Source of the DNA: a virus
Length of the DNA stretch: 63,198 bases
Direction: 5' to 3' (one strand)
IMG/VR virus record: IMGVR_UViG_3300045929_000106
Location: 1 to 63,198 of that record
Shown: positions 1-63,198 of the stretch, piece by piece
Layout: each line of letters starts with the position of its first letter
Position numbering within the stretch: the first letter of the stretch is position 1
Notes under the pieces: generated by a model
What the model was told of the DNA's origin: nothing
Seen by the model: the letters and a program-made list of their open reading frames with translations, nothing else
Databases searched by the model: none
Translations under genes and position numbers: made by a program

Positions 1-147
1 ACCTGATCGTCCTTATCCGCTAGGAAAACGACTGGAGGGCCTGGAAGGGCACCCAGCAGGTGGCTGCCTACCTGGGGATCGATCCGTCCACCGTGGTGGC
101 CGCCGAGCGCTTCCTGGGGGCGGAGAAAGACCTCCAGAACAGGCTCC
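1..147. repeat. Terminal redundancy, left copy
   Basis: These bases are repeated at 63052-63198 with only three mismatches, at positions 13, 14 and 21. The repeat shows that the contig closes on itself with a unit of about 63,051 bp. The mismatches are confined to the first 21 bases and one of them turns an in-frame GAG into TAG, so they may be contig-end errors. Confidence 0.9.
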
Positions 148-650
148 ACGAGGGCCTGATCTCGGCGCAGTCGGCAGCGGACGTGATGAAGGCCGCTCCA
201 GACCCCAAAGAGCGCGCTGAACTGCTGGAGCGCGCCGCCGTGATCCAGACCGAGAACCGCACCGAGCGGATCATGTCCCAGTTCGCCACCGGCAAGCTCA
301 CCAAGGGCGCAGCCGCCGCCAACCTGGAGAAACTGGGCGACGAGCTGCGCGGCCCCGCCAAGCGCATCCAGCACCCCGCCGTGGTCGCCGCGATCCGCGA
401 GCGCCACGCCACCGCCCGGGTCCACCCGGCGCGGCGCATGACCAGATCGAGAGCCGAGCTGCTGGAGGCGCTGAGCCACTTCGACAAGCCCCGCTACCCG
501 CTTCCCGTCAGGCAACTCTTCCGCTTCCTGGTGGAGCAGTTCGCCACCGGCGCCGGGTCCCTGGACGAGCTGCGCGAGCTGGTCCTGGCGCTGGCTGAGA
601 TGCCGCCGCCCGAGGTCGAAGAACAACCCCACAGGACAGTAGCCAACTAG
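60..650 (+). CDS. parB: ParB-like partition protein, C-terminal part (gene crosses the contig junction)
   Basis: This is the 3' part of the gene that begins at 62670; joined through the terminal redundancy it encodes about 343 residues. The part here starts at the HTH region (ending near LGIDPSTVV) that in ParB/Spo0J proteins recognises centromere-like sites. It continues as a charged helical region and ends in an acidic tail. The GTG at 60 is only an apparent start: the frame is open upstream except for a TAG at 21-23 that is GAG in the right-end copy. No ParA-type ATPase gene is seen beside it. The next gene is an AAA-type ATPase of another kind. Confidence 0.75.
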   Translation: MAAYLGIDPSTVVAAERFLGAEKDLQNRLHEGLISAQSAADVMKAAPDPKERAELLERAAVIQTENRTERIMSQFATGKLTKGAAAANLEKLGDELRGPAKRIQHPAVVAAIRERHATARVHPARRMTRSRAELLEALSHFDKPRYPLPVRQLFRFLVEQFATGAGSLDELRELVLALAEMPPPEVEEQPHRTVAN

Positions 651-705
651 CTCTTACGGGCATACTCTAGTTGATTCCGGTTAGACAGCTTTCTGACGCC
701 ACTGG

Positions 706-1896
706 TTGATTCCCCCAATGCCCCGGCTGGCCCTGATCATCCCGATGCCAACCTCTCCTATCGAGCGGTTGGCGGCCCGAGTGCGCGAGTACCTGCACCT
801 CCCGGACCCCGGCCCGCTGTATGTGCTGTGCGGGGCCGTCGCCGCCAACATGATCGAAGGGGCGCCGGTCTGGCTCATGCTAGTGGGCCCGCCAAGCTGC
901 GGCAAAAGCGAACTGCTGAACTCGCTCCTGGAGGTGCCGCACATGGTGGGAGGCGCGGACATCGCCGGGGAGGCCGCGTTCCTCTCCGGCACGAGCCGCA
1001 AGGAGAAGGCGCAAGACGCCACCGGCGGCCTGCTGCGCGAGATCGGGGACCACGGCGGCCTGATCCTCAACGACTTCACGAGCATCCTCTCCAAACCCCC
1101 GGAAAAGATCAACAGCATCATGGCCATTCTCCGCGAGTGCTACGGTGGCCGGTGGACCCGCCACATCGGCGGCGAGGGCGGGCGGCGGCTCACCTGGGTA
1201 GGCAAGCTCGCCATGCTGGCGGGCTGCACCTCGCGCATCGACCAGTGCCACCAGATCAACTCCGAGCTGGGCGAGCGGTGGATCTACTACCGTTTCGAGC
1301 ACCGTGACGTGTTCGCGGACACGATGCTCGCGCTGAGTAATGGACGCAACGGCTGGCGCGAGGACTTCCAGGCCACGATGCGGGATTTCTTCCAGAACCT
1401 CGATCTGTGCTTTGGCGAAGTGAAACCGCGCCGGGAGTTTACGCACAGCGAACGGCTGCGGCTCCACGAGCTGGCCCTGCTCGCCTCCCGCTGCCGGAGC
1501 GCGGTAACCAGGGACAGCTACTCCAAGGAGATCGTGGCGGCGCGGGAGGACGAATTAGCGATTCGATTATCCACCGTGTTAGCGCAGTTACTGGTGGGGA
1601 TGGACGCCGTGGGCGTGCCCAAGAAGACGGCGTGGCATCTGCTGGGGAAGGTGGCGATGGACTCCATGCCCCGGCTGCGCAAGCTGACCGTGGACGCCGC
1701 CGCCCTCTCGAAACCCACCGTGGAGGAGCTGCAAGTCGTTCTGGGCTGCTCGCTTAGCGTGGTCAAGCGGGTGGTCGAAGACCTCCACATGCACGGGGTG
1801 GTGGACCGCATCGACGGGCGGGTCTGCCTCACCGAGTGGATGCAGAAACAACACAACCGCTTTTGTCAAGCTTCGTCAGCTTGGACTCCCAGTTGA
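706..1896 (+). CDS. P-loop (AAA-type) ATPase with C-terminal winged helix, putative replication initiator/helicase-like protein
   Basis: The 396-residue frame has a Walker A motif (GPPSCGKS, residues 61-68), a Walker B-like LILNDF around residue 123 and a sensor-like AGCTSR near 172-177. The last 60 residues look like a winged helix-turn-helix. The frame opens with TTG at 706; ATG codons at 718 and 745 are equally possible and no ribosome binding site decides. It follows the ParB-like gene by about 55 bases, and its stop codon lies inside the first of five iteron-like repeats, as for plasmid Rep proteins beside their origins. The ATPase assignment is seen in sequence; the replication role is inferred from context. 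Confidence 0.65.
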   Translation: MIPPMPRLALIIPMPTSPIERLAARVREYLHLPDPGPLYVLCGAVAANMIEGAPVWLMLVGPPSCGKSELLNSLLEVPHMVGGADIAGEAAFLSGTSRKEKAQDATGGLLREIGDHGGLILNDFTSILSKPPEKINSIMAILRECYGGRWTRHIGGEGGRRLTWVGKLAMLAGCTSRIDQCHQINSELGERWIYYRFEHRDVFADTMLALSNGRNGWREDFQATMRDFFQNLDLCFGEVKPRREFTHSERLRLHELALLASRCRSAVTRDSYSKEIVAAREDELAIRLSTVLAQLLVGMDAVGVPKKTAWHLLGKVAMDSMPRLRKLTVDAAALSKPTVEELQVVLGCSLSVVKRVVEDLHMHGVVDRIDGRVCLTEWMQKQHNRFCQASSAWTPS

Positions 1897-2001
1897 GCTT
1901 ACACTCCCAGTAGCTGTAAACCCGGCTGAGCCTCATACTCCCAGTAGTCCCCGGGCCGGTTGAGCTTATACTCCCAGCAGCGGAACTCAGACTCCCAGTA
2001 G
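1885..2001. repeat. Iteron-like direct repeat cluster, candidate replication origin
   Basis: Five direct copies of ACTCCCAGTAG or a one- to two-base variant lie at 1885-1895, 1903-1913, 1937-1947, 1970-1980 and 1991-2001. Each is preceded by a related GAGCTTAT-like stretch, so the unit is near 19 bp. Start-to-start spacings are 18, 34, 33 and 21 bp. The cluster sits directly downstream of a putative Rep-type ATPase. Single copies in the other orientation occur at 45728-45738 and 49230-49238. Iterons of a replication origin, or a protein-binding cluster for ParB or a repressor, are the likely readings. Confidence 0.6.
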
Positions 2002-2151
2002 TCGAACCGGCAGGGGCCCTCTCCCCGCCCCGGCGGGCGCTCCCCATATGTCGCTTTTCGCGCATAAATAACTACCTCTTGCCCGGTTTGGCGGCCCGCA
2101 GTAGACTTGAGTTTCCGCCTAAATTCCAGTTACAAGAAACGAGAACAACTT

Positions 2152-3027
2152 ATGCCGAAAGCCGCAGGGCTGATGAGCCCGGAGAACGCCGTCAAGGGCG
2201 CGGGGGCCTTCAAGGAAGGGTTCATCCGCATCGACAGCAACAGCTACAAAGTGCATCAGGCCAAGGGCGAGGACGCCGTCCCGGCCACCAAGTGGGTATG
2301 GCAGGTGACCCGCCTCAACGAGAGCGGCGAGGAGCCCCTGGTGGACGAGCATGACGAGCCCATTCGCGAGGAGCTGGCCTTCTCGTTCGGGGGCAAGTGC
2401 CTGCCATTTATCCACCCGGCGAGAGCGGACGGCCCGGATGACGAGGAGCCCGAGGACATGGGGACCGAGGTGGGGGCGGAGGGCAACACGCTGTACCTGA
2501 ACGCGCCGGATTGGCGTCCCAACGAGCGTTCCGGCGTGATCATCCTGACCGCCAGCATGCAGAAAGCCGGGGTGAAGAGCGAGTACCTGAAGCGGTGCTG
2601 GACCCCGGACTGGAACGGCTGCGTTTTCGAGATGCGGCAGTCCGCGCCGGAGAAGGGCCGCGACGGGCGGGAGTTCTCCTACAAGATCTGCAGCAAGGTT
2701 CTGGTGGGCCCCGGCGGCAAGGCGAAGGCGGCGGGCGCTGGCTCGAAAGTGAACTCCGGCGCGAAAGCGGGCGGGTCCAGCGACCTGGAGCCCCTGCTGA
2801 CCGGCGTGATCATGGGCCTGTCGCAGGAGATGGACGGCCAGCAAGTCACCAAGAAGGCCTTCGTCAACCGGGTAAGGGCGGCGCTGGACGAGAAGAAGGT
2901 GGACAGCAAGCTGATCGTCCCGGCCCTGACCCTGGTCAAGAACGACATCTGGCTCAAGGAGCGCGCCGGGCTGCTCGATATCAGCGTCTCCGAGAACGCC
3001 ATCCTGTTCGGGCGGCTGGAGGCGTGA
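2152..3027 (+). CDS. Hypothetical protein, possible single-strand DNA-binding partner of the recombination module
   Basis: A 291-residue protein with no family I recognise. The ATG at 2152 is preferred over an upstream in-frame start at 2107 because the region before it overlaps the iteron-rich control DNA. The N-terminal 170 residues are mixed beta-rich sequence with a tract WKWVWQ-like aromatic signal. A Gly/Ala/Lys-rich linker follows near 190-210, then a helical C-terminal domain. It opens the operon that carries RecB-like and Sak4-like proteins, a position often held by single-strand-binding proteins. That role is inference from position only. Confidence 0.5.
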   Translation: MPKAAGLMSPENAVKGAGAFKEGFIRIDSNSYKVHQAKGEDAVPATKWVWQVTRLNESGEEPLVDEHDEPIREELAFSFGGKCLPFIHPARADGPDDEEPEDMGTEVGAEGNTLYLNAPDWRPNERSGVIILTASMQKAGVKSEYLKRCWTPDWNGCVFEMRQSAPEKGRDGREFSYKICSKVLVGPGGKAKAAGAGSKVNSGAKAGGSSDLEPLLTGVIMGLSQEMDGQQVTKKAFVNRVRAALDEKKVDSKLIVPALTLVKNDIWLKERAGLLDISVSENAILFGRLEA

Positions 3028-3147
3028 AGGGTTAGCGCAGGCCGGGGCCCAGTCTGGTCTGTACGGGTTAGCTGGGGGTTCACCATTTCCACCGGCTAAT
3101 ACGGGGGGAGGGTAGTTAGGCGGTAACCCCTCCCCTTTTACTTCCTT

Positions 3148-3759
3148 ATGCCTAAACTCATCGAAGAGCGCGAGATAAAGCTGGAGTGGGGCGATATCGA
3201 CCTGATGACCCCTAAGCAGCGGGTTAGCGACATGCGCCGCTCTTCCGGGGTGCACCTCTCCGGCGTGATCCGCTACGTGCTGACCACGGCGGGCCTGCTG
3301 ACGCCGGAGGACGCCGATGAGTTCATGCCGCTGCGGATGGCCGTGGGGATGGCCTGGGAAGCGTTTGTGGTGGGGCTGTGGCCCGATTTGATATGGCAAC
3401 CCGGAGAATGCGCCAAGGACGGCGTTATCGGCTCTCCAGACGGCGTAACTGGAGACTGTCTAGAAGAGTTCAAGGCCACCTGGAAGTCGCGGCTGGAGCG
3501 GGGCGAGTACAAGGGCCATGTGCCCCCGCCGCGCAAGATCTGCGAACAGCGCGCCTGGATGCTCCAGGTGGGCGGTTACTGCCACATGATGGGCCTGACT
3601 AAGGCCCGCCTGCATGTGCTGTGGGTGATGGGCGACTACCGGGGATCTGGCCCGCAGTATTGCACCTATGTGGTGCAGTTCGGCCAGGACGAGCTGGAGC
3701 GCATGTGGAAGAACATGATCCTCCCCAATATCAAGGGAGCTACGCCGGAGACGCATTGA
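3148..3759 (+). CDS. RecB/Cas4-like PD-(D/E)XK exonuclease
   Basis: The 203-residue protein has the core of a PD-(D/E)XK nuclease: a helix glutamate at residue 71, GSPD with Asp98, and EFK with Glu107 and Lys109. A later helix with Gln in RAWMLQVGGY fits the RecB-type extra motif. Such enzymes resect double-stranded DNA ends to feed single-strand annealing. The stop overlaps the start of the next gene (TGATG), and a Sak4-like ATPase follows two genes on. A 120-bp gap with GGGGGAGGG precedes it. The fold is well supported; the exact activity is not shown. Confidence 0.75.
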   Translation: MPKLIEEREIKLEWGDIDLMTPKQRVSDMRRSSGVHLSGVIRYVLTTAGLLTPEDADEFMPLRMAVGMAWEAFVVGLWPDLIWQPGECAKDGVIGSPDGVTGDCLEEFKATWKSRLERGEYKGHVPPPRKICEQRAWMLQVGGYCHMMGLTKARLHVLWVMGDYRGSGPQYCTYVVQFGQDELERMWKNMILPNIKGATPETH

Positions 3760-4295
3760 TGAAAGAAGACGAGATTATTGCGCGCCACGGCAAAGTTCAA
3801 GAGCGCATTGTAAAGAGCGAGCCCAGTAAAGAGAAAGTGGGAATGTATCTGAAGTCGCAACGTTATGACATATGGTGGGAACCGGCTCAAATTGCGCCCG
3901 CCTACAATGACCGTCGAAAGTTTTCGGATAAGGGCGACCTGCATATCAGGCTCAACAACCGAGTGGAGCATATTGAGGTGAAGGAGCGTGATGTCGAGTT
4001 TACGCGCCAGGAAGACTTCCCACACGAGTGGGTGTTCATATGCAGCGTTGACCCTTTCATGGCGGCGGCGCGAGAGGGGCGAACGCCGCTCGCTGTTGTG
4101 TTCCTGAATAGCGCCAACAGCCATGTGGCGGTGACCCACATATTTACACGGAACGAATGGAAAGTGCGACCGAGAGTATACGATAAGTTGCTGGGAACTT
4201 ATGCTGACACATTTGTCATTCGCCCGGATCAGGTAATGTTCGGCCCGTTTCACGAGGTTGACACTTTGTTGCTTCTGGAATCAGTAAGATCATGA
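3759..4295 (+). CDS. Small PD-(D/E)XK-like protein, possible nuclease or resolvase
   Basis: A 178-residue protein whose ATG overlaps the previous stop and whose stop overlaps the next start (ATGA). Residues 58-75 read as KGD followed by HIEVK, giving Asp60, Glu73 and Lys75 in the spacing of a PD-(D/E)XK active site. It is visibly more AT-rich than both neighbours, which suggests a separate origin. A Holliday-junction resolvase or a restriction-type nuclease are alternatives. No family name is certain. Confidence 0.55.
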   Translation: MKEDEIIARHGKVQERIVKSEPSKEKVGMYLKSQRYDIWWEPAQIAPAYNDRRKFSDKGDLHIRLNNRVEHIEVKERDVEFTRQEDFPHEWVFICSVDPFMAAAREGRTPLAVVFLNSANSHVAVTHIFTRNEWKVRPRVYDKLLGTYADTFVIRPDQVMFGPFHEVDTLLLLESVRS

Positions 4296-5137
4296 AACAA
4301 ATCCCTATCCAGATCGAGGGCTTCACGTTCGATTCGACGCCCGACACCAAGCCCGCCGTCTGCGTTTACGGCGAGGAGAACACCGGCAAGACCCGGTTCG
4401 GCTGCACGGTCCCGCACGATAGCGGCGTGGTGGGCTGGCTGGCCCTCGACAAGAACTCCAAGGGCACGGTGGAGCAGTACCAGGAGCGGAACGGGGACCG
4501 GCGCATCCTGGTCAACCAGAAGCCGTTCCTGTCCAACAAGGACGCCATCAAGCTCGCCATGACGGAGAAGCCCGCCGAAACCAAGCTGTTGGCGAAGGCC
4601 GTCGTAGAGAAGGTCTGGGACCACGCCATGAAGCTCGCGGACCACAAGGACGTGGAGTCCATCGTGATCGATGACGGGTCGCAGTTGTTCGACTGGATTC
4701 TGTTCTCGCATTTCGGCAGGCGCAACCAGATCGAGAGCTACCAGCGGGGCGGGCCTAACAACGACTTCATCGAGCTGATTACGGCGCTCGGCAGCAAGAA
4801 CCTCTGCATGATCTGCCGGGGCACGGAGGTCTGGGCAGACACCGGCGAGGTGGACGCGCAGGGCCGCAAGAAGCAGGCCCCCACCGGCAAGCTCAAGCCG
4901 GAGGGGTTCGGGAAGCTGGGCAAGTTCATGACGGCGGTGGTGGAGCTGTCTGCTACCCGCAAGAAACCGGCGGAGGACGCCACCGCCGAGGAGGCGCTGG
5001 CCGCCAAGTACAAGTGCAAGGTGATGACGTGTAAAGGCGACACGCTGCTGGAGGGCCAGGATCTGACTCCGTTCGGCGTCTGCGGGGCGGAGATCACCTG
5101 GGACAACGTGATGACCGTTATAAGAGCCAAGGACTAG
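4292..5137 (+). CDS. Sak4-like RecA-fold ATPase, single-strand annealing recombinase
   Basis: The 281-residue protein carries Walker A GEENTGKT at residues 27-34 and a Walker B-like SIVIDD ending at Asp127-Asp128. The size, the small first strand before the P-loop and the Walker B context fit the phage nucleotide-binding/Sak4 family, which promotes strand annealing in phage recombination. It is encoded just downstream of two nucleases in an overlapping operon, the usual setting. The late Cys-containing strand near residue 250 is typical of nothing in particular. Confidence 0.7.
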   Translation: MKQIPIQIEGFTFDSTPDTKPAVCVYGEENTGKTRFGCTVPHDSGVVGWLALDKNSKGTVEQYQERNGDRRILVNQKPFLSNKDAIKLAMTEKPAETKLLAKAVVEKVWDHAMKLADHKDVESIVIDDGSQLFDWILFSHFGRRNQIESYQRGGPNNDFIELITALGSKNLCMICRGTEVWADTGEVDAQGRKKQAPTGKLKPEGFGKLGKFMTAVVELSATRKKPAEDATAEEALAAKYKCKVMTCKGDTLLEGQDLTPFGVCGAEITWDNVMTVIRAKD

Positions 5138-5139
5138 TT

Positions 5140-5310
5140 ATGCATTCCTATATCGTGCGTTTGCGGCGAGTGATGGAATGGGAACAAGTGTACGAAGCAG
5201 ACTCCCCAGAAACCGCCATAGAACTGGCCAAGCTGGAGGCCCACCACGGGACCGTCGTAGATGAGCTGGCGAGCGTGGAGGAGGTCCAGCCAGCCGAGGT
5301 AGTCGATTGA
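5140..5310 (+). CDS. Small hypothetical protein
   Basis: A 56-residue reading frame starting two bases after the stop of the Sak4-like gene and ending in a TGATG overlap with the next one. It begins MHSYIVRLRRVM and continues acidic. The pattern of beta strand, then YEADSPETAIELAKLEA helix resembles short phage proteins that take a ferredoxin-like shape, but no function can be given. The tight packing argues that it is expressed. Confidence 0.6.
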   Translation: MHSYIVRLRRVMEWEQVYEADSPETAIELAKLEAHHGTVVDELASVEEVQPAEVVD

Positions 5311-5495
5311 TGCCGGAGATCAGGCCGTGCCCCGGCTGCGGACAGACGGACGAGCTATTGACCTACCTGGGCATGGGGAGAGGGGGAGCTCTCTACAAGT
5401 GCCCGGTCTGCTCCGGTATTTTCGAGGACAGCGAGCTGGACGAGATCGCCAAGAGGGAAGATGACCGGGATCGAGGCGGGGAGGATGTTGGGTGA
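5310..5495 (+). CDS. Small zinc-ribbon protein
   Basis: A 61-residue protein with CPGC near the N-terminus and CPVC about 25 residues later, a four-cysteine zinc ribbon, followed by a highly acidic and charged tail. The ATG at 5310 shares a base with the previous stop and is preferred over the TTG three bases before. Its stop overlaps the GTG start of the ERCC4-type nuclease. A DNA- or protein-contact role within the recombination operon is inferred. Confidence 0.6.
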   Translation: MPEIRPCPGCGQTDELLTYLGMGRGGALYKCPVCSGIFEDSELDEIAKREDDRDRGGEDVG

Positions 5496-6280
5496 CCGGG
5501 ATAGCGATTGACTCGCGGGTTGGCTCCAGGGAGCTGGCCCCCCTCTTCCGCGACTACGGCATCCAGCCCAGGCTGCGGGAGATGGAGTTCGGGGACATGG
5601 CTTTCGAGGGGAACGGCCCCGCTGGCCGCTGCATGGTGGGGATCGAGCGGAAGACCATCAACGATCTCACGGCCTGCATCGAGGACCGGCGGCTGAGCGG
5701 CCACCAGTTGCCGGGGATGGCCGAGGCCTACGACTACTGCTACCTGATCGTGGAGGGGCTGTGGCGTCCTTCCGCTGACGGCGGCCTCCAGATCGGGGAG
5801 GCGAAATTCAGCCAGGACCAGCGGTTCGGGGGCTACTGGTACAGGCCCCGGCAGCGCCTGCTATACCGGGCGGTGGACAACTACCTCGCCACCCTGGAGC
5901 TGCAGGCGGGCATCATCTACCGGCGCACGTTGACGCCCGTGGAGACGGTGGCGGTGGTGGTCGACCTTTGGCGCTGGTGGCAGGAGAAGGAGTGGGGCGA
6001 GCACTCCTCGCACGTCGCCGTGTACGCACCGGCGCGGATCGGGCGCGGGAGGCTGCAGCTCGCCCGCCGGGAGGCCTCCCTATGCGAGCGCTGGGCCATG
6101 CAGCTCGACGGGGTGGACAAGCGGGCCCGCGAGGTGGCCGAGCATTTCGGGAGCGCCGCCGTGATGGCGCAGGCCTCCGAGAGCGAGTGGCGGGAGATCA
6201 AGGGGATCGGGAAAGGAATCGCCCAGCGGGCGGTAAAGGATATCAATGCTCAAGTACCGGGCTTTGTTGGTGGACACTGA
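5492..6280 (+). CDS. ERCC4/XPF-type structure-specific nuclease with C-terminal HhH region
   Basis: The 262-residue protein has the ERCC4 nuclease signature: Asp7, Gly-Asp at 34-35, and IERKTINDL giving the ERKxxxD motif at residues 52-58. The last 60 residues (from about 205) read like a helix-hairpin-helix domain with IKGIGKGIAQRAV. Family members cut branched or flap DNA. The GTG start at 5492 overlaps the previous stop. With the nucleases and Sak4-like ATPase upstream it makes a complete recombination set. Confidence 0.85.
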   Translation: MTGIAIDSRVGSRELAPLFRDYGIQPRLREMEFGDMAFEGNGPAGRCMVGIERKTINDLTACIEDRRLSGHQLPGMAEAYDYCYLIVEGLWRPSADGGLQIGEAKFSQDQRFGGYWYRPRQRLLYRAVDNYLATLELQAGIIYRRTLTPVETVAVVVDLWRWWQEKEWGEHSSHVAVYAPARIGRGRLQLARREASLCERWAMQLDGVDKRAREVAEHFGSAAVMAQASESEWREIKGIGKGIAQRAVKDINAQVPGFVGGH

Positions 6281-6503
6281 GGGCGACTACAGGCGGCCCT
6301 GCCAGACCTTCTGCAACGACATACGGCAGGTGGAGGACTGGGCCAAGATGTTTCTCTGCCACGCGGGCGTCAATGCCCATGTGCAAGTTTACGCCGTGGA
6401 CGAGCGCGAGGTAGGAGTGTTCAAGAGATCCGATTTTTATGACCAGGGCCCAGCTCCGGGTATACAACCGGCTGACAAAAAAACAGGCGAACCGGCACAA
6501 TGA
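6246..6503 (+). CDS. Small hypothetical protein
   Basis: An 85-residue frame that overlaps the end of the nuclease gene by 35 bases and the start of the next gene by 65. The first 60 residues look like a compact alpha/beta domain. The last 25, within the overlap, are low-complexity. No family recognised. The long overlaps make this less certain than its neighbours. Confidence 0.45.
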   Translation: MLKYRALLVDTEGDYRRPCQTFCNDIRQVEDWAKMFLCHAGVNAHVQVYAVDEREVGVFKRSDFYDQGPAPGIQPADKKTGEPAQ

Positions 6504-6738
6504 CGTGATCGTGGTGGAGGAGAGCATCTCCTCCGTCACGTTCTATGTGTTGTTCCCCGGCCTGTATGTGACTTACGATGACGCGGGCCGCCCGCTGGAG
6601 ACCCATACGGACGCCGAGCGCCGGAAATCGGGCAAGACGCTGGCCAAGCCCGGGATGCGGACGCTGGTGCTGACCGGCGAGCTGGGCAGCTCCAGTTACC
6701 AGCCGCCCGGGATCGATGACGATGGCGTTCCCTTCTGA
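6439..6738 (+). CDS. Small hypothetical protein
   Basis: A 99-residue frame with mainly beta-strand character (DVIVVEESISSVTFYVLF and following) and a short acidic end. It overlaps the preceding frame by 65 bases, so one of the two may be shorter than drawn. It is followed six bases later by another short gene. Function unknown. Confidence 0.5.
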   Translation: MTRAQLRVYNRLTKKQANRHNDVIVVEESISSVTFYVLFPGLYVTYDDAGRPLETHTDAERRKSGKTLAKPGMRTLVLTGELGSSSYQPPGIDDDGVPF

Positions 6739-6743
6739 TCGCC

Positions 6744-6920
6744 ATGCTGGAGTATGTCGATAACCGGATGTGGGTGGTGTTCCAGGACGAGGGACGAGAG
6801 ACCCGCCTGACGCTGGACGAATACCTGGAGCTGGCGAATGAAGCCGGGAGCGAGTTGCAGTTGCGGAAGGCTCTGCTGAAGTGGCGGCCTGCCGCGAAGG
6901 CCGCCGGGGAGGGCGCATGA
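6744..6920 (+). CDS. Small hypothetical protein
   Basis: A 58-residue frame (begins MLEYVDNRMW) between two accepted genes, ending in an ATGA overlap with the next start. It has a strand-rich first half and a helical basic second half (LRKALLKWRP). Spacing and coupling support expression. No family recognised. Confidence 0.5.
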   Translation: MLEYVDNRMWVVFQDEGRETRLTLDEYLELANEAGSELQLRKALLKWRPAAKAAGEGA

Positions 6921-7132
6921 TTACCTTGACGGAGTGGTATCGGGCGGGGCATAACACCCTGCTGAAATGCCGCCGCGCGTTCTTATTGGACAACGAGCTG
7001 ACGGTGCGCCAGTGGAGCGACGGGTTGCGCATGATCGACGGCGTCGAGAGGTATCTGCTGACCATGCTCCACAAGGACAAACAATGGTCGAAGAGGAAAG
7101 ACGCAGAGAGTCATTTAAGCGCTGGCTCCTGA
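6917..7132 (+). CDS. Small hypothetical protein
   Basis: A 71-residue, basic and Trp/Leu-rich helical protein. The ATG at 6917 overlaps the stop of the previous gene and is preferred to an upstream in-frame codon. It overlaps the next gene by about 49 bases. Function unknown. Confidence 0.5.
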   Translation: MITLTEWYRAGHNTLLKCRRAFLLDNELTVRQWSDGLRMIDGVERYLLTMLHKDKQWSKRKDAESHLSAGS

Positions 7133-7524
7133 GGGTCTGGGACTGGGCCGAGGACGAGGGCCGCCCTGTCGCCCTCGATATCGCGGAGATCGTCAGCCAT
7201 GCGGACGAGCCGGATTATCCGATGTGGAGCGTGGCAAGGAAGCGGGGCGTGATCGGGGACGGCAAGCTCGCGGACCTGATCCGCAGCAAGTTTGGGCTGC
7301 CGGTGATGGCCGAGCGCCCCACCCAGTGGGAGCGGGAGATCAACTACCAGCCGCTGATCTACCTGGACGAGAAGGTCTGGGACTCGATCTACAACAGCCT
7401 GGGCTGGGTCAACCGGGACCTGGACAAGGAGAAGCCAGACACGTTCTGGCTGTGGTCGAACGCGGCCAACCAGATCCGGTTCGCCAAACGAAAAAGGGAG
7501 AGGGTGGTCGATGAACAACTTTGA
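7084..7524 (+). CDS. Hypothetical protein
   Basis: A 146-residue protein beginning MVEEERRRESFKRW. It has a charged helical N-terminus, then a mixed domain with several aromatic residues (YPMWSVARKRG, NYQPLIYLDEKVWD). It could be a small winged-helix-like protein, but nothing decisive is visible. It overlaps both neighbours by short stretches, so it belongs to the same operon. Confidence 0.55.
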   Translation: MVEEERRRESFKRWLLRVWDWAEDEGRPVALDIAEIVSHADEPDYPMWSVARKRGVIGDGKLADLIRSKFGLPVMAERPTQWEREINYQPLIYLDEKVWDSIYNSLGWVNRDLDKEKPDTFWLWSNAANQIRFAKRKRERVVDEQL

Positions 7525-7888
7525 GGAACGGGAGGACCGGGCGCAGTTCGCCTCGCTGCCGCCGGTAGTGGAGCTGGAGGACGTGAAGGTTCGCCAGCGG
7601 GTGGTGGCGCTGCTGGAGCTGCTCGATCAGGCGGTGGCCGAGCGCCAGAAGCTGGAGCAGGACGAGGAGAAGTACAAGGTGGAGCTTGGCACTCTCCAGG
7701 AGGCCACCAACCGGCAGGGGTTCCGCTACGGCCTGCTGTGCTTCATGTCGCAGCCGGTGAAGGGCAGACGGACCCTGGACAAGATGCTGCTAATCGAAAA
7801 CGGCTGTCCAGCGGACGCCATTAACCTCTCCTACAAAGAGGGGAAGCCCAGCATCCGGCGCACCTTCAAGCGGCTGGGGGACGAATGA
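7511..7888 (+). CDS. Coiled-coil hypothetical protein
   Basis: A 125-residue protein with a long charged helix at residues 25-70 (heptad-like Leu/Val pattern around VVALLELLDQAVAERQKLEQ) and a small C-terminal domain. A self-associating or accessory DNA-metabolism protein is possible. It ends in an ATGA overlap with an HTH gene. Confidence 0.55.
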   Translation: MNNFEEREDRAQFASLPPVVELEDVKVRQRVVALLELLDQAVAERQKLEQDEEKYKVELGTLQEATNRQGFRYGLLCFMSQPVKGRRTLDKMLLIENGCPADAINLSYKEGKPSIRRTFKRLGDE

Positions 7889-8085
7889 ACGAGCCGCCCC
7901 GCAAGGACCCGATGGCCATCCTCTGGGTGGCCGCCAACCGCAGCGCCCTGACCGAGGTCGCCAAGCAGTGCGGCTGCTCGGTGCAATTTGTGAGCTATGT
8001 GTTATACGGGCGTAAACGGTCTGGGGACGGAAAGGTGGAGCGCCTGCTCAGAGAGTTAGGGGCCCCAATTAAATCAACAAGGTGA
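7885..8085 (+). CDS. Small helix-turn-helix (Cro-like) protein
   Basis: A 66-residue protein with an HTH-like stretch ALTEVAKQCGCSVQFVSYVL at residues 21-40, followed by a basic helix. It is of a size typical for Cro-type regulators. Its ATG overlaps the previous stop and its TGA overlaps the GTG of the next gene. A regulator of this operon is a reasonable inference. Confidence 0.55.
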   Translation: MNEPPRKDPMAILWVAANRSALTEVAKQCGCSVQFVSYVLYGRKRSGDGKVERLLRELGAPIKSTR

Positions 8086-8699
8086 ATCACATGGACACAT
8101 TACAAGCATTAGAGCCAGTCTCCAATGACGCGGCGGCGATTATTGATATATCGCAGCCTTATGCGGTTGCCTGCAGAGTTGTTGGCACTTGCCCAATTCT
8201 ATTTCATCGCTGGTCCGTGGAAAGCGTGGAAGCCAAGGGAAGGGCTGCCAAAGGGTCAGCGGCCAAGAAGACGGATGACGTTGACTCGTATGTCTATCGA
8301 ATGCCCTCCGGCGAACTGGCCATTCCATCGGAAAATCTGCGCATGTCGGTAATCAACGCGGCAAAGTACCGGCAAGACCCCAGATCTCCACGTAAATCTG
8401 CAATGGATCTGTTCAAGGCGGCCATTGCATGTTTTGAGCCGTATTGCGGACTGGGCGTGAGTAAATGGGAATACATTGATCAGCGGCGAGTAACGGTGCA
8501 GCGCGCCGGAGTAACCCGCCGCCGCCCCGCCCTGGCTGAAGGCTGGTCCGTGGAAGTTATATTCCAGATCCTGTTGCCGGAATATATTTCTCCAACTATG
8601 CTCAACGAGACAATACAGTCAGCCGGAAAACTGATTGGGGTATGTGACTTTAGGCCATCATATGGAAGGTATCAGGTAACAGAATTCCGAGTAGTATAG
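8082..8699 (+). CDS. Conserved-looking phage hypothetical protein, possibly RAMP-like
   Basis: A 205-residue protein with PILFHRW near residue 39, a short basic linker, LAIPSENLRMSVINAAKY near 85-102, and a C-terminal LIGVCDFRPSYGRYQVTEF. I have seen this order in unnamed phage proteins, and the arrangement recalls Cas7/RAMP folds, but that link is only an impression. The GTG at 8082 overlaps the previous stop; an ATG at 8091 is an alternative. The gene is more AT-rich than its neighbours and is the last before the pentamer repeat. Confidence 0.5.
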   Translation: MNHMDTLQALEPVSNDAAAIIDISQPYAVACRVVGTCPILFHRWSVESVEAKGRAAKGSAAKKTDDVDSYVYRMPSGELAIPSENLRMSVINAAKYRQDPRSPRKSAMDLFKAAIACFEPYCGLGVSKWEYIDQRRVTVQRAGVTRRRPALAEGWSVEVIFQILLPEYISPTMLNETIQSAGKLIGVCDFRPSYGRYQVTEFRVV

Positions 8700-8700
8700 G

Positions 8701-8897
8701 GCGCGGCCTGCCGGGGCGTGGTTCGGCAGGGCGGGGTATGGCATGGCGTGGCAAGGCGAGGCATGGCAAGATGTGGCGTGGCAAGCCAAGATCTGGCGCG
8801 GTCTGATCGGGCGCGGCGGGGCTTTGGCGAGGCCCGGTTGGGCACGGCGTGGACGGGCGAGGCAAGGTTTGGCCTGGGTGGGGCAAGGCAAGGCATG
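8701..8897. repeat. Degenerate 5-bp periodic array (GCNNG)
   Basis: From the end of the previous gene the sequence is an unbroken series of five-base units. The first 24 units (8701-8820) all end in G, and 17 of them fit GCNNG, most often GCAAG, GCGTG, GCATG and GCGCG. Phase slips by one base near 8826 and again near 8882, and then continues, giving about 39 units. The two variable middle bases differ freely, so this is not a simple slippage repeat. All coding frames across it are by-products of the period. Function unknown. Confidence 0.85.
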
Positions 8898-8933
8898 GAT
8901 ACCTTATTAAGGTTTAACTTAAACTGCCACGCC

Positions 8934-8961
8934 CGGTTTCTTTTTTTCGGGGCGGGTGGCT
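8934..8961 (+). terminator. Possible imperfect stem with T-run after the pentamer array
   Basis: An imperfect inverted repeat (arms related to GCCACGCCCG and CGGGGCGGGTGGC) surrounds a run of seven T. It lies between the repeat array and the next gene. The T-run is in the loop, not after the stem, so it is a weak terminator candidate and may instead be a leader structure for the gene at 8987. Confidence 0.25.
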
Positions 8962-8986
8962 CACCGGATGAGCCAGTGGAAAATTC

Positions 8987-9166
8987 ATGACGATCTTCAG
9001 TGTCAGGAAAAACAAAACGAGGTTCCCGGGCGTGGCCGAGGACATGCCGGATCACGTGCTGGTGTTCGGCCCCAAGGAGCAGGCCGAGCTGGTGGCCGAG
9101 CGGTTGTCCGCGCACTACGAAGGCTGCGGCGGGATCTTCTACGTGGTGAAGGAGGACCGGCCATGA
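8987..9166 (+). CDS. Small hypothetical protein
   Basis: A 59-residue frame starting MTIFSVRKNK and ending ATGA-coupled to the next gene. An N-terminal strand is followed by an alpha/beta unit with one Cys. It is the first gene after the pentamer repeat. No family recognised, but the coupling makes it credible. Confidence 0.5.
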   Translation: MTIFSVRKNKTRFPGVAEDMPDHVLVFGPKEQAELVAERLSAHYEGCGGIFYVVKEDRP

Positions 9167-9399
9167 CGGACAACGATCTGCGCAGGTATGTGGGCGCGGC
9201 GGCGACGGAGGCCGCCCCCGAGCTGGACGCCATCACGGAGAAATCGATTCGGAAGTACGGTCTCGACTCGATGGACGGCGAGTGGCTGGTGCGGGTGGGG
9301 TTCGCCCTGAATGACGTGCAGATCGCCAGCTTCTATCTGGGGGTCACGGCGGCCAGCAGGCTGCTGATGACCCTGGCGGAAGCCGAGGAGCCCCGGTGA
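9163..9399 (+). CDS. Small hypothetical protein
   Basis: A 78-residue, mostly helical and acidic protein. Its ATG overlaps the previous stop, and its own stop overlaps the GTG of the next gene. Function unknown; the three small genes here form one translationally coupled cluster. Confidence 0.5.
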   Translation: MTDNDLRRYVGAAATEAAPELDAITEKSIRKYGLDSMDGEWLVRVGFALNDVQIASFYLGVTAASRLLMTLAEAEEPR

Positions 9400-9566
9400 G
9401 TCCCGAGAAGGAGAAGCTGCTCCTGGACGCGATGTGGGGCCTCTTCACCACTCTGGAGTACGTGGTGGGAGAGTTCACGGACGGAATGGGCAGGCTCGCG
9501 GGCCCGGTGAAGCAGAAGCTGGACGATCTCAAGAGCGCCCTGACGGAGCTGGAGACCATGGAGTGA
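9396..9566 (+). CDS. Small helical hypothetical protein
   Basis: A 56-residue frame with a GTG start overlapping the previous TGA. It is almost wholly helical (LLLDAMWGLFTTLEYVVGEF, then a charged LKSALTELETME end). Such short amphipathic proteins can be structural or regulatory; nothing more can be said. Confidence 0.45.
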   Translation: MSPEKEKLLLDAMWGLFTTLEYVVGEFTDGMGRLAGPVKQKLDDLKSALTELETME

Positions 9567-9638
9567 CGTTTGACTCCCTTGGGGTTGATTTGTAACCATG
9601 TGGGTGGCTTTTCTTTTTTGGGGGACGGACACACACAC

Positions 9639-9857
9639 ATGACGACAGACGAGCGGTTGGAGTTCTTGAGGCAGTCCACGGAGTCGCTGCATGCAAGCTG
9701 CCAGGAGCTACATGCAGCGGCGCAGGCGCAGGCTGCGGAGACAAGGGCGCGGCTGGACCGCCAGGACGCCCGCGAGCGCAAGCTGCGCGCTGCCCTGATG
9801 GCAGGCATGGCGGAGTTCCTGCGGGAGCTGAGCGACGAGGGCGAGGAGAACCAGTAA
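9639..9857 (+). CDS. Small coiled-coil protein, possible lysis-cassette spanin-like candidate
   Basis: A 72-residue helical protein rich in Ala, Gln, Glu and Arg (coiled coil over residues 15-60), without a signal or membrane segment of its own. The stop overlaps the next gene (TAATG), which encodes a one-pass membrane protein. A hydrophobic 14-residue micro-frame at 9598-9642 ends in an ATGA overlap with this start. A coiled coil beside a membrane protein at the end of an operon recalls lysis accessory proteins, but this is a weak inference. Confidence 0.5.
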   Translation: MTTDERLEFLRQSTESLHASCQELHAAAQAQAAETRARLDRQDARERKLRAALMAGMAEFLRELSDEGEENQ

Positions 9858-10069
9858 TGGGACTCGCGTTCCAGATCGCGTTGGGGCTGATGTTGTTCTT
9901 CGGGATGGCGCTTTTTTGTGGAATTTTCATGGCGTTCGCCGTAACAGCGATAGCGGCGCTTAAGGCAAGACCGGACAAGCCGGAGCCGGTGAGCCACGAG
10001 CCCAGGTACTGGTCCCCCGCGCCGAAGCTACCGCGCGCCATGAGCGGCCCCGGCCCGCTCTATCGTTAA
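9857..10069 (+). CDS. Small membrane protein, holin candidate
   Basis: A 70-residue protein with one long hydrophobic helix over residues 3-35 (Leu/Phe/Met/Ala rich) and a polar Pro/Arg tail. Size and topology allow a pinholin or holin role. It is the last gene of the rightward operon and faces the end of the leftward late operon four bases on. No endolysin was found nearby, so the lysis role is only a possibility. Confidence 0.45.
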   Translation: MGLAFQIALGLMLFFGMALFCGIFMAFAVTAIAALKARPDKPEPVSHEPRYWSPAPKLPRAMSGPGPLYR

Positions 10070-10073
10070 AGGG

Positions 10074-11795
10074 TTACTGTGGCGGTTTCGGAATACCGGT
10101 GGCGCGCTCCAGATCTCTGAGCGCTTTAACAATCTCAGGGATAGCCTGCTCCGCGCTGCGGCCTTCCCGGCCACTTTTTATCTCGCTCTTTGGCTTATAG
10201 CCCCTATGGCCTGGATGCGCCTGCTTAATGTGGGCGTTCTGCTTGTCTAGCGGCATCCCCTCGAAATCACTGGAACTAATACCTCTCGCGTTCAAGTCAG
10301 CGGCAACCCTCTGGTTTTTCGCGGCAGCGTCTGCCGCTCTCTGGTCGAGAAGCGCGGCCTCGTGTTCGGATACCTGTCTGTTGCCGCTGCCCCTTGACTG
10401 TTGCTGCTGCCTCCACTGCTCGTTTTCTATCCGTAGCTGCTCAGCATCGGCCTTGGCTCTCATGGCTTCAGCTTCAGCTTCCATCCGCATCTTATTGAGT
10501 ACTTGGTTGGCCTTCTGGTCTACTGTCGATGACCCGGCGGTCTCCTCCGGCGGCGCGGGCATCCCTTCTTCCGGCGGCTTCGGCATACCCCTTCCACTCT
10601 GCCTGCGCGGCGGCCCATAAGAACGGGACTGCTGCGCCGTGGGCCCGCCAAAGCGCATCTTGGCCTTCATTTTGGGGTTGACCTCAAACTTCTGACCGGG
10701 AGGACGGGGCGGCGGGGTATACGCTCCGCCAGTGGGAGGCGGCGACCCCTGCGGATGCAACGGCTCGGTGGGGGCGGTCCAGCCGGTGGGCCCCTGCGGC
10801 CTGCCGGGTCCGTACTCCGGCTCCGCCGGTCCACCATACTTCATCTTGCGGCTAGTGGCTGGGTTAGGCTTGAATGGATCGGGAGCTTTAGGCTGCGACG
10901 GCGTGGGAGCAGCCTCTGGTTTCGGAGTCCACTTACCACGAGGAATATTTGTGCCAGGAGGATTATAAGTTGGAGGCGCTGACCCGCCAAACTCCATCTT
11001 GCGTGCTGTCGCGGGATTAGTCTTAAATGGCCCAAAAGGAGTTGGACTTCCGGCAGGTAGCTCTGGAGAGATTGCAGTCCTGGCTCCCCTGTAAACGCCC
11101 CGTATGGTGCTCGGAGCCGCCCCGAGTGCTCCGCCATACATAGCGCCCTCTCTGCCGCCCATTAACCACCCCAGGCCGCTGCCTATCAGCGCTGGAGCCC
11201 CCGTCTTTTTGGCGTCGAGGAATGCCTCTAGGCCACCAAGCGTGCCACCCTGAATAGCTTTGCCGGTAGTAGTCACCGCTCTGCCAACAGGTCGCGCCAC
11301 CCGAGGCGTTGCCTGTACTGCTGGTCTATACAGAAATGGAGCTAAAGCAATCAGGCTATGTGCGGCTCCGGCTCCAGTGTTGCCTGAGCCAAACTCTTCT
11401 CCCGCTACAACCGCTTCGTCGCCGCTGCCGGGAATCATGGCCGAGAGCGCGGTCCCGAAAGCCGTTGAATAATCTTTGTTGGCAATAGCCTCTTTTGTCC
11501 GTTCCGCTTTATCCCCTGCCGATTCCCACATGGACTGAACTGGATGCCCACTGGCAAACTCCATAAACTGAGTAGGAGCGTTGCGGAGAAAGCCCCCCAT
11601 TACACTCCAGAAGGTAGGATCATCCTGGGACAATGGAGGCTGGAGTCCAGCCGTAAAGGAGGCAAACCCTTCATCGGAGAGCGAGGCGATATCAGGATCT
11701 CCCATCGCCGCCGCCAGTGCTTGTTTCTTGGCAGAGGGACTTAGCGCCTGATAATCGGGGTCTGCAAAGATGCCGCTGATCTTACTTTCCGCCAT
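10074..11795 (-). CDS. Probable internal/minor virion protein with three internal repeats
   Basis: A 573-residue protein, the last in the late operon. It has Gly/Ala-rich helical stretches near residues 120-235. A Pro/Gly-rich region follows, with three copies of a 15-residue motif (F-x2-NP-x4-RKM-[EK]-[FY]-GG type) at about 257-271, 308-322 and 370-384. A Gln-rich coiled coil spans 430-500, and the end is basic. No enzymatic motif is visible. Its size and place suggest a protein ejected with, or packed in, the virion; that is inference. Confidence 0.55.
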   Translation of the reverse strand: MAESKISGIFADPDYQALSPSAKKQALAAAMGDPDIASLSDEGFASFTAGLQPPLSQDDPTFWSVMGGFLRNAPTQFMEFASGHPVQSMWESAGDKAERTKEAIANKDYSTAFGTALSAMIPGSGDEAVVAGEEFGSGNTGAGAAHSLIALAPFLYRPAVQATPRVARPVGRAVTTTGKAIQGGTLGGLEAFLDAKKTGAPALIGSGLGWLMGGREGAMYGGALGAAPSTIRGVYRGARTAISPELPAGSPTPFGPFKTNPATARKMEFGGSAPPTYNPPGTNIPRGKWTPKPEAAPTPSQPKAPDPFKPNPATSRKMKYGGPAEPEYGPGRPQGPTGWTAPTEPLHPQGSPPPTGGAYTPPPRPPGQKFEVNPKMKAKMRFGGPTAQQSRSYGPPRRQSGRGMPKPPEEGMPAPPEETAGSSTVDQKANQVLNKMRMEAEAEAMRAKADAEQLRIENEQWRQQQQSRGSGNRQVSEHEAALLDQRAADAAAKNQRVAADLNARGISSSDFEGMPLDKQNAHIKQAHPGHRGYKPKSEIKSGREGRSAEQAIPEIVKALRDLERATGIPKPPQ

Positions 11796-13770
11796 ACTTC
11801 TTCTTCAGCCGCTCGATCTTTTGAGCTTCCGTTTCGTTTCCCGGCGGAGGGGTCAGGCCCGCAGGAGGCGGTTCCCCGTGCGCCTTACTGGGATCGGCCC
11901 CCCCCATCCGTACCGCCCCAGGCCGGTTCGCCCCCATCTTGGAGTAGGTCTCCACCCACTTAGTCAACTCCGTCACGGCTGACCTGAGAGTGGCGGCGTC
12001 CATCCGGCCAGCGTTCGACAGCGCGTTGAAGTGCTCCATCATGGCGTTCGATCCGCCGCGCGCATGGACGCGGACCAGCGCGGTATCGAGCATCTGCACC
12101 GCCGTCCGCAGCGCGGTGTAACGGTCATCGCCAGCGCCAATCTTGCCGGTCCTGAAGTCATTCCAGCGGGAAGCGATGACGCCCAGGTCGCCGGTCTTTT
12201 CCAGATCGTTGATCGCGCTCTGGATACCGGGGATGTGCTGCATCACGGTCTGCGCGAAGGTGGCGGCGTCCCTGGTGGAGGAGCTGAGCGGAGCAGGACG
12301 TGGGGCCGGAACGGGAATACGGGTACGCGGCTGGCTGCCTGACGCTACTGGCGGCTGAGCGCCTCCAGGAGCAGGAGCGCCGGGAGTGGTGGCCGGAGAA
12401 GCTGCCGGAGGAGTTCCGCCACTTGTGGGCGGAGGACCCCCAGGTTGCTGGTTCGGCAGTAGTTTCTGGCCCCTGGTTTCAGTTGGCACAAACACCGTCA
12501 CTTCATTGCCGTACTCATCTACTGTGCGGACCTTGGTGACCTGTTGCCGCACCTGCTCCAACAAAGCCGGGTCTACGATCTCTGCGCCGCCAATTTCATG
12601 CTGAACCTTGGTGACAGTGCCTCGCCGGTCAATCGAAGCCAGCACGGGACCGGCATTGGTAAGGTATCGATGCGTGGTAGTGCGTGGCGAGCTGGTGACA
12701 AAACGGATCTGCGGCTGTCCGTCATTACCAACACCCTGTTGCTGCCGGTATGCGCCGTACTTAGTGCGGTCTATGAGGCGTCCCTCCGGGTCCATAGCGC
12801 CTTCCGGCAACTGGTCGTTGAAGATCTCGCTCGCGGGCAGGTTCATCGGGCGGGACAGGTTGCTAATCGACCCCTGAATACCCATGGCCCTAGCGATGAT
12901 CTCGCTTCTCTGCAGCGGCGGCAGCTTGTCGAAGTCAGGAACCTGCTGCTTCAGGTTGGCGATAACCTTCTGCGTCTGCTCCCACTCGGCGGCGTTCTTC
13001 TGCCGCAGGATCGTGGCGGCCTTCGCGCCTTCCATCTGGCCCAGCGCAGTACCTACCTCCTCCTGCGTCCGGTCCTGCTCCCAGACCGGCGGCGGAATCA
13101 GAACGCGCGGCTTGGCCTGGGCGGTGACTGCAGGACCCGGCCCCCACCCGGCCCCGCTATTCACCGAGCCAACCTTCATCATCGCCGCTGGCGCGGGCGC
13201 TACCTGCGGAGGAGTCCCGGCTACAGCCTCGTTGGGAGCAGGGCCTGCCGGTGGCGCTGCCCCGCTAGAAGGGTTTGGCGGCGGCCCTCCCGGCGGCTGC
13301 TGCTGTGGAGCTTGCTGCGGCGCGGGTTTGCTGGCCATCTGCGCCGCTGCCTTGATCGCCTCCAGTTGCATCGGTGACGCCATGGACATGAGGTCAGCCT
13401 GCTGCTGCGGCTGCATCATGCTCGCCTGCGGGGGCTGGGGCATGCCGCCGCCCTGGAAGGACGGGGTGCCCGAGGTCTTGGGGGCCATCTCCATGGCCGC
13501 CGCCGCTCCGCGTTTCGCCTGCTCCGCCTCCCACTCCGGCTTGGTCTGGTCGATGTGGAACTGGTAGAGGCTCGCCAGATCCTTGGAGAGATAGCCGAGC
13601 TTGGCCGCCACCTTCAGGGCATCGCTCACCCGTTGCGGGCTGAAGCGGGACGCGGACCCGTTCTTCAGGTAATCGTCAATGGGCGACATGACGATCTCCT
13701 TGCTGGCGTTGCGCGCGTCCTCCGAGTGCTCCATGTGCCTGCCGATTAGTGCTCCAATGATGCCGCCCAT
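11782..13770 (-). CDS. Large Pro/Gln/Ala-rich virion protein
   Basis: A 662-residue protein with a glycine-rich first 20 residues (MGGIIGALIG), long Pro/Gln/Ala-rich stretches at about 90-200 and 455-500, and helical domains between and after. It overlaps the 573-residue gene by 14 bases. The composition is typical of internal or tail-associated structural proteins of podoviruses, but no family is recognised. A strong GAGGGGG lies upstream of the ATG. Confidence 0.5.
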   Translation of the reverse strand: MGGIIGALIGRHMEHSEDARNASKEIVMSPIDDYLKNGSASRFSPQRVSDALKVAAKLGYLSKDLASLYQFHIDQTKPEWEAEQAKRGAAAAMEMAPKTSGTPSFQGGGMPQPPQASMMQPQQQADLMSMASPMQLEAIKAAAQMASKPAPQQAPQQQPPGGPPPNPSSGAAPPAGPAPNEAVAGTPPQVAPAPAAMMKVGSVNSGAGWGPGPAVTAQAKPRVLIPPPVWEQDRTQEEVGTALGQMEGAKAATILRQKNAAEWEQTQKVIANLKQQVPDFDKLPPLQRSEIIARAMGIQGSISNLSRPMNLPASEIFNDQLPEGAMDPEGRLIDRTKYGAYRQQQGVGNDGQPQIRFVTSSPRTTTHRYLTNAGPVLASIDRRGTVTKVQHEIGGAEIVDPALLEQVRQQVTKVRTVDEYGNEVTVFVPTETRGQKLLPNQQPGGPPPTSGGTPPAASPATTPGAPAPGGAQPPVASGSQPRTRIPVPAPRPAPLSSSTRDAATFAQTVMQHIPGIQSAINDLEKTGDLGVIASRWNDFRTGKIGAGDDRYTALRTAVQMLDTALVRVHARGGSNAMMEHFNALSNAGRMDAATLRSAVTELTKWVETYSKMGANRPGAVRMGGADPSKAHGEPPPAGLTPPPGNETEAQKIERLKKKYGGK

Positions 13771-13773
13771 AAA

Positions 13774-14565
13774 TTACCCCCTCTTAGGATAGGGAACATG
13801 ACTTGAGATATCGCCCATGAGCTGGCTGCCCAGGGTGGTCGCCATGTTCATCGCCTGCCCGTGCTCCGCCACATCCTGACCCCGGCCTTCCATCAGGCTC
13901 TTGAGCGCCATGTCGAAGAAGTTCTGGCCGAGCTTGGACACGTCGATGCCGATGGAGCTGAGCCACGTCGAGAGCTGCCCCTGGATTCCGGCGATGTTGC
14001 CCTGCTGACCGGCAATCTGGTTCTTCGTCTGCGCGATGGTGTTGAGCTGCTGGGCGGCGGCGGGCTGCAACTTGAACAACTGCTCGTTGACCTCGCGCGC
14101 GTGCGCCGCCGGGGCCCCGGCCTGGACGGTGGCGGAGTACCCGCCCCGTGGCATGTTGTAGCCCGCGCCGGTCTGCACGTTGGCCCAGTTGAGCCCGCTC
14201 TGCGTGGCGTAGGGGCTGATGGCCTCGTTCATGGTCTTCTGGTCGCCCGAGAGCAGCTTCGACCAGTAGCTCTCGGCGGGGCTGAGCGTCGACAGCGCCC
14301 CGCGCGTGGTGCCGAGCGCCTCGTTGCTGGTGTCGCCAGCCGTGTTGAAGCCCTGCACGCCAGCGCTGGTCAGCCCCTGCCCGAAGTCGAAGGTGGCGGG
14401 TCCCTGCGTCAGCCCGTAGTTCTGGGCCGAGCGCATGGTCTGGGTGAGCGAGTTGCCGCCCAGGTTCTGCGTGGCGACGGGCCCCATGAACCTGTTGTCT
14501 GCCCCGAGGCCCTTGGTGTTGATGGTAGGGTTCCGGGGATTCTGTCCGGTAAGCTGGGGGAACAT
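13774..14565 (-). CDS. Probable minor virion protein
   Basis: A 263-residue Gln/Ala/Asn/Gly-rich protein with a largely helical C-terminal half. GGAGGTGCT precedes the ATG, so translation is likely strong. Its place next to two other internal-type proteins suggests a minor structural or injection role. There is no catalytic signature. Confidence 0.5.
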   Translation of the reverse strand: MFPQLTGQNPRNPTINTKGLGADNRFMGPVATQNLGGNSLTQTMRSAQNYGLTQGPATFDFGQGLTSAGVQGFNTAGDTSNEALGTTRGALSTLSPAESYWSKLLSGDQKTMNEAISPYATQSGLNWANVQTGAGYNMPRGGYSATVQAGAPAAHAREVNEQLFKLQPAAAQQLNTIAQTKNQIAGQQGNIAGIQGQLSTWLSSIGIDVSKLGQNFFDMALKSLMEGRGQDVAEHGQAMNMATTLGSQLMGDISSHVPYPKRG

Positions 14566-14605
14566 AGCACCTCCATTATCGGCAGCGGGTTCCCGCGCCT
14601 ATTTG

Positions 14606-16339
14606 TTACTTCACCAGTGTCAGTCTCTGGGCCAGGAGCGCCCGGTCCTGCGCCACGGACTCCGGCTCCCAGCCGAGCGCGTACACCTCGTCCATCTCTG
14701 CGCCGGTTGAGAAGTGCTCGTGGCGCACGCGGGCCCGCTCGCACCAGACGTACTTCCCCAAGGCTTTGGCCCGCTCCGTCAGCTCGTTGTCGCAGCCCAC
14801 ATGCCGGTAGCCCAGGTGGAAGAACTCCCCGCCGATGTATGGGAGTAGCTTCTTCCCCGCCAGCCAGTGGGTCGCAACCACGCCGTGCCACTGCCCGTCG
14901 TTGAGCGCCACCAGCCCATCGAGCTGCGGGAAGGACTCCAGCATCTGCAGCACGGCGACGATCAGGAAGCCCTCCTCCGGCACGCAGTCGTTGCCCAGAA
15001 ACATCACCAGCTCACCCGTGGACTCCTCCACCCCTTCCTTGAGCAGGCGCGGGACGCCCTGGCGCTCGATGAAACTGTCGCGCTTCACGATCACCTCGTA
15101 GTCCGGGTAGTTGGCGTGCGCCTCGATGGCGGCGAGCAGCCGCTCCAGCTTCTCCTGGCGGCCCAGCGTGGGGACAATGATCGAGACTCGTGGCAGGTTG
15201 ATATAAAACCGGGCATCGTGCAGGATTTTTTTGGCGGCGGGCTGGAAAGCCAGGGCCTTGCGCCAGTGGAACGCCGAGCCCTCGCGGTCCCCGAGCCACC
15301 ACTTGGCCCAGTAGAGCAGCTCGTGGGGCAGCTCGCGGTAGTGCTCCATGTGGTTCGCATAGAAGTCGGACCACGGGATCTCCAGGGCGGCGGCGGCATA
15401 GCAGGCGGTGCGCTGGCGGTCCCCCTTCTTCCACCAGTGCTGGGCCAGACGCAGCAGCGCCTCCCGGCGTCCGGGGTCCAGGGCGAACGCCGCGTGCCAC
15501 TGTTCGACGGCGCGGTCCTCCTCCTCGATTGCGAGCCAAGCGTCCCCGATAAAAATCATGGACTGGGCTCGCTCGGTGAGCCACCGGTTCATGGCGATGT
15601 GCCGCGTCAGCTCCTTGATGGCGGCGCGCGGGCGGCCTGACCACAGCAGCTCCCGCCCCAGGTAGTGGCTGTTGCGGTCATTGTCCGGGTTGAGCCAGCA
15701 GTCGTAGGCAAGCCCCGCCAGATAGCGGGCCCGGTGGTCCTGCGGCTGCTGCCAATGTTCCAGCCGGATCGCGTCCGTGTAGAAGCGCTCGGCCTCGCCC
15801 TGCAGCACCTCGTGAACTACGCCTGCCCAGTGGAGCTTGCGCCGGTCATAGAACTTGCAGTGCCGGAACTGGATCTCCGGTCTGCCCTCCGCGTCATGCG
15901 AAAACACAAACTGGTATTCCAGTTGGGTGTAGCCGTCTGCGATGATGCGCTCTACCGTATCGAGGTCCAGCACAGTGTAAGCCTCGTCGCAGTCGGGCAT
16001 CGCCACCATGTCGTTGCTCGCGAGAGACGCGGCGTAGTTGCGCGCGGCGCAGTAGTCGAACAGGCGGCTGCCGCCCTTGACCACCGGTTGCTCGCCCGCG
16101 CCGAAGAACCGGTTGATGTTGATCGCCATGGCGCCGGTGATCGTGGTCAGGAAGCGCTCGCCAACCCCGTAGGCTGTGCAGCCAAGCTTGCGGGCGACCA
16201 GTATCGTGTCATCGGTGGACCCGGTGTCGACCAGGACGATCTCGCCCCCGCGCCGCTGGAACTCCGCGAGGGATTCCACCAAGCGTGGCAGGGTCTTGGC
16301 CTCGTTGCGAGCTATCAATACCACGCTGAAGCTAACCAT
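14606..16339 (-). CDS. Two-domain family 2 glycosyltransferase
   Basis: The 577-residue protein carries two GT-A glycosyltransferase-like domains. The first begins at residue 4 (VVLIARNEAKTL), has DTGSTDD near 38-44 and a DCD metal motif at 116-118. A TPR-like helical middle follows (about 200-370). The second begins near 383 (VSIIVPTLGRQEKLERLL) with GNDCVP near 448. It is encoded among tail-fibre genes and overlaps the next gene by eight bases. Glycosylation of phage fibres or of host surface glycans are the obvious possibilities; the substrate cannot be told. Confidence 0.8.
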   Translation of the reverse strand: MVSFSVVLIARNEAKTLPRLVESLAEFQRRGGEIVLVDTGSTDDTILVARKLGCTAYGVGERFLTTITGAMAININRFFGAGEQPVVKGGSRLFDYCAARNYAASLASNDMVAMPDCDEAYTVLDLDTVERIIADGYTQLEYQFVFSHDAEGRPEIQFRHCKFYDRRKLHWAGVVHEVLQGEAERFYTDAIRLEHWQQPQDHRARYLAGLAYDCWLNPDNDRNSHYLGRELLWSGRPRAAIKELTRHIAMNRWLTERAQSMIFIGDAWLAIEEEDRAVEQWHAAFALDPGRREALLRLAQHWWKKGDRQRTACYAAAALEIPWSDFYANHMEHYRELPHELLYWAKWWLGDREGSAFHWRKALAFQPAAKKILHDARFYINLPRVSIIVPTLGRQEKLERLLAAIEAHANYPDYEVIVKRDSFIERQGVPRLLKEGVEESTGELVMFLGNDCVPEEGFLIVAVLQMLESFPQLDGLVALNDGQWHGVVATHWLAGKKLLPYIGGEFFHLGYRHVGCDNELTERAKALGKYVWCERARVRHEHFSTGAEMDEVYALGWEPESVAQDRALLAQRLTLVK

Positions 16340-18452
16340 TGATCACCGCCCAGGCTCGCTGGACTGCCGTCGCCACCGTGGTCACCACCACGTCCACCAG
16401 GATGCGGACGGCATAGAGATCATTGTTGTTGGTGGTGGCCTTCACGTCCATGTTCGTAGTAGAGCTTGGCATGTTTATCGACTCTGCAATGATCGCCATC
16501 GCAAGATTCGTCGCAGAAGCGGCCTGTCTCCATACCCTATCGTTCTCCTGCTCGTACCAATAATTCGACCCAAATAATCCAGTCGTATTGAGGCCATTAT
16601 TATAATTATCAGAACTGTTGGCCGCTCCACTTCTAGACAGACGCACGTAATATGTTGTCCCACTAGTCAGGGACACTGACGGGCTGAATTTATACAGAGC
16701 CGGAGACACAGACGTGACGATTGCCGTATACAGCACTGATATAGACCCAAGAGCGCTCGCGCTGCTATATAAGGCGCATATTTCTATCACCATAGAATCT
16801 GTCGGGCCGCCACTCTTTGACACTCCAGGCCAGATTCCACCCACCGATAGATTTCTACTTGGCGTGAATGCTTGAGCTATCCTGAACGAATTCGGCCCAG
16901 CGGCTCCGAATTCCTCTGCTCCGCCAGTCCCAGAAAATGGCGCGTTCACAATACTTTCGCCGCCAAATATCATGGCATTATCTGGCCTGTAACCAAGAGC
17001 CAGCTCCGTAACATCATTAGATGTTCTCAATTGGACCGCAGAGCTGGTATTGTTCGCCGCTTCAGCCTGGAGCCGATACGTATTCGTCACCCCGCTCCAT
17101 TCCGCCGGATCGAACGTCTGGAGGAAACTCTGGAGCGAGGTTCCGGCGGCCAGCACGGTGTTCGACATCAGGTATTGGGGCTGGAGCTTGGTAATGCCCT
17201 GCGTCAGCAACATAAAACAGACATCGTAAGACGGGACTGACCACGAGGTTCCGTTGTGAAACACTCCGTTCCCGGCATAAGAAGCGCCGGACGAATTCTC
17301 CGCAAACTGCAGATAATTGCTGCCGTCGTAGGTTGAACAATTAAGAGTCACGGCAATCACGTAATTCGTCCCGGCGGAGAGGGTGTAGGGACTGGAAAAC
17401 GTGAACACCGCATAGCCGCTCGCAGATCCGGTCTGGATGGTCGCCGCATTAACGGCGTCTGACGTAGCCAGAGGCGAGCCGGTAGGGAGGCCTGAAGATC
17501 CGAAGGTTCCGGTGTGCGCGTATAAATTTGCAGTGACCGTCCCAACCGGAGTCCCAAACCGCTGAATCATAAAGACGGCATGCTTTAGAGACGAGGCGCT
17601 GCCCGCAAACGTCTCGCCGAGTGACCTGTTCCCCGCGCCGATATTCGGCCATTGATTAGCTGTCGTAAAACTGGTGAAACCGGCAGCCGTCTGCTGCACA
17701 ATGATCTTGGCGCCATAAACAGTCATTGCAGATTTGCTGGCGGGGGAGCTGGACACAATCCGATACCATCTGCCAGAAACTGGCGTGAAAGGAGAAGAGG
17801 CGCGAACTCTGGCTCCGCCGCCGGTTCCAGTCGTTGTCAGGGCTCCATTCGTCACGTTGCTCCACCCGGTAAACCCGTCTCCGGTTCCATCTGCAACCTG
17901 AAGCTGAACGGTGGAAGCTGACTTGGTGCTTGGAGAAGCGAATGCGGCCTCGAAATAGAACGCGCAGGAGCCATCCCACTTCGCGCTGTCGTAATACCAA
18001 TATTTAGGGTTGGTTTGATTAGATGCTGTAGCTCCGGTAGGAATTGTTATGGCCGTGACGGATGAGTGAGAGCCAATCTCTATCGCAGTTTCGCACGATG
18101 TAAGGGGTTCGCTGCCGGTGTCTTGAATAACAATTGCGCGAGCAGATGTAATAGTGGCCCCAGCTCCTGTCGTATTTACGAAATACGTATAGCTAATGCC
18201 GCCGTTGCTTGCGAGCGTGGCAGAAACCCTCTGTAACCCTACCGCCGTTGTATTGATCGTAGCCGATATGCCTGAATACGTATTATTAAGAGTTGCAGTT
18301 GTGGATGCGGCGGCGACAGAAACATATACCTCAAAATAGACCGTCAGCGTTCCGTTATAAAGAGACTGATTAATATATATATAGTTATAGGATGTGCCGC
18401 CGCTGCTTATGGACGTATTCAGCATGTTGAACTCGTGCCGGATCTTAGCCAT
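16332..18452 (-). CDS. Putative tail-fibre/receptor-binding protein, Ser/Thr-rich jelly-roll type
   Basis: A 706-residue, beta-rich, Ser/Thr/Gly/Asn-rich protein. Two stretches read like carbohydrate-binding or choice-of-anchor domains (around VGTVTANLYAHTG and YTLSAGTNYVIAVTL, then a second LSVGGIW... copy). It is clearly more AT-rich than flanking genes and lies between two glycosyltransferase genes. A receptor-binding or surface-attachment role is likely. Its composition points to recent acquisition of this host-range gene. Confidence 0.6.
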   Translation of the reverse strand: MAKIRHEFNMLNTSISSGGTSYNYIYINQSLYNGTLTVYFEVYVSVAAASTTATLNNTYSGISATINTTAVGLQRVSATLASNGGISYTYFVNTTGAGATITSARAIVIQDTGSEPLTSCETAIEIGSHSSVTAITIPTGATASNQTNPKYWYYDSAKWDGSCAFYFEAAFASPSTKSASTVQLQVADGTGDGFTGWSNVTNGALTTTGTGGGARVRASSPFTPVSGRWYRIVSSSPASKSAMTVYGAKIIVQQTAAGFTSFTTANQWPNIGAGNRSLGETFAGSASSLKHAVFMIQRFGTPVGTVTANLYAHTGTFGSSGLPTGSPLATSDAVNAATIQTGSASGYAVFTFSSPYTLSAGTNYVIAVTLNCSTYDGSNYLQFAENSSGASYAGNGVFHNGTSWSVPSYDVCFMLLTQGITKLQPQYLMSNTVLAAGTSLQSFLQTFDPAEWSGVTNTYRLQAEAANNTSSAVQLRTSNDVTELALGYRPDNAMIFGGESIVNAPFSGTGGAEEFGAAGPNSFRIAQAFTPSRNLSVGGIWPGVSKSGGPTDSMVIEICALYSSASALGSISVLYTAIVTSVSPALYKFSPSVSLTSGTTYYVRLSRSGAANSSDNYNNGLNTTGLFGSNYWYEQENDRVWRQAASATNLAMAIIAESINMPSSTTNMDVKATTNNNDLYAVRILVDVVVTTVATAVQRAWAVING

Positions 18453-19290
18453 GGCGGTGCTCCACCTGGAGGATGTCCCACAGCTCCACGGTTCGATAGG
18501 TGTGCGGGCGCTGGCGCACCCACTTCCACAGCTCGGCGTCCGGGGAGTCGGAGGCCTGTCCCCAGTCGAAGTCCGTCATTAACCGGCGGGAAAGAAGCGA
18601 GCACCCGATGCCCTGCTCCAGCGTCTCCGCGCCGGAGCGGGCCGGGTAACAATGCGACACCCAGTCCGCGTCCTGGCCGTAGCGCATCAGGGTCTCGATC
18701 ACGTTGACCGGCGGGATCACGTCAGCCTCGATGTTCATCCAGTGGGTATAGGGGCCCTCCAGGAAGACCCGCTGGATCGCCGCCATGGACTGGCAGACGC
18801 GCCGCAGCCACGCCTCCGGGCGCGGGTCGCCCTCGACGTAGAGAATCTCCGTTTCGCTCCGGTGACGCCACAGGAAGTCTGGTGTCGGGCTGTTGTCTGC
18901 GACCAGGACATCGAAGCAGGGGTAGGTCAGCTCCTTCACGCGGGCCAGCCACTCCGCCCAGGCGTACTCCTTGCACTCGTGGGTGACGCTGGCCACAAGG
19001 ACCTTGGGCCGCTCCACAAACGAGTACGTGCAGCGGTTGCGGATGCTGACCGGGATCAGGTCGCCGGGGCTCGCGGGCCAGTTCACGCAGGCCGTGGTCA
19101 GGACCCCACAGGCCTCAAATACTTCTGGATCGTCGCGCTCTCCACGGCGCTCGTAGATCCGGCAGCGGGTGGTGGAGTCGGGAAGGACCGTCAGCGCGGG
19201 GCAGGGGTTGCGCCAGCCGGTGCAGCACTCGCCGCAGTCGCAGCAGTAGCCGAGGCGCTCGTAGGTCTTGCCCTGCCACTCGACAATCAT
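18445..19290 (-). CDS. Cysteine-cluster protein fused to a glycosyltransferase-like domain
   Basis: The first 35 residues hold CCDCGECC (residues 16-23) and further Cys, the pattern of YkgJ-type cysteine clusters, which are thought to bind metal. From about residue 95 the 281-residue protein becomes GT-A-like, with PCFDVLVADNSPTP and a WMNIEADV motif that could supply the metal-binding acidic pair. Fusion of the two is unusual. It overlaps both neighbours by a few bases. A role in modifying fibres or metal-dependent sugar transfer is inferred. Confidence 0.55.
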   Translation of the reverse strand: MIVEWQGKTYERLGYCCDCGECCTGWRNPCPALTVLPDSTTRCRIYERRGERDDPEVFEACGVLTTACVNWPASPGDLIPVSIRNRCTYSFVERPKVLVASVTHECKEYAWAEWLARVKELTYPCFDVLVADNSPTPDFLWRHRSETEILYVEGDPRPEAWLRRVCQSMAAIQRVFLEGPYTHWMNIEADVIPPVNVIETLMRYGQDADWVSHCYPARSGAETLEQGIGCSLLSRRLMTDFDWGQASDSPDAELWKWVRQRPHTYRTVELWDILQVEHRHG

Positions 19291-19697
19291 TGGATCTTGA
19301 CCATCAGGGAAGTCCAGGCCGCCACCTGCACCTGATTCAGCTCCTGGGCCGTGAGCTTCTTGTTGAAGATCAGCCGGATGTCGCCTGGGCCGTTAGGGAA
19401 TGCGCGGACGCTGATGTTGTGCTGCGCCAGCGCGGCGTTAAAGTCATCCTCGAAAACGCAGGGGTCGCGGAAGTCGTAGATCGAGTTTGTGCTGGGCGGG
19501 ATCTGGCCTACGTTCTCGTCAGCCATGATGGCGTCCAGGGTGGCCTTCTGGGGCGGGGTGATATCCGGCTCAAACTCGATGCCGATGCCGGTGACCCCGT
19601 CGCTCGCCAGTCCCATGGGAGCCGGGAGCCCCGCATCCACCATCTTGCTGGCCATCACGCCCAGGCTGCCGGAGCGGTATGGATATTGGTATCTCAT
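19287..19697 (-). CDS. Hypothetical structural protein
   Basis: A 136-residue mixed alpha/beta protein, ATGA-overlapping with both neighbours. It begins [20 protein letters not shown] and contains no family signature. Position between a glycosyltransferase and collagen-like fibre genes suggests a fibre-associated role. A chaperone or linker is possible. Confidence 0.45.
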
Positions 19698-21442
19698 GTC
19701 TTGGTCACCTTCAGCATCAGGGCGGCGCGGGTCACCGTCGCCACCGAGTCCACGTTGAAGCGCAGGCAGTCTCCGGCGGTGATCGTGGTTGTCCAGCCGG
19801 TCAGGGTGGAGGAGCTGTTGTTGGTGGCGCTGGACACCGTGGGCTTGGCGCTGGCGGTAATGGTGTCCGCAACCGTGGGCGGGTAGTTGGCCAGGGTGTC
19901 CTTCCAGATGTCGAACACAATGGAGCCCGAGGTGTCACAGAGGATCGTCCACTGGTTGATCGTGCAGCCGAAGTCCACCCGGATATCGGCCTTCACGCCG
20001 GTGGTCAGCGCCGAGCCGCCGCCGTCCAGCACGATAGTGATATCCGCGATGTTGGTGTTGGTGACGGTCCCCGCGCCCGTGTAACCTGTATACCCGGTAG
20101 GCCCGGTAGCGCCAGCCCCGGCGGGCCCGGTGTAACCGGTTGGCCCCGTGGGGCCGGTGACATTGGAGGCTGGCCCCGTATAACCAGTAGGGCCGGTAGG
20201 GCCAGCTCCCCCAGCCGTTCCCGCCGTTCCCTGTGGTCCGGTGTAACCAGTCGGGCCCGTGGAGCCTTGCGAGCCGTTGGAGCCCGCCGGTCCCGTGTAA
20301 CCCGTGGGGCCGGTGAAGTTCCCCGGCCCTGTGTAGCCAGTGAAGCCGGTGTAACCGGTTGGCCCGGTAAACCCGGTAGGCCCGGTAGACCCCACCGAGC
20401 CAGCGGAGATCGTGGTCTGGATATGCGACCCGTGCGTGGCCCCCTGTAGATACATCGTCACCGTGATCGTGCCGGGGCCGGAGACGCGCTGAGCATAGAT
20501 CTTGTTGACGATGCGGTCAGTCGAAGACATCGCGCCGCCGCCCGAGGGCGTGGCGATCCACTCCTGCAACGCGACGGCGACATTCGTGAACGGCTCGCTG
20601 TACTCGTCGCGCACCAGGGTTTCCACCCCCGCGCCAGTGCGCGCGTAGACCAGCAGGTGTATCCGCGCCGCGCCGCTGGACGTGGACGCATAGACGCGCC
20701 GGAAGGCCGTGCCCGCCGGGTAGTCCACTGCGCCGGGGACGCCGGGATCGGTGGCGAACTCATCGATCAGGACATCGCTCGTGCCGGAGCAGGACACGGG
20801 TATGGTTGTCTCCGCGAGCGCGGACGGGGACTCCAGCATCCGCTTGTAGCCGGTGATATCGCTGGAAGTGTTCTCATAATAGAAGATGCGGCCCGCCGAG
20901 ATGCCCTCTTCACCTTGCGGGCCTGTATAGCCGGTGGGCCCGGTTTCACCTGCGGGCCCCGTATAACCGGTGGGACCCGTGGAGCCTTGCGAACCTGCGG
21001 AACCTGCCGTCCCCTGCGGACCCGTGTAACCAGTAGGGCCTGTGTAACCAGTGGGCCCTTGCGAGCCCGCGTCTCCGGCGGAACCCGCTGGACCCGTATA
21101 GCCGGTTGGACCCGTGTAGCCGGTTGGGCCTTGCGGACCAGCTCCCCCCGCATCCCCTGCGATTCCCTGCGGCCCGGTATAACCAGTGGGTCCGGTTGCT
21201 CCCGCCGGTCCCGCAGCCCCTGTGTAACCCGTGTAACCAGTGGGACCCGTCGCGCCAGCGGAACCCGAGGGACCCGTGGGGCCTGTGGGGCCAGTGCTCC
21301 CAGCTCCGCCCCCAGGCATGTCCACCCAGGCTCCGGTCCCGTCCATGACCTTGCCGGGATCGTTGGGCAGAGGCTCATCCGGGGCCAGGACATAATCCCC
21401 GGTTCCGGTGATGCCGAGACAGTCGTTGAGTCCGCGTGGCAT
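19694..21442 (-). CDS. Collagen-like tail fibre protein (long)
   Basis: The 582-residue protein has two blocks of Gly-Pro-Thr-Gly-Tyr-Thr-Gly-type triplets, near residues 55-200 and 345-480, separated and followed by globular beta-rich domains. Gly-X-Y triplets form trimeric collagen-like rods in phage fibres. The start at 21442 is preferred: AAGGACG lies before this ATG, whereas the upstream TTG at 21475 is inside the previous gene. Its C-terminal domain may bind the host. Confidence 0.75.
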
Positions 21443-21461
21443 ACTGCGTCCTTGGGAAAGA

Positions 21462-22034
21462 TTACGTAAGCTCAAACCACTTCTGGAGCGTCTGAGATCC
21501 CCCGTCCCATGCCACCTTGTAATACTGCCCCGGAAGGACCCATGTCTGCACCGTCCTCGTCTGGGAACTGGCTGGCGCGTGTTCTGCCGCCGCTATGGTT
21601 GTGGGGGGATTAAATGCGTCGGTATAAAAGCAGAGGGTTCCTGAGACGCTTGCGTAGCCATAGACCTGAACCAGCTTTGCGACGGCCCCGGTATTCTGGT
21701 AAACCGTGTCGAAGGCGCGAGAGGCGGTAACATCACTCCGGGTAGTGATCCCCGGAGCCGTCCACTTGATTCCCCTGGCTTGTGCCGAATCCGCCGCCAG
21801 CACCTGACCGTCTGACCCTGCCGGAACGCGAGCATCTACCGTCGAGTAGCCCCAGAGGTCGCCCTTGGTGGTAAGTGGGGAGGACGATCCGCCAACAGGA
21901 GTAACATCATCCCAGGTCGCGCCGTTGTCGTACCAGATCTCGCCGGTGTCCGTGGCGAAGAACAGCCGCCCCTCGATGCTCGCCGCTGGGCGGTTGGCGA
22001 ACGTGTCCTTGAGAATCACATTGGCTAGGGTCAA
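21462..22034 (-). CDS. Tail-fibre-associated protein
   Basis: A 190-residue protein with [20 protein letters not shown] near residues 22-41, a phrase common in phage tail fibre and chaperone-like regions. It has a TTG start overlapping the stop of the upstream collagen gene, so it is translated by coupling. Strand-rich, likely a fibre tip or adhesin module. Confidence in the class is moderate, in details low. Confidence 0.5.
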
Positions 22035-22816
22035 TTGGGAACTCCTACTACGGTTACAACATCACCGCCCGCAAAGATAAAGTTATTGTTTCCGTCCGTC
22101 AGGGACTCGTCATGCACGTCGGGGGTCCCGCCGCCTCCGCCTGCTGGCCCTGTGTAGCCGGTGTAGCCGGTTGGCCCGGTTGGTCCGGTGGCCCCCGCCA
22201 CCCCGTCGCCACCGTCCGCGCCTGCTGGGCCGGTGTATCCAGTGGGGCCAGTCGAGCCGAGACCCGTATAGCCCGTATAACCGGTGGGGCCGGTTGCCCC
22301 CGTATAACCTACGGGGCCGGTGAAACCAGTGAAGCCCGTGGGGCCCGTGTAGCCTGTCGGGCCGGTAGCGCCATCGGGGCCCGTGTAGCCGGTGGGGCCG
22401 GTGGGGCCGCCCGATTCTCCCCCCGGCCCTGTCGGACCCGTGGGGCCGGTTGGACCGGCGGATGGCCCGGTGGGGCCGGTGGGTCCTGCTGGGCCCGTAG
22501 GGCCGGTAGCGCCCCCGCCGCCCCCGCCGCCGGTGGCGTTGATGACGATCCTGACCCGCTCGTTGTTGACATCGTTGTTGTCCGCGCCAGCGATGGCGAC
22601 GTTGGTTCCCGAGATGAACTCCAGCTTGGAGCGGGTCCCCACCTCCGAGCCGTCGACCTGAACCTCCAGCGCCCGGTGGTCGAGCTGATCGTCCACCTCC
22701 AGCAGCTTGTCGCGGAGATCGTAGACCAACTGGTAGAGGCGGCGGATCGCGGTCTTCAGCGCCTCCGGCAGCGGCAGGGACTCCAGGTTCGGGATGTGGC
22801 GCGGGAGGGCGGCCAT
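22031..22816 (-). CDS. Collagen-like tail fibre protein (short)
   Basis: A 261-residue protein: a helical charged N-terminus (about 1-90), a glycine run, then Gly-Pro-Thr/Gly-Tyr-Thr triplets from about residue 100 to 240, and a short beta end. The triplets match those of the longer collagen-like gene about 600 bases downstream on the minus strand, so the two may form mixed or alternative trimers. Confidence 0.7.
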
Positions 22817-24637
22817 CTAGCCTGGACCTCCCCGGTTGGGAACCGGACAAGAGTCGACATTCCCGCCGCCTCCGCCCCCGCCCCCGCCGCCACCCCCACC
22901 ACCCTCGCTGGGCATATTCATCCCAACACCTGACAGGGAGCCCGAGATAGAGCCGGAAGCGTCTTGCTTGAGTATCCCGGCCAACACTCCTTCCAGGCCG
23001 GGGAGTGTCGAAGCCAGCCCGCCATAGATATCAGCGGCAGTGCCCACAAGCATGCCGCCCAATCCTGGCAGCGGCGACATGGCAGACATGTCTCCGGCGA
23101 CATCGACTGGAGGGGGCGCTCCCATGGCGTCGATGTACTGCATCCGCAGGGAGTGGTACTTGGTGGACGGCGGGGTGGTTGGCGCGTTGGCGGTGTAGCT
23201 GGCCAGGAGGGACACCTGCCCCGTGCCGGAGCCGGAGACTCCATAAGACAGCACGTCTTCAGCGGCGAACGTGGTCCCGCTGATATCGATGGTGTAGATC
23301 GTGCCCGCCCCGGCCCCGGCGAGAACGGTAGTGGAGCCCTTGATGACGCCGTTCACCTTGAAGTCGATGGTCAGGTTGCTGCTCAAGGGCGTGACCACCG
23401 TGGCGGTGACCGTGGTCCCGGTTCCGGGGTAATAGGCGCTGGCCGCGTTGTTGGGCGTGATCGAGGGGACCCCGCCCGAGAACGTGACGTTGGAGTACCA
23501 CTTCTGCGGGAAGCTGGTGGGCGTCCCCATCACCCCCAGCGGCTGCGCTATCAGAGCGGTCATGATGCCGAAGCGCGTGTCCGACAGGGCTATCGTGTAG
23601 GGGCTCAGGATGCCCGAGGAGCCCATCGGCTCCCAGATGACCGTGGGGACGCTCCAGCCGCCGCTGGCCGAGGTGGTGTGCGTCTCGTACAGGTAGGAAT
23701 GGATGTTAGGGTCCGTCCCTATATAGGCCGAGAAGATACAGAAGAGCGTGTCCCCCTGCGCCACGCAGGAGCAGGGGAAGTAGTAACCAGTGACGTAGAC
23801 AGCGGCCTCGTTACCGAGCGTCATCCCCGTGAGACTGCTGGTGTCCACCGTCTCATCGGTCCAGGTGGGGCTGGCCGCAAACGTCCCGCGCGCGATGCGC
23901 AGCAGCTTGTCCGTGGGATGCACCACCGGAACAACCACCTGATTCTGAGCGCCGAAGATTGCGGGCTGGCCCAGCCAGGACTGACGGCTGGTCAGGAATG
24001 AGCCCGTATACCGTGTCGAGGGGCCGGTCACCGTGCTGGGCTTCTCGATAGTGAAGCTGCGCACCGCCGAGCCGTTGACCGTGAAGAGGTGGGCGCGGTC
24101 TGTGGATGGCTCGCGGATCGCCCAGCCGAGCTGCTCGTTGGTGGTTACGACAATGTAGGGCGTTCCCCACGAGCCCACCCCGGTGTAGTTGGTGGCCCGC
24201 AGCCGGGAGCTGGCGTTATAGATCGCCAGCATGGAGTTGTCCTGCCATACCACCAGCGAACCGGCGTCCCCGAAAGAGATGGAGGAGTAGTCGTTAGTAA
24301 GGAAGTCTTCCGTGGTTGTGTCGTAGCGATACATCCCCAGCACCGATGGAGAGAAGGTGGTTTCTCCCATGAGGATGTAGATGGTGGACCCTACCACGGC
24401 AAAGCCGGGATGATAATCCGCGAGATCGGTGTTGTTCTCCAGGCGAGTCCAGGTCCCGCCGTTGTCCGCGCTCTTCCAGATGCACATGGCGCGGGTGGCC
24501 TCCACCGAGCCCACCTGCGCGGGGCAGAGAAAGTACAGGTTGGAGCCTATCTTCTGCAGGGAATTGGCGGAGGACTTGCTGGACTCGAAATACTCAGGGT
24601 CTGGCGGCGGCGTCGTCAGCGTAAACGTGTAAGCCAC
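22817..24637 (-). CDS. Sialidase-like beta-propeller tail protein (A)
   Basis: A 606-residue protein with an Asp-box-like SADNGGTWTR near residue 55 and repeated beta strands with Trp and Gly, as in sialidase/neuraminidase propellers. The tail reads LPGL-type Gly-rich sequence ending in a run of about 14 Gly and a Cys-Pro-containing end. GTG start, GGGAGG eight bases upstream. Catalytic residues cannot be assigned, so carbohydrate binding rather than cleavage is as likely. Confidence 0.6.
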   Translation of the reverse strand: MAYTFTLTTPPPDPEYFESSKSSANSLQKIGSNLYFLCPAQVGSVEATRAMCIWKSADNGGTWTRLENNTDLADYHPGFAVVGSTIYILMGETTFSPSVLGMYRYDTTTEDFLTNDYSSISFGDAGSLVVWQDNSMLAIYNASSRLRATNYTGVGSWGTPYIVVTTNEQLGWAIREPSTDRAHLFTVNGSAVRSFTIEKPSTVTGPSTRYTGSFLTSRQSWLGQPAIFGAQNQVVVPVVHPTDKLLRIARGTFAASPTWTDETVDTSSLTGMTLGNEAAVYVTGYYFPCSCVAQGDTLFCIFSAYIGTDPNIHSYLYETHTTSASGGWSVPTVIWEPMGSSGILSPYTIALSDTRFGIMTALIAQPLGVMGTPTSFPQKWYSNVTFSGGVPSITPNNAASAYYPGTGTTVTATVVTPLSSNLTIDFKVNGVIKGSTTVLAGAGAGTIYTIDISGTTFAAEDVLSYGVSGSGTGQVSLLASYTANAPTTPPSTKYHSLRMQYIDAMGAPPPVDVAGDMSAMSPLPGLGGMLVGTAADIYGGLASTLPGLEGVLAGILKQDASGSISGSLSGVGMNMPSEGGGGGGGGGGGGGGNVDSCPVPNRGGPG

Positions 24638-24957
24638 TATGCCTCCCTAATATAGATTCCTATCAGCCCCAGCGCTCCATACTCGCTGTCGATGATCTCC
24701 CGGCGCTTGAACTCCGCCGCCAGGAACCGGCCCCAGGTTTCCTTGGGCGCGCATGGCAGAACGTCCGTCCTGGCGAGGGACGCCAGTTTCTCCAGCAGAA
24801 GAGCCTTGGCTTCCTCCAGCGTGGGAGCGGTAACGTCCACGTCGCACACCGTGTAGCCGTTCTCGTCATGCAAGGTGTGCGCAATGCGAAACTGGGAGCG
24901 CTTCCGCCTGGACAGCTCCGCATACACCCGGTCCAGAAACTCCTGAGTCTGCTCCAT
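24637..24957 (-). CDS. Hypothetical protein between the two propeller genes
   Basis: A 106-residue, charged and mainly helical protein (start coupled by TGATG, end coupled by TAGTG). It may assist assembly of the propeller proteins around it, but this rests on position only. No signature. Confidence 0.5.
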   Translation of the reverse strand: MEQTQEFLDRVYAELSRRKRSQFRIAHTLHDENGYTVCDVDVTAPTLEEAKALLLEKLASLARTDVLPCAPKETWGRFLAAEFKRREIIDSEYGALGLIGIYIREA

Positions 24958-26642
24958 CAGCCCGCGCCTCCTGTGCGCCCCTGCGGACAGTCAACAGTTC
25001 CCCCACCGCCGCCCCCGCCACCGCCTCCCACATTGCCGGAGCCCATCAGGAGCCCACCGGCGAAAGAACTGCCAATGACGCCAACCGCAGCCGAAGATAT
25101 CGAGCCAATCATGGACATACCGAGCCCCGGCAGCCCGCCAGCAAGGTTCCCCTCTTCGATTGCGGCGTTGCCGGTAAACACGCCAGAAAGACCGGGAAGC
25201 GCGCCGTCGATAGTCCCTTCAGGCGCAGCAACGCTCAGCTCAAACTGAATCTCTCCAAATGACGCGACAAATAGCGACTCAAATCCATTGGTAGGGGTAT
25301 AGTTTCCAGTGGGCGAAAGCCAGAGGTCATCGACGGTAGACCATGATCCCGGCGCTCCATGAAACCACCGGAAATGGCCCTGCAGATGAGGATCGTCTTC
25401 TGCCCCGGCGTCCCAACGGTCCTCAGTCCAACAGACCAACACTGTAAGCTCGCCCGTATGAATCGGGTTAAACCTGTAATACTGAGTAACCTTGTTGTAG
25501 TTTTCCTGATCCGCCGATGATCCATACACCCCATGGCAGTTGTATGAGATAGAAAGGAACACCCCCATCCACCACCACATGCCCAGCGACACAAGCTCAA
25601 AGTCTTCCCCGGTCTGCAAAACATCGCCAGTCCAGGAAGCTGGAGTCAGGGAAGCTTCTGCGGTAAATGCGCGGATATCGGTATAAACTATGACCCTTCC
25701 GTCGTCATCCGTTCTCCCAAGACTGTCGCTATAGCATAAAGCCGCGCACGCAACCCTCTCACCGGACGGCGTCGGATACACAGTAATATTAGAGACGTAT
25801 CCGACCTGATACCGCATATAAAGATCAGAATTGATAATGGACTTGGACCCGAATACCCCACTGGAGTCCATGCCCATGTGCCACATCTCGTCGCGGTTAG
25901 TCCCGGTGACATCCGGCCCGTTCATCAATAGAAAATGAGAATTGCCAGCCGTGTCGCAGGCAACATGAGCGGGCCAATAAGTGACGGGACCGGCGGTCTG
26001 GCCGGGAATGGCAACCGCCGCGCCAAACACTTCCCCATCGAACGTGGCGTAATAGGAGCGCCCATATTGCTTGCTGTCGGTATGGGTGTAGCGCGTGCCG
26101 GAAAAGAAGAAAACCATGTCTCCGGGGCCGCGCGTGGCAAGACTCATCGCGACTTCGCGGCTCTGAAGTTCGGCTGCAAGAGTGCCCCTGACCAACGCAT
26201 CAACCGGGACGGAAGAATCCACGATCTCAGCTCCCCAGGTGTCCGTGTTCATATCCCAGGGAGCAACAGCTACCCCGTGATAAGTGTGCGTCGTATAGTC
26301 GAAATTATGAACGTAGATTAGATAGGCCGTGTCTCTATCCACTCCCACGCAATAAGCGACTCCAAATGAGGGAACCGAGTCGATGGGAAGCTCGCTGCCC
26401 TCCACAAATGACCAAGTGGTTCCCATGTCTGTGCTCTTGAAGACGCGCAGCTTCTCGTCTCCGGCGCTGCCAGGAACCTCGATAGGGGAGCCGCCTGGAT
26501 TGTTGATCTCAAACTCGGTTGTGATACCGTCTAAATTATAAAGAAAGGCGTATAGGTGGTTATAGTGACGGACTACAAACCTCTCCTTACACGAGTTGGA
26601 CCCTACATCATATTGCCCGATGATGGAGAGCGTGTCCGACAT
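24957..26642 (-). CDS. Sialidase-like beta-propeller tail protein (B)
   Basis: A 561-residue protein with the same general layout as the neighbouring propeller protein. It has an Asp-box-like KSTDMGTTW near residue 70 and strand-rich repeats with many Trp. A shared C-terminal pattern follows: LPGL repeats, a Gly-rich stretch, a Gly run and CPQGR. It is more AT-rich than its partner. It is probably a divergent paralogue acting on or binding a surface polysaccharide. Confidence 0.6.
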   Translation of the reverse strand: MSDTLSIIGQYDVGSNSCKERFVVRHYNHLYAFLYNLDGITTEFEINNPGGSPIEVPGSAGDEKLRVFKSTDMGTTWSFVEGSELPIDSVPSFGVAYCVGVDRDTAYLIYVHNFDYTTHTYHGVAVAPWDMNTDTWGAEIVDSSVPVDALVRGTLAAELQSREVAMSLATRGPGDMVFFFSGTRYTHTDSKQYGRSYYATFDGEVFGAAVAIPGQTAGPVTYWPAHVACDTAGNSHFLLMNGPDVTGTNRDEMWHMGMDSSGVFGSKSIINSDLYMRYQVGYVSNITVYPTPSGERVACAALCYSDSLGRTDDDGRVIVYTDIRAFTAEASLTPASWTGDVLQTGEDFELVSLGMWWWMGVFLSISYNCHGVYGSSADQENYNKVTQYYRFNPIHTGELTVLVCWTEDRWDAGAEDDPHLQGHFRWFHGAPGSWSTVDDLWLSPTGNYTPTNGFESLFVASFGEIQFELSVAAPEGTIDGALPGLSGVFTGNAAIEEGNLAGGLPGLGMSMIGSISSAAVGVIGSSFAGGLLMGSGNVGGGGGGGGGGTVDCPQGRTGGAG

Positions 26643-26645
26643 GCA

Positions 26646-27041
26646 TTAGAGAGACTGGGTCAAGGTGACGCTCGTCAGCGAGATGGCCGCGCCGGTGGCG
26701 AAGGCCACCGTGTTGAAGTTGCAGTCCGAGCCCGAGGTCCCCACGTTGCCGTCGAAAAGCACGGTGGCCCCGTCCGCTTTCAGGGAACGGAACCATGTGC
26801 AGGTTCCGTCCGCGATGACCGTGGAGGGAGTGATGGCGTTGGCGGCGGCGCTCGCGCCCGAGGCCGCCGTGAAAGCCGTAGCGGCCCAGCGCAACTCGGC
26901 TAGTTTTACCTGGGAACTGACGGCTACGTTGGCGGTGGCGGGACGGACCCCGTCGTAGAAGCGGATGTAGCCGTTGTCGCACTGCTCGGTGGTCGCGTCG
27001 AGCCGGGTGTTGGCCAGCGGGGTGGATGTTCCTAGCGCCAT
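26646..27041 (-). CDS. Small tail protein
   Basis: A 131-residue, Ala/Thr/Val-rich beta protein with an N-terminal ALGTSTPLANTRLDATTEQC. AAGGAGAAACT precedes the ATG, so it is likely well expressed. The composition suggests a virion decoration or small tail protein encoded next to the nozzle. No family recognised. Confidence 0.5.
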   Translation of the reverse strand: MALGTSTPLANTRLDATTEQCDNGYIRFYDGVRPATANVAVSSQVKLAELRWAATAFTAASGASAAANAITPSTVIADGTCTWFRSLKADGATVLFDGNVGTSGSDCNFNTVAFATGAAISLTSVTLTQSL

Positions 27042-27050
27042 AGTTTCTCC

Positions 27051-30000
27051 TTAGATGAATGCGCCGCGCTCGTAATGCGGGCCGCCGAATGGTTTTGTCA
27101 CCATGTACTCTGAGGTCCCCCGGCTCCACTGGGCCACGCGGACCTCGCAATCCTTCTGGAAAAGGCGGAAGGGAACGCAGCTCGTCAGGGAATAACTGAC
27201 CAGCTTGGCCTTCTGCGGGCGCAGGACCTCGTACAGCTTCTGCACGGTGCCCACGGTGGAGGCGAAGACATAACTGTTCACGGTTCCGCTGGTGTCCGTG
27301 ATCCGCAGGGTCACATAGTCGTAGCTCTGCAGGGCGATATAACAGTCGCGGTGGTGATACCAGCCCTGCAGGCCGTGCGAGGTGGTCTGGGTGATCCAGT
27401 TCTTCGCCAGCTCCGGCGCGGGCTCCCAGACCCAGCGGATCTTGAAGTTCTGGTCATAGCGGATGGGGATCGAGGGGATGCAGCGGAGCTGGTGCGCGAT
27501 GAACGGCGTCATAAAGCTGTAGGCCATCTCGCGCTCGCCGTTATGGTTGATCTTCTGGAAGACCTGGGCCACCTGCCCGCCGTCGTACTGGACCGTGAAG
27601 TCGCAGTCCAGGCCGCCGGTGTCAGCCTGGAGCACGAACCCCTGCACGAACTTCGCGCCCTCGTAGCCATCGTCCGTCCAGTCCGTCCAGAGGGCTGCGA
27701 GATCGGGTTTGGGGTAGCCTATCCAGCGGACCTTCCACTCCGGGTACTGCCGCCAGTTGCCCTTGGGGACCAGCTTGATCTCGGTGGAGATGAACGGGGC
27801 CCCGAAGCTGTAGGCCTTCTGGACGCGCCCGTCATGGTTGACCGAGAGGGTGCGGACCACCGCGCCCTCGCTGACCACGTCCACTTCGATGACCTCGCCC
27901 TGCGTGTCCGCTTCAATCGCCACGCCGTGGTAAGCCGTGGGGTCCGAGGGAGTGTAGTCGGGGACCCACATGGTGAATTCCGGCTGCGCCACATAGACCC
28001 AGCCCACCTTGAAGTTCTCCAGGTAGCGGATGTTATTGCCCGAGGGGATCAGCTTCATCAGGTGGATGGTGGGCGGCTCGGCCAGGGGATAAGGCTTCTC
28101 CAGCTCGCCATCGTGGTTCACCGTGAAGGTATGGATCAGGGTCTGGTCGCACCATAGCTCCAGGGTCACGTCCTCGCCTTCCGTGTCCGCTTGCAGGACA
28201 AAGCCCTGGAGATACTTGGGCTGCGGCTTACCGTCATCCGTCCAGTCGCTATGGAACTTTGTCAGCTCCGGCTTCTTTGTCCACTTGGGGATGAACCGGA
28301 ACAGCTCCCAGGTGGAGGGCTCCACCGGCACGCAGCGGAGCTGGTGGGTGATGGCGGGGCTGGTGAAGCTGTAGGGCTTGGTCGACTGGCCGCCGTGGTT
28401 GATCGTCAGGGTGGCGATGACCACGCCGTTGTCGCCCTGGACCTCGATCTGCCGGTTGACCGAGAACGTGTTGGCCTCGATCAGGCAGCCATAGACCCAC
28501 TTGTCCCCGGGCTCGCCGTCATCGGTCCAGTCCGTGGCGCGGGCCTTGCTGATCTCCGGTTTGGGGACGAAGCTCGGCTGGTATTGGTAGAGGTAGCTGA
28601 CGCCGGCGCCGGTCCAGTCTACGTCCAACGCGAAGGTGGGCGAGAGTAGGCCCAGGCCCAGGTTGAAGTCGACCACAAACTGGTCGCGGGCGCTCCCGGC
28701 GAGGGACTCCGCCACCACGGTGTCGATGCTGAAGTCCGTGCGCGCGGCGGTATGTACGGTGTTGCCGCCGGGATTGCAGTCGAGAATGTAGTCGCCCCAG
28801 AGCTTCTGCAGGCGCGGGTCGCCCATGTCTTCCGCCCGCGTGATCAGGCGGCAGAAGATGGCGTTGCCGTTGTCCGTGGTCCCGCCGTAGTTGTACAGTT
28901 GGTTCCCGCAGCCCACCAGCAGGTTGTTGGCGTTATACCACTCGCTCCCGCCGGGGACCTTGAAGCCGCCAATCTCAAAGGCGCGGCTGGTTGGCTTGGT
29001 GTTCACGTAGCCGAGCGCCCCCGCGTCGTCCAGGCCGAATAGGTCGATGCTCACCCAGCCCTTGGCCTGCTTACTGTCGTAGACCAAGGTCGCGTAAGTG
29101 GTCCCGGCGGCTCCGATGGTTGTCTGAGGGAAGTCGTAGAAGAGCAGCCCGTCGAACCACGTCAGCCGGTGGTAGCGCAGCTTGCCGTAGCTGAAATCCG
29201 GTTTACTGATCCATGACTCGTTCACCAGCCAGGGGAAGATCTGCGCGAGCGTGCGCGGGCTGGTGTTGTCATGGATGAAGAACGGGTACATGGCCGCGTC
29301 CGTCAGGCACTCCAGGCCGCTCGCGATAGACCAGTTGTACACGCCGTCCCGGCCCAGCCATGTGACATGCTCGGCCACGCCGGTGGTCTGGGTGGTCAAC
29401 GAGTAGGGGGCCCATATGCCCTTGCCGCCGGGGACCTCCTCCACCTGGAACTGGCCGGGGGCGATTAAGCTTGGGTACACGCGGAACATGCGCTCCGTCG
29501 ACCAGAGCAGGCAGGTGCCGTCCACCATGCAGCCGTTCACCAGGGGCTCGGTGGCGCTCGTGACCGTCAGGCTGTTGACCACGTCCGTCGAATCGGGATC
29601 GTTGCCGTTTGTCCAGTAGAGATCGCCGGGGGCCTCCGCGTTCCCCACGCCGAAAACGAACGCGCCGCCGGTCCCGGTGGAGAACGGGCCCCAGATGTGC
29701 GGCAGCGCCGTGCCGTGCTTCAGCGTGCCTTCCGGCGTCGACCACGGCACCGCGCCGCCCTCCACCGCGCCGCTCGCGTCCTCCGTCAGCTCCAGGACCG
29801 TATCGCTGAGGACCTGGAAGATGGAGAAGTTTCCCTGATTGACGCCGATATAGGAGCCCTGGAACCAGCGGGTGTTGAAGTAGTCGCCCGTGGAGCGGGT
29901 GAGAATATAAGTGCCGGTGCCGGTAGCGGATAAAGTGGCGTTGCCGAAGTGCGCGCGGTCCTGGGTGACAAACGGGGCGTACTGCGTGAACCGGGTGACG

Positions 30001-30959
30001 CCGGTCACCGGGTCCGTCGCGGACGGCGGGGACGGGGAGGTCTGGAGCACCTCGTCCGCATAGGTGTCGTCAAACGTGTCTCCGCTATTGCCGGTGCCCA
30101 CGTACACCCAGCGGTCGATGGTCCCGCCGAGACGGTACACATCGATATAGATGTTGGGGTCCGGTGTCAGCACGTCGTTCTGGGGATCGTAGGGAGCGTT
30201 GGGCAGCGTAAAGCGCGCGGACTGCTCGTCCAGGACGAGGTAGGGGCTGGCCAGGGTGACGCGAGTGGGCGCGGAGGGGTTGCTCCGCGCGCCGGTGAAG
30301 CGGTTGCGGTAGGCGAAGGCCCACTGGTACGCGCCGCTCAGCGGGCCGCCCCCTCCAGCGCCCCCTATAGCCACTGGGACCACTTGGTTGACCGGGATCG
30401 GCAGCCCCATGTAGTTGGCGCGGGCCATGGACGGATAGCCCGCCACGGGCGGAACCAGAGGAGTGTAATCCGGCAGATCGCCCGGGTAGTAGCCAATCGA
30501 CAGCATTTGCGACTGGTCCCCGATGTACTTGAAGGCGAACGGGGTCCCGATAGGCGTCATGTCCACGAACGAGAGAGGGAGCCCGCTCAGCGGCAGCCGC
30601 ACCCAGGTTCCGCCCGATGGATAGTAGGGGAGCTTCACCGGGTTGGGAGTGGCGTGCATCAGATACACGCCGTCCTTGCCCACCCGCAGCTTGGTCCCGA
30701 TGCCCACCACGTACTCGTAGCTGTAATGCTGCGCGCCGTGGCTGTTATTCATGCGGGAGATCGAGTGGATATCCACGTCGCCGTCTATCGCCATGTCGGC
30801 AAACAGGCTCAGGCCGGGGCGGGAGGTGATCTCGCCCTGTTGCGACATGCGGACGTTGCGCATCAGGACGCCCTGCTCGTCGGGGACTGCGTCCGCTGGC
30901 CGGTTCCAGTTCATGCCCCTGGTGGGGAACTTTACCGTCTTGCGCTCAAAGGCTGCCAT
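27051..30959 (-). CDS. Large nozzle-like tail protein with five C-terminal tandem repeats
   Basis: The 1302-residue protein begins FPTRGMNWNRPADAVPDEQG, which resembles phage tail nozzle/stabilisation proteins (P22 gp10/T7 gp12 type), and contains a beta-propeller-like first 780 residues. From about residue 813 the sequence repeats in blocks of about 93 residues. DWTDDG-type starts lie at roughly 813, 906, 1001 (variant DYTPSD) and 1094, and a divergent fifth lies to 1280. No SD is seen; instead, an 11-bp repeat array lies directly upstream. A short-tailed virion is the main implication. Confidence 0.7.
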   Translation of the reverse strand: MAAFERKTVKFPTRGMNWNRPADAVPDEQGVLMRNVRMSQQGEITSRPGLSLFADMAIDGDVDIHSISRMNNSHGAQHYSYEYVVGIGTKLRVGKDGVYLMHATPNPVKLPYYPSGGTWVRLPLSGLPLSFVDMTPIGTPFAFKYIGDQSQMLSIGYYPGDLPDYTPLVPPVAGYPSMARANYMGLPIPVNQVVPVAIGGAGGGGPLSGAYQWAFAYRNRFTGARSNPSAPTRVTLASPYLVLDEQSARFTLPNAPYDPQNDVLTPDPNIYIDVYRLGGTIDRWVYVGTGNSGDTFDDTYADEVLQTSPSPPSATDPVTGVTRFTQYAPFVTQDRAHFGNATLSATGTGTYILTRSTGDYFNTRWFQGSYIGVNQGNFSIFQVLSDTVLELTEDASGAVEGGAVPWSTPEGTLKHGTALPHIWGPFSTGTGGAFVFGVGNAEAPGDLYWTNGNDPDSTDVVNSLTVTSATEPLVNGCMVDGTCLLWSTERMFRVYPSLIAPGQFQVEEVPGGKGIWAPYSLTTQTTGVAEHVTWLGRDGVYNWSIASGLECLTDAAMYPFFIHDNTSPRTLAQIFPWLVNESWISKPDFSYGKLRYHRLTWFDGLLFYDFPQTTIGAAGTTYATLVYDSKQAKGWVSIDLFGLDDAGALGYVNTKPTSRAFEIGGFKVPGGSEWYNANNLLVGCGNQLYNYGGTTDNGNAIFCRLITRAEDMGDPRLQKLWGDYILDCNPGGNTVHTAARTDFSIDTVVAESLAGSARDQFVVDFNLGLGLLSPTFALDVDWTGAGVSYLYQYQPSFVPKPEISKARATDWTDDGEPGDKWVYGCLIEANTFSVNRQIEVQGDNGVVIATLTINHGGQSTKPYSFTSPAITHQLRCVPVEPSTWELFRFIPKWTKKPELTKFHSDWTDDGKPQPKYLQGFVLQADTEGEDVTLELWCDQTLIHTFTVNHDGELEKPYPLAEPPTIHLMKLIPSGNNIRYLENFKVGWVYVAQPEFTMWVPDYTPSDPTAYHGVAIEADTQGEVIEVDVVSEGAVVRTLSVNHDGRVQKAYSFGAPFISTEIKLVPKGNWRQYPEWKVRWIGYPKPDLAALWTDWTDDGYEGAKFVQGFVLQADTGGLDCDFTVQYDGGQVAQVFQKINHNGEREMAYSFMTPFIAHQLRCIPSIPIRYDQNFKIRWVWEPAPELAKNWITQTTSHGLQGWYHHRDCYIALQSYDYVTLRITDTSGTVNSYVFASTVGTVQKLYEVLRPQKAKLVSYSLTSCVPFRLFQKDCEVRVAQWSRGTSEYMVTKPFGGPHYERGAFI

Positions 30960-30965
30960 GTTATG

Positions 30966-31075
30966 CCACCGCTATACCACCGGAATCCCACCGGAATACC
31001 CACCCCCGGGAATACCACCGGAATACCACCGGAATACCACCGCTATGCCACCGGAATACCACCGGAATACCGCCA
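30966..31075. repeat. 11-bp tandem repeat array
   Basis: Ten tandem units of about 11 bp, most reading CCACCGGAATA on the plus strand, with CCACCGCTATA/G variants and one expanded 16-bp unit at 30999-31014. The array fills the gap between two minus-strand genes, from the stop of the upstream gene to six bases before the ATG at 30959. Because 11 is not a multiple of three, every frame of the array gives a repeated peptide. It probably affects RNA structure or initiation of the nozzle gene, but this is inference. Confidence 0.85.
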
Positions 31076-32371
31076 TCACGCCACCTGCTGGTCCGTCAGG
31101 TCCGCGCGCTGGAAGAGGCTCGTCAGGTAGCGGACCTTCGTCTCCAGCCGCTTGTTGCGCCGCGCCGCTCCCGCCAGGAAGTTGTCGTAGAGCGGCATGG
31201 TCGAGATGAATTCCGCGCCGCCCATCTTCCAGCTCAGGATGTGACGGCAGTAATCGTAGAGGTAGGGCAGCTCCTCGCGGCCCGCCTGGACGTAATCGCC
31301 CGCGCCGGTGGTGAGCGGGGCCGCCTGCACGAGATCCAGGCTGATGGTATACGCGCCCCGGGGGACGCGGTAGAGGGCCAGGAGATCGTAGGCGGCGGCG
31401 GCCTGCGAGGGAACGCCGAGGGAAGTCGCCCAGAACGGCTTGGCGCAATCCATCTCCGCGATGGTGGCGAGCGGAACCGGCGAGCCGTTGACGCGCACGC
31501 GGAGCATCGAGTGCGCCATGGCGGCGATGTCCAGGGCGTTCTGGTAGCGCTCCTGGCAGTACTTGGCGCGCAGCGGATCGTAGCCGGGGTTGTGCGTCGA
31601 GAGCAGATCGTAGAGCGCGCCCCACTTCAGCGCCCAGGCCCACTCGTCGGGAATGGCGAAGCTCACGGCGTCGTTGGGGATCAGCTCCAGCGTCTGCGCG
31701 TAGATCAGGTGGATCGTCCCGGCGCCGCTCGGCGGCGGAACCAGGGTGAGACTCCCGGGCATCGACTCCGCCTGCGAATAGCCGTAGGGCTTGCCGGGGT
31801 TCAAGCTCCACAGGGGGGAGTAGGCCTGCGCGGCGTAGAAGTCCGTGCGGCTGAGCGACCAGGAGGTGACGGTGTCCGTGTCCGTCCACGCCGCCCGGTC
31901 GATCACCGCCACGTCTTGCGGCAGGGGCACGGAGTTGGCGGGCGGGGCCGGTGGCGTCAGGGTGGTGGTGGTCAGCGGCAGGTGCGCGTCGATCACAAAC
32001 TGGTTACGGCGGCGCACGAGGGCTGCGGTGATCTGGTTGATCGAGAACTGCGGCGTCATGCCGGTCCCGGCGGTTCCGGCGGCGGCAGGCTCCAGCAGGT
32101 GGTGTTGGATCTCGGTGACGAGGTTCCCGAAGGCGTAGTCGCGGCGGCGCAGGGTGGGCAGTTCTTGGGAGAGATCGTAGAGGGCGGTGTTGGCTACGGT
32201 GGAGAAACTGGCGGAGGTTGTCCAGTAACTGCAGAGGGCCCCCCATGCGAGAAGAGACTCGTGGAGGGCCCTGCGCAGCTCGTCGGAAGTCCAGAAGACG
32301 AGATCGGGGTCGCCCAGGCTGGCCGCCAATTCAGCGATGAACTGAGACTCCGTAACCTGGGTGTAAGCCAC
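31076..32371 (-). CDS. Probable structural adaptor protein
   Basis: A 431-residue protein with a helical N-terminus (SQFIAELAASLGDPDLVFWT) and several strand- and Trp-rich parts. GTG start with GGGAGATG upstream. It lies between the adaptor-like protein at 32.6 kb and the nozzle-like protein, so a head-tail or tail connector is likely. The final helical 70 residues are charged. Confidence 0.5.
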   Translation of the reverse strand: MAYTQVTESQFIAELAASLGDPDLVFWTSDELRRALHESLLAWGALCSYWTTSASFSTVANTALYDLSQELPTLRRRDYAFGNLVTEIQHHLLEPAAAGTAGTGMTPQFSINQITAALVRRRNQFVIDAHLPLTTTTLTPPAPPANSVPLPQDVAVIDRAAWTDTDTVTSWSLSRTDFYAAQAYSPLWSLNPGKPYGYSQAESMPGSLTLVPPPSGAGTIHLIYAQTLELIPNDAVSFAIPDEWAWALKWGALYDLLSTHNPGYDPLRAKYCQERYQNALDIAAMAHSMLRVRVNGSPVPLATIAEMDCAKPFWATSLGVPSQAAAAYDLLALYRVPRGAYTISLDLVQAAPLTTGAGDYVQAGREELPYLYDYCRHILSWKMGGAEFISTMPLYDNFLAGAARRNKRLETKVRYLTSLFQRADLTDQQVA

Positions 32372-32380
32372 TGCATCTCC

Positions 32381-32608
32381 CTAGTACTTGCCTTTGTTGC
32401 TTCCTTTAATGGTGATCTGGGTGTCCCAGTTTCCTTCCGCGCCGGGGCCCTCGATGGAAGCCCCGCCGCTCTTGCTGATGTTGCCGGTGGCCTTCTTGTA
32501 GCTGTGAACCGGGGCGTCCCCGCCGTTGTCCACGTTCTCGCTGCTCATCGGGGTCTTGATCTGTCCCTGCGTCGATCCTTCTTTTCCAGGTCCCTTTGTG
32601 TCGGGCAT
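32381..32608 (-). CDS. Small hypothetical protein
   Basis: A 75-residue Gly/Lys/Ser-rich protein of low complexity with AAGGATGACTT before the ATG. No family recognised. It may be a minor virion component or a linker. Confidence 0.5.
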   Translation of the reverse strand: MPDTKGPGKEGSTQGQIKTPMSSENVDNGGDAPVHSYKKATGNISKSGGASIEGPGAEGNWDTQITIKGSNKGKY

Positions 32609-32617
32609 AAGTCATCC

Positions 32618-33862
32618 TTAATATGGGTAAACTGCGTGCGTCTGGAGCCAGCTCCCGTCGCACCATGGACCGGCGTAGGGCAGGGACTGGCTCTGATAAA
32701 TCAGGTCCTTCATCGCGGTTTCATCGTCCTTCTTCTCCAGCTCGTAAATCATCTTCTCAGCGGTCAGACGATGGATGTTCGACACTTGCGGGTCGCGGTA
32801 GGGGTTGGGCTGGTTGGCCGTCCCCGGCCAGAGGGAGAGGTTGGTCAGAGACATCTCCACCAGCACGTCGCCGCGCCGCTGAACGAACGGGGGCAGGACC
32901 GGATCGTCATCCGTCAGGGACGGGAGCTTCTTGTAGTAGAGGTAGGTGTAGACCCCGTTGTCCGCTACCGGGCGCGGCCACAGCTCGTAGCGCGGGACGC
33001 TGGAGGTCCGGTCTGCCTTGCACGGGAAGACGAAGATGTCTCCCTCCACATAATCGCCTACAGGGAAGTGGACTTCGACCCCGCACGAGAGGCTGACAGG
33101 GCTTTGGCTCGTGAGGACTCCGGCCCCTTCAGTAATCCCTTCCTCTTGGCTCCAGCGGAAAACCGCCGCCCCGGAAGGTCCACCCGTTGTGATCTCGACA
33201 GCATATATCGTGTCTTGCGGGTAGGTGTACCCGTCACTTGTTCCGGCACCGGGCGCGGGTCCGCTACCGTGGACCTGTAGGACACTTCCGACTTGCCCTT
33301 GGACGTTTCTGGTGTAGTCATAAAAAGCCAGCGCGTAACTGCTCCCGGATTGGGAGCGCTGCGGGTCCATGGCGTCCAACTCCGCCTGCATGGCGTTGTG
33401 GTTCAGGCGGTAGTTGCGCGCCGGGTCAACGACACTGTAGAACTCCTGAAAGTCCTCCGGCATCGCAAAGTAACACTGGAACAGGCTGTAGCTCTGGCCG
33501 GTCAGATCGGGGCCGGTCCACGGGCGGTCCATCGTCAGGGAGGTCGAGCTGTCGACCCGCTCCACGGTATAGGCAGGGTAGGAGCCGCCTGCAATAGCCC
33601 CTACCCTCACCTGCTTGCCCACCAGCTCCGGCGCGAAGCTGGTGGCGGAGCCGGTGACCACCGCCGTGCCAGAGGTCACCGAGATGGTTCCGGGGCTGGC
33701 GTAGCTGGACGGGTGAAACGCGCCAACCCCGGTCAGCCAAGACCAAGTGCGGCGCTCCGCCAACTGGTTGAAGGCGTCCCGCACGAGGTCCTGGCAGAGA
33801 TCGGGCCCCGCCGCCGGTACGCGGAGCTGAACCCTGCTCCAGACTGTGGTGAAGGTGTCCAC
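32618..33862 (-). CDS. Head-to-tail adaptor/tail tubular-like protein
   Basis: A 414-residue protein with a helical N-terminal LVRDAFNQLAERRTWSWL and a strand-rich body typical of podovirus gp4/gp11-type adaptor proteins. Its GTG start at 33862 is contained in a 29-bp direct repeat (see the repeat entry). Order scaffold, capsid, decoration, adaptor fits this role. The assignment is by pattern and position. Confidence 0.55.
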   Translation of the reverse strand: MDTFTTVWSRVQLRVPAAGPDLCQDLVRDAFNQLAERRTWSWLTGVGAFHPSSYASPGTISVTSGTAVVTGSATSFAPELVGKQVRVGAIAGGSYPAYTVERVDSSTSLTMDRPWTGPDLTGQSYSLFQCYFAMPEDFQEFYSVVDPARNYRLNHNAMQAELDAMDPQRSQSGSSYALAFYDYTRNVQGQVGSVLQVHGSGPAPGAGTSDGYTYPQDTIYAVEITTGGPSGAAVFRWSQEEGITEGAGVLTSQSPVSLSCGVEVHFPVGDYVEGDIFVFPCKADRTSSVPRYELWPRPVADNGVYTYLYYKKLPSLTDDDPVLPPFVQRRGDVLVEMSLTNLSLWPGTANQPNPYRDPQVSNIHRLTAEKMIYELEKKDDETAMKDLIYQSQSLPYAGPWCDGSWLQTHAVYPY

Positions 33863-33906
33863 TTAGTGAGTCCCAAACCAGACTGTGGTGAAGGTGTCCA
33901 CTTAGT
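33839..33906. repeat. 29-bp direct repeat at a gene start
   Basis: Identical 29-bp copies lie at 33839-33867 and 33878-33906, start-to-start 39 bp. The first includes the GTG start and first codons of the adaptor-like gene. The second is an upstream copy that would begin the same peptide, VDTFTTVW, and then stop a few codons later. It looks like a partial duplication of the 5' end of the gene. Confidence 0.85.
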
Positions 33907-33971
33907 TACTCAAGGGGTAGCCCCCTAGCCGCGCATGGCGCAGCAGGCTTCCGCTTTTCGGGGGCATAAAC

Positions 33972-34217
33972 TCAGGTCCCGATGACCTCCAGATCGGTGG
34001 TGGACATGGTGCCGGTCAGCGTGATGACGCTGGTGCCGGGGACGGACCCGGCGGCCACGGAATAGGCGGTGAGCGCCGTGCCCTCGCCCACCACCATATG
34101 GACGTTGGCCAGCCCCACGGTGAGCGTGCTGCCGGTGGCCCCGGTGACGTTGTACAGCTTCTGCTTCACCGAGCCGATGACGTTGTGCTTGACGCTGTTG
34201 ACGGTAACCTCTGCCAT
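33972..34217 (-). CDS. Small virion-type protein
   Basis: An 81-residue, Val/Thr/Gly-rich beta protein (VNSVKHNVIGSVKQKLYNVT and following) with AAGGAGGACCC before the ATG, the strongest ribosome site in this part. Composition and expression suggest a head decoration or small structural protein. The protein at 53.9 kb has a similar composition. Confidence 0.55.
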   Translation of the reverse strand: MAEVTVNSVKHNVIGSVKQKLYNVTGATGSTLTVGLANVHMVVGEGTALTAYSVAAGSVPGTSVITLTGTMSTTDLEVIGT

Positions 34218-34226
34218 GGGTCCTCC

Positions 34227-34934
34227 TTATAGACCGGCGGGGATGTCCAGGGTGGCCTTGCAGAAGCCGTCTTCAGCTTCCTCAGTCACGATGCCGAGAG
34301 GGACCGCCGGGATCGTCTTGCTGGTCCCGAGGTCCACTCCTTGAGCGTCCGAGTTGGGCCCGTCAGCCGCCACCAGGACTTGGCCGGGAGTGGCCGCCGC
34401 GCACTTCACCGGGACGCTCTTGCCCTTCTGCAAGATCCAGATGAAGTTGCCGGGAACCGCAGCCGAGCGGAAGACTCCGGCCACGTTGGAGCGGAAGGTC
34501 CCCGCCACGTCGCTCAGGTTGCCGAGCGAGGCGTCGTTGGTGACCACGTAGTTGGCCGCGTCCTTCCAGTAGGCGAGCTGTCCCGCTTCGATGGGGACGG
34601 GCTCGGCCTGCGGCTTGGGCGCGGGCGCTTTTGCCTTGTGAGGATCGAGCGGCGGCTTCTCCGGCGGCTTCTCCCCCGGCTTGGCGGGAGGCTTCTCCTT
34701 CTCGCCCTTTTCCGCCGCTTCCTTTTCCGCAGCCTTCTTCTCGTCTGCGGCCTTCTTCTCGGCGGCCTTCTTCGCCACAGCCTCCGCCGCCGCATCGTGC
34801 ACGCGCACCTTCTGGTAGACGCGCCCCGCCCAGTTGATCACGCCGCCGAGTTCGCCGGGAGCATACGGCGTCTCTTCCTGCGAGGTGTCGGGGTTGCCGC
34901 TGCCGATATAGGGACTCACGATTAGTTGAGCCAT
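34227..34934 (-). CDS. Probable capsid decoration/cement protein
   Basis: The ATG at 34934 is chosen because CAGGAGGAAACTT lies directly before it; a longer frame from 34961 adds nine residues. The 235-residue product has a short N-terminal domain, an Ala/Lys/Glu- and Pro-rich insert (about residues 50-115), and a strand-rich C-terminal domain. It is encoded next to the capsid gene. The C-terminal domain resembles DUF2190-type cement proteins, a tentative match. Confidence 0.55.
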   Translation of the reverse strand: MAQLIVSPYIGSGNPDTSQEETPYAPGELGGVINWAGRVYQKVRVHDAAAEAVAKKAAEKKAADEKKAAEKEAAEKGEKEKPPAKPGEKPPEKPPLDPHKAKAPAPKPQAEPVPIEAGQLAYWKDAANYVVTNDASLGNLSDVAGTFRSNVAGVFRSAAVPGNFIWILQKGKSVPVKCAAATPGQVLVAADGPNSDAQGVDLGTSKTIPAVPLGIVTEEAEDGFCKATLDIPAGL

Positions 34935-34961
34935 AAGTTTCCTCCTGTTCGATCCCTGCAA

Positions 34962-36065
34962 CTACGAGGCAAACCCGTAGATCTGCTTGTGATACCTGGG
35001 GTGCACGGTGAGGTTGTGCGCGAGCAGGACCTGCCCCACCAGGATGGTGTTGTTGGCCGCCGGGATGAAGTCGCGGAAGCCGCCGCCAAAGGTGGCGTCG
35101 TTGGAGACGTAGTAGTTGAGGAACGGCTTGCGCGCGTTCAAGATCCAGAGCGTCTCGCGGGTGGTCGACAGGTTACCCGCCGGGTAGGCCGTCACAGCGC
35201 CCGAGGAGGTTTCCGTCAGGTAGGTCACGGCCACCGGGTCAGCCGCGCCCGCCGAGCCGGTCAGGTACTGGCCGGGGCAGTAGCGGCTTGCGACCATCGT
35301 AGCCCCGTTGAATGCCAGTCCCCGAAAGCCCACGCCCACTTCCAGCTTCGCATCCTGGAACCTCTGCTGGGTCTGGAACTTCGACTTGACGTAGCTGAAC
35401 CCCTTGGGAGTGGTGACCATGATGTTGGGCTCGTAGTTGCCGGAGCCGTAGAAGGCGTCCATGTAGCCCGAGTCGATGGTGTCGTACTCCAGGGAGCCGC
35501 CGTTGACGTTGACCGGCACAGAGGACAGGGAAGGCGTGAATGTGGCGCGGGTCAGGGTGCCGTAGGTGGCGTAGGCGGTCCCGTCCCAGGACTGCGCCGA
35601 GCCGTCGTTGATGGCCTCCGCGAGGCCGTTCACGTTGGCCGTGTAGTTGGTGGCGCTCCCGTTCAGGTAGGTGCCGATGGAGACAAACGCGCCCAGGGAC
35701 ATGTAGCCCTGGTCGATGCGCGCCTTCAGCAGCTTGATCGCCGCCAAATCCCCTTTGTTGAGGACTTGGATGTCCTCCTGGTAGAGGGGCACGCTGACCT
35801 GGGTGTACTTCACGTCCATGCGGAGCTGCTGCTCGGTCTGGCGCTGCGTGGTGGTGAAGGTTTTCCCCTTAGCGTAGCCGCCGCCAATCAGCGAGGCGTA
35901 AAGGAAGTCCTCGTTGATGGTGGAGCCGCCGGTGAAGTCCTCGCGCAGGTTCTGGCGGAGGTAATAGTTGAGAGGGTCTTGGTTATAGATGTTGTCGACC
36001 AAGCCGGGGTTGGTGCGGATATACCGCCTAGTCGTTACATTAATCGCATCGAGAGAATCAGGCAT
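34962..36065 (-). CDS. Major capsid protein
   Basis: A 367-residue protein with the composition and length of HK97-fold capsid proteins. It has a helical N-arm, a spine-like TTQRQTEQQLRMDVKYTQVSV near residues 71-91, and a C-terminal strand FRDFIPAANNTILVGQVLLAH. It follows the scaffold gene, is preceded by a short hairpin (36082-36103) and has AGAGGATAGAG before the ATG. The identification rests on order, size and pattern. Confidence 0.75.
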   Translation of the reverse strand: MPDSLDAINVTTRRYIRTNPGLVDNIYNQDPLNYYLRQNLREDFTGGSTINEDFLYASLIGGGYAKGKTFTTTQRQTEQQLRMDVKYTQVSVPLYQEDIQVLNKGDLAAIKLLKARIDQGYMSLGAFVSIGTYLNGSATNYTANVNGLAEAINDGSAQSWDGTAYATYGTLTRATFTPSLSSVPVNVNGGSLEYDTIDSGYMDAFYGSGNYEPNIMVTTPKGFSYVKSKFQTQQRFQDAKLEVGVGFRGLAFNGATMVASRYCPGQYLTGSAGAADPVAVTYLTETSSGAVTAYPAGNLSTTRETLWILNARKPFLNYYVSNDATFGGGFRDFIPAANNTILVGQVLLAHNLTVHPRYHKQIYGFAS

Positions 36066-36081
36066 CTCTATCCTCTATTCC

Positions 36082-36103
36082 GCCCCCGGCCTAGCAAGGG
36101 GGC
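36082..36103 (-). terminator. Hairpin between scaffold and capsid genes
   Basis: GCCCCC (36082-36087) and GGGGGC (36098-36103) form a perfect six-base stem with a ten-base loop. It lies in the short gap between the scaffold stop and the capsid start on the minus strand. It has no T-run, so it may be a partial terminator or an RNA processing or stability element that sets the relative output of the two genes. Confidence 0.4.
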
Positions 36104-36104
36104 T

Positions 36105-36839
36105 TCACGATTTGGCGGGCGTGGAGCGCCAAGCATTCAGCAGCTCGGCGTCCATGTCCTTGGGGGCGTCTTTCGGGTCCGCCTTGCGGAAGAGGTGCGA
36201 CTGCTCCGGCGGGGCAGTCTCCACCGGCAGCTTGTAGCGGGAGCGGAGGTCGCGCTCGATCTCGTCCCGCTGGTCCTTCTTCCACTGTTCGTTGGCCTTC
36301 TTTTCCTCTTCCTGCACGCGGGGCCCGATGTACTCCTTGTAGGCCGCGCGCAGAGGAATCCGCTGCTCGTTGGCGATGCGGTCTATCGCCTCCAGGTCCG
36401 GTTTCTCCTTGAAGCGGGCGACGTGCTCGGCGGTGATTTCGGCGGTGTCCTTGATGACACCGGCGTAGCGCCGCCCCATGTCCATCTGGAGCGCCATCAG
36501 ATCGTCCTTCGACACGTACTTGCTCGCGTCGAAGGCGGGCTGTTGGGCTCCGTTCCCGTTCTGGTGCTGCTGGCGGTAGTCCTGCAGCTCCTGCATGGCG
36601 GCGTTGTACTCCTGCGCCATGCGGTCGTATTCGGCCTGCGCCTTGGGATACCAGTCCTGGTATTGCTTCACGCGCCCGAGCTGGGCTTGGTAGTCCTCCG
36701 TCGCCGTTTTGACAAGGGAGTTCAGCTTGGGGCCCAGTTTCTCGTGGCCGTAGATCTTGGTCAGCGCGGCGGTGACTGCCTCGTCGGAGTAACCGGCTTC
36801 GGCCAGCGCCTGCGTCATGAGTTCCTGAAAAGTCTGCAT
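36105..36839 (-). CDS. Scaffolding protein
   Basis: A 244-residue helical, highly charged, Gln-rich protein with a coiled coil near residues 55-110 and a short basic C-terminus (RKADPKDAPKDMD). The place directly upstream of the capsid gene and the composition are those of capsid scaffolds. It overlaps the upstream gene by one base (TAATG). No protease motif is seen. Confidence 0.65.
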   Translation of the reverse strand: MQTFQELMTQALAEAGYSDEAVTAALTKIYGHEKLGPKLNSLVKTATEDYQAQLGRVKQYQDWYPKAQAEYDRMAQEYNAAMQELQDYRQQHQNGNGAQQPAFDASKYVSKDDLMALQMDMGRRYAGVIKDTAEITAEHVARFKEKPDLEAIDRIANEQRIPLRAAYKEYIGPRVQEEEKKANEQWKKDQRDEIERDLRSRYKLPVETAPPEQSHLFRKADPKDAPKDMDAELLNAWRSTPAKS

Positions 36840-37177
36840 TACATTCCTTGCGGGGGCGCTGGAAGCGTCATCGGGTTCTGGGTCATCCCAGTGATCGCGG
36901 GACCAGTGGGACCCATCTCCGGGCCGCCTGCATCGGCTCCTTGGGGGCTCATCATCATGCGCAGTTGCGAGATCGCCTGCGCGGCCACGGGGACGAAGCT
37001 CGGCATGGACATGGCGAGCATCTTGTACCCGGTTTCGATCATGCGCACCGCTTCCAGGGCTGGCGGGAGCCCGCCCGAGAACGCGGAGGTCAGGTCAGGT
37101 TCGGCGCTGCCCCGAGACGCGGCGTCGGCGGCGTTCTCGTGGATCTCGTCGGGCAGAGGCGGTAACGAGGTCGGCAT
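36839..37177 (-). CDS. Small Pro/Met-rich protein upstream of the scaffold
   Basis: A 112-residue protein rich in Pro, Met and Ala, with one helical middle (VRMIETGYKMLAMSMPSF). It could be a second scaffold element or a regulator of assembly. No signature. Coupled to the scaffold gene by TAATG. Confidence 0.5.
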   Translation of the reverse strand: MPTSLPPLPDEIHENAADAASRGSAEPDLTSAFSGGLPPALEAVRMIETGYKMLAMSMPSFVPVAAQAISQLRMMMSPQGADAGGPEMGPTGPAITGMTQNPMTLPAPPQGM

Positions 37178-37261
37178 TTTGTAACAGGGATAACGCGGGC
37201 GGGAAAGGGGGCCAAAGTTACAGCGGGAGGGGCAGTTAAAGATAAACCAGGAGAGCCGGGA

Positions 37262-38170
37262 TTATTTTTTGGGGGGCGGGGGCAACTGGCGGAGAGCCTT
37301 ACGTTGCGCCTGCCTCATCGCAATGTCCAACAAATCGGGGTCCACCTGATGAACCCACTTCGTCCACTGCTCAGGCGTCAGCGTATTCAGGCGGCGCTCC
37401 AGACCTTGCAGCGCACCTTGAGCGCCCCGATAATCGCCCTGACCAATTTTGATGGCGGCGTCATTCGCAAGCAGTTGAGCGGTGTTGAATACCGGAATCT
37501 GCTGGTGCTCTGCTACATACGAGCCAAGAGCGTCCTGCACCTTCTGCCGATATTCATCAACTGGCACGTTATAGTAACGCGCATTGTTTGCGATATTTTC
37601 TTCCACTTCTCTGCCAAAGCCGTATTCGCTCTTCAGCCGCCGCAGCATGTTGGCAACCTTCTCGCCAACAAACTCACGCCCGCCCGTATCCCAAGTAGGA
37701 GCTTCCGCGATACGATGCGTCAAATCGCCAGTATGCTCAACGGCAGGGTTGAGAACGCCACCACCATAAGCCCGCTGAACTCTCAGCATCGCGTCCTCTG
37801 GCAATCCGCGCTGCGCTTCCGCCACCTTCTGGGTAAAGAGTTGCTTCAACAGCGCTGGATCTTTAGCCAGTTTCTCAAGAGCTGGGGTTGTAGGTGTCTT
37901 TACCACGCCTTGCATCACTCTCGGATCGGGGTTGTCAAAGGGGCTAAGGAAGGCTTCCAGCGCCGCTGGAGCCAGATTCCTAAATGTCATCATAGCAGGG
38001 CCACCCAGCGCAGCCGTACCTAGAGTGAAAGCGGGCATCATGCCATACCGCAGCAGAGCGTCCCCGGCTTCTGGGCTGGTGTCGAGCGGCTGACCGGCGG
38101 GAGCGGGAGGAAACGGTTGCGGCGGCCCCGGCAACTGGCGCTGGCTCCGGCCTGTAAGGGCGGGGAACAC
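37262..38170 (-). CDS. Hypothetical virion protein
   Basis: A 302-residue protein with a Pro-rich start, a hydrophobic Gly/Ala-rich helix near 55-75 and a helical C-terminal half. It is more AT-rich than its neighbours. GTG start overlapping the stop of the upstream gene (TAGTG). It may be ejected or embedded in the head; unknown. Confidence 0.5.
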   Translation of the reverse strand: MFPALTGRSQRQLPGPPQPFPPAPAGQPLDTSPEAGDALLRYGMMPAFTLGTAALGGPAMMTFRNLAPAALEAFLSPFDNPDPRVMQGVVKTPTTPALEKLAKDPALLKQLFTQKVAEAQRGLPEDAMLRVQRAYGGGVLNPAVEHTGDLTHRIAEAPTWDTGGREFVGEKVANMLRRLKSEYGFGREVEENIANNARYYNVPVDEYRQKVQDALGSYVAEHQQIPVFNTAQLLANDAAIKIGQGDYRGAQGALQGLERRLNTLTPEQWTKWVHQVDPDLLDIAMRQAQRKALRQLPPPPKK

Positions 38171-39051
38171 TACTTGCCTTTCTTGGGCGCTTTGGCGGGC
38201 GGCCCGTGCCAGTACACCGTCCTGCGATTAGGCTCATAGTAGAGCCGGTCGTACAGCTCAAAGGGCTTGCCGAAGCGCCCCTGCTGGCCCTCTACGGAAT
38301 TCTTGTCCAGGTCCCAGCGGTCATAGTAGGAGTAGTAGGGCAGCTCGATGGCCGGATCGAAACCCTTACCGATGGTGTACTGGCCCATGACTTGACCAGC
38401 AATATCCTTATTGATCCTCTGCTTTGCAGCCTCCTCCAACTCCTGCAATGCGGCCCAGGCATAGCCGGGTTGATCCATGCGTTCGCTGTACTTCAGATCA
38501 AGACCGCCAAAGATTCCTTCCCGCGCCCCTTGAGCTATCACGGGCCAGAGATCGCGAAGACGGTAATAAAGCTGATTGGGGTCCTTGGCGCTAGAAGGTT
38601 GATAGGGCGAGACAGCAAAGGTGCCATGCTGCTGCGGCATCCCCATGTACATCCTCCAAGCATCATACCGCTCAGGAGCCTCTTCTTCAGTGCGCCCCGT
38701 ATTTCCCTCGCTATAGTGAAACGGGCTGATGACCTTATACAAAACCTTATTAGTTACTGGATGCTTGGCGCGCTGTCCTTGCAGAATACCCTGGTCCGCA
38801 AGTTGCTGGGCCGCCTCATAGTAGCGCTGGCGGAACTCCGGCGTTCCTCCGTAGGGCGGCGGAGTGATAGCCGCCGGATCGGGAGCCCAGGAGCGCCAGT
38901 CGGAGCCCATGCGCTGAAAGAACTGCTGCAACGGCTGGTCGCGCTCCCAGTTAAACCGGTCGAAGCTTATGCTTTTGCCAGGAGGCGGAGGCAGACGCGG
39001 AACATCCTTCCCGGTCAGCTCCTGAATCCAACCACGCGGGAGATCCGCCAC
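38170..39051 (-). CDS. Hypothetical virion protein
   Basis: A 293-residue protein rich in Tyr, Trp, Gln and Arg, GTG start just after the portal stop. Long Trp/Tyr-containing segments (DRWDLDKNSVEGQQGRFG) do not match any enzyme. It is encoded with the portal and two other unnamed head genes, so a portal-associated or ejection protein is plausible. Confidence 0.5.
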   Translation of the reverse strand: MADLPRGWIQELTGKDVPRLPPPPGKSISFDRFNWERDQPLQQFFQRMGSDWRSWAPDPAAITPPPYGGTPEFRQRYYEAAQQLADQGILQGQRAKHPVTNKVLYKVISPFHYSEGNTGRTEEEAPERYDAWRMYMGMPQQHGTFAVSPYQPSSAKDPNQLYYRLRDLWPVIAQGAREGIFGGLDLKYSERMDQPGYAWAALQELEEAAKQRINKDIAGQVMGQYTIGKGFDPAIELPYYSYYDRWDLDKNSVEGQQGRFGKPFELYDRLYYEPNRRTVYWHGPPAKAPKKGK

Positions 39052-41010
39052 TTAGCTCTCCTTCACCGTGACGCGCGGGGGCTCCTGGCCAGAAGCCTTT
39101 CTCCCGGCTGCGTTCACGTCCCCGCTGAGCCCGAGCTGCTGCATGTACAGGAGGCGCTCCGGTATGGTGCGCACGTTGTCGGGGAGCACGCCTATATTCG
39201 GAATCCCCAATATCTCCCACAGGGTGAAGATGTCCATCCAGCCCGCGCGCGTGAGCTGGAGGTAGATCATCTTCTGCTCCACCTGGGCGCTATTCAGCCA
39301 GCTACCGGGAGAGATCTTAAAGGCGAACCGGCGCAGGAACTCCTTGGCGCGGTCCCAGCGCGGCATGGGGCCCCGCAACAGAGCCTCTGGCGTAATCCCG
39401 CCGTGTTGGTCATAATCGGCGTCATGGACATAGTCTGGCAGCATGCTACCGGGATCGAAGTCAAAGTCATCCTGAACTACGCCGCCGGGGCCCAGCTCGG
39501 TGACTCGCATCGGCAGTGTATAGAACTGGCTGAAATTGTAGGCGAGCTGCATCGCCAACTCTCGCGTGAAGGCTTCCAGTATGCGGGACCGGAAGCGAAT
39601 GGCGGGCGACATGCTGTGGAGGATCGCCTCAACACTATCGTTAGAGGGAACCTGCTTCAAGGTCATCAACTGGGAGAGATCTACTACGCCGCTTAACTCC
39701 TTCATCTCGTCCTGAATCCACTTGACGTGCTCCCACAGAGACTGGTCGAGCGGCGGCGGGTTGACAATCTGGATGCCCTTGCCCGCGAGCGGGTTCTGGT
39801 AGATCTTCCAGCCGCTCCTTCTCGTGTCGAACGTCTGGAACTCGCTTCTCGACACCGAGTTCTTGTCATGGATACTCCCAGGTTGCGCCACCTGCGCGGC
39901 ATGGTCATCGATCACACGGAGGAGGCCGTTCAAGGCCTTCTGCAGGGACAGGAGGTCCCAGACCGGCGCTTTGCCGAGCCAGCTCCAGGGGTAGGGCTGC
40001 AGGGTCAGCTTCAGGATCGGAAAGTGGCCGTGCCAGTAGTAACTGGGGCCGTCGTAGATCATCTGGGTCCCGCACCAGACCAGCATGCGCCGGTTGGGGT
40101 AGAGGGGGTCGCCCACTTTTACTTCGTAGGACCAGTTGTTGGCGGGCTTGCCGTCCTCCCACTCGCCCATGAAGATGGACTCATTGTTGAACTTCTCCCG
40201 CATGTCCTTGCGGGTGTTGCGCCGGTCATCCTTCAGGTAGCAGGTGTAGAGAGTTACTGTCGGAATCCTGGGAAGCTCGTCGCCGGTCTTGGCCCCCTTG
40301 CGGAAGGCCCAGATAGGCGAGATCACATCGGCGGCGGAGTCGCGCATCTTGCTGAGCCAGGAGGTGACCGAGCCGTCCTCCTCCGACTTCACGTCCAGGC
40401 CGTACTTGTCGCGGACGTAGTTGACCGGGACCTTGCGCTTGACGATGATACCCAGGCAGGACTCGCAGCTCTCGTTGCCGAGCGGGCGGATCGGCAGGAC
40501 GTTGCGCGGGTCCTCCGCGCAGGCCTCGATGTCGCCCAGCTCCGGCGACCAGTAGAGGTGGAGGAAGCCGGTGCCGCCCACCACGTAATACTTGATGGCG
40601 TCTGCCAAACGCAGGTCGATGGAGCGGCGCTGATACCAGAAGGTCGCCAATTTGCCGTAGATCGAGGCATGCTGCTCGAAACGCCGGTTGGCCACCGAGT
40701 AGTCCCAGAAGGGCCGGGTGTCCGTCATCAGGGCCGCGAGGTCTTCCGCGATTTTGGACACCCGGTTGGTGCGGGTGCCCGAGAGCGAAGACTTCACGTC
40801 CGCTTTGGCCGTCTCGTCCTGGCTCATCACGGCGTCGATGGCGGGGCCGATTTGGCTGTAACCGGGCTGCGCCGCGAGAAAGCTCTCGGCCTCGTGCACC
40901 GCCTCCGTCAGCCAAGCGATGGTGGGGTCGCCAATGGTGTTCTGCTCCTGGCCGCTGACCGGGTCGACCGGCAGACGCGGAGGAGTCGGAGGACCGGCGA
41001 CAACACTCAT
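39052..41010 (-). CDS. Portal protein
   Basis: A 652-residue protein, the usual size of a podovirus portal. It has a helical N-terminal region, a long stretch with PYPWSWLGKAPVWDLLSLQ and several helices matching the stem and crown, and an acidic Gly-rich end. The ATG at 41010 (MSVVAGPPTPP) is preferred to a much longer upstream frame, which reads the strand opposite another gene. Order terminase to portal to scaffold to capsid supports it. Confidence 0.75.
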   Translation of the reverse strand: MSVVAGPPTPPRLPVDPVSGQEQNTIGDPTIAWLTEAVHEAESFLAAQPGYSQIGPAIDAVMSQDETAKADVKSSLSGTRTNRVSKIAEDLAALMTDTRPFWDYSVANRRFEQHASIYGKLATFWYQRRSIDLRLADAIKYYVVGGTGFLHLYWSPELGDIEACAEDPRNVLPIRPLGNESCESCLGIIVKRKVPVNYVRDKYGLDVKSEEDGSVTSWLSKMRDSAADVISPIWAFRKGAKTGDELPRIPTVTLYTCYLKDDRRNTRKDMREKFNNESIFMGEWEDGKPANNWSYEVKVGDPLYPNRRMLVWCGTQMIYDGPSYYWHGHFPILKLTLQPYPWSWLGKAPVWDLLSLQKALNGLLRVIDDHAAQVAQPGSIHDKNSVSRSEFQTFDTRRSGWKIYQNPLAGKGIQIVNPPPLDQSLWEHVKWIQDEMKELSGVVDLSQLMTLKQVPSNDSVEAILHSMSPAIRFRSRILEAFTRELAMQLAYNFSQFYTLPMRVTELGPGGVVQDDFDFDPGSMLPDYVHDADYDQHGGITPEALLRGPMPRWDRAKEFLRRFAFKISPGSWLNSAQVEQKMIYLQLTRAGWMDIFTLWEILGIPNIGVLPDNVRTIPERLLYMQQLGLSGDVNAAGRKASGQEPPRVTVKES

Positions 41011-41103
41011 GCGGACATGGTATGGTCCTGGACTTGGCCGTCTGGACTTGCACCCCGAGCGTAAGTGAACCAACTCCGGCTGACGGTCTATCCTGCGGGA
41101 ATC

Positions 41104-42285
41104 ATGGCGTCGACACCAACCACGATTCCGCTCACCGGCACGCTCACCAGGGACGGCGACAAGTTCAGCGTGACCATCAGCGGGGAAGGGCTGCCGGTGC
41201 CGCCGGAACCCGAGCCGCCGGAGCCGGAGCCGCCCGAGGGCAAGGTGATCGTGCCCACCGGCGGGGACGACACGGGCTTCCTGCAGGGAGAGCTGAACGC
41301 GCTCGCGGACGGCGAGACGCTCATCCTGTCGGGCATGTTCAAGGTCTCGGACACGCTTTGGCTGCGCGGGTACGCCAAGGAGCTGCACGCGGACCCGGCC
41401 AAGCCTTCCGGGTTCTTGTCCTCCAGGGGCGGCCTCTGGAGCGGCCCATATGGGTCGCTTCTGTGCGTCGAGGGGGATGCGGCGAGGATACGGGGCCTGG
41501 AGTTCAACGGCCAGGGCAACCCCACCGAGATGGTGTTCTTCAACCACGGCGCGGACCACGAGATCGCGGACTGCTTTTGTCACGATATTGCGGTCAACAT
41601 GACCGGGCCGCCCTGCGCCGCGATTCACTCCGAGGCGACGGTGGGGCTGCGGGTCCGGCGCAACCGGGTGGAGCGCACCGGAGGAGTCGTAGGGGACCAG
41701 GGCGTGCGCGGGATCTGGCTGCCCACCCGGAGCGACACGCTGGTCGAAGGCAACACGGTGAAAGACACCGGACACACGGGGATTGCGGTTGAGGGGAACG
41801 GGATGATCGTGCGCGGAAATGTGGTCGAGGGGCCAATCCAGGGGACGTGCTTCAAGATTTGCTACCGGGTGATGGTGTCGCGGCGGCGGGATGTGGCTGC
41901 GGTCTATTTCGAGCAGAATACGGCGAAACGGAGCCAGCAGGGCGCGGGGCTCATGCTTCAGGACATGGCGAACCTGCCGCTGATTTCGATTGAGGGGAAC
42001 GAGTTCAGAGACTGCGGCCCAGCGGGGACCACATTCGGGGCGCTCTACTGTTCGACGCCAGCCAGGAACATCCGCTTCAAGGGGAACAAGGTGGCGAACT
42101 GCCGGAGCCTGGGCGGCCTGCTGTACGTGACCAACTCGATTTTCGAGGACACCACGTTTGAGGGCGGCAGCTCGGTCCTGCACCTGGAGAGGGACTGCAG
42201 CTACATCACGCTTACCCGGAGCGGCAGCGCGAGCGTCGGACCCGGCTGCCATCACATCACGGTGGACGGGCAGCCAGCGCGATAA
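41104..42285 (+). CDS. Right-handed parallel beta-helix protein, tailspike/pectate lyase-like
   Basis: A 393-residue protein on the strand opposite to all surrounding late genes. A Pro/Glu-rich linker near residues 35-50 is followed by beta-helix repeats (RIRGLEFNGQGN, VVGDQGVRGIWL, TLVEGNTVKDTG, MIVRGNVVEGPI, LISIEGNEFRDC). That is the pattern of pectate lyase-like or NosD-type helices used by tailspikes. An in-frame GTG at 41065 is possible, but the ATG at 41104 is preferred. It would need its own promoter. Confidence 0.7.
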   Translation: MASTPTTIPLTGTLTRDGDKFSVTISGEGLPVPPEPEPPEPEPPEGKVIVPTGGDDTGFLQGELNALADGETLILSGMFKVSDTLWLRGYAKELHADPAKPSGFLSSRGGLWSGPYGSLLCVEGDAARIRGLEFNGQGNPTEMVFFNHGADHEIADCFCHDIAVNMTGPPCAAIHSEATVGLRVRRNRVERTGGVVGDQGVRGIWLPTRSDTLVEGNTVKDTGHTGIAVEGNGMIVRGNVVEGPIQGTCFKICYRVMVSRRRDVAAVYFEQNTAKRSQQGAGLMLQDMANLPLISIEGNEFRDCGPAGTTFGALYCSTPARNIRFKGNKVANCRSLGGLLYVTNSIFEDTTFEGGSSVLHLERDCSYITLTRSGSASVGPGCHHITVDGQPAR

Positions 42286-42356
42286 GTCGCGTGACGCAAC
42301 TCAACAGGGACTCTAAGTATTCGGGAGAAGCGGCTGAAAACGCAGGCCTATGAGAA

Positions 42357-42377
42357 ATCTAAAGCGCCACTTTAGAT
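42357..42377 (+). terminator. Hairpin between convergent genes
   Basis: ATCTAAAG (42357-42364) and CTTTAGAT (42370-42377) form a perfect eight-base stem with a five-base loop. It lies between the plus-strand beta-helix gene and the minus-strand gene ending at 42391. It lacks a long T-run, so it could act as a bidirectional terminator of modest strength. Confidence 0.5.
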
Positions 42378-42390
42378 ATGTCACGGGACT

Positions 42391-42744
42391 TTAGCCGCTG
42401 TTGGTGTCCTTGTCGGCCTTGGCGGAATTCTGATCGTAGTTGGAGCGCTCGTGAATCAGCCCGGTCTCCTTCTCCACCCTGCGGACGGCGGAGACGGTGT
42501 CGAGAGTCTCGCGGACGTAACCGGCGGCCTCCAGCTTGGGGTGCATGGGCCGGTCTGCTCGGCCAGGGACTTTCACGCTGCCGTCAGGCGCGCGGTAGAC
42601 CACCACTTTCTCGCTCTGATGAATGGCGGAATCCCCGCTCCAGAAAGTTCCTTTCAGCTCATGGCCTAGACCGGCGCAGGCGAAGGGCCAGTCTCCGATG
42701 TCGATGTGTTTGCCGCAGTCGGGGCAGATGTCCATGGTCACCAT
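42391..42744 (-). CDS. Small zinc-finger-like protein
   Basis: A 117-residue frame starting MVTMDICPDCGKHIDIGDW, with CPDC and a further Cys-His (ACAGLGH) that could complete a zinc site. The ATG at 42744 overlaps the stop of the upstream gene; 42735 is an alternative. The C-terminal region is charged and Lys-rich. It lies just downstream of the KTSC-like cluster. Function unknown. Confidence 0.5.
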   Translation of the reverse strand: MVTMDICPDCGKHIDIGDWPFACAGLGHELKGTFWSGDSAIHQSEKVVVYRAPDGSVKVPGRADRPMHPKLEAAGYVRETLDTVSAVRRVEKETGLIHERSNYDQNSAKADKDTNSG

Positions 42745-43028
42745 CCGACATAATCGTGGAGCTGCTTGACGATCACTTCGCTCAGCCACTTGGGAAAGTT
42801 CGGCTTGTCCAGGCAGCGCGATTTCAGGCGCTCCAGCAAGCGCGGCTCCAGCACAACCTCCGCGCCTTCGATGGAGAGGGAGTTGAGCGCCGCGATGGCC
42901 GCGAGGAGCTGCTCCTTGTCCATGACGTTGCGGCGCAGACGGGCCGAGAGGAGCGCCATGTCCTCCACGGTAAGGATCACCGCCGGGTCCTGCGCGGCTA
43001 CCTTGCGCGGTTTAATTGTTGGAGTCAT
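42738..43028 (-). CDS. Small hypothetical protein
   Basis: A 96-residue helical protein with a GAAAGGAAGGA site before the ATG. It is encoded between the KTSC-like gene and the zinc-finger gene. Possibly a packaging-related accessory, only by location. Confidence 0.5.
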   Translation of the reverse strand: MTPTIKPRKVAAQDPAVILTVEDMALLSARLRRNVMDKEQLLAAIAALNSLSIEGAEVVLEPRLLERLKSRCLDKPNFPKWLSEVIVKQLHDYVGW

Positions 43029-43246
43029 TCCTTCTTTCCTTTGTAGTGCAGGCGCACCACGTTGTAGAAATACTTGCCGGGAGAATCGGCGGTGGTCAAG
43101 CCTTCGTACACCTGCATGGGGACGCCGGTGAACGTGTAGGCGTTGCCGTTCTTGAACGTCACCTTCAACTCCCGCTGATCGGGGTCGTATGCGGCTTCCA
43201 CAACGTGTCCGCTCTTCCTGATCTTGTACTCCAGAAGTTTAGACAT
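43025..43246 (-). CDS. KTSC-domain protein
   Basis: The 73-residue protein ends in a pattern typical of KTSC domains: an N-terminal strand with an Arg/Lys, then GNAYTFTGVPMQVYEGL, DSPGKYF, NVVRLHY. KTSC domains are found next to recombinases, phage genes and lysyl-tRNA synthetases; their action is not known. The start overlaps the stop of the terminase nuclease gene (TAATG). Confidence 0.7.
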   Translation of the reverse strand: MSKLLEYKIRKSGHVVEAAYDPDQRELKVTFKNGNAYTFTGVPMQVYEGLTTADSPGKYFYNVVRLHYKGKKE

Positions 43247-44070
43247 TAGAGCCTATCAAATACAGAATTCCACCCGGAATGGATTTCGTCCAGGGTCATG
43301 TCGGAGGCCTGCGGGTCGAACACGTCTGCCGCCGTCACCTTCTCGGTCACCCGGTCCAGGTTGATCGTCCACGAGTTCGCCACCCAGAGCGCGAGGTTGA
43401 AGGCGCGCACCCGGTCATCGTGGCCGCCGGGGTTCTCCGCGTAATCCTTCTCCAGGTTCATGCGGCAGTCCGCGTACTCCTCCGCCAGCCAGGGCGAGCG
43501 CACCACGCAGTTCTGGAGCACCAGATGGCGGGAGGCCTTCACCCAGAGGTCGCGGTTGGTCCTGGGACTCGCGTGCCAGCCCATGGCCTTGGTGGGAGTC
43601 GCCGGGGTGTCGCCGTAATACTCCCAGCGGAAGTGGTTGAAGTAGCCCAGCTCCAGGCAGGTTTGCAGGGTGCCCGCGCCGGGGCCGGGGAAGACCTCGA
43701 TGATCACCTTGCACTGCTCTTCGTCAGCGCCCGCGTAGAGGCGGCCCAGCGAGTTGATCACGTAGCCGAGGTCGAAGGCGTCGACGGGCGCGGCATACTC
43801 GCACACCTGCACGTCCTTGTTGCCGTCTTTCCCCACCTTGATGATCTCAATGGCCCCGTTGTCGGTCTTGGCGTCCTCCTTCACGCGGGCGAAGCGGTTC
43901 CAGCCGGTGCGGCCCACCGTGGGGTCGCAGCCGAGCACGTAGGTGGCGCTCTTGATCGGGGGCTCCCACATCCAGACGATGCCGCGCGGGTCGCCGTCGA
44001 ACTCGCGGGGCTCCAGCTTCTCCAGGCGGCTGCTCCGGCCCACGGTGAAGACTTCGGGGAAAGCGCTCAT
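43246..44070 (-). CDS. terL: Terminase large subunit, nuclease-domain half
   Basis: The 274-residue product reads as an RNase H-like terminase nuclease: VLGCDP with Asp49, IIEVFPGPG with Glu125, and GGHDDRVRAFNLA with Asp218-Asp219. Normal large terminases carry this domain after an ATPase domain in one protein; here they are separate genes with a small gene between. It is coupled upstream by overlap (ATGA). Confidence 0.75.
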   Translation of the reverse strand: MSAFPEVFTVGRSSRLEKLEPREFDGDPRGIVWMWEPPIKSATYVLGCDPTVGRTGWNRFARVKEDAKTDNGAIEIIKVGKDGNKDVQVCEYAAPVDAFDLGYVINSLGRLYAGADEEQCKVIIEVFPGPGAGTLQTCLELGYFNHFRWEYYGDTPATPTKAMGWHASPRTNRDLWVKASRHLVLQNCVVRSPWLAEEYADCRMNLEKDYAENPGGHDDRVRAFNLALWVANSWTINLDRVTEKVTAADVFDPQASDMTLDEIHSGWNSVFDRL

Positions 44071-44312
44071 TCCTTGTCGCAGCCTATCAGCGCGCTGGCG
44101 ATTCGCCCATACTGATCGATACGAACCTCGATATCGAGCCCGTCCCGGTGCACCTCCAACTGGATGCCGCCATCATTACAGGGAACCACCGCAAACCCCA
44201 GGAGCGTGGCGCAGGCTTCTTGCGTGGGCGGCTTAGCGTCATAGCTATCCCACCCCGGCTTCAACGAGGTCAGCCGCTGCACCCAATCGTCACAAAGCAG
44301 CGGCGCGCTCAT
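44067..44312 (-). CDS. Small protein inserted between terminase halves
   Basis: An 81-residue protein with LLCDDWVQRLTSLKPGWDSY, a GGIQLEVHRDGLDIEVRIDQ-like stretch and a Cys near the end. The WDSY...GGI.LE.H pattern recalls small bacterial proteins of unknown function. ATGA overlaps at both ends make one tightly coupled ATPase/insert/nuclease cistron set. It may be a bridge or regulator for the split terminase. Inference. Confidence 0.6.
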   Translation of the reverse strand: MSAPLLCDDWVQRLTSLKPGWDSYDAKPPTQEACATLLGFAVVPCNDGGIQLEVHRDGLDIEVRIDQYGRIASALIGCDKE

Positions 44313-45538
44313 GCCACCCTCCGCGCGATTTCGACGTTGTACGGCATCCCGTTGAGCGCCGTGCTCCGCATCCACTCCACAGTCTCCAACGGGAGCGCCG
44401 AGCGGGTCGAGTGCTGGAAGGACTGTTCCGGCGTGGCGCAGTAGTTCGACAGGAAGATGTGGAGGGACCCCTCCTTGCGGTATTGCTGATACTCCGTCTC
44501 CCACCAGTAGAGCTGGTCGCGCTTCAGCCGCACGGTAGTCCCGCAGAACTCCGGCGAGGTGCGCTGCACCAGATCGGCGTGGTCCTCCGTCACCTGATTC
44601 GGACGCCAGTCGTCGGGGGCCGCGCGCCGGTATTTCTTCTTCTCGATGTACCAGGGCGTGAAAATGTAGGTCCACGCGGCGAAGCCTTCCTCCTTCTTGC
44701 GGACGGACTCCGTGAACGAGTGCCAGAAGTTGCCGCGCCCGTTGGCCGTGCTCTCGAAAGCAACGAACGCCGTGGGGGCCTGCGGGACCGCCGGGAGGAA
44801 GTCGAACTTCAGTCTGTCCGCGTAGTCCCAGAGGGCCACCTCCGTCATGTGGCTGACATCGAACTGCTGGCCGGTGCCCACGCCCGCCTTCTGGTTCGAC
44901 TGCTGGTAGGTAAGACGCGACTTCAGGTTGGAGAAGCTCATGTGGGAGTCCTTCACGTCGAACTCCGTGACCGGCAGCAGGAACGGCGGCAGGTTCTCCA
45001 GAATGGTTTTGTCGCGCACGTACAGCTCGTGCACCTTGTCGATGTCGAGACTCCCGGCGATAGAGCGGGTGTTCCTCCAGAGAAGCATGCGGTGCATGTT
45101 GATCAGGCGCATGATGGCGGTGGCTCCCAGTTGCCGAGACTTGTGCCAGATCGTCAACAGGCCGTCCGAGAAGCCGTGCTTCTCATACTGCCGCCACATC
45201 TCCTCTTCACGTTTACCTATTAGCTCCAGCGCCCTTTCCTGACTCGTCCAGAATTTCATGGGGCCCACGCCGCCGCCGCACGAGGCGTCCAGGTCGATGT
45301 TGCCGTAGCGCTCGGCAAAATACCTGAAGTCGTAGCGGCAGAGGATCAGCTCGTTGCGGACGAAAGCGCGCTCCTCCGTGGTGAGGGCCCGCCTGTAGTC
45401 ACCGGTCTTGGAGTCGATCAGGTCGCGCAGGCGCGCGGACACGTCGATGCACTTGCCTATCGGGTGGCGCTCCAGGGTGAGGTTGTTCTGGCGCTGCTTG
45501 CGCTGCAGGTTTTTGTCGACCACCAACGGGGAATACAT
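44309..45538 (-). CDS. terL: Terminase large subunit, ATPase-domain half
   Basis: The 409-residue product has the terminase ATPase signature: a KSRQLGAT P-loop variant near residues 133-140, SHMTEVALW around 229-237 and ESTANGRGNFW near 262-272. The nuclease motifs are absent. It is encoded upstream of the nuclease half, with one small gene between. The combined length of the two halves is that of a normal terminase. Confidence 0.8.
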   Translation of the reverse strand: MYSPLVVDKNLQRKQRQNNLTLERHPIGKCIDVSARLRDLIDSKTGDYRRALTTEERAFVRNELILCRYDFRYFAERYGNIDLDASCGGGVGPMKFWTSQERALELIGKREEEMWRQYEKHGFSDGLLTIWHKSRQLGATAIMRLINMHRMLLWRNTRSIAGSLDIDKVHELYVRDKTILENLPPFLLPVTEFDVKDSHMSFSNLKSRLTYQQSNQKAGVGTGQQFDVSHMTEVALWDYADRLKFDFLPAVPQAPTAFVAFESTANGRGNFWHSFTESVRKKEEGFAAWTYIFTPWYIEKKKYRRAAPDDWRPNQVTEDHADLVQRTSPEFCGTTVRLKRDQLYWWETEYQQYRKEGSLHIFLSNYCATPEQSFQHSTRSALPLETVEWMRSTALNGMPYNVEIARRVA

Positions 45539-45724
45539 TCAGTCCTCCGTCGACCCGTACATCACTTCGACCCGTTCGTTGATCGCGCTGCCGGTGGCGG
45601 TGATGCGCCGAATGCCGCGCGACTCCAGGTCCAGCTCGTAGAGGTCGCGGATCTCCTCCAGGGCGGCGGCGGTGCGCGCCAGCGATTTCACGAAGAGGCG
45701 GATGAGACGTATGGTCGCAAACAT
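45539..45724 (-). CDS. Small hypothetical protein
   Basis: A 61-residue, basic helical protein (MFATIRLIRLFVKSLARTAA) just upstream of the terminase ATPase gene, followed by a TGAATG junction. The first 20 residues are amphipathic, and it could associate with membrane or DNA. No family. An ACTCCCAGTAG-type site lies four bases upstream (minus strand 45728-45738). Confidence 0.5.
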   Translation of the reverse strand: MFATIRLIRLFVKSLARTAAALEEIRDLYELDLESRGIRRITATGSAINERVEVMYGSTED

Positions 45725-45750
45725 AAACTACTGGGAGTCCAAGCGCCGTA

Positions 45751-46641
45751 TCAGGTCAGACCCCTACTGCCCAGCCCGTTGGCATGTAACCGCAGCAACC
45801 GCGCCCGCAGTTTAGGATCGCGTATCCTGGCGGCCACGGCGTTCACGTAAGCCGTTCCCCACGGCTGTCCGATGGAATACCCAAGACCCTCATCAACGAA
45901 GCGGCGAATACGGACACCGGCGTCCTGACTAGAGAAGCTCGGATATTTTTCCATGGCTGATCTGAGAATATCCACCGCTTGCTGCGGAATCAGGCCAAGA
46001 AGATCCCCGGCGTACTCGCCAAGACCAGCCCGGTCATAAATCACATGAGCGGACTCGTGGGGAATCGGGTTCGCCCATTCGCTGCCCGGTTCCACCGTCG
46101 CGCGACTGACCGTCATGGAGCCAGAGGGGGGATGATAGCGGCCAGCCACTCCCGCGCCCAGCTTTTCCTGCGGGCGGATATAGAGCGGGGTGCGCGTGAT
46201 GCGGGAATACGCATTGGGCTGCGGGCCGGAACCGGAGATCTGAGCGGCGTAGCGGCGCTCATCCACTGGAGGCGCGGGAGCTGCGGGCGCTACCGGACGC
46301 ATGGCCCTCGCTACCGGGGCTGTAATTTTCGGCGGGGCCGCCCAGGTTGCTGCGGGCAAATCCGGCTGTTGGGCCATATCCGGCGGGCGAAACTCAGGAG
46401 CAGTGAAAGCCTTCCCCGGCGGGCGAGAAGGAAGCGCTCCCACAAGGCTGCTGATCAGAGCGGAGCTATCCGGCGCTGCCCAAGAAACTGTTGGCATCGT
46501 TTCAGGCGGCGTGGGCATGACCGGAGCAGGTGGAACGTAAGGCTGAACAAGCTTGTTCTGGATAGCGGAGGGAATCGGCTGCACCGGCTCAAAAGGAGCG
46601 GTGACCGTAATCGGTTGCGTTTTGACGCTAGCCCTAGCCAT
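45751..46641 (-). CDS. Zincin-like metallopeptidase, Pro-rich N-terminus
   Basis: A 296-residue protein with a Pro/Ala-rich first 125 residues and HESAH (residues 195-199), the HExxH zinc motif. A RFVDEGLGYS stretch near 247-256 could supply a gluzincin third-ligand glutamate (Glu251). Known phage zincins act as toxins or on virion or host proteins. It lies between a small-subunit-like gene and the terminase. A prohead protease is a possibility. GGAGGAATCG before the ATG. Confidence 0.6.
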   Translation of the reverse strand: MARASVKTQPITVTAPFEPVQPIPSAIQNKLVQPYVPPAPVMPTPPETMPTVSWAAPDSSALISSLVGALPSRPPGKAFTAPEFRPPDMAQQPDLPAATWAAPPKITAPVARAMRPVAPAAPAPPVDERRYAAQISGSGPQPNAYSRITRTPLYIRPQEKLGAGVAGRYHPPSGSMTVSRATVEPGSEWANPIPHESAHVIYDRAGLGEYAGDLLGLIPQQAVDILRSAMEKYPSFSSQDAGVRIRRFVDEGLGYSIGQPWGTAYVNAVAARIRDPKLRARLLRLHANGLGSRGLT

Positions 46642-47344
46642 CGATTCCTCCTTCGCCTCTGTCCAGCGTAACGTCGACGGTGCGCCGGTCCATCTCGTCC
46701 AGGCGCTCCATCTCGTCCAGCACGGAATCGGCGCGCACGTTCACGCTGACGGCGACACCGGACGGCTCGGCGGAGATCACACCGGCGTTGCGCATGACCC
46801 ACTCGCGCGACTTCAGGTCGCCGGGGCGGCGCACAAGGCCGGAGCCTTTGCACTGCTTGCACTTGATCCAGACCATGCCCATGCCGTCCTCGATGCGCAT
46901 CGAGCCGCCGCCGTCGCAGCGGGGGCAGCAGACCTCGACGGACTTCGCGTCCTCCGACATGTCGCGCGCGACTTGCGGCGCGGAGCGGAGCGCCTCCCCG
47001 AGCGCCGCCGTCTTTTGCCTGTCGCGCCAGATTTCCATCAGGTCCTTCGACTTCATGCCGCAGCGGTTGGCGAGCACCGACAGCGGGAGATCCATGAAGC
47101 GCGGGTTGCCGAGCATCTCGCAAAACTTCAGCGCGCCGGGATGCTCGCTCTCGATCATCGCTTGGTGGAGATCCTCGCGCAGCACCGAGTCGATCCAGGG
47201 AAGAACGCCATGGGCTTTCGCGGGAAGCTTGGGGGGCTCGGCGGTGAGCATTGCGTCCGCGTGTTGAGGGGCGGGGACCGGAACCGGGGCGCGAACGGAA
47301 TCGGGGACGGGGACCGGAACCGGAGCCGGAGCAGCCTTCTTCAC
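46634..47344 (-). CDS. Terminase small subunit-like protein with a zinc ribbon
   Basis: A 236-residue protein with a Pro/Val-rich start, a helical domain (LPWIDSVLREDLHQAMI and following) and a CxxCxGxG-type double pair (CPRCDGGG, CKQCKGSG) near residues 139-168, as in DnaJ zinc fingers. A DNA-binding small terminase subunit would fit the place ahead of the large terminase; the zinc finger is not typical. GTG start overlapping the previous stop. Confidence 0.5.
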   Translation of the reverse strand: MKKAAPAPVPVPVPDSVRAPVPVPAPQHADAMLTAEPPKLPAKAHGVLPWIDSVLREDLHQAMIESEHPGALKFCEMLGNPRFMDLPLSVLANRCGMKSKDLMEIWRDRQKTAALGEALRSAPQVARDMSEDAKSVEVCCPRCDGGGSMRIEDGMGMVWIKCKQCKGSGLVRRPGDLKSREWVMRNAGVISAEPSGVAVSVNVRADSVLDEMERLDEMDRRTVDVTLDRGEGGIDG

Positions 47345-47505
47345 CGCTTCACCTTCTGCGGGAGGCCGGAGGTTTTTGTGGACGCAAAATCGTGGAGCTG
47401 CTTTTTGGACATCTGGAGCAGGCCGCGATTTTTCGAGCGCAGCTTATCGGGCGCGTGCTCGGCTACGGCGAACAGTTTTTGCTGCGCCTTCGACGTGGCG
47501 GGCAT
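47341..47505 (-). CDS. DUF3008-like small basic protein
   Basis: A 54-residue, Lys/Gln-rich protein: MPATSKAQQKLF, KNRGLLQMSKKQLHDFAST and a basic end. These match the DUF3008 pattern, which is common at the front of phage late operons. AAAGGAGGGACCG precedes the ATG. This is the first gene of the leftward late operon and begins about 60 bases from the TGTTCA repeat region. Confidence 0.65.
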   Translation of the reverse strand: MPATSKAQQKLFAVAEHAPDKLRSKNRGLLQMSKKQLHDFASTKTSGLPQKVKR

Positions 47506-47561
47506 CGGTCCCTCCTTTATATAGAGGGTACAGCGGAGGTCAACCAGGGCCCGGAAAGCCG

Positions 47562-47755
47562 TGTTCAGAATTTATGTTCAATTGTGTTCAGAATCGGCTA
47601 GAAGGGGTAGAAATGTGATCAAAACGAAGGAAAGCGAATAATGGAAGTAAAAGAAAAATAAACTAGATAAGCGTTTGGGACATGCTCCACTGCCAGCCCT
47701 GCTTGTCGACTGTATTGGGTTTGAGGGCCATTTTTATGTTCAATTATGTTCAGAA
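47562..47755. promoter_or_regulatory. TGTTCA repeat region between late operon and integrase
   Basis: Five TGTTCA copies lie at 47562, 47575, 47585, 47737 and 47747. Two 21-base stretches of the form TATGTTCAATTRTGTTCAGAA (47574 and 47736) repeat 162 bp apart, each with two copies 10 bp apart. The region separates the divergent late operon and integrase. Arm-type sites of the integrase, or operators of a divergent promoter, are likely readings. Confidence 0.6.
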
Positions 47756-47772
47756 CGTGTTAAAGTGCCTCT

Positions 47773-48969
47773 ATGGCAAGACAACGCTATCAAGAAGGAC
47801 GCATCGAGAAGACCGGCAAAACGCCCAAGTGGAAGGGTCACTACTACACGTATGACGGGACCGGAAAGCGGCATCACAAGCTGGTCGATCTCGGCCCCTG
47901 CTCCAAGGTGACGAAGACCGAGGCGCAGAAAAAATTCCGCAAGATCGTGGAGAAGGAAACCGGCGCCGTCAAAGCCGCCAACGAAGAGGACACTTTCGAG
48001 TGGTTCTGGACCGAGCGCTTCGCCCCCTTCAAGCCGTGGACGAAAAAAACGCGCGAGTGGATCGAGGGCATCTTCACGCGCGACGTGCTGCCGGAGCTGG
48101 GGCCGCTCAAGCTGGGCGAGATCAAGACCATCCATGTGGAGCTTCTGATGAAGAAGCTGGAGCCGAAATCCTATTCGCTCTCGCGCGCCGTCCGCACCTA
48201 CATCAAGATGGCGTTCCAGAAACTGGAAGACGAGGACATGATCGTCAAGAACCCCACGCGCCGGGTGAAGATCCTCGCCCGGAAACCGTCGCGCCGCAAG
48301 CGCCACATCAGCAAAGAGGAGCTGGATCTCCTGATCTCCGAGCTGAACGCGCGCGACAGGCTGATCGTCAGGATCGCGGTGGTGTGCGGGCTGCGGCCCG
48401 CCGAATTGTTCGCTCTCAAGTGGGACGACTTCCACCCGGAGACGGGGCAGCTCCGCATCGATGAAACGTATTCCGGCGGCGAGTGGAAGGAGACGAAGAC
48501 CGAGGAGTCGGACGGCTGGGTGTCGATGCCGCCCTCGATCACCAAGCAGCTCCAGTTCTGGCGCGAGCAGAATCCGCAAGGGCAGTTGATCTTCTCCGGC
48601 GGGCGCAAGTTCGACCACCCGATCATCGCGGACAACTTCGTCGACAGGAACCTGCGGCGGGCCGCCGTGCGCGCCGGGATCATGCCGTCGAATCCCAAGG
48701 AGGGCCGCGTGAACGAGTTCTACGGCGACAAGCGCACGGCGGTAAACTTCCAGGCGTTCCGGCGCACCTGCGCAACATGGTGTCTGCAGAACGGCTCCAT
48801 CAAGGACGCGCAGACCCACCTGCGCCACCGCAACCCGGCTACCACGCTGGGGCACTACATCCAGACCGTCCCGGCCAGCGTGCGCAGCGCCGTCGAGGGA
48901 GTGGACACCCACTTCTTCGCCAGCGCGAAACCGGCCCGCCCGCAGCAACTCTCCACCGCCGTCCAATAG
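47773..48969 (+). CDS. int: Tyrosine integrase
   Basis: A 398-residue tyrosine recombinase. The catalytic domain has Arg208 (CGLRPAELFALKW), a FQAFRRT box with Arg330, His352 (LRHRN) and the nucleophile Tyr362 (LGHYIQ). The usual His of HxLR is Gln327. The N-terminal 170 residues form the arm- and core-binding part. It is divergent from the late operon and convergent with an excisionase-like gene. Phage integration is the natural role. Confidence 0.85.
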   Translation: MARQRYQEGRIEKTGKTPKWKGHYYTYDGTGKRHHKLVDLGPCSKVTKTEAQKKFRKIVEKETGAVKAANEEDTFEWFWTERFAPFKPWTKKTREWIEGIFTRDVLPELGPLKLGEIKTIHVELLMKKLEPKSYSLSRAVRTYIKMAFQKLEDEDMIVKNPTRRVKILARKPSRRKRHISKEELDLLISELNARDRLIVRIAVVCGLRPAELFALKWDDFHPETGQLRIDETYSGGEWKETKTEESDGWVSMPPSITKQLQFWREQNPQGQLIFSGGRKFDHPIIADNFVDRNLRRAAVRAGIMPSNPKEGRVNEFYGDKRTAVNFQAFRRTCATWCLQNGSIKDAQTHLRHRNPATTLGHYIQTVPASVRSAVEGVDTHFFASAKPARPQQLSTAVQ

Positions 48970-48972
48970 GCC

Positions 48973-49176
48973 TCATTTGCCGGAGGGCCTTCTCGCCGCC
49001 GAGAGGGCCCTCTGCTCCTTCAGAAATTCGTCCAGGTCCTCCAAGCAGAACCGCAACGATCCTCCCATCCGCACCACCGGCACGCGCGGGCGCTTTCCTT
49101 CGACGTGCGCATACATCCAGGCCACGGACATCCCGAGGTATTGCGCCGCTTCCTTGATTCCCATGAGTCTGCTCAT
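48973..49176 (-). CDS. Excisionase-like HTH protein
   Basis: A 67-residue protein with GIKEAAQYLGMSVAWMYAHV at residues 6-25, a MerR/HTH_17-type DNA-binding helix-turn-helix, and a basic tail. It lies four bases from the integrase 3' end in the opposite direction, as excisionases often do. The function as Xis is inferred. An ACTCCCAGT-type site lies upstream at 49230-49238. Confidence 0.6.
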   Translation of the reverse strand: MSRLMGIKEAAQYLGMSVAWMYAHVEGKRPRVPVVRMGGSLRFCLEDLDEFLKEQRALSAARRPSGK

Positions 49177-49228
49177 AGACGAAAGCTAACGCAGAAAAAG
49201 AATCTGAAACAGACTTGCGCAAAATATC

Positions 49229-49238
49229 GACTGGGAGT
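49229..49238 (-). promoter_or_regulatory. Dispersed iteron-like site
   Basis: GACTGGGAGT here is the reverse complement of ACTCCCAGTC. Extended, it shares 16 of 17 bases with the copy ending the ATPase gene at 1.9 kb (CAGCTT-GACTCCCAGT). It lies in the gap between the excisionase-like gene and a small membrane protein gene, where an operator or protein-binding site would act. Confidence 0.5.
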
Positions 49239-49285
49239 CAAAGCTGCCGGTTTACGAAACGGCGGGTTGCGGGGATGATAGGCCC

Positions 49286-49471
49286 ATGCCGATTCTCTAC
49301 CTGATCCTGATGCTAGTGATCATAGGGGTGGTGCTGTGGCTGGTGAATACCTACATCCCGATGGCCGCGCCGGTGAAGACGATCCTGAACGTGGTGGTGA
49401 TCCTGGTGCTCATCATCTGGCTGCTGACGGCGATGTTTCCAGGGCTGCTAGACATGCGCGTGGGGAAATAA
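49286..49471 (+). CDS. Small two-helix membrane protein (Thivi_2564-like)
   Basis: A 61-residue protein with two hydrophobic helices, near 2-22 and 31-50, and a short polar turn (NTYIPMAAPVKT). It resembles Thivi_2564-type membrane proteins of bacteria. It could be a holin-like or accessory membrane protein of the lysogen. It follows the excisionase promoter region and runs convergent with the next gene (two bases apart). Confidence 0.6.
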   Translation: MPILYLILMLVIIGVVLWLVNTYIPMAAPVKTILNVVVILVLIIWLLTAMFPGLLDMRVGK

Positions 49472-49472
49472 A

Positions 49473-49709
49473 TCAGTCTTCCGCCAGCCAAATAACACTA
49501 GGGCGCATATTGTGACCCTCGCGGCCTACTAGCAATTGGCATTGCTGACACTCGCCATAGTCATTCACGAGGATCAAACCGCAACCCTCGCAGAGCGCCG
49601 CATACCCCCAACCGGGGAAATGCGTAGGCCCCAAACCTGCCAAGCCAGCCAAGTCCCCAAAATCCTCGCCAAATATGTCCAGACTGCACTGTCTACAAAA
49701 ATCAGCCAT
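49473..49709 (-). CDS. Small cysteine-rich zinc-binding-like protein
   Basis: A 78-residue protein with CRQC near the start, CEGC and CQQC later, a double zinc-ribbon pattern. Function unknown; it ends the minus-strand accessory operon that starts at 53569. Confidence 0.5.
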   Translation of the reverse strand: MADFCRQCSLDIFGEDFGDLAGLAGLGPTHFPGWGYAALCEGCGLILVNDYGECQQCQLLVGREGHNMRPSVIWLAED

Positions 49710-49714
49710 ACGAG

Positions 49715-49969
49715 TCAGCCAATATTATGCGCGTGGGGAAGTGAGCGCGCCTCTTCCGTCAGCCAGCGCTCGATCATCTGGATCACGCTCCATTTGCCCC
49801 GTGGGAACCATTCGGGGCGGTCCTCCGCTTCGCGCAGCACATACCAGACCCAGGCCCAGGCCGGAGCCAGATCCTGAATGCAGTCGAGCGCCCGTTCATC
49901 GTTCCACATGACCTTGGCCCAGGTCCGCAGGCCGCGCTGGGTGACGATGCTGAAGTCCGAGAGGCGCAC
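49715..49969 (-). CDS. Small hypothetical protein
   Basis: An 84-residue, Trp-rich protein (TWAKVMWNDER, APAWAWVWYVL). The GTG at 49969 is preferred: GGAGGAGTA lies before it and its first base overlaps the previous stop (TAGTG). A longer frame from 50092 reads through the upstream gene. No family recognised. Confidence 0.45.
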   Translation of the reverse strand: MRLSDFSIVTQRGLRTWAKVMWNDERALDCIQDLAPAWAWVWYVLREAEDRPEWFPRGKWSVIQMIERWLTEEARSLPHAHNIG

Positions 49970-50325
49970 TACTCCTCCAGATCGACCTCGACGGGCTCCT
50001 CGTGCGAGCCGCAGAACTCCTGCTGAATAAACCGGACGGCGCGGCGATGCGCTTCTTCCGCCTCCGCCCAGGTTGACCAGCGCCCGTCGCAATCGTTGCC
50101 GTCGTAGTCCTTGCGGGTTCCCGTGAGAAACGTCATCGTCTCAAATAAGAGCGGCGGGCCCTGCTGGGAGAAGTTGTGGTCAAGACCGAGGAACACCGTG
50201 CTGACCTCAAACGGGCCGATGCGCGTCAGTAGAACCCGGCGGCGCGCTGGGTCGTTGAACATCTCGGCCCACTCCTCCCTAGAGCACGGCGTCACCGTCT
50301 GGCCAATCAGCGTGTAGAACCTCAT
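49969..50325 (-). CDS. Hypothetical protein
   Basis: A 118-residue protein starting MRFYTLIGQT at 50325. GAGAGGT lies just before the ATG, and the previous gene ends six bases upstream. Mixed alpha/beta with a long charged helix near 80-100. Function unknown. Confidence 0.5.
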   Translation of the reverse strand: MRFYTLIGQTVTPCSREEWAEMFNDPARRRVLLTRIGPFEVSTVFLGLDHNFSQQGPPLLFETMTFLTGTRKDYDGNDCDGRWSTWAEAEEAHRRAVRFIQQEFCGSHEEPVEVDLEE

Positions 50326-50330
50326 ACCTC

Positions 50331-50756
50331 TCAACCGATACGGCATTCCTCGACGCGCTTGCACTCGCGCCAGTCCACCGGCCTGCTCTCCGCCTCCAGG
50401 TAGCAAGGGCCTTGCGCGCCGAAGACGATGGCGCACTGGTTGCGGCTGGAGGCGGAGGCGAGCAGGTTGAACGGGTTCAGCCGCTGGCCGTTCACCTCCA
50501 CCGAGCCCCACCAGACGAAATGGCGGCCATAGAAAGGACAGTTACGCTCATTCACGCTGTCGCCCCTCAAGGCGTCCGCTACCAGCGAGACCGCATTCTT
50601 CACGCCGCGCTTCCTGTACATGTTGGCGCAGTGAAACTCCACCGTGCGGGTAGAGATACCCAGGCGCTCGGCAATCTCGCGCATATTGAGCCCGTCGATC
50701 AACATGCTGCGGATCTCGCGCTGGCGCGGGCTCAGGCTCGTGTCCCTGTTCCGCAT
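50331..50756 (-). CDS. LuxR-type HTH regulator with unusual C-terminal region
   Basis: A 141-residue protein whose N-terminal 60 residues are a LuxR/GerE-type HTH (LSPRQREIRSMLIDGLNMRE, ISTRTVEFHCANMYRK). The remaining 80 residues (NERNCPFYGRHFVWWGSVEV) are Trp- and Cys-containing and unlike known LuxR partners, which normally sit N-terminal of the HTH. A transcription regulator with a sensor-like C-terminal domain is inferred. GGGAGAGG precedes the ATG. Confidence 0.7.
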   Translation of the reverse strand: MRNRDTSLSPRQREIRSMLIDGLNMREIAERLGISTRTVEFHCANMYRKRGVKNAVSLVADALRGDSVNERNCPFYGRHFVWWGSVEVNGQRLNPFNLLASASSRNQCAIVFGAQGPCYLEAESRPVDWRECKRVEECRIG

Positions 50757-50778
50757 CAACCTCTCCCTCGCGGCCTCG

Positions 50779-51705
50779 TCATACCTTCACCTCGATCTCA
50801 CGCGGCGGGGCCTTCTCGCCCTTGGTCCCGCGCACTATGCTGGGCACCCAGACCAACTGATGGTACTTGCCGAAGAGGCCGCGCCCCTCGCGGTAGTCAC
50901 GGAAATGGCCCCGGCAGATATGAAGGGCTTTCTGGAGGCCGTGCTCGCCGGAGCGGCCCTCCGTGCGCAGGATCGCCTTCAGCGGCTCGATCACCAGCGT
51001 CTTGTAGGCGGCAGGCTCAACACCGGTTCTCGCGCGGTATTTCTTGGCGAGGGGCTTGGGAACAGTGTTCTCCACCAGCGTGACGTTCTTGCAGTGCAGG
51101 AAAGAGATCGCAAGCAGCGCTGGCTTGATCCATGACATGATTGCCTGCATCACGGGGTTTTCCCGCTCATCCTCCGCAAAGCTCAGCATTCCGGGAGGCT
51201 CGGTGCATCGACCATCCGCATCGACCGGCATCCAGATCGCGCCATGGCCGCCATACGCAGTGACGCCATGGATGCCGTAGTCCACGAACAGCTCACAGTA
51301 ATACATCCAGCGAGCATCATCGGGAACGATTTTATTGCCGTGCTCGTCCTGCGCCTGAACAGCCGTCATCAGAATGCCAACCCGGCCCTGGACGAAGGAC
51401 GCGACATCGGTGTCGCCCTTCTCCGCCGAGTGGATCTTACGGGGCAGCTTGTGCTCCAGCCAGAAGCGCGGGAAAGGAGGAGCAAGATTGGGGAAGTCTT
51501 TCTGGATGTCCCAATGCTCCTGGTCACAGGTGAAGTAATAATCTGCCACGTTGTCGATCAGCAGCACCGGCAGCTCGCGGTTGTCGAGCAGCCCGATCAC
51601 GGCAGTGACATGCTCCTTCCACCATTGCTCGTTGCGGGGTGCGACCCACCACGGCTTCGCGATGTGGGCGTCTTTCCGGCGGAGGTCATCGATAAAGCGG
51701 CTCAT
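50779..51705 (-). CDS. Conserved-looking phage hypothetical protein
   Basis: A 308-residue protein with LHICRGHFRDYREGRGLFGK near residues 264-283, a phrase I associate with unnamed phage and plasmid proteins, and a Trp-rich N-terminus (KPWWVAPRNEQWW). No enzyme motif. Overlaps the next gene by four bases. A regulator or anti-host protein is only a guess. Confidence 0.5.
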   Translation of the reverse strand: MSRFIDDLRRKDAHIAKPWWVAPRNEQWWKEHVTAVIGLLDNRELPVLLIDNVADYYFTCDQEHWDIQKDFPNLAPPFPRFWLEHKLPRKIHSAEKGDTDVASFVQGRVGILMTAVQAQDEHGNKIVPDDARWMYYCELFVDYGIHGVTAYGGHGAIWMPVDADGRCTEPPGMLSFAEDERENPVMQAIMSWIKPALLAISFLHCKNVTLVENTVPKPLAKKYRARTGVEPAAYKTLVIEPLKAILRTEGRSGEHGLQKALHICRGHFRDYREGRGLFGKYHQLVWVPSIVRGTKGEKAPPREIEVKV

Positions 51706-52148
51706 ATGGTTCCTATGCCCATCGTAAAATCCGGCAGGGCGGGCTTGCCGTCCATCAGCGCAAACAGGTGCAGGACGTAGGGGTTCTGGTTCACGTAGTC
51801 CTTGCTGCTTGGGAACACCTGATACGCCCAGCGGTCAGGACCGATAAAGTCATGCTTGACGCGCTTCAGGTCCTCGAAATCCGGCAGGTAATAACCACGA
51901 GTGCCGGTGCGTCCGCAGACGCTGGCGTGAATCCAGACATCGGAGCCGCCGTAGCGCTGCACCGAGTAGCCCACCTGGAGGGGCCCGCGCTTGAAGAAGC
52001 CGCCCGCCTCCGTGAGCTTGAGGACGGACCACGAGGGAGGGACGCGCGCCAGGGCGGCCCGCACCACGCTCTCGTCCACGCGGGTGGCCTCGTCCAGCGC
52101 GTCCAGTTGCTCGCGAGAGAACTGGCTGAGATAGTCTTCAGGGTTCAT
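51702..52148 (-). CDS. DUF7694-like protein
   Basis: The 148-residue protein starts at 52148 (AAGGATATACGC before the ATG). Its second half (IHASVCGRTGTRGYYLPDFE, FIGPDRWAYQVFPSSKDYVN, PYVLHLFAL) matches a pattern I associate with DUF7694-type small phage proteins. Function of the family is not known. Confidence 0.55.
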   Translation of the reverse strand: MNPEDYLSQFSREQLDALDEATRVDESVVRAALARVPPSWSVLKLTEAGGFFKRGPLQVGYSVQRYGGSDVWIHASVCGRTGTRGYYLPDFEDLKRVKHDFIGPDRWAYQVFPSSKDYVNQNPYVLHLFALMDGKPALPDFTMGIGTI

Positions 52149-52228
52149 GCGTATATCCTTTTCCCCGGCAGCGCACCCGATATCAGCCTTTCGAGGACCG
52201 CCGCCTTCACCGCTGATCCGGCCGGGGT

Positions 52229-52444
52229 TTATTGTCTCTGCCTGCGCCACGCGAGCGCCTGCTGGCGCATGTGCTCGGCCACCTCGCCGTCGAACCTCTT
52301 GCGATGAATGCCATGAATCTCGTTGGACATCTCCAGGGCGCAGATGCCGCAGACCTCGCCGGTCACCCCTTTATCGGTATGAACGGGGTTTAGTATCGCG
52401 GCAGGGTAGTTGATCTTGCAGCGGGCGCACTTGGCCAGTTTCAT
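52229..52444 (-). CDS. Small zinc-binding-like protein
   Basis: A 71-residue protein with CARC at the N-terminus and VCGIC later, a four-cysteine zinc knuckle, then a basic helical tail rich in Arg and Gln. A nucleic-acid contact is possible. It overlaps the upstream gene by four bases. Confidence 0.5.
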   Translation of the reverse strand: MKLAKCARCKINYPAAILNPVHTDKGVTGEVCGICALEMSNEIHGIHRKRFDGEVAEHMRQQALAWRRQRQ

Positions 52445-52671
52445 CGCGCCTCCACAAACGGCGTTAGCGCCGTGCGGTGGCCATCATGTTTCCATTCACG
52501 CCAACGGCAGTCGGGGCCATGGATGAAATAGAATTCGTCGCAGGTGCGGCAGTAGTCCTTCACGATGTGGTGGCGGCAGTTCAGGCAGGCGTAGACCGAG
52601 AGCCCATGCCAGTATTCAGTCTGGGCCGCGCGCAACAGCTCGGCGTTCATCTCTAGACCCAGCAGAGGCAT
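52441..52671 (-). CDS. Small cysteine/histidine-rich protein
   Basis: A 76-residue protein with YACLNCRHHIVKDYCRTCDE near residues 28-47, a zinc-binding Cys/His cluster. The ATG at 52671 overlaps the upstream stop (ATGA). Function unknown. Confidence 0.5.
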   Translation of the reverse strand: MPLLGLEMNAELLRAAQTEYWHGLSVYACLNCRHHIVKDYCRTCDEFYFIHGPDCRWREWKHDGHRTALTPFVEAR

Positions 52672-53027
52672 CACGCCGTCCTCGTCATCGGCACCACGCG
52701 GCTCCGGCGCGCGTACTTCAGCAGGCGCTGGCACCGCTCGGTCAGGTCGCCTTCGCTGGCGCGCTCGTTGAAGGAGGCCTTGTCGTAGGCGTCCAGCTCC
52801 ACGTAACCGGCGGCGGTGACTTCGACCAGGGAGTCATCCGTGTTCCCGGCCACCGCTATCCACTTCCAGTGGGCGATGCTGCCGAGCGTGTTGGCGTGGA
52901 AGTGCCGCAGGTAACCGAGAGTGGTTTTGTTGTGCGCGAGGTACTTCAACATCGCGTACTGGTGACGGCTCAAATTGCGGGGTTTCTCGTCTGAAGACTG
53001 CACTGAATTACTCCTCACTAGTCGCAT
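52671..53027 (-). CDS. Hypothetical protein
   Basis: A 118-residue protein starting MRLVRSNSVQ at 53027, with LSRHQYAMLKYLAHNKTTLG near 19-38, suggestive of a winged helix, and a basic C-terminal end. The ATG overlaps the previous stop. A DNA-binding regulator is possible. Confidence 0.5.
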   Translation of the reverse strand: MRLVRSNSVQSSDEKPRNLSRHQYAMLKYLAHNKTTLGYLRHFHANTLGSIAHWKWIAVAGNTDDSLVEVTAAGYVELDAYDKASFNERASEGDLTERCQRLLKYARRSRVVPMTRTA

Positions 53028-53569
53028 TATCGGCCTCCCTTCAGCATGCGCTTGAAGTGGTCGAGGCACTCGTTGTAGATGTCGATGCGCACCTGCATGG
53101 CGGCGCAGGCGTCCTCCAGGGTCACCACGGGGGCGGGGGAGGCTTGCGGGAGAACGTGCGGGACGCGGAGATGCTGGACGGGGACCAGGGCCGTCGAGTG
53201 GCCGTTGCCCAGAAGGCCCTCCCTCTTGAACTGGAGGCGGTAGTAGGTGAGGAGGGCGGTGCCCTTCCCGCCCTGGTTGAGGTTCCGCTCCTTCCAGGCT
53301 CTCCTCTCGGCGGCGTGGGGCAGGCTGTCGTACTCCTGCACCATGCGAAGCTTCTCCTCGCGGCTGGCGCTCGCGAACAGACCCTTGCCGGTGGCCGTAG
53401 GAACCGCCTGTTTGGCCAGATACTTCTTCCGCCACTGGTAGAAACGCGAGGGCTCAGGGACGCGCTCCTTCAGCCATGCAAGCCTGGGAACCCCGTGAGG
53501 CAGCGCGTCGAATTCCTCCAGGAGGGCTATCTTCTGGTCCTCCGGCAGGCGCGGTCTTCGTTTCTTCAT
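53027..53569 (-). CDS. Protein with two transposase-type HTH-like repeats
   Basis: A 180-residue protein with two similar units: LPEDQKIALLEEFDALPHG...FYQWRKKYL, then SREEKLRMVQEYDSLPHA...YYRLQF, both like the HTH of IS3-type OrfA. The rest is a Pro/Val-rich linker and a helix. First gene of the leftward accessory operon. AGAAGGGACACATTG lies before the ATG, a weak variant of the leader found in the plus-strand operon. Confidence 0.6.
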   Translation of the reverse strand: MKKRRPRLPEDQKIALLEEFDALPHGVPRLAWLKERVPEPSRFYQWRKKYLAKQAVPTATGKGLFASASREEKLRMVQEYDSLPHAAERRAWKERNLNQGGKGTALLTYYRLQFKREGLLGNGHSTALVPVQHLRVPHVLPQASPAPVVTLEDACAAMQVRIDIYNECLDHFKRMLKGGR

Positions 53570-53883
53570 CAATGTGTCCCTTCTGGTTAAAGATCAACTA
53601 CAGTCAGGACTTTATCACACATCTAAACGCAAATCAGTTCATCCGCCAACGGCGTTTCCGCCACAACCCCTGCCACGTCTTCCGCCCGCGCCGAGGCCGC
53701 TTGAGGCCGAGGCACCAGGGCGGAACCGGGGCCCCCTGACACCGGCTCCATCGGAATCTTCACTTACACCCACAGGAGCAGTCTAAAACGGGGGGCCGGG
53801 ATACGCAAGTAGCAGGAACTCGATGAATTTTAGAGTAGAGAAATAGGTGGTGTTAAGCCATGGATATAACAGTTATATCGCCG
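53570..53883. promoter_or_regulatory. Control region with a palindromic operator-like site
   Basis: This 314-base gap has no gene. It holds GATATAACAGTTATATC-type symmetry at 53863-53879 (core ATATAACAGTTATAT, 53864-53878). The same core occurs at 62024-62038 and, with one mismatch, at 62066-62080. The gap faces the start of the leftward accessory operon. No promoter elements stand out. The sites suit a regulator or a ParB-type binding site. Confidence 0.55.
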
Positions 53884-54156
53884 TTAAATCGTGTGGTAGG
53901 TGCAGGCGGCCTTGTCCGCGCCCGCCGCGCCGAAGACGTAGATGGAACTCAGGTCGTAGGAGTTGGCGCTGCCGCAGGGCGGGAGCATCAGGCCGGTGGT
54001 GGGGACCGGCGACCCGGTAGTGGCGGAGACCGTCGAGTCGCCCACCCGGATCGAGCTGCCGGTGGCGACGAGGTACACCCAGGCCGCGCGCTTGCTGGTC
54101 GAGGAGAGCTTGGTGGCGGTCCCGTTCGGCGTGACATCGGCTACGGAGTGAAGCAT
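53884..54156 (-). CDS. Small virion-type protein
   Basis: A 90-residue Ser/Thr/Val-rich beta protein (STSKRAAWVYLVATGSSIRV, YDLSSIYVFGAAGADK) resembling small phage virion or decoration proteins of unknown function. It is distant from the main late operon but shares its composition. It may be a late gene with its own promoter, or a moron. Confidence 0.55.
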   Translation of the reverse strand: MLHSVADVTPNGTATKLSSTSKRAAWVYLVATGSSIRVGDSTVSATTGSPVPTTGLMLPPCGSANSYDLSSIYVFGAAGADKAACTYHTI

Positions 54157-54210
54157 GCGGACATTCTATGGGGCGGGAGCCGGAAGGGTAAAGTGACAGT
54201 TGCGGCCCGG

Positions 54211-54264
54211 AAAAACGAAGGGCCCCAAGCCCCCGGCGCCGCAAAAACGAAGGGCCCCAAGCCC
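54211..54264. repeat. 22-bp direct repeat
   Basis: AAAAACGAAGGGCCCCAAGC(CC) occurs at 54211-54232 and again at 54243-54264, 32 bp apart, in the gap upstream of the virion-type gene. Each copy contains GGGCCCC, a short palindrome. It may be a duplicated control element. Confidence 0.75.
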
Positions 54265-54391
54265 TCCCCCCGGAGAACGGAGCCCTTAAAGCATGCCTAT
54301 TCCATTGGGTGAATCCAGGCGTTGCTACCCCTAAGTATAGCAGCGGGCCGAAAATCGCTTACTTTAGCGGTAAATACGCGCGGGAAAAAGA

Positions 54392-54549
54392 GGGAAGCCG
54401 CCCGCCGCGCCTGCGCCAGACTCCGGCGGCAGACTGGCTCCATAATCGGGTAGGCTTCCCCCCGTCCCGGCTCCTACCGTGATTCATCAACGCGGACACA
54501 CGAGCTGCGCCGTTCCTGGATCTCCCAGGACACCACAGCGGCAGGAGCC
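54392..54549. other. Structured non-coding segment
   Basis: Two long inverted repeats lie back to back: GGGAAGCC (54392-54399) with GGCTTCCC (54453-54460), and GGCTCCT (54469-54475) with AGGAGCC (54543-54549). The second encloses a further stem, TCCTGG...CCAGGA (54515-54531). The rest of the 54157-54680 gap shows nothing more. A tRNA was considered and not supported. A structured RNA or terminator cluster is possible. Confidence 0.4.
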
Positions 54550-54680
54550 AGAATTAGACTAACAGAAAAATAGGCGAGATCAGCGCCTTGGTGTCTAATC
54601 GGGCGTAATTTCGGGGCGAACGCACTGTTTTTGCGCTCAATTGGCGGCGGCCTGCCGCAAATCGCCGCACATTGCGGGGT

Positions 54681-55070
54681 CTAGGACGCTGCGCCGATAA
54701 CCTCCGGCATCTGCATGTTGATCTCGCCCGAAATCGCCGCCGGGGCGGTTTTCCGGGCCGCTTTCCGCCCCTTTTTCGTGTTTTTGCGCGCATTTCCGGT
54801 TTTTGCCGCCCTTTTGGCCGCCCGGTGCGCCTTGGCCCACCGCTTCCGCTGCGCTTCCGCGATGCGCTCGCGCCCCTCCGCCGAAATCCTGTGCGTCACG
54901 TGTTTTTGCGGGGCCGGGGCCGCTGAAACCGCCGCCGGGACCCGCCTGCCGCCCATTTGCCGGGAGAGCCCCTCGATCTGCGCCATAATCTCGGCGTGGC
55001 GGCGCTCCAGGCCCGCGAGGACGTAACCTAGCACCTCTGTTTCGCTAAACCCGTCTAATCTTAAGTTCAA
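54681..55070 (-). CDS. Small basic DNA-binding-like protein
   Basis: A 129-residue protein, highly Lys/Arg/Ala-rich in its second half (RISAEGRERIAEAQRKRWAK, then KKGRKAARK), with a coiled first 40 residues. The basic repeats resemble histone-like or nucleoid proteins of soil bacteria. A DNA-compaction or regulatory role is inferred. It overlaps no gene and is preceded by control DNA to 55570. Confidence 0.55.
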   Translation of the reverse strand: MNLRLDGFSETEVLGYVLAGLERRHAEIMAQIEGLSRQMGGRRVPAAVSAAPAPQKHVTHRISAEGRERIAEAQRKRWAKAHRAAKRAAKTGNARKNTKKGRKAARKTAPAAISGEINMQMPEVIGAAS

Positions 55071-55145
55071 GTAACACCTCCTGAGAGTTAGATTAGCGGA
55101 AATTCAACCAGTAAGAGGGATTTTTTTTAGGGATATGCGAAATCA

Positions 55146-55164
55146 GCCCGCGCCGCGCGCGGGC
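55146..55164 (-). terminator. GC-rich perfect hairpin
   Basis: GCCCGCGC (55146-55153) and GCGCGGGC (55157-55164) form an eight-base perfect stem with a three-base loop. Downstream on the minus strand an A-rich stretch becomes a U-rich one only in part. It separates the plus-strand accessory operon control region from the minus-strand gene ahead of 55070. Confidence 0.35.
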
Positions 55165-55322
55165 CCCCGGGACCCCTTGGACAATCGGCGGGAACCCCCG
55201 CCAGCAGGCCCCAGGAACGATAAGAGCCCATATCGCACAGGGTTTAGCAGGCACACCGGGCCCAGGATCGGCACGCTTACCGTGGCCGTCCTGACTGACA
55301 TGCTGGTGTCTGATCTGACAGC

Positions 55323-55471
55323 GTGTCCTAAAAGCTTAGGACACATGCCCGTATACGGTGCAATACACCGCTAACGTTAACGGTAAAGTAAGGGAAATAC
55401 GCCACTTTGCAGAATAAAGCGATGTATTCGCTTTTTATGCGCTTTGTTGTCAAGTAGTTAACTATAGTTAA
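55323..55471. promoter_or_regulatory. Palindrome-rich control region of the plus-strand accessory operon
   Basis: Four symmetric elements stand in 149 bases. A 22-base hairpin GTGTCCTAA/TTAGGACAC lies at 55323-55344. CCGTATACGG lies at 55349-55358, a near palindrome CCGCTAACGTTAACGG at 55368-55383, and TTAACTATAGTTAA at 55458-55471. A TTGTCA lies at 55447. The plus-strand operon begins about 150 bases later. Operator clusters for one or more repressors are likely. Confidence 0.6.
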
Positions 55472-55624
55472 GACGGCGGTATTCCACAGTTTTCTTTCGT
55501 TTGTTATCAACAAATCGGTACTTTGCATGTAAAAAGACAGCCGTTGATAAACGCAGATACCGCACAAGGGTAGATAATGGTCATGCCGTGCTTATCATCC
55601 ACGGCAGAAACGGAGCAACACACG

Positions 55625-55777
55625 ATGAAACGAACCGCCCGCGCTATCAAAGTTAACCGCCCGAAAGGCTACCGGACCATCCTCACGTCAGCAGACGCTA
55701 AGACCGTGAAAGGCGAGAAACTGGGCTATCGCACCGGTATCTTTTACGGAGCCCCGGTAACGAATCCGGCGTCATGA
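55625..55777 (+). CDS. GP88-like protein, N-terminal fragment
   Basis: A 50-residue frame ending in a TGA that shares its TCATGA with the ATG of the next gene. Residues TSADAKTVKGEKLGYRTGIF resemble the N-terminal SAGNAKTRKGEKLGYLTGI start of phage GP88/DUF7227-type proteins, and the next gene continues at the right place. The two look like one gene separated by a -1 frame step or split into coupled parts. Start at 55625 chosen by family length. Confidence 0.6.
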   Translation: MKRTARAIKVNRPKGYRTILTSADAKTVKGEKLGYRTGIFYGAPVTNPAS

Positions 55778-56421
55778 ACACTTGCACGTACGCCAGTGCC
55801 GAGTGCTTAGAGGCGTGCCTCTTTACTGCCGGTAGGGCGGAGTACCTGCCGAGCATCATTGAAGCCCGGGTCGCCAAGACCGTATTTCTCCATGAGAACC
55901 GCGCGCTGTTCCTGGAATCGGTGCAAGCGGATCTTCGTTCACTCCGCAACTACTGTATAAAGCACTCTACCCGTAAAACCCCCATGACTCCCGCAACACG
56001 TCCTAACGGAACCACAGATATGGCATGGCTCGGCATGTGGATCGCTGACAACAACCCCGATATTCAGGTGTACGACTACACGAAGCTTCCCAAGGCGTGG
56101 TTGCGCGTGCGGTCTAACTATCACCTGACGTTCTCTTACTCCGGACACAACCTGTCCGACGCTATAGCATGCCTTGCGCATGGCGTAAACGTGGCGGTAG
56201 TGTTTGATACCCGTAAAGGTCGCAAGCTTCCCGAGTCCTGGAACGGGTATACGGTCATTGACGGCGATATGCATGACCTGCGCTTCTTGGACCCCAAGGG
56301 CGTTGTAGTTGGCTTGCGCGCGAAAGGGAAAGCCCGCAAGGTAGACAGCGCGTTTGTGGTCAAGACCAATGGAACGGCGCCTATCGGTCAGAAGCCCGCG
56401 TTCGTTACGTTTGCAGCGTAG
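55774..56421 (+). CDS. GP88-like protein, main part
   Basis: The 215-residue product starts MNTCTYASAECLEACLFTAG and contains NGTTDMAWLG, QVYDYTKLPK, NYHLTFSYSGHNLSDAI and DGDMHDLRFLDPKGVVVGLR, all typical of GP88/DUF7227 phage proteins. Their function is unknown; the cysteine cluster suggests a metal site. The N-terminal 50 residues are in the separate frame upstream, joined by a four-base overlap. Confidence 0.7.
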   Translation: MNTCTYASAECLEACLFTAGRAEYLPSIIEARVAKTVFLHENRALFLESVQADLRSLRNYCIKHSTRKTPMTPATRPNGTTDMAWLGMWIADNNPDIQVYDYTKLPKAWLRVRSNYHLTFSYSGHNLSDAIACLAHGVNVAVVFDTRKGRKLPESWNGYTVIDGDMHDLRFLDPKGVVVGLRAKGKARKVDSAFVVKTNGTAPIGQKPAFVTFAA

Positions 56422-56423
56422 TA

Positions 56424-56437
56424 AATCGAAAGGACAC
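56424..56437 (+). promoter_or_regulatory. Repeated leader containing the ribosome binding site
   Basis: AATCGAAAGGACAC precedes the gene at 56445. The same sequence recurs, exact or with one or two changes, at 56669, 57045, 57519 and 58633, each a few bases before an ATG. AAAGGA is the Shine-Dalgarno core. The flanking bases TCG and CAC are also kept, so more than ribosome binding is conserved. Confidence 0.8.
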
Positions 56438-56444
56438 AAACACA

Positions 56445-56612
56445 ATGAATACCCGTTACCACAAAGCAGGCAATACCTGGAACGCAATGACATACACTGA
56501 CCGCGCCAATTGGCTACTGAGCGTAGGCCAGTATCCCGCATGGCAGACAGAGTCTTGGTGGCATTTGCCTACGTCTATTCGGAGCGCCTTTATCGCGCAT
56601 CTGACCCAATAG
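56445..56612 (+). CDS. Small hypothetical protein
   Basis: A 55-residue, Trp-rich protein (NTWNAMTYTDRANWLLSVGQ, WQTESWWHLP) with the repeated leader just upstream. The spacing of the leader supports the ATG. No family recognised. Confidence 0.6.
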   Translation: MNTRYHKAGNTWNAMTYTDRANWLLSVGQYPAWQTESWWHLPTSIRSAFIAHLTQ

Positions 56613-56690
56613 CGCGCTAGGGGCCTGTTACGCGCGGTAATAGGCCCCACTGAGCGCTGTTAGGCTCCAATCGAAAGGACACTGACGAAC

Positions 56691-56987
56691 ATGACATTTG
56701 ACGAACGTAAGCGAGTAAGCGAAATGACGGATGCGGCTGTCTGGTGGCAGCATATGCCCCGCTGTCGCGCATGTGATGCTGGCCTTAATTCGCTTGCTTA
56801 CCATGACTGCCAGCACAAATGGGTGGAAGTAGCCTCTTACCAGAATGGCGACAGGCTGATGCGGCTGTTTCGGAAAGACTCCGAATGGCGCATGACCGGC
56901 AGCCCCTATGGTGACCATAGCTTGTCTGACGCAAGCGACACGCGCGCCATGGCCCATTGGCAGGGATACCGCCACCAGACGCGGTAA
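56691..56987 (+). CDS. Small zinc-binding-like protein
   Basis: A 98-residue protein with CRACD near residue 25 and a later Cys and His (HDCQHKW) that could form a zinc site, and a basic C-terminus. Leader sequence TCGAAAGGACAC lies nine bases upstream. Function unknown. Confidence 0.55.
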   Translation: MTFDERKRVSEMTDAAVWWQHMPRCRACDAGLNSLAYHDCQHKWVEVASYQNGDRLMRLFRKDSEWRMTGSPYGDHSLSDASDTRAMAHWQGYRHQTR

Positions 56988-57060
56988 TTGCTCACGGCAT
57001 GCCGTGGTCAATACGCGCGCATGCCAGGGGGCTGTTACCCCTATATCGAAAGGACACCTT

Positions 57061-57513
57061 ATGCATACGACTCAAGAGTGGTACAAGACCTACCGGACGC
57101 GCGGCGAGAAACCCGCCCGCGCCCTCTATCTCGCGCGCCTGTCGCGCGCCTCCGAGGCCGAGAATGAGGCCCTTTTGTCGCAACTCTCCAGCCCTTCCCG
57201 CGCCCGGGTGGAGCGGTTCGTGGATGACTTTATCCGCTCGCGCGAGGTCGAATGCCTGACCTCCGAGCGGGACTCCGACTTCTATAACGATCCCGAGCGG
57301 GCCGCGCGCGTCCACAAGGCTGCCGAGTACGGGTCTGACGGGAAGTATCACGCCGAGGTCATTCAGGACTGGCGGGACGCCTTTAGCGCATGGGTGCGTG
57401 ACCGCAAGTCTTGGGCCGAGTGCCAGCGCTTTACAGCCGCTGTAGAGGCCTCGTTTACCGCCACCGAGTTGTGGCACGAGTTCAACGGTTCGCTGGATCA
57501 GGAAATCGGCTAG
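57061..57513 (+). CDS. Hypothetical helical protein
   Basis: A 150-residue, mostly helical and highly charged protein. The leader stands three bases before the ATG. The middle (ARVERFVDDFIRSREVECLT) is amphipathic. It may be a DNA- or protein-binding accessory. No signature. Confidence 0.55.
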   Translation: MHTTQEWYKTYRTRGEKPARALYLARLSRASEAENEALLSQLSSPSRARVERFVDDFIRSREVECLTSERDSDFYNDPERAARVHKAAEYGSDGKYHAEVIQDWRDAFSAWVRDRKSWAECQRFTAAVEASFTATELWHEFNGSLDQEIG

Positions 57514-57540
57514 TAACTAATCGAAAGGACACCAACTAAC

Positions 57541-58017
57541 ATGGAAACGACTATCAATCGCAACCTGTTGCTGCACGCTGTCGGGCGCGCGATCACCTGC
57601 CCCCAGTGCGCCTCGCGCCACGTTCTGGACGCCCCCGCCTCTGTGCTGGTCACGCTCACCCCTACAACCTCTGACCCCGCGCTCAATACCACGCGCGAGT
57701 ACGTCATGTGCGGCCAGTATTGGGACACGGTGAAACACGCCATGTTCGACATTTGGGGCTCGCAAGTGTCCGTGCTGGATGGCCGGGAGTTGTTCCCGGC
57801 CCCCGCCACCTCGCGCAGGAAGCCCCGCCCGAGGCCCCAGACGGCCCACAAGCGCACGGACCCCTACACCGGGCCCTTTCCCCGCAAGCGGCACAGCCAC
57901 CGCTGCAAGGGCTGTGAGGCTCATGGCCAGTACAACGCTGTCGCCTGCTATAAGCAGCGCTGCACGTGCCCGCAACTGACCGAGGCCTGCTCGTGGTGCC
58001 GCCGGGAGGTGAAGTAG
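57541..58017 (+). CDS. Zinc-binding-like protein with double Cys clusters
   Basis: A 158-residue protein with CPQC at 20-23 near the start and a C-terminal CKGC, C-x7-C, CTC and C-x2-C series (residues 122 on). A basic Pro/Arg linker joins the two. The leader precedes the ATG. Two zinc sites are likely; nucleic-acid binding is inferred. Confidence 0.55.
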   Translation: METTINRNLLLHAVGRAITCPQCASRHVLDAPASVLVTLTPTTSDPALNTTREYVMCGQYWDTVKHAMFDIWGSQVSVLDGRELFPAPATSRRKPRPRPQTAHKRTDPYTGPFPRKRHSHRCKGCEAHGQYNAVACYKQRCTCPQLTEACSWCRREVK

Positions 58018-58018
58018 C

Positions 58019-58408
58019 ATGGCGCGAACCAACTACACGCGCATGGCCCTGGCCCGCGTGATCAACGAGAGCGGGGTCGCCGCTGACCCCCGCCCGAATA
58101 TCGCGGGTGTCATGGTCACCAATGCCTGGAACAAAGCCAAAGCGGCGGGCCTGCTCCGCCCGCTGACCGGGGAGGAACTCCAGCAGTATCTCGGCAACCG
58201 GCGGGGTGTGCGCGCGGTCCTGCTGGCCATGCTGGGCGCGGCGGCAGAGGACGAGGCCCGGAGCCTGCTCTGGCATAGCTTGGAGCCCAGTTACCAGCGC
58301 TGCTCTGAGGCCCTGGAAGGCGTGGTCGCAGAGATCTCGCACGTGCGCAATGGACGCGGGTTCTGGACGCTGACCGAGGCCGGTCTGGCGCAATTGGAGG
58401 CCGAGTAA
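58019..58408 (+). CDS. Hypothetical protein
   Basis: A 129-residue helical protein. ATG one base after the previous stop, TAATG overlap with the next gene. No leader, so it is translated by coupling. The N-terminal 60 residues could be a DNA-binding domain. No family seen. Confidence 0.5.
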   Translation: MARTNYTRMALARVINESGVAADPRPNIAGVMVTNAWNKAKAAGLLRPLTGEELQQYLGNRRGVRAVLLAMLGAAAEDEARSLLWHSLEPSYQRCSEALEGVVAEISHVRNGRGFWTLTEAGLAQLEAE

Positions 58409-58527
58409 TGGTCGCTTACGAGTGGCTGGTGGAGACCATGGACGGCGAGGATATCGCGGACGTGTCGCACTGGGACACCCTCGCCCAGGAAAAGCGTCTC
58501 GCGCGCCGAAAGGCTGTGCGGAAGTAG
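58408..58527 (+). CDS. Very small hypothetical protein
   Basis: A 39-residue frame (MVAYEWLVETMDGEDIADVS, then a basic end) that begins in the last base of the previous stop. Short but coupled. Could be a regulator or an accessory toxin/antitoxin-like peptide. Confidence 0.45.
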   Translation: MVAYEWLVETMDGEDIADVSHWDTLAQEKRLARRKAVRK

Positions 58528-58649
58528 CCGAGCCCAATGCGTAGGCCAGGGCGCTTAGCCCTGGCGCTACGCAGGTAGGGCGACCCTACGGCGTGGACAA
58601 AGCGCGAATAGGGCGATCCTACGGAACGATTCAATCGAGAAAGGACACC

Positions 58650-59093
58650 ATGACATACGAAGCCAAGATAGAGACGCCGCAGGGGCTGGAGACGGTCCAC
58701 TGCACAGACGAGCAGATCGACATGCTCCCGCCGTCTAGCGGGGCCCGTATCCTGCGCGACGAGCAGCGCGCGGGAGTTTACGTGTCTGACGCGGAGATCG
58801 CGCGCCAGTATCACCGGGAGGCCCCCATGCGCGAGGCTGAACGCGCGGGCGAGGCGCGCGGCTGGAAACCCGCCATCCGCTGGCCGCAAGCGCCCGTGGA
58901 CGCCGAGGTCTGGTTCCAGATCGAGTTCAGCCCCAAGGGCGCGAATGACTGGGCCCTGGTGGACGGCCAGACCTGGGAACTGCTGGCGAACGCCCGCGCC
59001 GTTATGCGCAACCTCGCCAACATGCACGTCATTCACGGCGACGTGGAGTATCGCGTGGTCCGCAAGACCGTCACCACGGAGGTGGCCGAGTGA
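58650..59093 (+). CDS. Hypothetical protein
   Basis: A 147-residue protein starting MTYEAKIETPQG after the fifth leader copy (AATCGAGAAAGGACAC). A strand-rich first part is followed by a charged helix and a beta C-terminus. It overlaps the recombinase by four bases. A partner of the recombinase is possible. Confidence 0.5.
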   Translation: MTYEAKIETPQGLETVHCTDEQIDMLPPSSGARILRDEQRAGVYVSDAEIARQYHREAPMREAERAGEARGWKPAIRWPQAPVDAEVWFQIEFSPKGANDWALVDGQTWELLANARAVMRNLANMHVIHGDVEYRVVRKTVTTEVAE

Positions 59094-60067
59094 CCGCTGA
59101 AGTGATCACCATCCCCCAGAGACAGCCCGTCGAAGCCTTGATCGAGGTAGCCCTCGCCACCTGCGAGAGCCCCGAGACGCGGCGCTCGTACTCGACGCAA
59201 CTTCGCAAGTTCATCGCGTCTGGACGCCCCCTCACCCGCGAGGGGGTGGCCTTCTTCCTCCAGGCGCAGCGGGAGGCCGGGAACGGCCCCGCCACGCTCT
59301 CCTCGTGCCTCGCCGCCATCCGGCGGCTGGTGGCCGAGGCCCACGTTCGCGGCCTCGTCAGCGATGCCGAGTATTACGGGATCGGCCAGTTGAAGTCGGG
59401 CAAGGTCTACAAGAACCGGCGGGGGTTGTGGCTCACCCTCGCGCAAACCAAGCAACTGCTGGCCCTGCCCGATAGAGCCGCCTACTGGGGCAAGCGGGAC
59501 GCCTGCCTGCTCTCGTGCATGATCGGCTGCGGGTTCCGCCGGGAGGAGATGGCCCGCCTCCGCTGGTCGCACTACCAGGAACGCGAAGGCCGCATGTGTT
59601 GGGTGGATTTTGTGGGCAAGGGCCGGAAGCAGCGCACCGTGCCGGTGCCCTCGTGGGCCCAGGCCGACATCGACGCCTGGAGGGAAACGGCGCTCAACGA
59701 GCCCCATCCGCCGCGCCCCGCCGGGACCGAGGCCAACCCCCGCTACGCGCTCGACAACGAGTACGTGATGCAGGGCTACGCGGCCTTCTCGCTCTACCGG
59801 ATCATCGAACGCTACGGCGAGAAGCTCGGCCTGGACCTCGCCCCCCACGATCTCCGGCGCACCCTGGCGCAACTGTTGCGCAAGTCCGGGGCCCCGCTGG
59901 AGCAGATCCAGCACACGCTCGGCCACGAGAAGATCGCGACCACCGTCATCTACCTGGGCGCGTCCCTAGAGCTGGCCCCCGGCGCCGCCGCCGTGGACAA
60001 GATCGCTCTAGGGATGCCCGCCACAGGCCCCCAGACGCCCCAGGGTGCGCCGGGAGGTGCCCGGTGA
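59090..60067 (+). CDS. Xer-type tyrosine recombinase
   Basis: A 325-residue tyrosine recombinase with a full set of catalytic residues: Arg150 (GCGFRREEMARLRW), Lys177 (VGKGRKQRTV), His253 and Arg256 (PHDLRRT), His279 (LGHEK) and Tyr288 (TTVIYLG). The N-terminal SAM-like core-binding domain spans about residues 12-85. GTG start overlapping the upstream stop. Compared with the integrase at 47.8 kb it is smaller and Xer-like, fitting multimer resolution of a plasmid form. Inference. Confidence 0.8.
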   Translation: MTAEVITIPQRQPVEALIEVALATCESPETRRSYSTQLRKFIASGRPLTREGVAFFLQAQREAGNGPATLSSCLAAIRRLVAEAHVRGLVSDAEYYGIGQLKSGKVYKNRRGLWLTLAQTKQLLALPDRAAYWGKRDACLLSCMIGCGFRREEMARLRWSHYQEREGRMCWVDFVGKGRKQRTVPVPSWAQADIDAWRETALNEPHPPRPAGTEANPRYALDNEYVMQGYAAFSLYRIIERYGEKLGLDLAPHDLRRTLAQLLRKSGAPLEQIQHTLGHEKIATTVIYLGASLELAPGAAAVDKIALGMPATGPQTPQGAPGGAR

Positions 60068-60456
60068 CCGAGAAGCGCCCGCCGTTCACCCACAAAATCG
60101 CTGACGGGTTGGTGATCGCCACCCGCTACTACCTCCAGAACGTGACGGTGCGGGGTGGCGACAACAACGACATGGAGTTGTGGGAAGCGGTGGCCGCCGC
60201 CGCCGAGTGGGTGCGCAAGTTTCTCGACTGGACCGAGAAGCACAAGGGGCGGATGCCCACGCTCGCGCAGCCCAAGCTCGGCCCGCATAAACGGCGCGGA
60301 CGCCCGCCCAAGCCGGTCAAGAAAATCGCGCCCAAGATGCAAGAGGCTATCGAGGAGCGCAGGAAGTCGAATCTCGTGAAATGGCCGGGAGTCGAGGCCA
60401 TGCTGAAAGCGCGCCGGGAAAAGCGGGAACGCGAGAAGGGAGAAAAGAGCCAATGA
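60064..60456 (+). CDS. Basic protein with AT-hook-like motif
   Basis: A 130-residue protein starting VTEKRPPFTH; residues 77-89 read HKRRGRPPKPVKK, an AT-hook-like RGRP core, and the end is basic and helical. GTG overlaps the recombinase stop (GTGA). DNA binding is likely, possibly as an accessory to the recombinase. Confidence 0.6.
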   Translation: MTEKRPPFTHKIADGLVIATRYYLQNVTVRGGDNNDMELWEAVAAAAEWVRKFLDWTEKHKGRMPTLAQPKLGPHKRRGRPPKPVKKIAPKMQEAIEERRKSNLVKWPGVEAMLKARREKREREKGEKSQ

Positions 60457-60626
60457 CCCCCAAGGCCCTCCGGTGGTGGCTGGAGGAGTGGCACAAGGCC
60501 GCCGCCCTCGCCTGCTACTACCGGTGCCCGCTGACCGTCACGCAATTCTGCGCCTCGCGCGGCCTGGAGGAACTAGAGCGGAACCAGTTGCTCGCGTTTT
60601 TCCAGGCCTGTGGAGTTGAGGTATGA
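60453..60626 (+). CDS. Small hypothetical protein
   Basis: A 57-residue protein, ATGA overlap with the previous gene, ending QACGVEV. The same heptapeptide is encoded again, with different codons, at the end of the 12-residue frame at 60623-60661. No family recognised. A possible short toxin/antitoxin or regulator. Confidence 0.5.
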   Translation: MTPKALRWWLEEWHKAAALACYYRCPLTVTQFCASRGLEELERNQLLAFFQACGVEV

Positions 60627-60661
60627 CCCGCCGGTCCCAGGCGTGCGGCGTCGAAGTTTAA
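60623..60661 (+). CDS. Micro-frame ending in the same heptapeptide
   Basis: MTRRSQACGVEV then TAA, 12 residues. ATG overlaps the previous stop (ATGA). The seven residues QACGVEV repeat those ending the upstream protein, but all six degenerate codons and the stop codon differ. It could be a real peptide or a relic of duplication; too short to be sure. Confidence 0.3.
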   Translation: MTRRSQACGVEV

Positions 60662-60697
60662 CCCGCCCCTGCCCGCCCCCGCCCCTTAGTGAGTATA

Positions 60698-60727
60698 GGG
60701 GGTAGGGGGGTGCAGGGGGGAAGGGGG
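60698..60727 (+). terminator. G-quadruplex-forming terminator-like sequence
   Basis: Four runs of five or six G (60698-60702, 60705-60710, 60715-60720, 60723-60727) with two- to four-base loops make a strong G-quadruplex motif on the plus strand. It lies between the plus-strand operon and the convergent XRE gene. C-rich flanks (60661-60685, 60742-60765) can pair with it as an alternative stem. Confidence 0.6.
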
Positions 60728-60749
60728 AGTTACTCTTCAACCCCCGCCC

Positions 60750-61007
60750 CTACCTTCCCCCGTTCAGGAACCTCTCAAACTCCCGCGCAAACTCAGTCAG
60801 TGTGATCCCGAGGGCCGTCACGATCTTGTACACCGTCTCCAGGGTAGGCGAGTGCTGGCCCCTCTCCAGATCGGACATGTAGGCCCTGTCCAAGCCCGCC
60901 GCGTGCGCCAGCTTCTCCTGCGACAGGTTCCGGTCCCACCGGAGCTTGCGCAGCGCCCTGGTGAACGCCCGCCGGAGTGCGGGTTTGGAGGGAAGCTTCT
61001 TCGACAT
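60750..61007 (-). CDS. XRE-family repressor-like protein
   Basis: An 85-residue protein with a Cro/CI-type HTH (NLSQEKLAHAAGLDRAYMSD near 31-50), and the second half LERGQHSPTLETVYKIVTAL is typical of HTH_3. The ATG at 61007 is preferred because GGGGGCC precedes it. Short regulators of this kind act as phage repressors. It opens a leftward transcript into control DNA with two 20-bp repeats. Confidence 0.75.
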   Translation of the reverse strand: MSKKLPSKPALRRAFTRALRKLRWDRNLSQEKLAHAAGLDRAYMSDLERGQHSPTLETVYKIVTALGITLTEFAREFERFLNGGR

Positions 61008-61102
61008 GGAAGGCCCCCTTAGTCTATACGCCGGTTGTGAAAAACCCCACAAGGTTTACCCCGTCGGCGGATGTGCCACATTTTTCGACTAGCTAATTAC
61101 TG

Positions 61103-61162
61103 TAGATGCGCACGCGCGCGAGCCGGAACAGGAGCCACTAGGTAGATGCGCACGCGCGCGAG
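61103..61162. repeat. 20-bp direct repeat near the XRE gene
   Basis: TAGATGCGCACGCGCGCGAG occurs at 61103-61122 and 61143-61162, 40 bp apart. It contains GCGCGCGC alternation. The repeat is in the XRE gene upstream region, so autoregulatory operators are a natural reading. The rest of the 61008-61553 gap shows a doubtful minus frame (61201-61398) and an AT-rich leader. Confidence 0.7.
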
Positions 61163-61200
61163 GAAAACTCGCGGATTTACGCTAACAGAAAAATCATGCC

Positions 61201-61398
61201 TCATGGGGCAGGGGGGGTCATCTCTGTTATAGAATTGTCACCGTCAGAAGGGAACACCATGCGTTTTTCACTGAATTCCTCCCCTCCACAAACACGCCCA
61301 AACCACTCCAAAGGCCCGTAAACATTGGCTGGCAGGGCCCCGTTCCCCTTCGACAACCCGCAGCTCGCCCCGGCGGTTTCACCCTGGTAGAACCTCAT
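61201..61398 (-). CDS. Doubtful small frame
   Basis: A 65-residue frame in the otherwise gene-free control DNA; begins MRFYQGETAGASCG, ends Pro-rich. No ribosome binding site stands before the ATG and no family is seen. Listed only because it fills the gap. Confidence 0.25.
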   Translation of the reverse strand: MRFYQGETAGASCGLSKGNGALPANVYGPLEWFGRVCGGEEFSEKRMVFPSDGDNSITEMTPPAP

Positions 61399-61439
61399 CG
61401 AATTAACGACTAGGAAAATGATCGAGCCCCGGGCAACTG

Positions 61440-61553
61440 TTAGTATACTGGAAGAATAATATAGATATAGTAGTTATACACAGCAAAATCACAGAAGCTC
61501 ACCCTTATATATGGAAACGGAACGGCAACTATTTTTTATAGGAGAGTATATAA
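61440..61553 (+). promoter_or_regulatory. AT-rich leader/promoter region
   Basis: A markedly AT-rich 114-base stretch in an otherwise GC-rich genome, with TATACT at 61444-61449 and TTATATAT further on. GGAGAG lies before the ATG of the regulator at 61554. No clear -35 partner was found. It is likely the promoter of the replication/partition module. Confidence 0.45.
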
Positions 61554-62021
61554 ATGAGATCTGACACACTCTGGGGCTCCCGCCGGAACACGGCCAAGCA
61601 CCGCTGGGGACACCTGACCCTGGACCGGGAATACCGGGAAGATGTCATGAAGGTGAACAAGCTGACCGGCGAGGAGTACGTCGCGGACAGCGAGGGCCCG
61701 GTCATGTGGGATCTCTCCTGCGACTGCGGCCACGAGTTCACGATCCCGCTCAAGAGCTTCCCCGGCAGGCACGCGATGCGCTCCTGCGGGCGCGACGAGT
61801 GTCCCCACGCCATGAAGAGCGAGCGCAAGCGCAACCGGCCCAAGGCCCCGCGCGGCAGGCCCGCCAAGGCCAGCGACGGGCGCGGCCAGACGATCTACAT
61901 GGGGGCCGCCTTCCGCGCGAGCCTGGAAGCCTACGCCAAGCGCAAGGGGCTGACGCTTTCCGCCGCTATGGTGAATCTGGCCGAGGCCGCCCTGGAGCGC
62001 GCCCTCCTGGAAGAAGAGTAG
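61554..62021 (+). CDS. Regulator with zinc ribbon, AT hook and ribbon-helix-helix
   Basis: A 155-residue protein in three parts. A zinc-ribbon-like part has CDCG (about 56-59) and CGRDEC. A basic Pro/Arg stretch with RGRPAK follows. The C-terminal ribbon-helix-helix-like domain has GQTIYMGAAFRASLEAYAKR and the following helix. RHH proteins bind palindromes; ATATAACAGTTATAT lies directly after its stop. It is the first gene of the replication/partition block. Autoregulation is inferred. Confidence 0.65.
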   Translation: MRSDTLWGSRRNTAKHRWGHLTLDREYREDVMKVNKLTGEEYVADSEGPVMWDLSCDCGHEFTIPLKSFPGRHAMRSCGRDECPHAMKSERKRNRPKAPRGRPAKASDGRGQTIYMGAAFRASLEAYAKRKGLTLSAAMVNLAEAALERALLEEE

Positions 62022-62023
62022 CG

Positions 62024-62087
62024 ATATAACAGTTATATAAATTCGTTGAGGTAGCAACACGAATTAAATAACAGTTATATAAATTCG
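62024..62087. promoter_or_regulatory. Operator-like palindromes within direct repeats
   Basis: ATATAACAGTTATAT (62024-62038) and AAATAACAGTTATAT (62066-62080) stand within a perfect 20-bp direct repeat (ATAACAGTTATATAAATTCG, 62026-62045 and 62068-62087), 42 bp apart. The same palindrome is at 53864-53878. They lie after the RHH regulator and before the HTH and parB genes. Operators or parS-like sites are likely. Confidence 0.65.
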
Positions 62088-62238
62088 CCTTCGTTTTTCC
62101 TACTCGTGAAAATCAGCAGTTTCCCCAATCCTTCGTTTGTACCTTCGCTTTGACTTGACCTCCCGGTGTAACTCAAATATGCTAGTCGGATGATTTTTGC
62201 TCTCCCCCAAATCGCCATGGAGCGCGTCGAGGAGAGAG

Positions 62239-62604
62239 ATGCAAACAGAATGCGCCCCCCAGCCAGTATCCTGGGGCCCGCCGCCAATCACCGTGCCGCA
62301 GAAATACCGCCCCTCGTCCAACCGGGGAAAGCGGGTTCCCGGCTGGGAGGACACCAACATCACCACGCTGGCGCTCGACATGGGGGTCAGCTACCGCTAC
62401 CTGCTGGGGGTTTTGACCGGCCAGCGCAATACGACACTGGCGATGCTCCAATCCGCCGCCAACTGCCTGGGAATCGGGCTACCTGCGCTAGTGGCGCGGA
62501 TGGAGCAGGCCTGCCGATTGAAGCTTCTTGAGGCGGCCAACTCGCCTGGAAAGGCCGAGCGCCGTCGCATCCGAAACGAACGAAGGGCTATCCGGGCGCA
62601 GTAG
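62239..62604 (+). CDS. HTH protein upstream of parB
   Basis: A 121-residue protein with an HTH-like LALDMGVSYRYLLGVLTGQR near residues 44-63, a helical middle and a basic end. The ATG at 62239 has GAGGAGAG before it; an upstream TTG at 62197 is less likely. It is encoded between the operator repeats and parB, so it may be a copy-number or partition regulator. Confidence 0.6.
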   Translation: MQTECAPQPVSWGPPPITVPQKYRPSSNRGKRVPGWEDTNITTLALDMGVSYRYLLGVLTGQRNTTLAMLQSAANCLGIGLPALVARMEQACRLKLLEAANSPGKAERRRIRNERRAIRAQ

Positions 62605-62669
62605 ATGGCTGCCGCTCGGAAGCGTAATGCTGGCCGCACTCGCTGGCCAGATCGAACCGAGGTTTCCAC

Positions 62670-63198
62670 ATGAGCGGCATCCAATCAGCCCAGATTGGCG
62701 AAGAGGTAGTGCTTCTCCTCCCCTCCGAAATCCAGACGATCTCCCGCTATAACGTCAGGCCGTTTTCCTCCTCCGCATCGAGCGAAGACGAAGACAAGCG
62801 CATCGAGCAGTTGGCCCTCTCCATCGAGACGCAGGGCCAGTTCGACAGCGTCCTGATCACCCCCGAGCATGTGTTGGTGGCCGGTCACCGCAGGCGGCGC
62901 GCGGTGATCCTGATCAACGAGCGCAGATCGGCGCGCGGCAGGAGCCTGCTCCGGCTGGTGTGCGCGGTGGACCGCACGGGCGGCGACATGCGGCGCAAGG
63001 CCATCCAGAGCAACCTGCAGCGCCGCCAGACCTCCGTGATGGACCTCGCCTACCTGATCGTCCAGATCCGCGAGGAAAACGACTGGAGGGCCTGGAAGGG
63101 CACCCAGCAGGTGGCTGCCTACCTGGGGATCGATCCGTCCACCGTGGTGGCCGCCGAGCGCTTCCTGGGGGCGGAGAAAGACCTCCAGAACAGGCTCC
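62670..63198 (+). CDS. parB: ParB-like partition protein, N-terminal part (continues at the start of the contig)
   Basis: The N-terminal domain begins with ISRYNVRPF. An EQLALSIETQGQFDSVLI stretch and the HVLVAGHRRRRAV box follow, the two ParB/Srx-fold motifs that bind nucleotide in ParB. The gene runs off the right end and is completed at 148-650, about 343 residues in all. No ParA homologue was found. In phage-plasmids such proteins keep the low-copy molecule in daughter cells. Confidence 0.8.
   Translation, partial: MSGIQSAQIGEEVVLLLPSEIQTISRYNVRPFSSSASSEDEDKRIEQLALSIETQGQFDSVLITPEHVLVAGHRRRRAVILINERRSARGRSLLRLVCAVDRTGGDMRRKAIQSNLQRRQTSVMDLAYLIVQIREENDWRAWKGTQQVAAYLGIDPSTVVAAERFLGAEKDLQNRL
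63052..63198. repeat. Terminal redundancy, right copy
   Basis: This 147-base end repeats bases 1-147 with three mismatches near its start. Here the parB reading frame is open (GAG where the left copy has TAG), so this copy is probably the correct one. Confidence 0.9.

Follow-up and report, generated by a model that had tools for sequence, protein, structure and literature searches.

Results

What purpose is served by five short repeats at the end of an ATPase gene in a soil phage, with a ParB-family gene close by and two further copies dispersed on the other strand? A preliminary description of this DNA favored either the iterons of a plasmid-like origin or a partition/operator system. We examined the window, i.e., the entire 63,198-nucleotide stretch of IMG/VR virus record IMGVR_UViG_3300045929_000106, together with related genomes. 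The contig ends of the window overlap by 147 bp (98% identity), indicating a circular or terminally redundant genome of ~63.05 kb. The parB gene is split by these ends, and its reading resumes at position 148 owing to the overlap. The features referred to below are as follows.

60–650, + strand: ParB-family gene, second part, with helix-turn-helix (HTH) and recognition region GIDPSTVVA
706–1896, + strand: AAA+ ATPase with C-terminal winged helix and MCM-type helicase fold (predicted structure)
1885–1895, + strand: site copy 1, ACTCCCAGTTG, one mismatch, overlapping the stop codon of the ATPase gene
1903–1913, + strand: site copy 2, ACTCCCAGTAG
1937–1947, + strand: site copy 3, ACTCCCAGTAG
1970–1980, + strand: site copy 4, ACTCCCAGCAG, one mismatch
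1991–2001, + strand: site copy 5, ACTCCCAGTAG
2152–3027, + strand: first gene downstream of the array and first of the replication/recombination operon; a guess from its position only would be an ssDNA-binding protein
45539–45724, − strand: small conserved gene beside terminase, downstream of site copy 6
45728–45738, − strand: site copy 6, dispersed, no mismatch, 3 nt 5' of the ATG of gene 45539–45724
47773–48969, + strand: tyrosine integrase
48973–49176, − strand: HTH_17/excisionase-type small DNA-binding protein
49228–49238, − strand: site copy 7, dispersed, one mismatch, ~50 nt 5' of the excisionase-like HTH gene 48973–49176
62239–62604, + strand: Cro/CI-type HTH (XRE) gene upstream of parB, kept in relatives G001, G002, and G012
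62670–63198, + strand: ParB-family gene, first part, with CTP-domain motif AGHRRRRA

Seven sites form a discrete class in the window

The five same-orientation repeats and the two reverse copies noted previously are real: ACTCCCAGTAG with at most one mismatch occurs 7 times in the window versus 0.75±0.78 expected from 100 dinucleotide shuffles, none of which attained 7 (at two mismatches, 25 versus 12.9 expected). The coordinates given earlier were correct for copy 6, whereas copy 7 begins at 49228 rather than at 49230. A 26-nt weight matrix built from the seven sites scores all of them at 22.8–33.2 bits and the next best place in the window at 14.3, a gap that marks the sites as a discrete class. 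The array (1885–2001) covers the end of the ATPase gene and part of the gap before gene 2152, with irregular start-to-start spacings of 18, 34, 33, and 21. Comparison also bore out the ~15–16 bases common to copy 1 and the dispersed copies (AGCTTGGACTCCCAGT/CGCTTGGACTCCCAGT/AGCTTTGACTCCCAGT), and the extended site form approximates (C)AGCTTNNACTCCCAGTAG. Copy 1, in its extended form CAGCTTGGACTCCCAGTTGA, and both dispersed copies are near-palindromes around GACTC, while the left half is weaker in the other copies; overall, the sites are weakly palindromic, the left half being far weaker than the right (ACTCCCAGTAG). All seven point the same way with respect to the gene downstream, at only three independent locations. 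Rfam and tRNA searches gave no match, and among 51 IMG/VR stretches matching ACTCCCAGT-gap-ACTCCCAG a one-mismatch count found no window-like array, L025 being nearest.

Other repeated elements were observed in the window. A tandem array of ~9 copies of the 11-bp unit CCACCGGAATA (30966–31085) lies between the leftward genes 27051–30959 and 31076–32371. The word AAAGGACAC (often TCGAAAGGACAC) stands 1–8 nt 5' of the start codons of rightward early genes (56429, 56674, 57049, 57524, and 58640), with six further occurrences in G001 and six in G002; we take it to resemble the start-associated sequences of cluster K mycobacteriophages.

Relatives carry other site words, partly in matching positions

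Relatives were sought with gene 2152 and with capsid, terminase, Sak4-like, and ATPase proteins. Four more complete genomes, largely co-linear with the window and with end overlaps of their own (110–139 bp), were obtained: G001 (62.0 kb), G002 (63.2 kb), G012 (65.9 kb), and G013 (61.7 kb). Partial relatives include L099, G008, and G018, which contains L126. Megablast and ATPase tblastn searches against annotated phages returned no match. An integrase is present in the window, G001, G002, and G013; at the corresponding place in G012, neither an integrase nor HTH_17 was found. A second, XerC-like tyrosine recombinase (59090–60067) has homologues in 4/4 complete relatives and in L126. L099 also carries imperfect 36-bp tandem repeats (AGAGAGAACCG/AGAGTGGGCCG units) across ~1.3 kb (~3819–5157).

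The window word ACTCCCAGTAG is missing from the four complete relatives, and the ATPase-flanking stretches of G001 and G002 (L056 and L057) hold no ACTCCCAGTAG-type site. Each complete relative has a dispersed dyad of its own, weak in G012. In G001 the dyad TTAGASTCTAA is found at 7893, 19219, and 30788, with a one-mismatch copy at 4900, and in G002 the dyad GTAGASTCTAC at 49, 2897, 41799, and 46590, with a one-mismatch copy at 46864. G013 contains 12 copies of TAGASTCTA versus 0.46 expected, all with G or C as the central base and with flanks that extend to a 19-bp palindrome, GGYNNTAGASTCTANNRCC; these are spread genome-wide and mostly intragenic (10/12 by midpoint count), unlike the intergenic sites of the window and G001. 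The dyad of G012, AGGTT-N7-AACCT, has three copies, one of them in the region between the ATPase gene and gene 2152. Among the partial relatives, G018 has four exact and two one-mismatch copies of TTCAGAWTCTGAA in 25 kb (backward control, 0), one of which, in L126, precedes the start codon of parB by ~11 nt, and L099 has a single ACTGGACTCAAGT upstream of its HTH gene. A GASTC core and a near-palindromic form are common to the sites of most relatives.

We also scanned for any repeated dyad, with no word chosen beforehand and with 24 simulations per genome, matched in trinucleotide composition, as controls. TAGASTCTA-type words ranked first or close to it in G001, G002, and G013: GTAGA-N-TCTAC led in G002, and TTAGA-N-TCTAA came second in G001. 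The best observed score beat all 24 simulations in each genome, close to the limit for the weak G012 family (3.2e-6, the best of its 24 simulations reaching 6.2e-6); in this comparison the best-scoring dyads of the window and G001 were other, GC-rich words. The ACTCCCAG family is not among the window's best dyads because its site is asymmetric.

G001 has counterparts at 3/3 window locations: 30788 in the gap between the ATPase gene and gene 2152, 4900 directly before the homologue of gene 45539, and 7893 directly before an HTH_17-like gene. G002 has the gap and the HTH-gene position in common with the window, and the site upstream of the HTH gene (copy 7 in the window) has counterparts in G001, G002, and L099. 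The gap holds a single site in the relatives and none in G013. The site words of the four complete relatives differ but stand in part at matching positions; the window word is tied to the others by position and core rather than by alignable ancestry. The best reading of these comparisons is that the sites are positionally conserved yet appear to change fast in sequence.

The same gap contains a conserved promoter-like TTGAAT-17-TAyAsT in G001 (30992), G002 (2958), and L122 (G016), of which the window equivalent is weak (2107–2135). A dyad, GTTGAAWTTCAAC, lies over the −35 element of this gene-2152 promoter in G001 and G016, and approximately so in G002.

A ParB-family protein is a candidate binder

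Every complete genome encodes a ParB/Noc/KorB-type protein. The window protein, read across the contig ends, has 343 aa and the motifs AGHRRRRA and SNLQR; profile searches matched it to Spo0J (E 4e-15) and Noc (E 5e-14), while the single-model Pfam ParB_N match to the phage protein stayed under cut-off. The predicted structure of the G013 protein matches ParB/Noc and RK2 KorB (8qa9, TMt 0.62). By profile and predicted fold, the phage protein is a true ParB-fold protein with a CTP domain and a central HTH.

Caulobacter ParB contacts parS through R173 and N178, and its four specificity residues include position 173 (PMC7383237). We assigned the equivalent residues through alignment to Spo0J. In the TAGASTCTA phages they are V/N (G001), I/Q (G002), and L/Q (G013), i.e., an aliphatic residue plus an amide, and in phages with differing sites P/A (window), R/E (G012), and E/E (L126). 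This grouping of putative DNA-contacting positions with site type is suggestive, although it comprises six proteins, was noticed afterwards, and would arise by chance about 1 time in 20. No such grouping by site type is seen for the recognition elements of HTH_17, XRE, and RHH or for the winged helix of the ATPase. The first three were rejected as binder on that ground, and the ATPase because its winged helices are alike in the window and G001 despite differing sites.

A second palindrome in the window, TATAACAGTTATA, is found at 53865–53877, 62025–62037, and 62067–62079, with a two-mismatch copy at 61466. Two copies lie between an RHH-type gene and the XRE-ParB operon, and the palindrome is absent from G001, G002, G012, and G008. 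It is probably an autoregulatory operator; it is nearer parB, and could be the ParB site in place of the seven repeats.

A conventional immunity repressor is the main rival

The main rival holds that the repeats are operators or stoperators of a conventional immunity repressor, which would block initiation or elongation in the prophage; the candidates are the HTH_17 protein beside the integrase, the XRE protein, or one that we did not recognize. We consider this possible, though less likely than not. The sites upstream of the HTH_17 gene in the window, G001, G002, and L099 would suit autoregulation, and the sites of the window and G001 are intergenic. With respect to transcription, stoperators mostly point one way (PMC6550527), and the seven window sites too point one way with respect to the gene that follows; this feature is seen at the three independent locations of the window, and the palindromic sites of the relatives are orientation-free. 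Against it, the recognition helices of HTH_17 do not group G001, G002, and G013, which have the TAGASTCTA core in common, and the XRE helices of the window and G001 scarcely differ, unlike their sites. A candidate dyad exists in G012, where no integrase or HTH_17 was found at the corresponding place; this also led us to drop the idea of a site tied only to the integrase/HTH module. A tandem-HTH protein (53027) has no homologue in G013.

Origin iterons and centromere sites find little support

Iterons of a replication origin had been suggested together with a Rep-type assignment of the ATPase; in this reading, the ATPase or a different initiator would bind the repeats. Five direct repeats beside replication genes invite such a reading, as do a 60% AT stretch (2101–2150) and the detrended GC-skew minimum at 2166. 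The minimum thus falls near 2.2 kb in the window, but the minima of most relatives lie elsewhere, and the origin test is inconsistent between relatives. The spacing of the array is irregular, the dispersed copies are 14–19 kb off around the circle, and the homologous place in the relatives has one site or, in G013, none. Moreover, the best structural matches of the ATPase model, which comprises AAA+ and C-terminal winged-helix parts (mean pLDDT only 67), are MCM helicases (Z ~15–16, 276–293 residues aligned; Foldseek E 1.7e-5), and no Rep family match was found among the proteins scanned, although an initiator of an unknown type may be present. The predicted fold thus replaces the Rep-type label: the ATPase is modeled as MCM-type and not as a plasmid Rep initiator, and its winged helices, as noted, do not follow the sites. 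Given the irregular spacing and the single or missing sites in relatives, together with the integrases and the ParA result below, the iteron and plasmid-like replicon proposal is unsupported, and we regard it as very improbable. The phage ATPase lacks the MCM N-terminal tier, and a distant homologue (29%) occurs in a Fimbriimonadaceae MAG contig (L082).

Alternatively, the prophage could be maintained as a plasmid, like N15 or P1, by a partition system for which the repeats serve as centromere (parS) sites. N15 has a dispersed set of centromere sites, and a ParB-fold protein is encoded near the repeats. A search for the ParA Walker ATPase (AAA_31), however, found none in the window (G000), G001, G002, G012, or G013, while a control search was positive in 14/14 genomes; the window, G001, G002, and G013 encode integrases, and canonical parS gave no strong match. 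We hold this reading to be very improbable. Arm sites of the integrase were rejected, since around the circle ~16 kb separates the array from this gene and there are relatives with sites but no integrase of the window type.

Discussion

We propose that the repeats are dispersed binding sites of a dimeric phage regulator, and that their most likely binder is the phage's own ParB-family protein, which would act like KorB. The first part is well supported: the relatives' sites are spelled differently yet stand at partly the same places, which points to landing sites for a control protein rather than to a plasmid-type origin. For ParB as the binder we see roughly equal chances for and against. The preliminary description holds in part, its operator system linked to ParB being supported: dispersed dyads recur in every complete relative (weakly in G012), ParB is always present, and the L126 site lies before parB. 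Against ParB binding weigh the mostly intragenic G013 sites, the weak palindromy of the window sites, and the competing TATAACAGTTATA. The lack of ParA in five genomes and the presence of integrases favor a regulatory over a partition role.

In the proposed mechanism, which follows that of KorB on plasmid RK2, ParB (parB, 62670 to 650) would load on the dispersed sites, perhaps as a CTP clamp, and in the prophage the loaded protein would reduce transcription of the operons close by. Its targets would be the replication operon from gene 2152, the excisionase-like HTH gene, and terminase-proximal genes, with the strongest control exerted by the five-copy array before the replication operon. An array there, one copy by the excisionase-like gene, and one by the terminase operon fit a control of lytic functions.

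A bolder and more doubtful extension is that, across this lineage of temperate soil phages, an orphan ParB-family CTP clamp without ParA serves as a genome-wide prophage regulator, the clamp and its sites changing together. If so, these phages would have immunity-like specificity groups built on ParB, not on a CI- or Rep-type repressor, and their ParB-site pairs (five or six site types) would form a natural series in which to follow the joint change of clamp and site specificity. Phage ParB-like genes are common and usually labelled "partition"; if ParB regulates here, many of them may be long-range regulators.

Several known systems bear comparison. Iteron-type plasmid origins likewise have direct repeats near a replication gene, but the window spacing is irregular, the array is not kept in relatives, and no Rep initiator was recognized. 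The cluster A mycobacteriophage repressor (L5/Bxb1 Rep) also has dispersed sites in a temperate phage that vary between relatives, and its stoperators lie mostly in one orientation relative to transcription (PMC6550527). Cluster A stoperators are asymmetric and number up to ~30, whereas 3–12 sites occur here, palindromic in most relatives, and no Rep homologue was identified. Bacillus Noc is a ParB paralogue with many 16-bp chromosomal sites (NBS), and few residues switch DNA specificity in Noc/ParB (PMC7383237, PMC8429893); Noc serves bacterial division control, of which there is no sign in these phages.

RK2 KorB with its OB operators shares with the phages a ParB-fold protein and short palindromic sites with a central G/C. 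In both, the sites are spread over a ~60-kb replicon. On RK2, OB operators can act kilobases from promoters (PMC11790492). In contrast to RK2, the phages are temperate, no ParA/IncC homologue was found, no KorA homologue was established, and the window site is far less palindromic. KorA is the promoter-bound partner that locks KorB; in the phages, an HTH gene precedes parB, and the GTTGAAWTTCAAC dyad lies over the −35 element of gene 2152 in some relatives. The OB sequence (TTTAGCGGCTAAA) and the G001 site (TTTAGAGTCTAAC) differ at three positions, and dispersed palindromes, which in a KorB-type regulon would be sites of the ParB protein, are seen in G001, G002, G013, and G018, with ParB as their candidate binder.

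Follow-up and report, generated by a model that had tools for sequence, protein, structure and literature searches.

A degenerate GGYNN array downstream of a Cas7-like gene in a virus from IMG/VR very probably provides the guides of a VIPR system

The window analysed here is a viral DNA stretch of 63,198 nucleotides (positions 1 to 63,198 of IMG/VR record IMGVR_UViG_3300045929_000106). Near one end, genes on the plus strand lead into an array of short degenerate units, for which we use the names of VIPR (Viral Interference Programmable Repeat), a phage-borne system described in a bioRxiv preprint of April-June 2026 (PMC13142463), with its protein Vipr and its guide RNA, the vrRNA. The locus holds the following features:

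4292 to 5137, plus strand: gene for a Sak4-like ssDNA-annealing protein (phrog_124, E = 5.2e-6)
5492 to 6280, plus strand: gene for an ERCC4-type nuclease in the same gene run (PF02732, E = 7.9e-10)
7885 to 8085, plus strand: gene for a 66-aa helix-turn-helix protein (PF13560, E = 3e-4, under the gathering score)
8082 to 8699, plus strand: vipr, encoding a 205-aa Cas7-like RAMP protein (assigned by profile and fold; member of phrog_4652, function unknown in PHROGs)
8700 to 8825, plus strand: predicted vrRNA array, first in-register block of 25 GGYNN units, the final unit of 6 nt (GGCTTT)
8826 to 8876, plus strand: predicted vrRNA array, second block of 10 units after the first slip, the final unit of 6 nt (GGCCTG)
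8877 to 8896, plus strand: predicted vrRNA array, last four units (GGTGG GGCAA GGCAA GGCAT)
8897 to 8960, plus strand: putative vrRNA 3′ tail, with a hairpin at 8901-8913 and a GC-rich stem-loop at about 8924-8959 (RNA fold)

The array starts at the base directly after the vipr stop codon and comprises 39 pentamers of the form G-G-Y-N-N at 8700-8896 on the plus strand, with G at the first position of 39 of 39 units, G at the second of 34 and C or T at the third of 38. Its 5-bp self-match, measured over the 200-bp stretch from 8700, is 0.544. All 200-bp stretches of the window average 0.251 (sd 0.034), no other place scores above 0.374, and none of 2000 dinucleotide shuffles of the same stretch rose above 0.431. 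The 5-bp periodicity proposed in the original prediction is thus real, and the 24 units at 8701-8820 do lie in register, each with a terminal G. Of these units, 16 rather than the stated 17 fit GCNNG exactly, against a shuffle maximum of 8. Dynamic programming placed the two predicted single-base phase slips at GGCTTT (8820-8825) and GGCCTG (8871-8876) and extended the array to 40 units at 8700-8901, the fortieth of which (GGATA) is probably part of the 3′ tail. Neither autocorrelation nor the array detector found a second GGYNN array elsewhere in the window. As had been predicted, the array forms no credible gene, and its middle bases vary freely, in the manner of no slippage repeat: 14 of the 16 possible dinucleotides occur at the NN positions, with an entropy of 3.5 bits over the 39 units, and it is these free bases that turn out to be the point of the array. 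Rfam yielded no match in the window or in nine related loci, hammerhead ribozymes included.

That first reading made no connection between the array and the gene directly upstream. This gene begins with a GTG codon at 8082, with an in-frame ATG at 8091, and its product matches phrog_4652, a PHROGs family of unknown function (E = 1.4e-15) whose entry gives neither a function nor an array. Pfam holds no family for the protein and none that is reliable for its homologues. A sequence search of the PDB returned one match, 36pp, entitled 'SUSP1 Vipr protein', at E = 7e-4 with a single sequence (phmmer) and at E = 2.5e-11 once ten homologues had been combined into a profile. The window protein and the SUSP1 gene product aligned in hhalign with a probability of 98.3 (E = 2e-14); the two proteins are 23% identical over 184 aligned positions, and an HMM built from the window's relatives recovered the SUSP1 vipr gene at E = 1.2e-14. 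By these sequence comparisons, the 205-aa protein is a distant homologue of SUSP1 Vipr. An AlphaFold2 model built from 67 homologues (pLDDT 88.6, pTM 0.79), which replaced an earlier model from 9 sequences (pLDDT 64), matched only CRISPR effector RAMP proteins among the 50 PDB matches listed by Foldseek (best E = 2e-6) and only CRISPR RAMP proteins among the 50 listed by VIA-align 2 (Z = 12.3, rmsd 3.9, 161 residues), led in both cases by type VII and type III Cas7/Csm3. Kinship to these RAMP proteins is thus by fold only, the sole sequence relative in the PDB being a Vipr. The C-terminal motif AGrLiGvgDFRPtyGRF is nearly invariant in the 67 homologues and also present in SUSP1 Vipr.

According to the preprint, which studied Escherichia phage SUSP1 and a Pseudomonas fulva prophage closely, Vipr is a phage-borne RAMP protein, put forward as the ancestral form of CRISPR RAMPs, small and with a single RRM core, whose glycine-rich loop and thumb hold the guide RNA; the systems also have a vipr-accessory protein (vap). 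The vrRNA consists of 9-16 YNNGG repeats, with GGY fixed and NN variable, followed by a conserved, structured 3′ tail, and its NN letters read double-stranded DNA noncontiguously, with one base skipped between them. The complex silences genes, chiefly those of rival phages and satellites, and this silencing is reprogrammable. In SUSP1, arrays flank the genes on both sides, with one vrRNA upstream and three downstream (PMC13142463). We found no further literature on VIPR beyond this preprint, and no earlier report of such pentamers.

We consider it about 95% probable that the window array is the vrRNA guide part of a VIPR system whose Vipr is encoded by the gene just 5′ of it. Direct support comes from the array itself, the Vipr homology, the RAMP fold, the linkage and shared strand of gene and array in relatives, and one family's guide that spares its own genome, the last two of which are set out below. 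Extrapolating from the experiments on SUSP1 and P. fulva (PMC13142463), the region would be transcribed in the direction of vipr, and Vipr subunits would coat the RNA, presumably one per GGYNN unit, holding GGY and presenting NN, so as to form a ribonucleoprotein in the window phage as well. The NN pairs would then read a DNA target as NNxNNxNN, skipping one base each time; once bound, the complex would keep this target, which is most likely a gene of a rival phage or prophage, from being transcribed. A 5-nt period is compatible with a footprint of 5 nt for each RAMP subunit, as judged from the preprint and the Cas7 fold, and the original suggestion that the array binds a multimeric protein is probably right, with RNA as the bound form, given the RAMP fold of the neighbouring protein and the strand bias of the arrays.

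We then examined whether gene and array occur together in relatives. Across 90 IMG/VR loci fetched by the Vipr protein alone, including a few duplicates or near-duplicates, a GGYNN array was present at 87, in agreement with the expectation that related phages would carry one; 141 arrays lay on the strand of the gene and 7 were antisense. The viral arrays typically start within 10-50 nt of the vipr stop codon or end upstream of the gene at a distance of some tens of nt, at most about 120 nt. In bacterial genomes, among which Phycisphaerae are frequent, 32 of 34 vipr loci likewise had an array, whereas 0.8 Mb of unrelated background scanned on both strands had none. The reverse test fetched loci by ten perfect GGYNN units alone and called Vipr by profile: Vipr was present in 59 of 80 such loci and in 0 of 48 controls, on the array's strand in all 59 and within 600 bp in 56, while the remaining 21 loci either run into the end of a contig or may carry more distant Viprs. 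Pooled over 6481 units, the first three positions were G (0.95), G (0.82) and Y (0.91), and the information per position was 1.62, 1.04, 0.60, 0.03 and 0.01 bits, the first three values being partly built in by a detector that scores GGY and the last two, for NN, not.

These data bear on two other accounts of the array. One holds that it acts as double-stranded DNA, its half-turn period offering phased sites to a multimeric protein or marking the DNA for packaging or replication. The 5-bp register and the place of the array between gene groups would suit such an element, but arrays are tied to a single gene family in relatives that otherwise share little, the neighbouring protein has an RNA-binding RAMP fold, and in one family the bases at NN contain target-like information (see below). 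The arrays lie nearly always on the strand of the adjacent RAMP gene, which points to RNA. Selection on the register, as originally suggested, stands; its attribution to a DNA half-turn is not supported, and we regard a DNA element as very improbable. Less probable still is a decayed, functionless pentanucleotide microsatellite: although tandem units, a place in the 3′ flank of a gene and phase slips are what slippage would leave, slippage copies all five bases, whereas here NN is near random while GGY is kept over 6481 units, and the arrays are linked to vipr.

Several of the relatives bear on the spread and layout of the arrays. One scan matched 333 viral relatives. The phage collection held no close DNA relatives of the window, and a protein search of it matched only DSL-LC04, Medea1 and LESphi2; a search of plasmid proteins gave one weak match. 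In the complete genome of Phage DSL-LC04 (OR003939.1, L013:5670-6603), Vipr is annotated as a 'helix-turn-helix transcriptional regulator' and an unannotated array of 53 GGYNN units lies upstream of its gene, making this phage a possible laboratory system. A Vipr homologue with a 27-unit array upstream also occurs in Thermomonas flagellata (NZ_JAJOZK010000004.1), a strain record rather than a MAG. Very long array regions, with more than 200 units in all, lie at L009:2341-3704 and L012:9-1171 and are interrupted by non-repeat stretches of tens of bases, for example GTACGGAGCCGGGTCGGGGAGTGATCTCTGGCCCGGC, which may be repeated tails separating vrRNAs. Antisense arrays lie upstream of vipr at L011:3664-3784, L017:2500-2761, L029:2768-2892 and L078:978-1042, which suggests divergent transcription in some systems.

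The putative tail of the window array contains the small hairpin ACCTT ATT AAGGT (8901-8913), and taken alone its fold is non-significant (z = -1.3). Across 162 arrays, the 40 nt directly 3′ had a mean fold z of -1.38 against shuffles, compared with -0.25 for control 40-nt flanks upstream and -0.05 for those further downstream. The arrays of several relatives end in GGCAT or GGTAT followed by GG or GGG, and in several relatives the array has just 16-17 units, roughly as many as a single vrRNA. Guessing from the slips, the 39 units of the window may represent two or three vrRNAs, perhaps overlapping.

Next, we searched for targets. Units 1-8, 9-16, 17-24 and 26-33 of the window array were scanned against all IMG/VR contigs and gave 2, 38, 4 and 4 matches, respectively; those of the last three tiles extend no further than chance, in a search design that would miss guides of 8-10 units spanning two tiles. 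One extension comparison was contaminated, as it included loci that had been retrieved with seeds from the window itself, and its counts were not used. A ten-unit pattern from the window with three mismatches allowed had no match in the records of 50 relatives, and window guides were absent from the 8-unit matches in 4 Mb of local sequence, window included. An early local test of the one-base skip in relatives had given 13 matches against 1-3, and pooling all relatives over the 4 Mb gave 17 distinct 8-unit matches at the one-base skip; other skips gave 9-12 and shuffles 4-19, so that the excess is weak. Because the early excess came mostly from one family, we rely only on that family, whose guide matches a helicase gene:

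L045:3357-3501: guide, with the NN pairs GT AC GC TA CC AG TC TT among the last units before the tail, also in L050, L060, L061, L152 and L154
L044:4474-4496: target on the antisense strand of a DEAD/ResIII helicase gene, also in L048, L054, L093, L146-L149 and L151

Read with one-base skips, all 8 of 8 units of this guide match the helicase gene, which lies just downstream of vipr, in the nine relatives, and the skipped bases vary among the nine target genes. The six prophage-like loci that carry the guide have 3-7 base mismatches in their own helicase gene (Fisher p = 0.011), and 54 of 361 guide-target combinations in this family are complete as against 0 of 19 self combinations; with related sequences and a case picked after the search, the p-values overstate the strength of the pattern. 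The sequences of this family fit what inter-phage silencing with self-avoidance predicts.

This pattern also weighs against a further possibility, namely that the array RNA binds Vipr solely to regulate the operon, by autoregulation or by coating the mRNA, and that no DNA is targeted. The start of the array at the vipr stop codon and the fruitless target searches for window guides are as such regulation would have it, yet the NN positions are hypervariable, guide-target matches with self-avoidance occur in relatives, and reprogrammable silencing is reported in the preprint (PMC13142463). We judge this account very improbable too, if slightly less so than a DNA element.

As a very probable VIPR system, the window locus shares with SUSP1 and P. 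fulva a single small Cas7-like Vipr, GGY/NN arrays flanking vipr on the same strand, a phage-borne setting and, likely, the structured 3′ tail. It differs in having one downstream array of 39 units free of interspersed tails, with two slips only, in place of separate vrRNAs of about 100 nt with 9-16 repeats each. The window also has its array only downstream, unlike SUSP1 with arrays on both sides, and has no recognisable vap1. Applied to SUSP1, our detector found arrays both downstream and upstream of vipr and at its threshold recovered 2 of the 4 vrRNAs there. The backbone proteins of Class 1 CRISPR-Cas (type VII, type III Cas7, Csm3), which line up on guide RNA, share the RAMP fold over residues 22-205 of the window Vipr (VIA-align Z = 12) at a sequence identity of about 10%. 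CRISPR-Cas loci alternate identical repeats with unique spacers, whereas each unit of the window array has three fixed bases and not a long repeat; no repeat-spacer layout was found there, the tandem repeat finder returning only degenerate periods of 5-20 bp. We tentatively raise, while thinking it rather unlikely, the idea that the window's clade is a distinct form of VIPR that needs no protein but Vipr and has one long array uninterrupted by tails, from which several overlapping guides of about 8-10 units would be used mainly by sister phages against one another's replication genes. Were this so, guide and target in Phycisphaerae prophages would co-evolve, each genome escaping its own guide.

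Clustering of neighbouring genes was dominated by antisense or out-of-frame vipr ORFs and was used only for the genes named here. The stop codon of the 66-aa helix-turn-helix gene overlaps the vipr start (GTGA), and from sequence its product is a possible accessory (vap) DNA-binding protein; as no homologue was found near the relatives' vipr genes, it is only a candidate. The ERCC4-type nuclease has its sole homologue among the relatives' neighbours in L026 (40% identity, E = 1.6e-51), directly upstream of the vipr gene. A RusA resolvase gene (PF05866) lies between two GGYNN arrays downstream of vipr at L044:3384-4168, as it does in similar loci of Phycisphaerae, and this gene or the helicase that follows it may be an accessory gene of the Phycisphaerae systems.

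VIPR is proposed as the ancestor of CRISPR and as a means of programmable DNA binding whose code is noncontiguous (PMC13142463). The system has been known since 2026; as far as can be told from the preprint's main text, the window member and the guide-target pairing of its clade have not been reported. Our analysis adds a divergent clade, whose viral relatives number several hundred, in which the pairing of gene and array was found independently from raw sequence. The guide-target pairs that occur naturally in one prophage family, where guides avoid their own genomes, test 'inter-phage warfare' independently of the authors' data, and the GGYNN register combined with a Vipr profile makes a simple detector for unannotated systems.

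Other repeats also occur in the window. A tandem 11-bp repeat, CCACCGGAATA, is present in about 9 copies at 30966-31085, near the start of the region of a 305-aa reverse-strand ORF (30972-31889) and an adjoining 1302-aa ORF. Clusters of 9-, 18- and 27-bp repeats (CCGGTAGGC, GTGTAGCCG) lie at 20214-22532 inside ORFs of the reverse strand, a pattern that collagen-like Gly-X-Y tail proteins might give.

What the first reader, a model, noticed from the sequence alone, without database searches (positions are those of the whole stretch)
43246..45538. Large terminase split into ATPase and nuclease genes with a small gene between
ATPase motifs are in 44309-45538, nuclease motifs in 43246-44070, and an 81-residue gene lies between with ATGA overlaps at both ends. 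Most phages carry one fused terL. The neat coupling argues against a sequencing error and for a stable three-part packaging motor.
Basis: partly seen in the sequence, partly recalled or inferred. Interest (0 to 1): 0.7.

Follow-up and report, generated by a model that had tools for sequence, protein, structure and literature searches.

The report
Phage packaging motor split in two
In a whole lineage of uncultured, mostly soil-derived phages, the DNA-packaging motor protein that other phages make as one chain is made as two separate proteins, a power unit and a DNA cutter; this is unexpected because cutting the phage T4 motor at the equivalent place stops it from packaging DNA.

Summary
ATPase (44309-45538), an 81-aa gene (44067-44312) and nuclease (43246-44070) lie on the minus strand, coupled by two ATGA overlaps. 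Profiles and predicted structures match the ATPase and nuclease domains of T4 gp17. Catalytic residues are intact, and no other terminase gene was found in the contig.

The split is not an error. Besides the window, 70 of 78 IMG/VR contigs that contain both halves carry them as separate ORFs; 8 contigs, about 6 lineages, are fused. All cultured relatives examined are fused. The tree fits one ancestral split with about six re-fusions. The halves co-diverge (r = 0.92) under purifying selection. I found no intron, split intein or frameshift signal that would rejoin them.

The 'three-part motor' is not supported. The insert is absent from the sister contigs, and other relatives have either nothing there or unrelated genes (HNH endonucleases, DNA methyltransferases, small ORFs). 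Such gene traffic is about as common at other junctions of the same operon.

Best reading: a two-protein terminase whose parts work without a covalent link (assembly inferred). T4 gp17 split at its linker keeps both enzyme activities but loses translocation, so these phages offer a natural test. New variant of a known kind.

The parts
44309..45538 (-). Terminase ATPase protein (409 aa): deviant Walker A HKSRQLGAT (res. 132-140), SHMTEVALW with catalytic E233, coupling motif ESTANG (262-267), conserved end NYCATPEQSFQH
   Evidence: T4 gp17 by profile (4.5e-10) and by fold (2.8e-13); PHROG terminase large subunit; conservation in 62 relatives
43246..44070 (-). Terminase nuclease protein (274 aa), RNase H-like, acidic residues D49, E125, D218/D219
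   Evidence: RB49/T4 gp17 nuclease by profile (7e-8) and fold (5.5e-8); residues conserved
44067..44312 (-). Lineage-specific 81-aa insert gene (P0002); GC3 0.73 against 0.89-0.92 in the flanking terminase genes
   Evidence: Present only in the window and L002; no Pfam, PHROG or NCBIfam match; weak similarity to part of an Acetobacter plasmid protein (E 2e-3); composition
44309..44312 (-). ATGA overlap: ATPase stop / insert start
44067..44070 (-). ATGA overlap: insert stop / nuclease start
45539..45724 (-). Conserved 61-aa gene directly upstream of the ATPase gene
   Evidence: found in 20 contigs; function unknown
46634..47344 (-). Conserved 236-aa gene with a CXXCXGXG-like zinc ribbon; candidate small terminase by position only (inference)
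   Evidence: found in 49 contigs; Pfam DnaJ_CXXCXGXG weak, 8.6e-4
43025..43246 (-). KTSC-domain gene downstream of the nuclease, coupled by TAATG
   Evidence: Pfam PF13619 5e-17
39052..40980 (-). Portal protein (C-terminal ~640 aa of ORF 39052-42255)
   Evidence: PHROG portal 1.2e-13; conserved in 75 contigs

Best explanation
This is a two-gene large terminase. An ancestor of this lineage of (so far) uncultured phages had its TerL gene broken in the linker between the ATPase and nuclease domains, and nearly all descendants keep the domains as separate, translationally coupled proteins. Most likely the two proteins are made in step from one mRNA and meet again at the portal by surface contact: the ATPase ring drives DNA and the nuclease docks to cut it at the start and end of packaging. 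The junction then behaves like any other gene junction in the operon, so passenger genes enter and leave it; the 81-aa gene in this window is one such recent passenger, not a motor part. Shown: the split, its antiquity, intact catalytic motifs, purifying selection, co-divergence of the halves, turnover of the inserts. Inferred: that the two proteins assemble without a covalent link and that this supports translocation.
For: Exact ORFs and overlaps; identities by profile and fold; catalytic residues near invariant. 70 further contigs split, 8 fused, 8 incomplete. Trees: the split rows need 7 state changes with the cultured fused TerLs as outgroup, 0 of 500 shuffles as low, and every early branch inside the clade is split. 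Pairwise distances of the halves correlate at r = 0.923, 0 of 2000 permutations as high. dN about 0.2-0.35 against dS 1.0-2.0 between the window and its nearest relatives for both halves. No Rfam intron in the window or in 12 relatives with large inserts. No slippery heptamer above background, and nuclease frame relative to ATPase 2/1/0 in 37/19/15 contigs. No other terminase in the contig.
Against: No biochemistry; no culture of any split phage was found in the collections searched. In T4, splitting gp17 at the linker kept ATPase and nuclease activity but abolished translocation (PMC3012670; PMC9958956), so non-covalent function is not guaranteed. The ancestral split rests on parsimony; if splitting were many times easier than fusing, repeated splits would fit too. 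The outgroup branches are long.
Confidence: 0.75

Rival explanations
1. Three-part motor: the 81-aa protein bridges ATPase and nuclease in place of the lost linker.
For: Position and ATGA coupling at both ends.
Against: Absent from sister contigs L021/L022, replaced by unrelated ORFs in others, and no gene at all between the halves in 37 split contigs; GC3 is lower than in its neighbours; similar gene traffic at other operon junctions.
Confidence: 0.04
2. The nuclease protein acts only as a cutter and never sits in the moving motor; the ATPase ring alone translocates DNA.
For: The two are separate proteins; the nuclease keeps a full catalytic triad.
Against: Fused relatives within the same clade and tight co-divergence suggest the halves still work as a pair; the T4 model uses the C-domain as part of the DNA-moving unit (PMC9958956).
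Confidence: 0.25
3. The halves are rejoined after all, by RNA splicing, split intein or programmed frameshift.
For: Intron-split terL genes rejoined by splicing are known in Jug phages (PMC12363816) and ICP1 (PMC10448857); inteins occur in the ATPase of some relatives.
Against: 37 contigs have touching genes with no room for an intron; no Rfam intron; slippery sites 1 of 37 against 2.4% background and all three frames occur. By eye, the ATPase ends and nuclease starts show no intein halves.
Confidence: 0.03
4. A homing endonuclease caused the original split (genes-in-pieces), and the inserts seen now are its remains or replacements. This concerns the origin and is compatible with the best explanation.
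For: HNH endonuclease genes sit in the slot of L027, L059 and L047, with an HNH-like ORF (by eye) in L068; Aeh1 nrdA split by mobE is a precedent (PMC3653736).
Against: HNH genes are at few tips and not at the base; cargo is about as frequent at other junctions of the operon; the window's insert is not an endonuclease.
Confidence: 0.25
5. Sequencing or assembly error.
For: None found for the window. One relative (L012/L059) does have a frameshift inside its ATPase gene.
Against: Second assembly L002 with no gap over 8.3 kb; 70 split relatives.
Confidence: 0.005

Closest known systems
T4/RB49 gp17 large terminase (3CPE, 2O0H, 3C6A)
   Same: Both domains, catalytic residues and fold; best PDB match for each half.
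   Different: One polypeptide with an essential linker; when split, T4 gp17 loses translocation. Here they are two genes.
Tunturiibacter phages Tunturi_1/2 (PP887698, PP885685) and Escherichia phage PTXU04/Pondi TerL
   Same: Nearest TerLs from cultured phages by tblastn and tree; Tunturi genomes are also about 63 kb.
   Different: TerL is a single ORF of 542-723 aa.
Jug phage and ICP1 intron-split terL
   Same: terL reading frame interrupted in the genome.
   Different: Rejoined by splicing; here no intron and separate start codons.
Aeromonas phage Aeh1 nrdA-a / mobE / nrdA-b (genes in pieces)
   Same: Essential enzyme encoded in two genes with a free-standing homing endonuclease between, still functional; the L027/L059 arrangement is analogous.
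   Different: Different enzyme; here a clade-wide ancestral trait, and the window's insert is not an endonuclease.
Fractured genes with split inteins (Dassa et al. 2009, cited in PMC3653736)
   Same: Gene halves separated with a gene between.
   Different: No split-intein halves were recognised at the junction here; contiguous inteins occur elsewhere in some relatives' ATPases.

Membership tests
Large terminase (TerL), T4 gp17-like | P-loop ATPase domain with Walker A-like, Walker B/catalytic Glu and coupling motif | tested here: met
   The Walker A is deviant: HKxRQLGAT, with Lys early in the motif and Ala at the usual GKT position.
Large terminase (TerL), T4 gp17-like | RNase H-like nuclease domain with Asp/Glu/Asp | tested here: met
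   (D49, E125, D218/D219)
Large terminase (TerL), T4 gp17-like | Both domains in one polypeptide | tested here: not met
   Separate ORFs in the window and 70 relatives
Large terminase (TerL), T4 gp17-like | Gene lies in the packaging module near portal and major head protein | tested here: met
   Portal at 39052-~41000, major head protein at 34962-36065
Large terminase (TerL), T4 gp17-like | ATP-driven DNA translocation and cleavage | not testable with these tools
   needs biochemistry
Intron-split terL | Self-splicing intron between exons | tested here: not met
   No Rfam match; touching genes in 37 contigs
Genes in pieces created by a homing endonuclease | Endonuclease gene between the two halves | tested here: not met
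   Not in the window; present in relatives L027, L059 and L047
Fractured gene with split intein | Intein N- and C-halves at the broken ends | tested here: not met
   Pfam scan of P0001-P0003 finds no intein domain; the ATPase ends soon after its conserved domain and the nuclease begins directly with its own conserved N-terminus
   Insert only in the window and L002

The most novel reading that the evidence does not exclude
A whole phage lineage packages DNA with a motor whose ATPase and nuclease are separate proteins for their entire working life, so the covalent ATPase-nuclease linkage taken as essential from T4 gp17 is not a general need of terminase motors.
Probability: 0.6. Interest if true: 0.75.

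Novelty: new variant of a known kind. Interest (0 to 1): 0.6.

Why it matters
Terminase models, the T4 model above all, treat the hinge between ATPase and nuclease as the transmission of the motor, and splitting gp17 there abolished DNA translocation while both enzymes stayed active (PMC3012670, PMC9958956). Here the same cut is an old, inherited state in dozens of uncultured phages, with fused forms close beside it in the tree (L029 near L028, L057 near L050, L042 near L041, L043 near L061). That makes the question directly testable with matched natural pairs. It also matters for annotation: the window's nuclease half has no Pfam, PHROG or NCBIfam match and its ATPase half only a weak PHROG match, so tools that expect one terL gene can miss or halve it in these genomes.

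Tried and rejected
(1) Junction as a special insertion hot spot: gaps over 100 nt are about as common at p96-p132 (22 of 50) and p132-portal (26 of 60) as at ATPase-nuclease (36 of 70 split, crude starts), so rejected. (2) Insertion by short direct repeats: the window's insert is flanked by an 8-nt repeat ATGAGCGC, but over 26 cargo contigs repeats are no longer than in mismatched controls (4.9 against 4.7 nt), so rejected as a general mechanism. (3) Programmed frameshift, introns and split inteins: no signal. (4) Host by prophages in GTDB genomes: two scans found no relative. (5) Function of the 81-aa protein: no family in Pfam, PHROGs or NCBIfam, no solved relative; only weak hits to an Acetobacter and a Hymenobacter plasmid protein. 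(6) Literature on a protein-level terL split: none found in the open-access library, only intron cases.

Full report
Observation. Each start has a Shine-Dalgarno-like GGAGG or AAGGA just upstream. The coupling is ordinary for this operon: the nuclease also overlaps the KTSC-domain gene (TAATG), and that gene overlaps the next.

Identity of the halves. The window proteins match curated libraries poorly. The ATPase gives only a weak PHROG terminase match and the nuclease none. Alignments of relatives settle it. The ATPase profile finds T4 gp17 residues 103-331 (E about 4e-10). The nuclease profile finds the RB49 gp17 nuclease (7e-8) and the C-terminal part of T4 gp17 (2e-5). AlphaFold models with pLDDT 92.4 and 87.5 have T4 gp17 or RB49 gp17 as best PDB folds. 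Across 62 relatives the ATPase residues K133, R135, Q136, E233 and E262 and the nuclease residues D49, E125 and D219 are invariant. In T4 gp17 the nuclease triad is D401/E458/D542 (PMC9958956). The ATPase P-loop reads HKxRQLGAT, with Lys early in the motif; from my own knowledge this resembles the lambda gpA form.

Is the split real and old? Scans of IMG/VR with each half and a six-frame profile analysis give 70 contigs besides the window in which the two halves are separate ORFs, 8 in which they are one ORF, and 8 too incomplete to tell. Of the 70, 21 overlap by exactly 4 nt, 6 by 1 nt, 10 lie otherwise close, and 33 carry 60 nt or more between the genes. Some contigs are near duplicates. A separate assembly of almost the same phage (L002) shows the same arrangement over 8346 bp with one mismatch and no gap.

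Direction of change. All cultured relatives examined have one TerL ORF: Pseudoalteromonas H6/1, PTXU04, Pondi, Bas95, Vibrio 431E45.1 and D60, Bacteroides BKO1-TP3 and Tunturi_1; so do the Manatee Spring genomes, which are uncultured assemblies. In maximum-likelihood trees of the ATPase the IMG/VR clade separates from them, its early branches are all split, and six fused lineages sit singly among split neighbours. The tree needs 7 changes in all, with 0 of 500 shuffles as low. One ancestral split with six re-fusions is the most economical reading; counting by hand on the drawn tree, about thirty independent splits would be needed if re-fusion were impossible. The fused lineage L029 carries ...SSSNFPAMFTVG at the join, where split relatives begin MSNFP.

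Do the halves still work together? They are kept as neighbours, or with only cargo genes between, in every contig that holds both. Their pairwise distances correlate at r = 0.923 (0 of 2000 permutations). Both are under purifying selection (dN 0.18-0.35 against dS 1.0-2.0). The window contig holds no second terminase, and a 126-bp repeat of its end near its start suggests it is a complete genome.

Are they rejoined? No Rfam intron was found in the window or in 12 relatives, most with large inserts. In 37 contigs the genes touch, leaving no room for one. An in-frame slippery heptamer before the ATPase stop occurs in 1 of 37 contigs against a 2.4% background, and the nuclease sits in all three frames relative to the ATPase. 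By eye the ATPase ends and nuclease starts carry no intein halves, and Pfam finds no intein domain in the window proteins.

The insert. P0002 is found only in the window and L002. The closest sister contigs L021/L022 and the next relatives L091/L093 have no insert; L003/L004 have a different 39-aa ORF. Elsewhere the slot holds HNH endonucleases (L027, L059, L047), a cytosine-5 DNA methylase (L005), an N4/N6 DNA methylase (L032), a radical-SAM-like protein with an HTH regulator (L056), a large protein with DUF7178 (L051), or small unknown ORFs. Cargo often starts inside the ATPase stop (ATGA) and ends inside the nuclease start. P0002 has GC3 0.73 against 0.89 and 0.92 in its neighbours and weak similarity (36%, E 2e-3) to part of an Acetobacter plasmid protein. 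It is best read as a recently acquired passenger. Comparable gaps occur at other junctions of the same operon, so the slot is not a special hot spot.

Mechanism and rivals. Shown: two separate, selected, co-diverging proteins with intact active sites. Inferred: they reassemble at the portal without a covalent link. The alternative that the nuclease only cuts and the ATPase ring alone moves DNA is not excluded (0.25). The T4 literature says that gp17 split at the linker keeps both activities but loses translocation, so these phages either have a stronger ATPase-nuclease interface or a motor that does not need the link. Which one is an experimental question.

Comparison with known systems. Functionally these are T4 gp17-like TerL domains, but the single-polypeptide feature of TerL is tested and not met. 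Intron-split terL (Jug phages, ICP1) is rejoined by splicing. Aeh1 nrdA is the closest precedent for an essential phage enzyme kept in two genes. I found no published family-wide protein-level split of TerL in the open-access library, but that library is incomplete.

Noticed in passing
L065:4798-6801, L098:1413-3425, L099:1478-3487: ATPase ORFs of about 670 aa with a ~255-aa insertion exactly in the Walker A motif (ARQLGA|C...HN|TALSR), an intein (Pfam Intein_splicing 3.5e-7 in L065).
   Followed up: partly
L061:5271-7574: A second intein site: a LAGLIDADG intein in the conserved SNY|C-ATPEESFQH stretch near the C-terminal end of the ATPase (Pfam 3.3e-16 and 1.2e-14).
   Followed up: partly
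window 22-147 and 63073-63198: 126-bp exact direct repeat; the last 126 bases recur starting 21 bases in, suggesting a complete circular or terminally redundant genome of about 63 kb.
   Followed up: no
window 41065-42285 (+): 406-aa plus-strand ORF with beta-helix-like repeats (by eye) inside the otherwise minus-strand packaging operon, between the 132-aa gene and the portal; it accounts for the spurious N-terminal extension of the minus ORF 39052-42255.
   Followed up: no
window 45751-46641 (-): 296-aa gene with a HESAH (HExxH-type) motif between the zinc-ribbon gene and the conserved 61-aa gene; GC3 0.64, so likely another recent passenger; absent at that place in L003/L004.
   Followed up: partly
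L012:4298-5547 (same contig as L059): ATPase gene broken by a frameshift in a contig that carries an HNH endonuclease in the slot; error or decay, not resolved.
   Followed up: no
window 47773-48969 (+) and 48973-49176 (-): Tyrosine integrase and a small HTH-like excisionase candidate beside the packaging module: the phage is probably temperate (for the integrase).
   Followed up: no
IMGVR_UViG_3300028146_000011 (L106): A different contig of exactly the same length as the window (63198), with only 43% identity in the nuclease; apparently coincidence.
   Followed up: no
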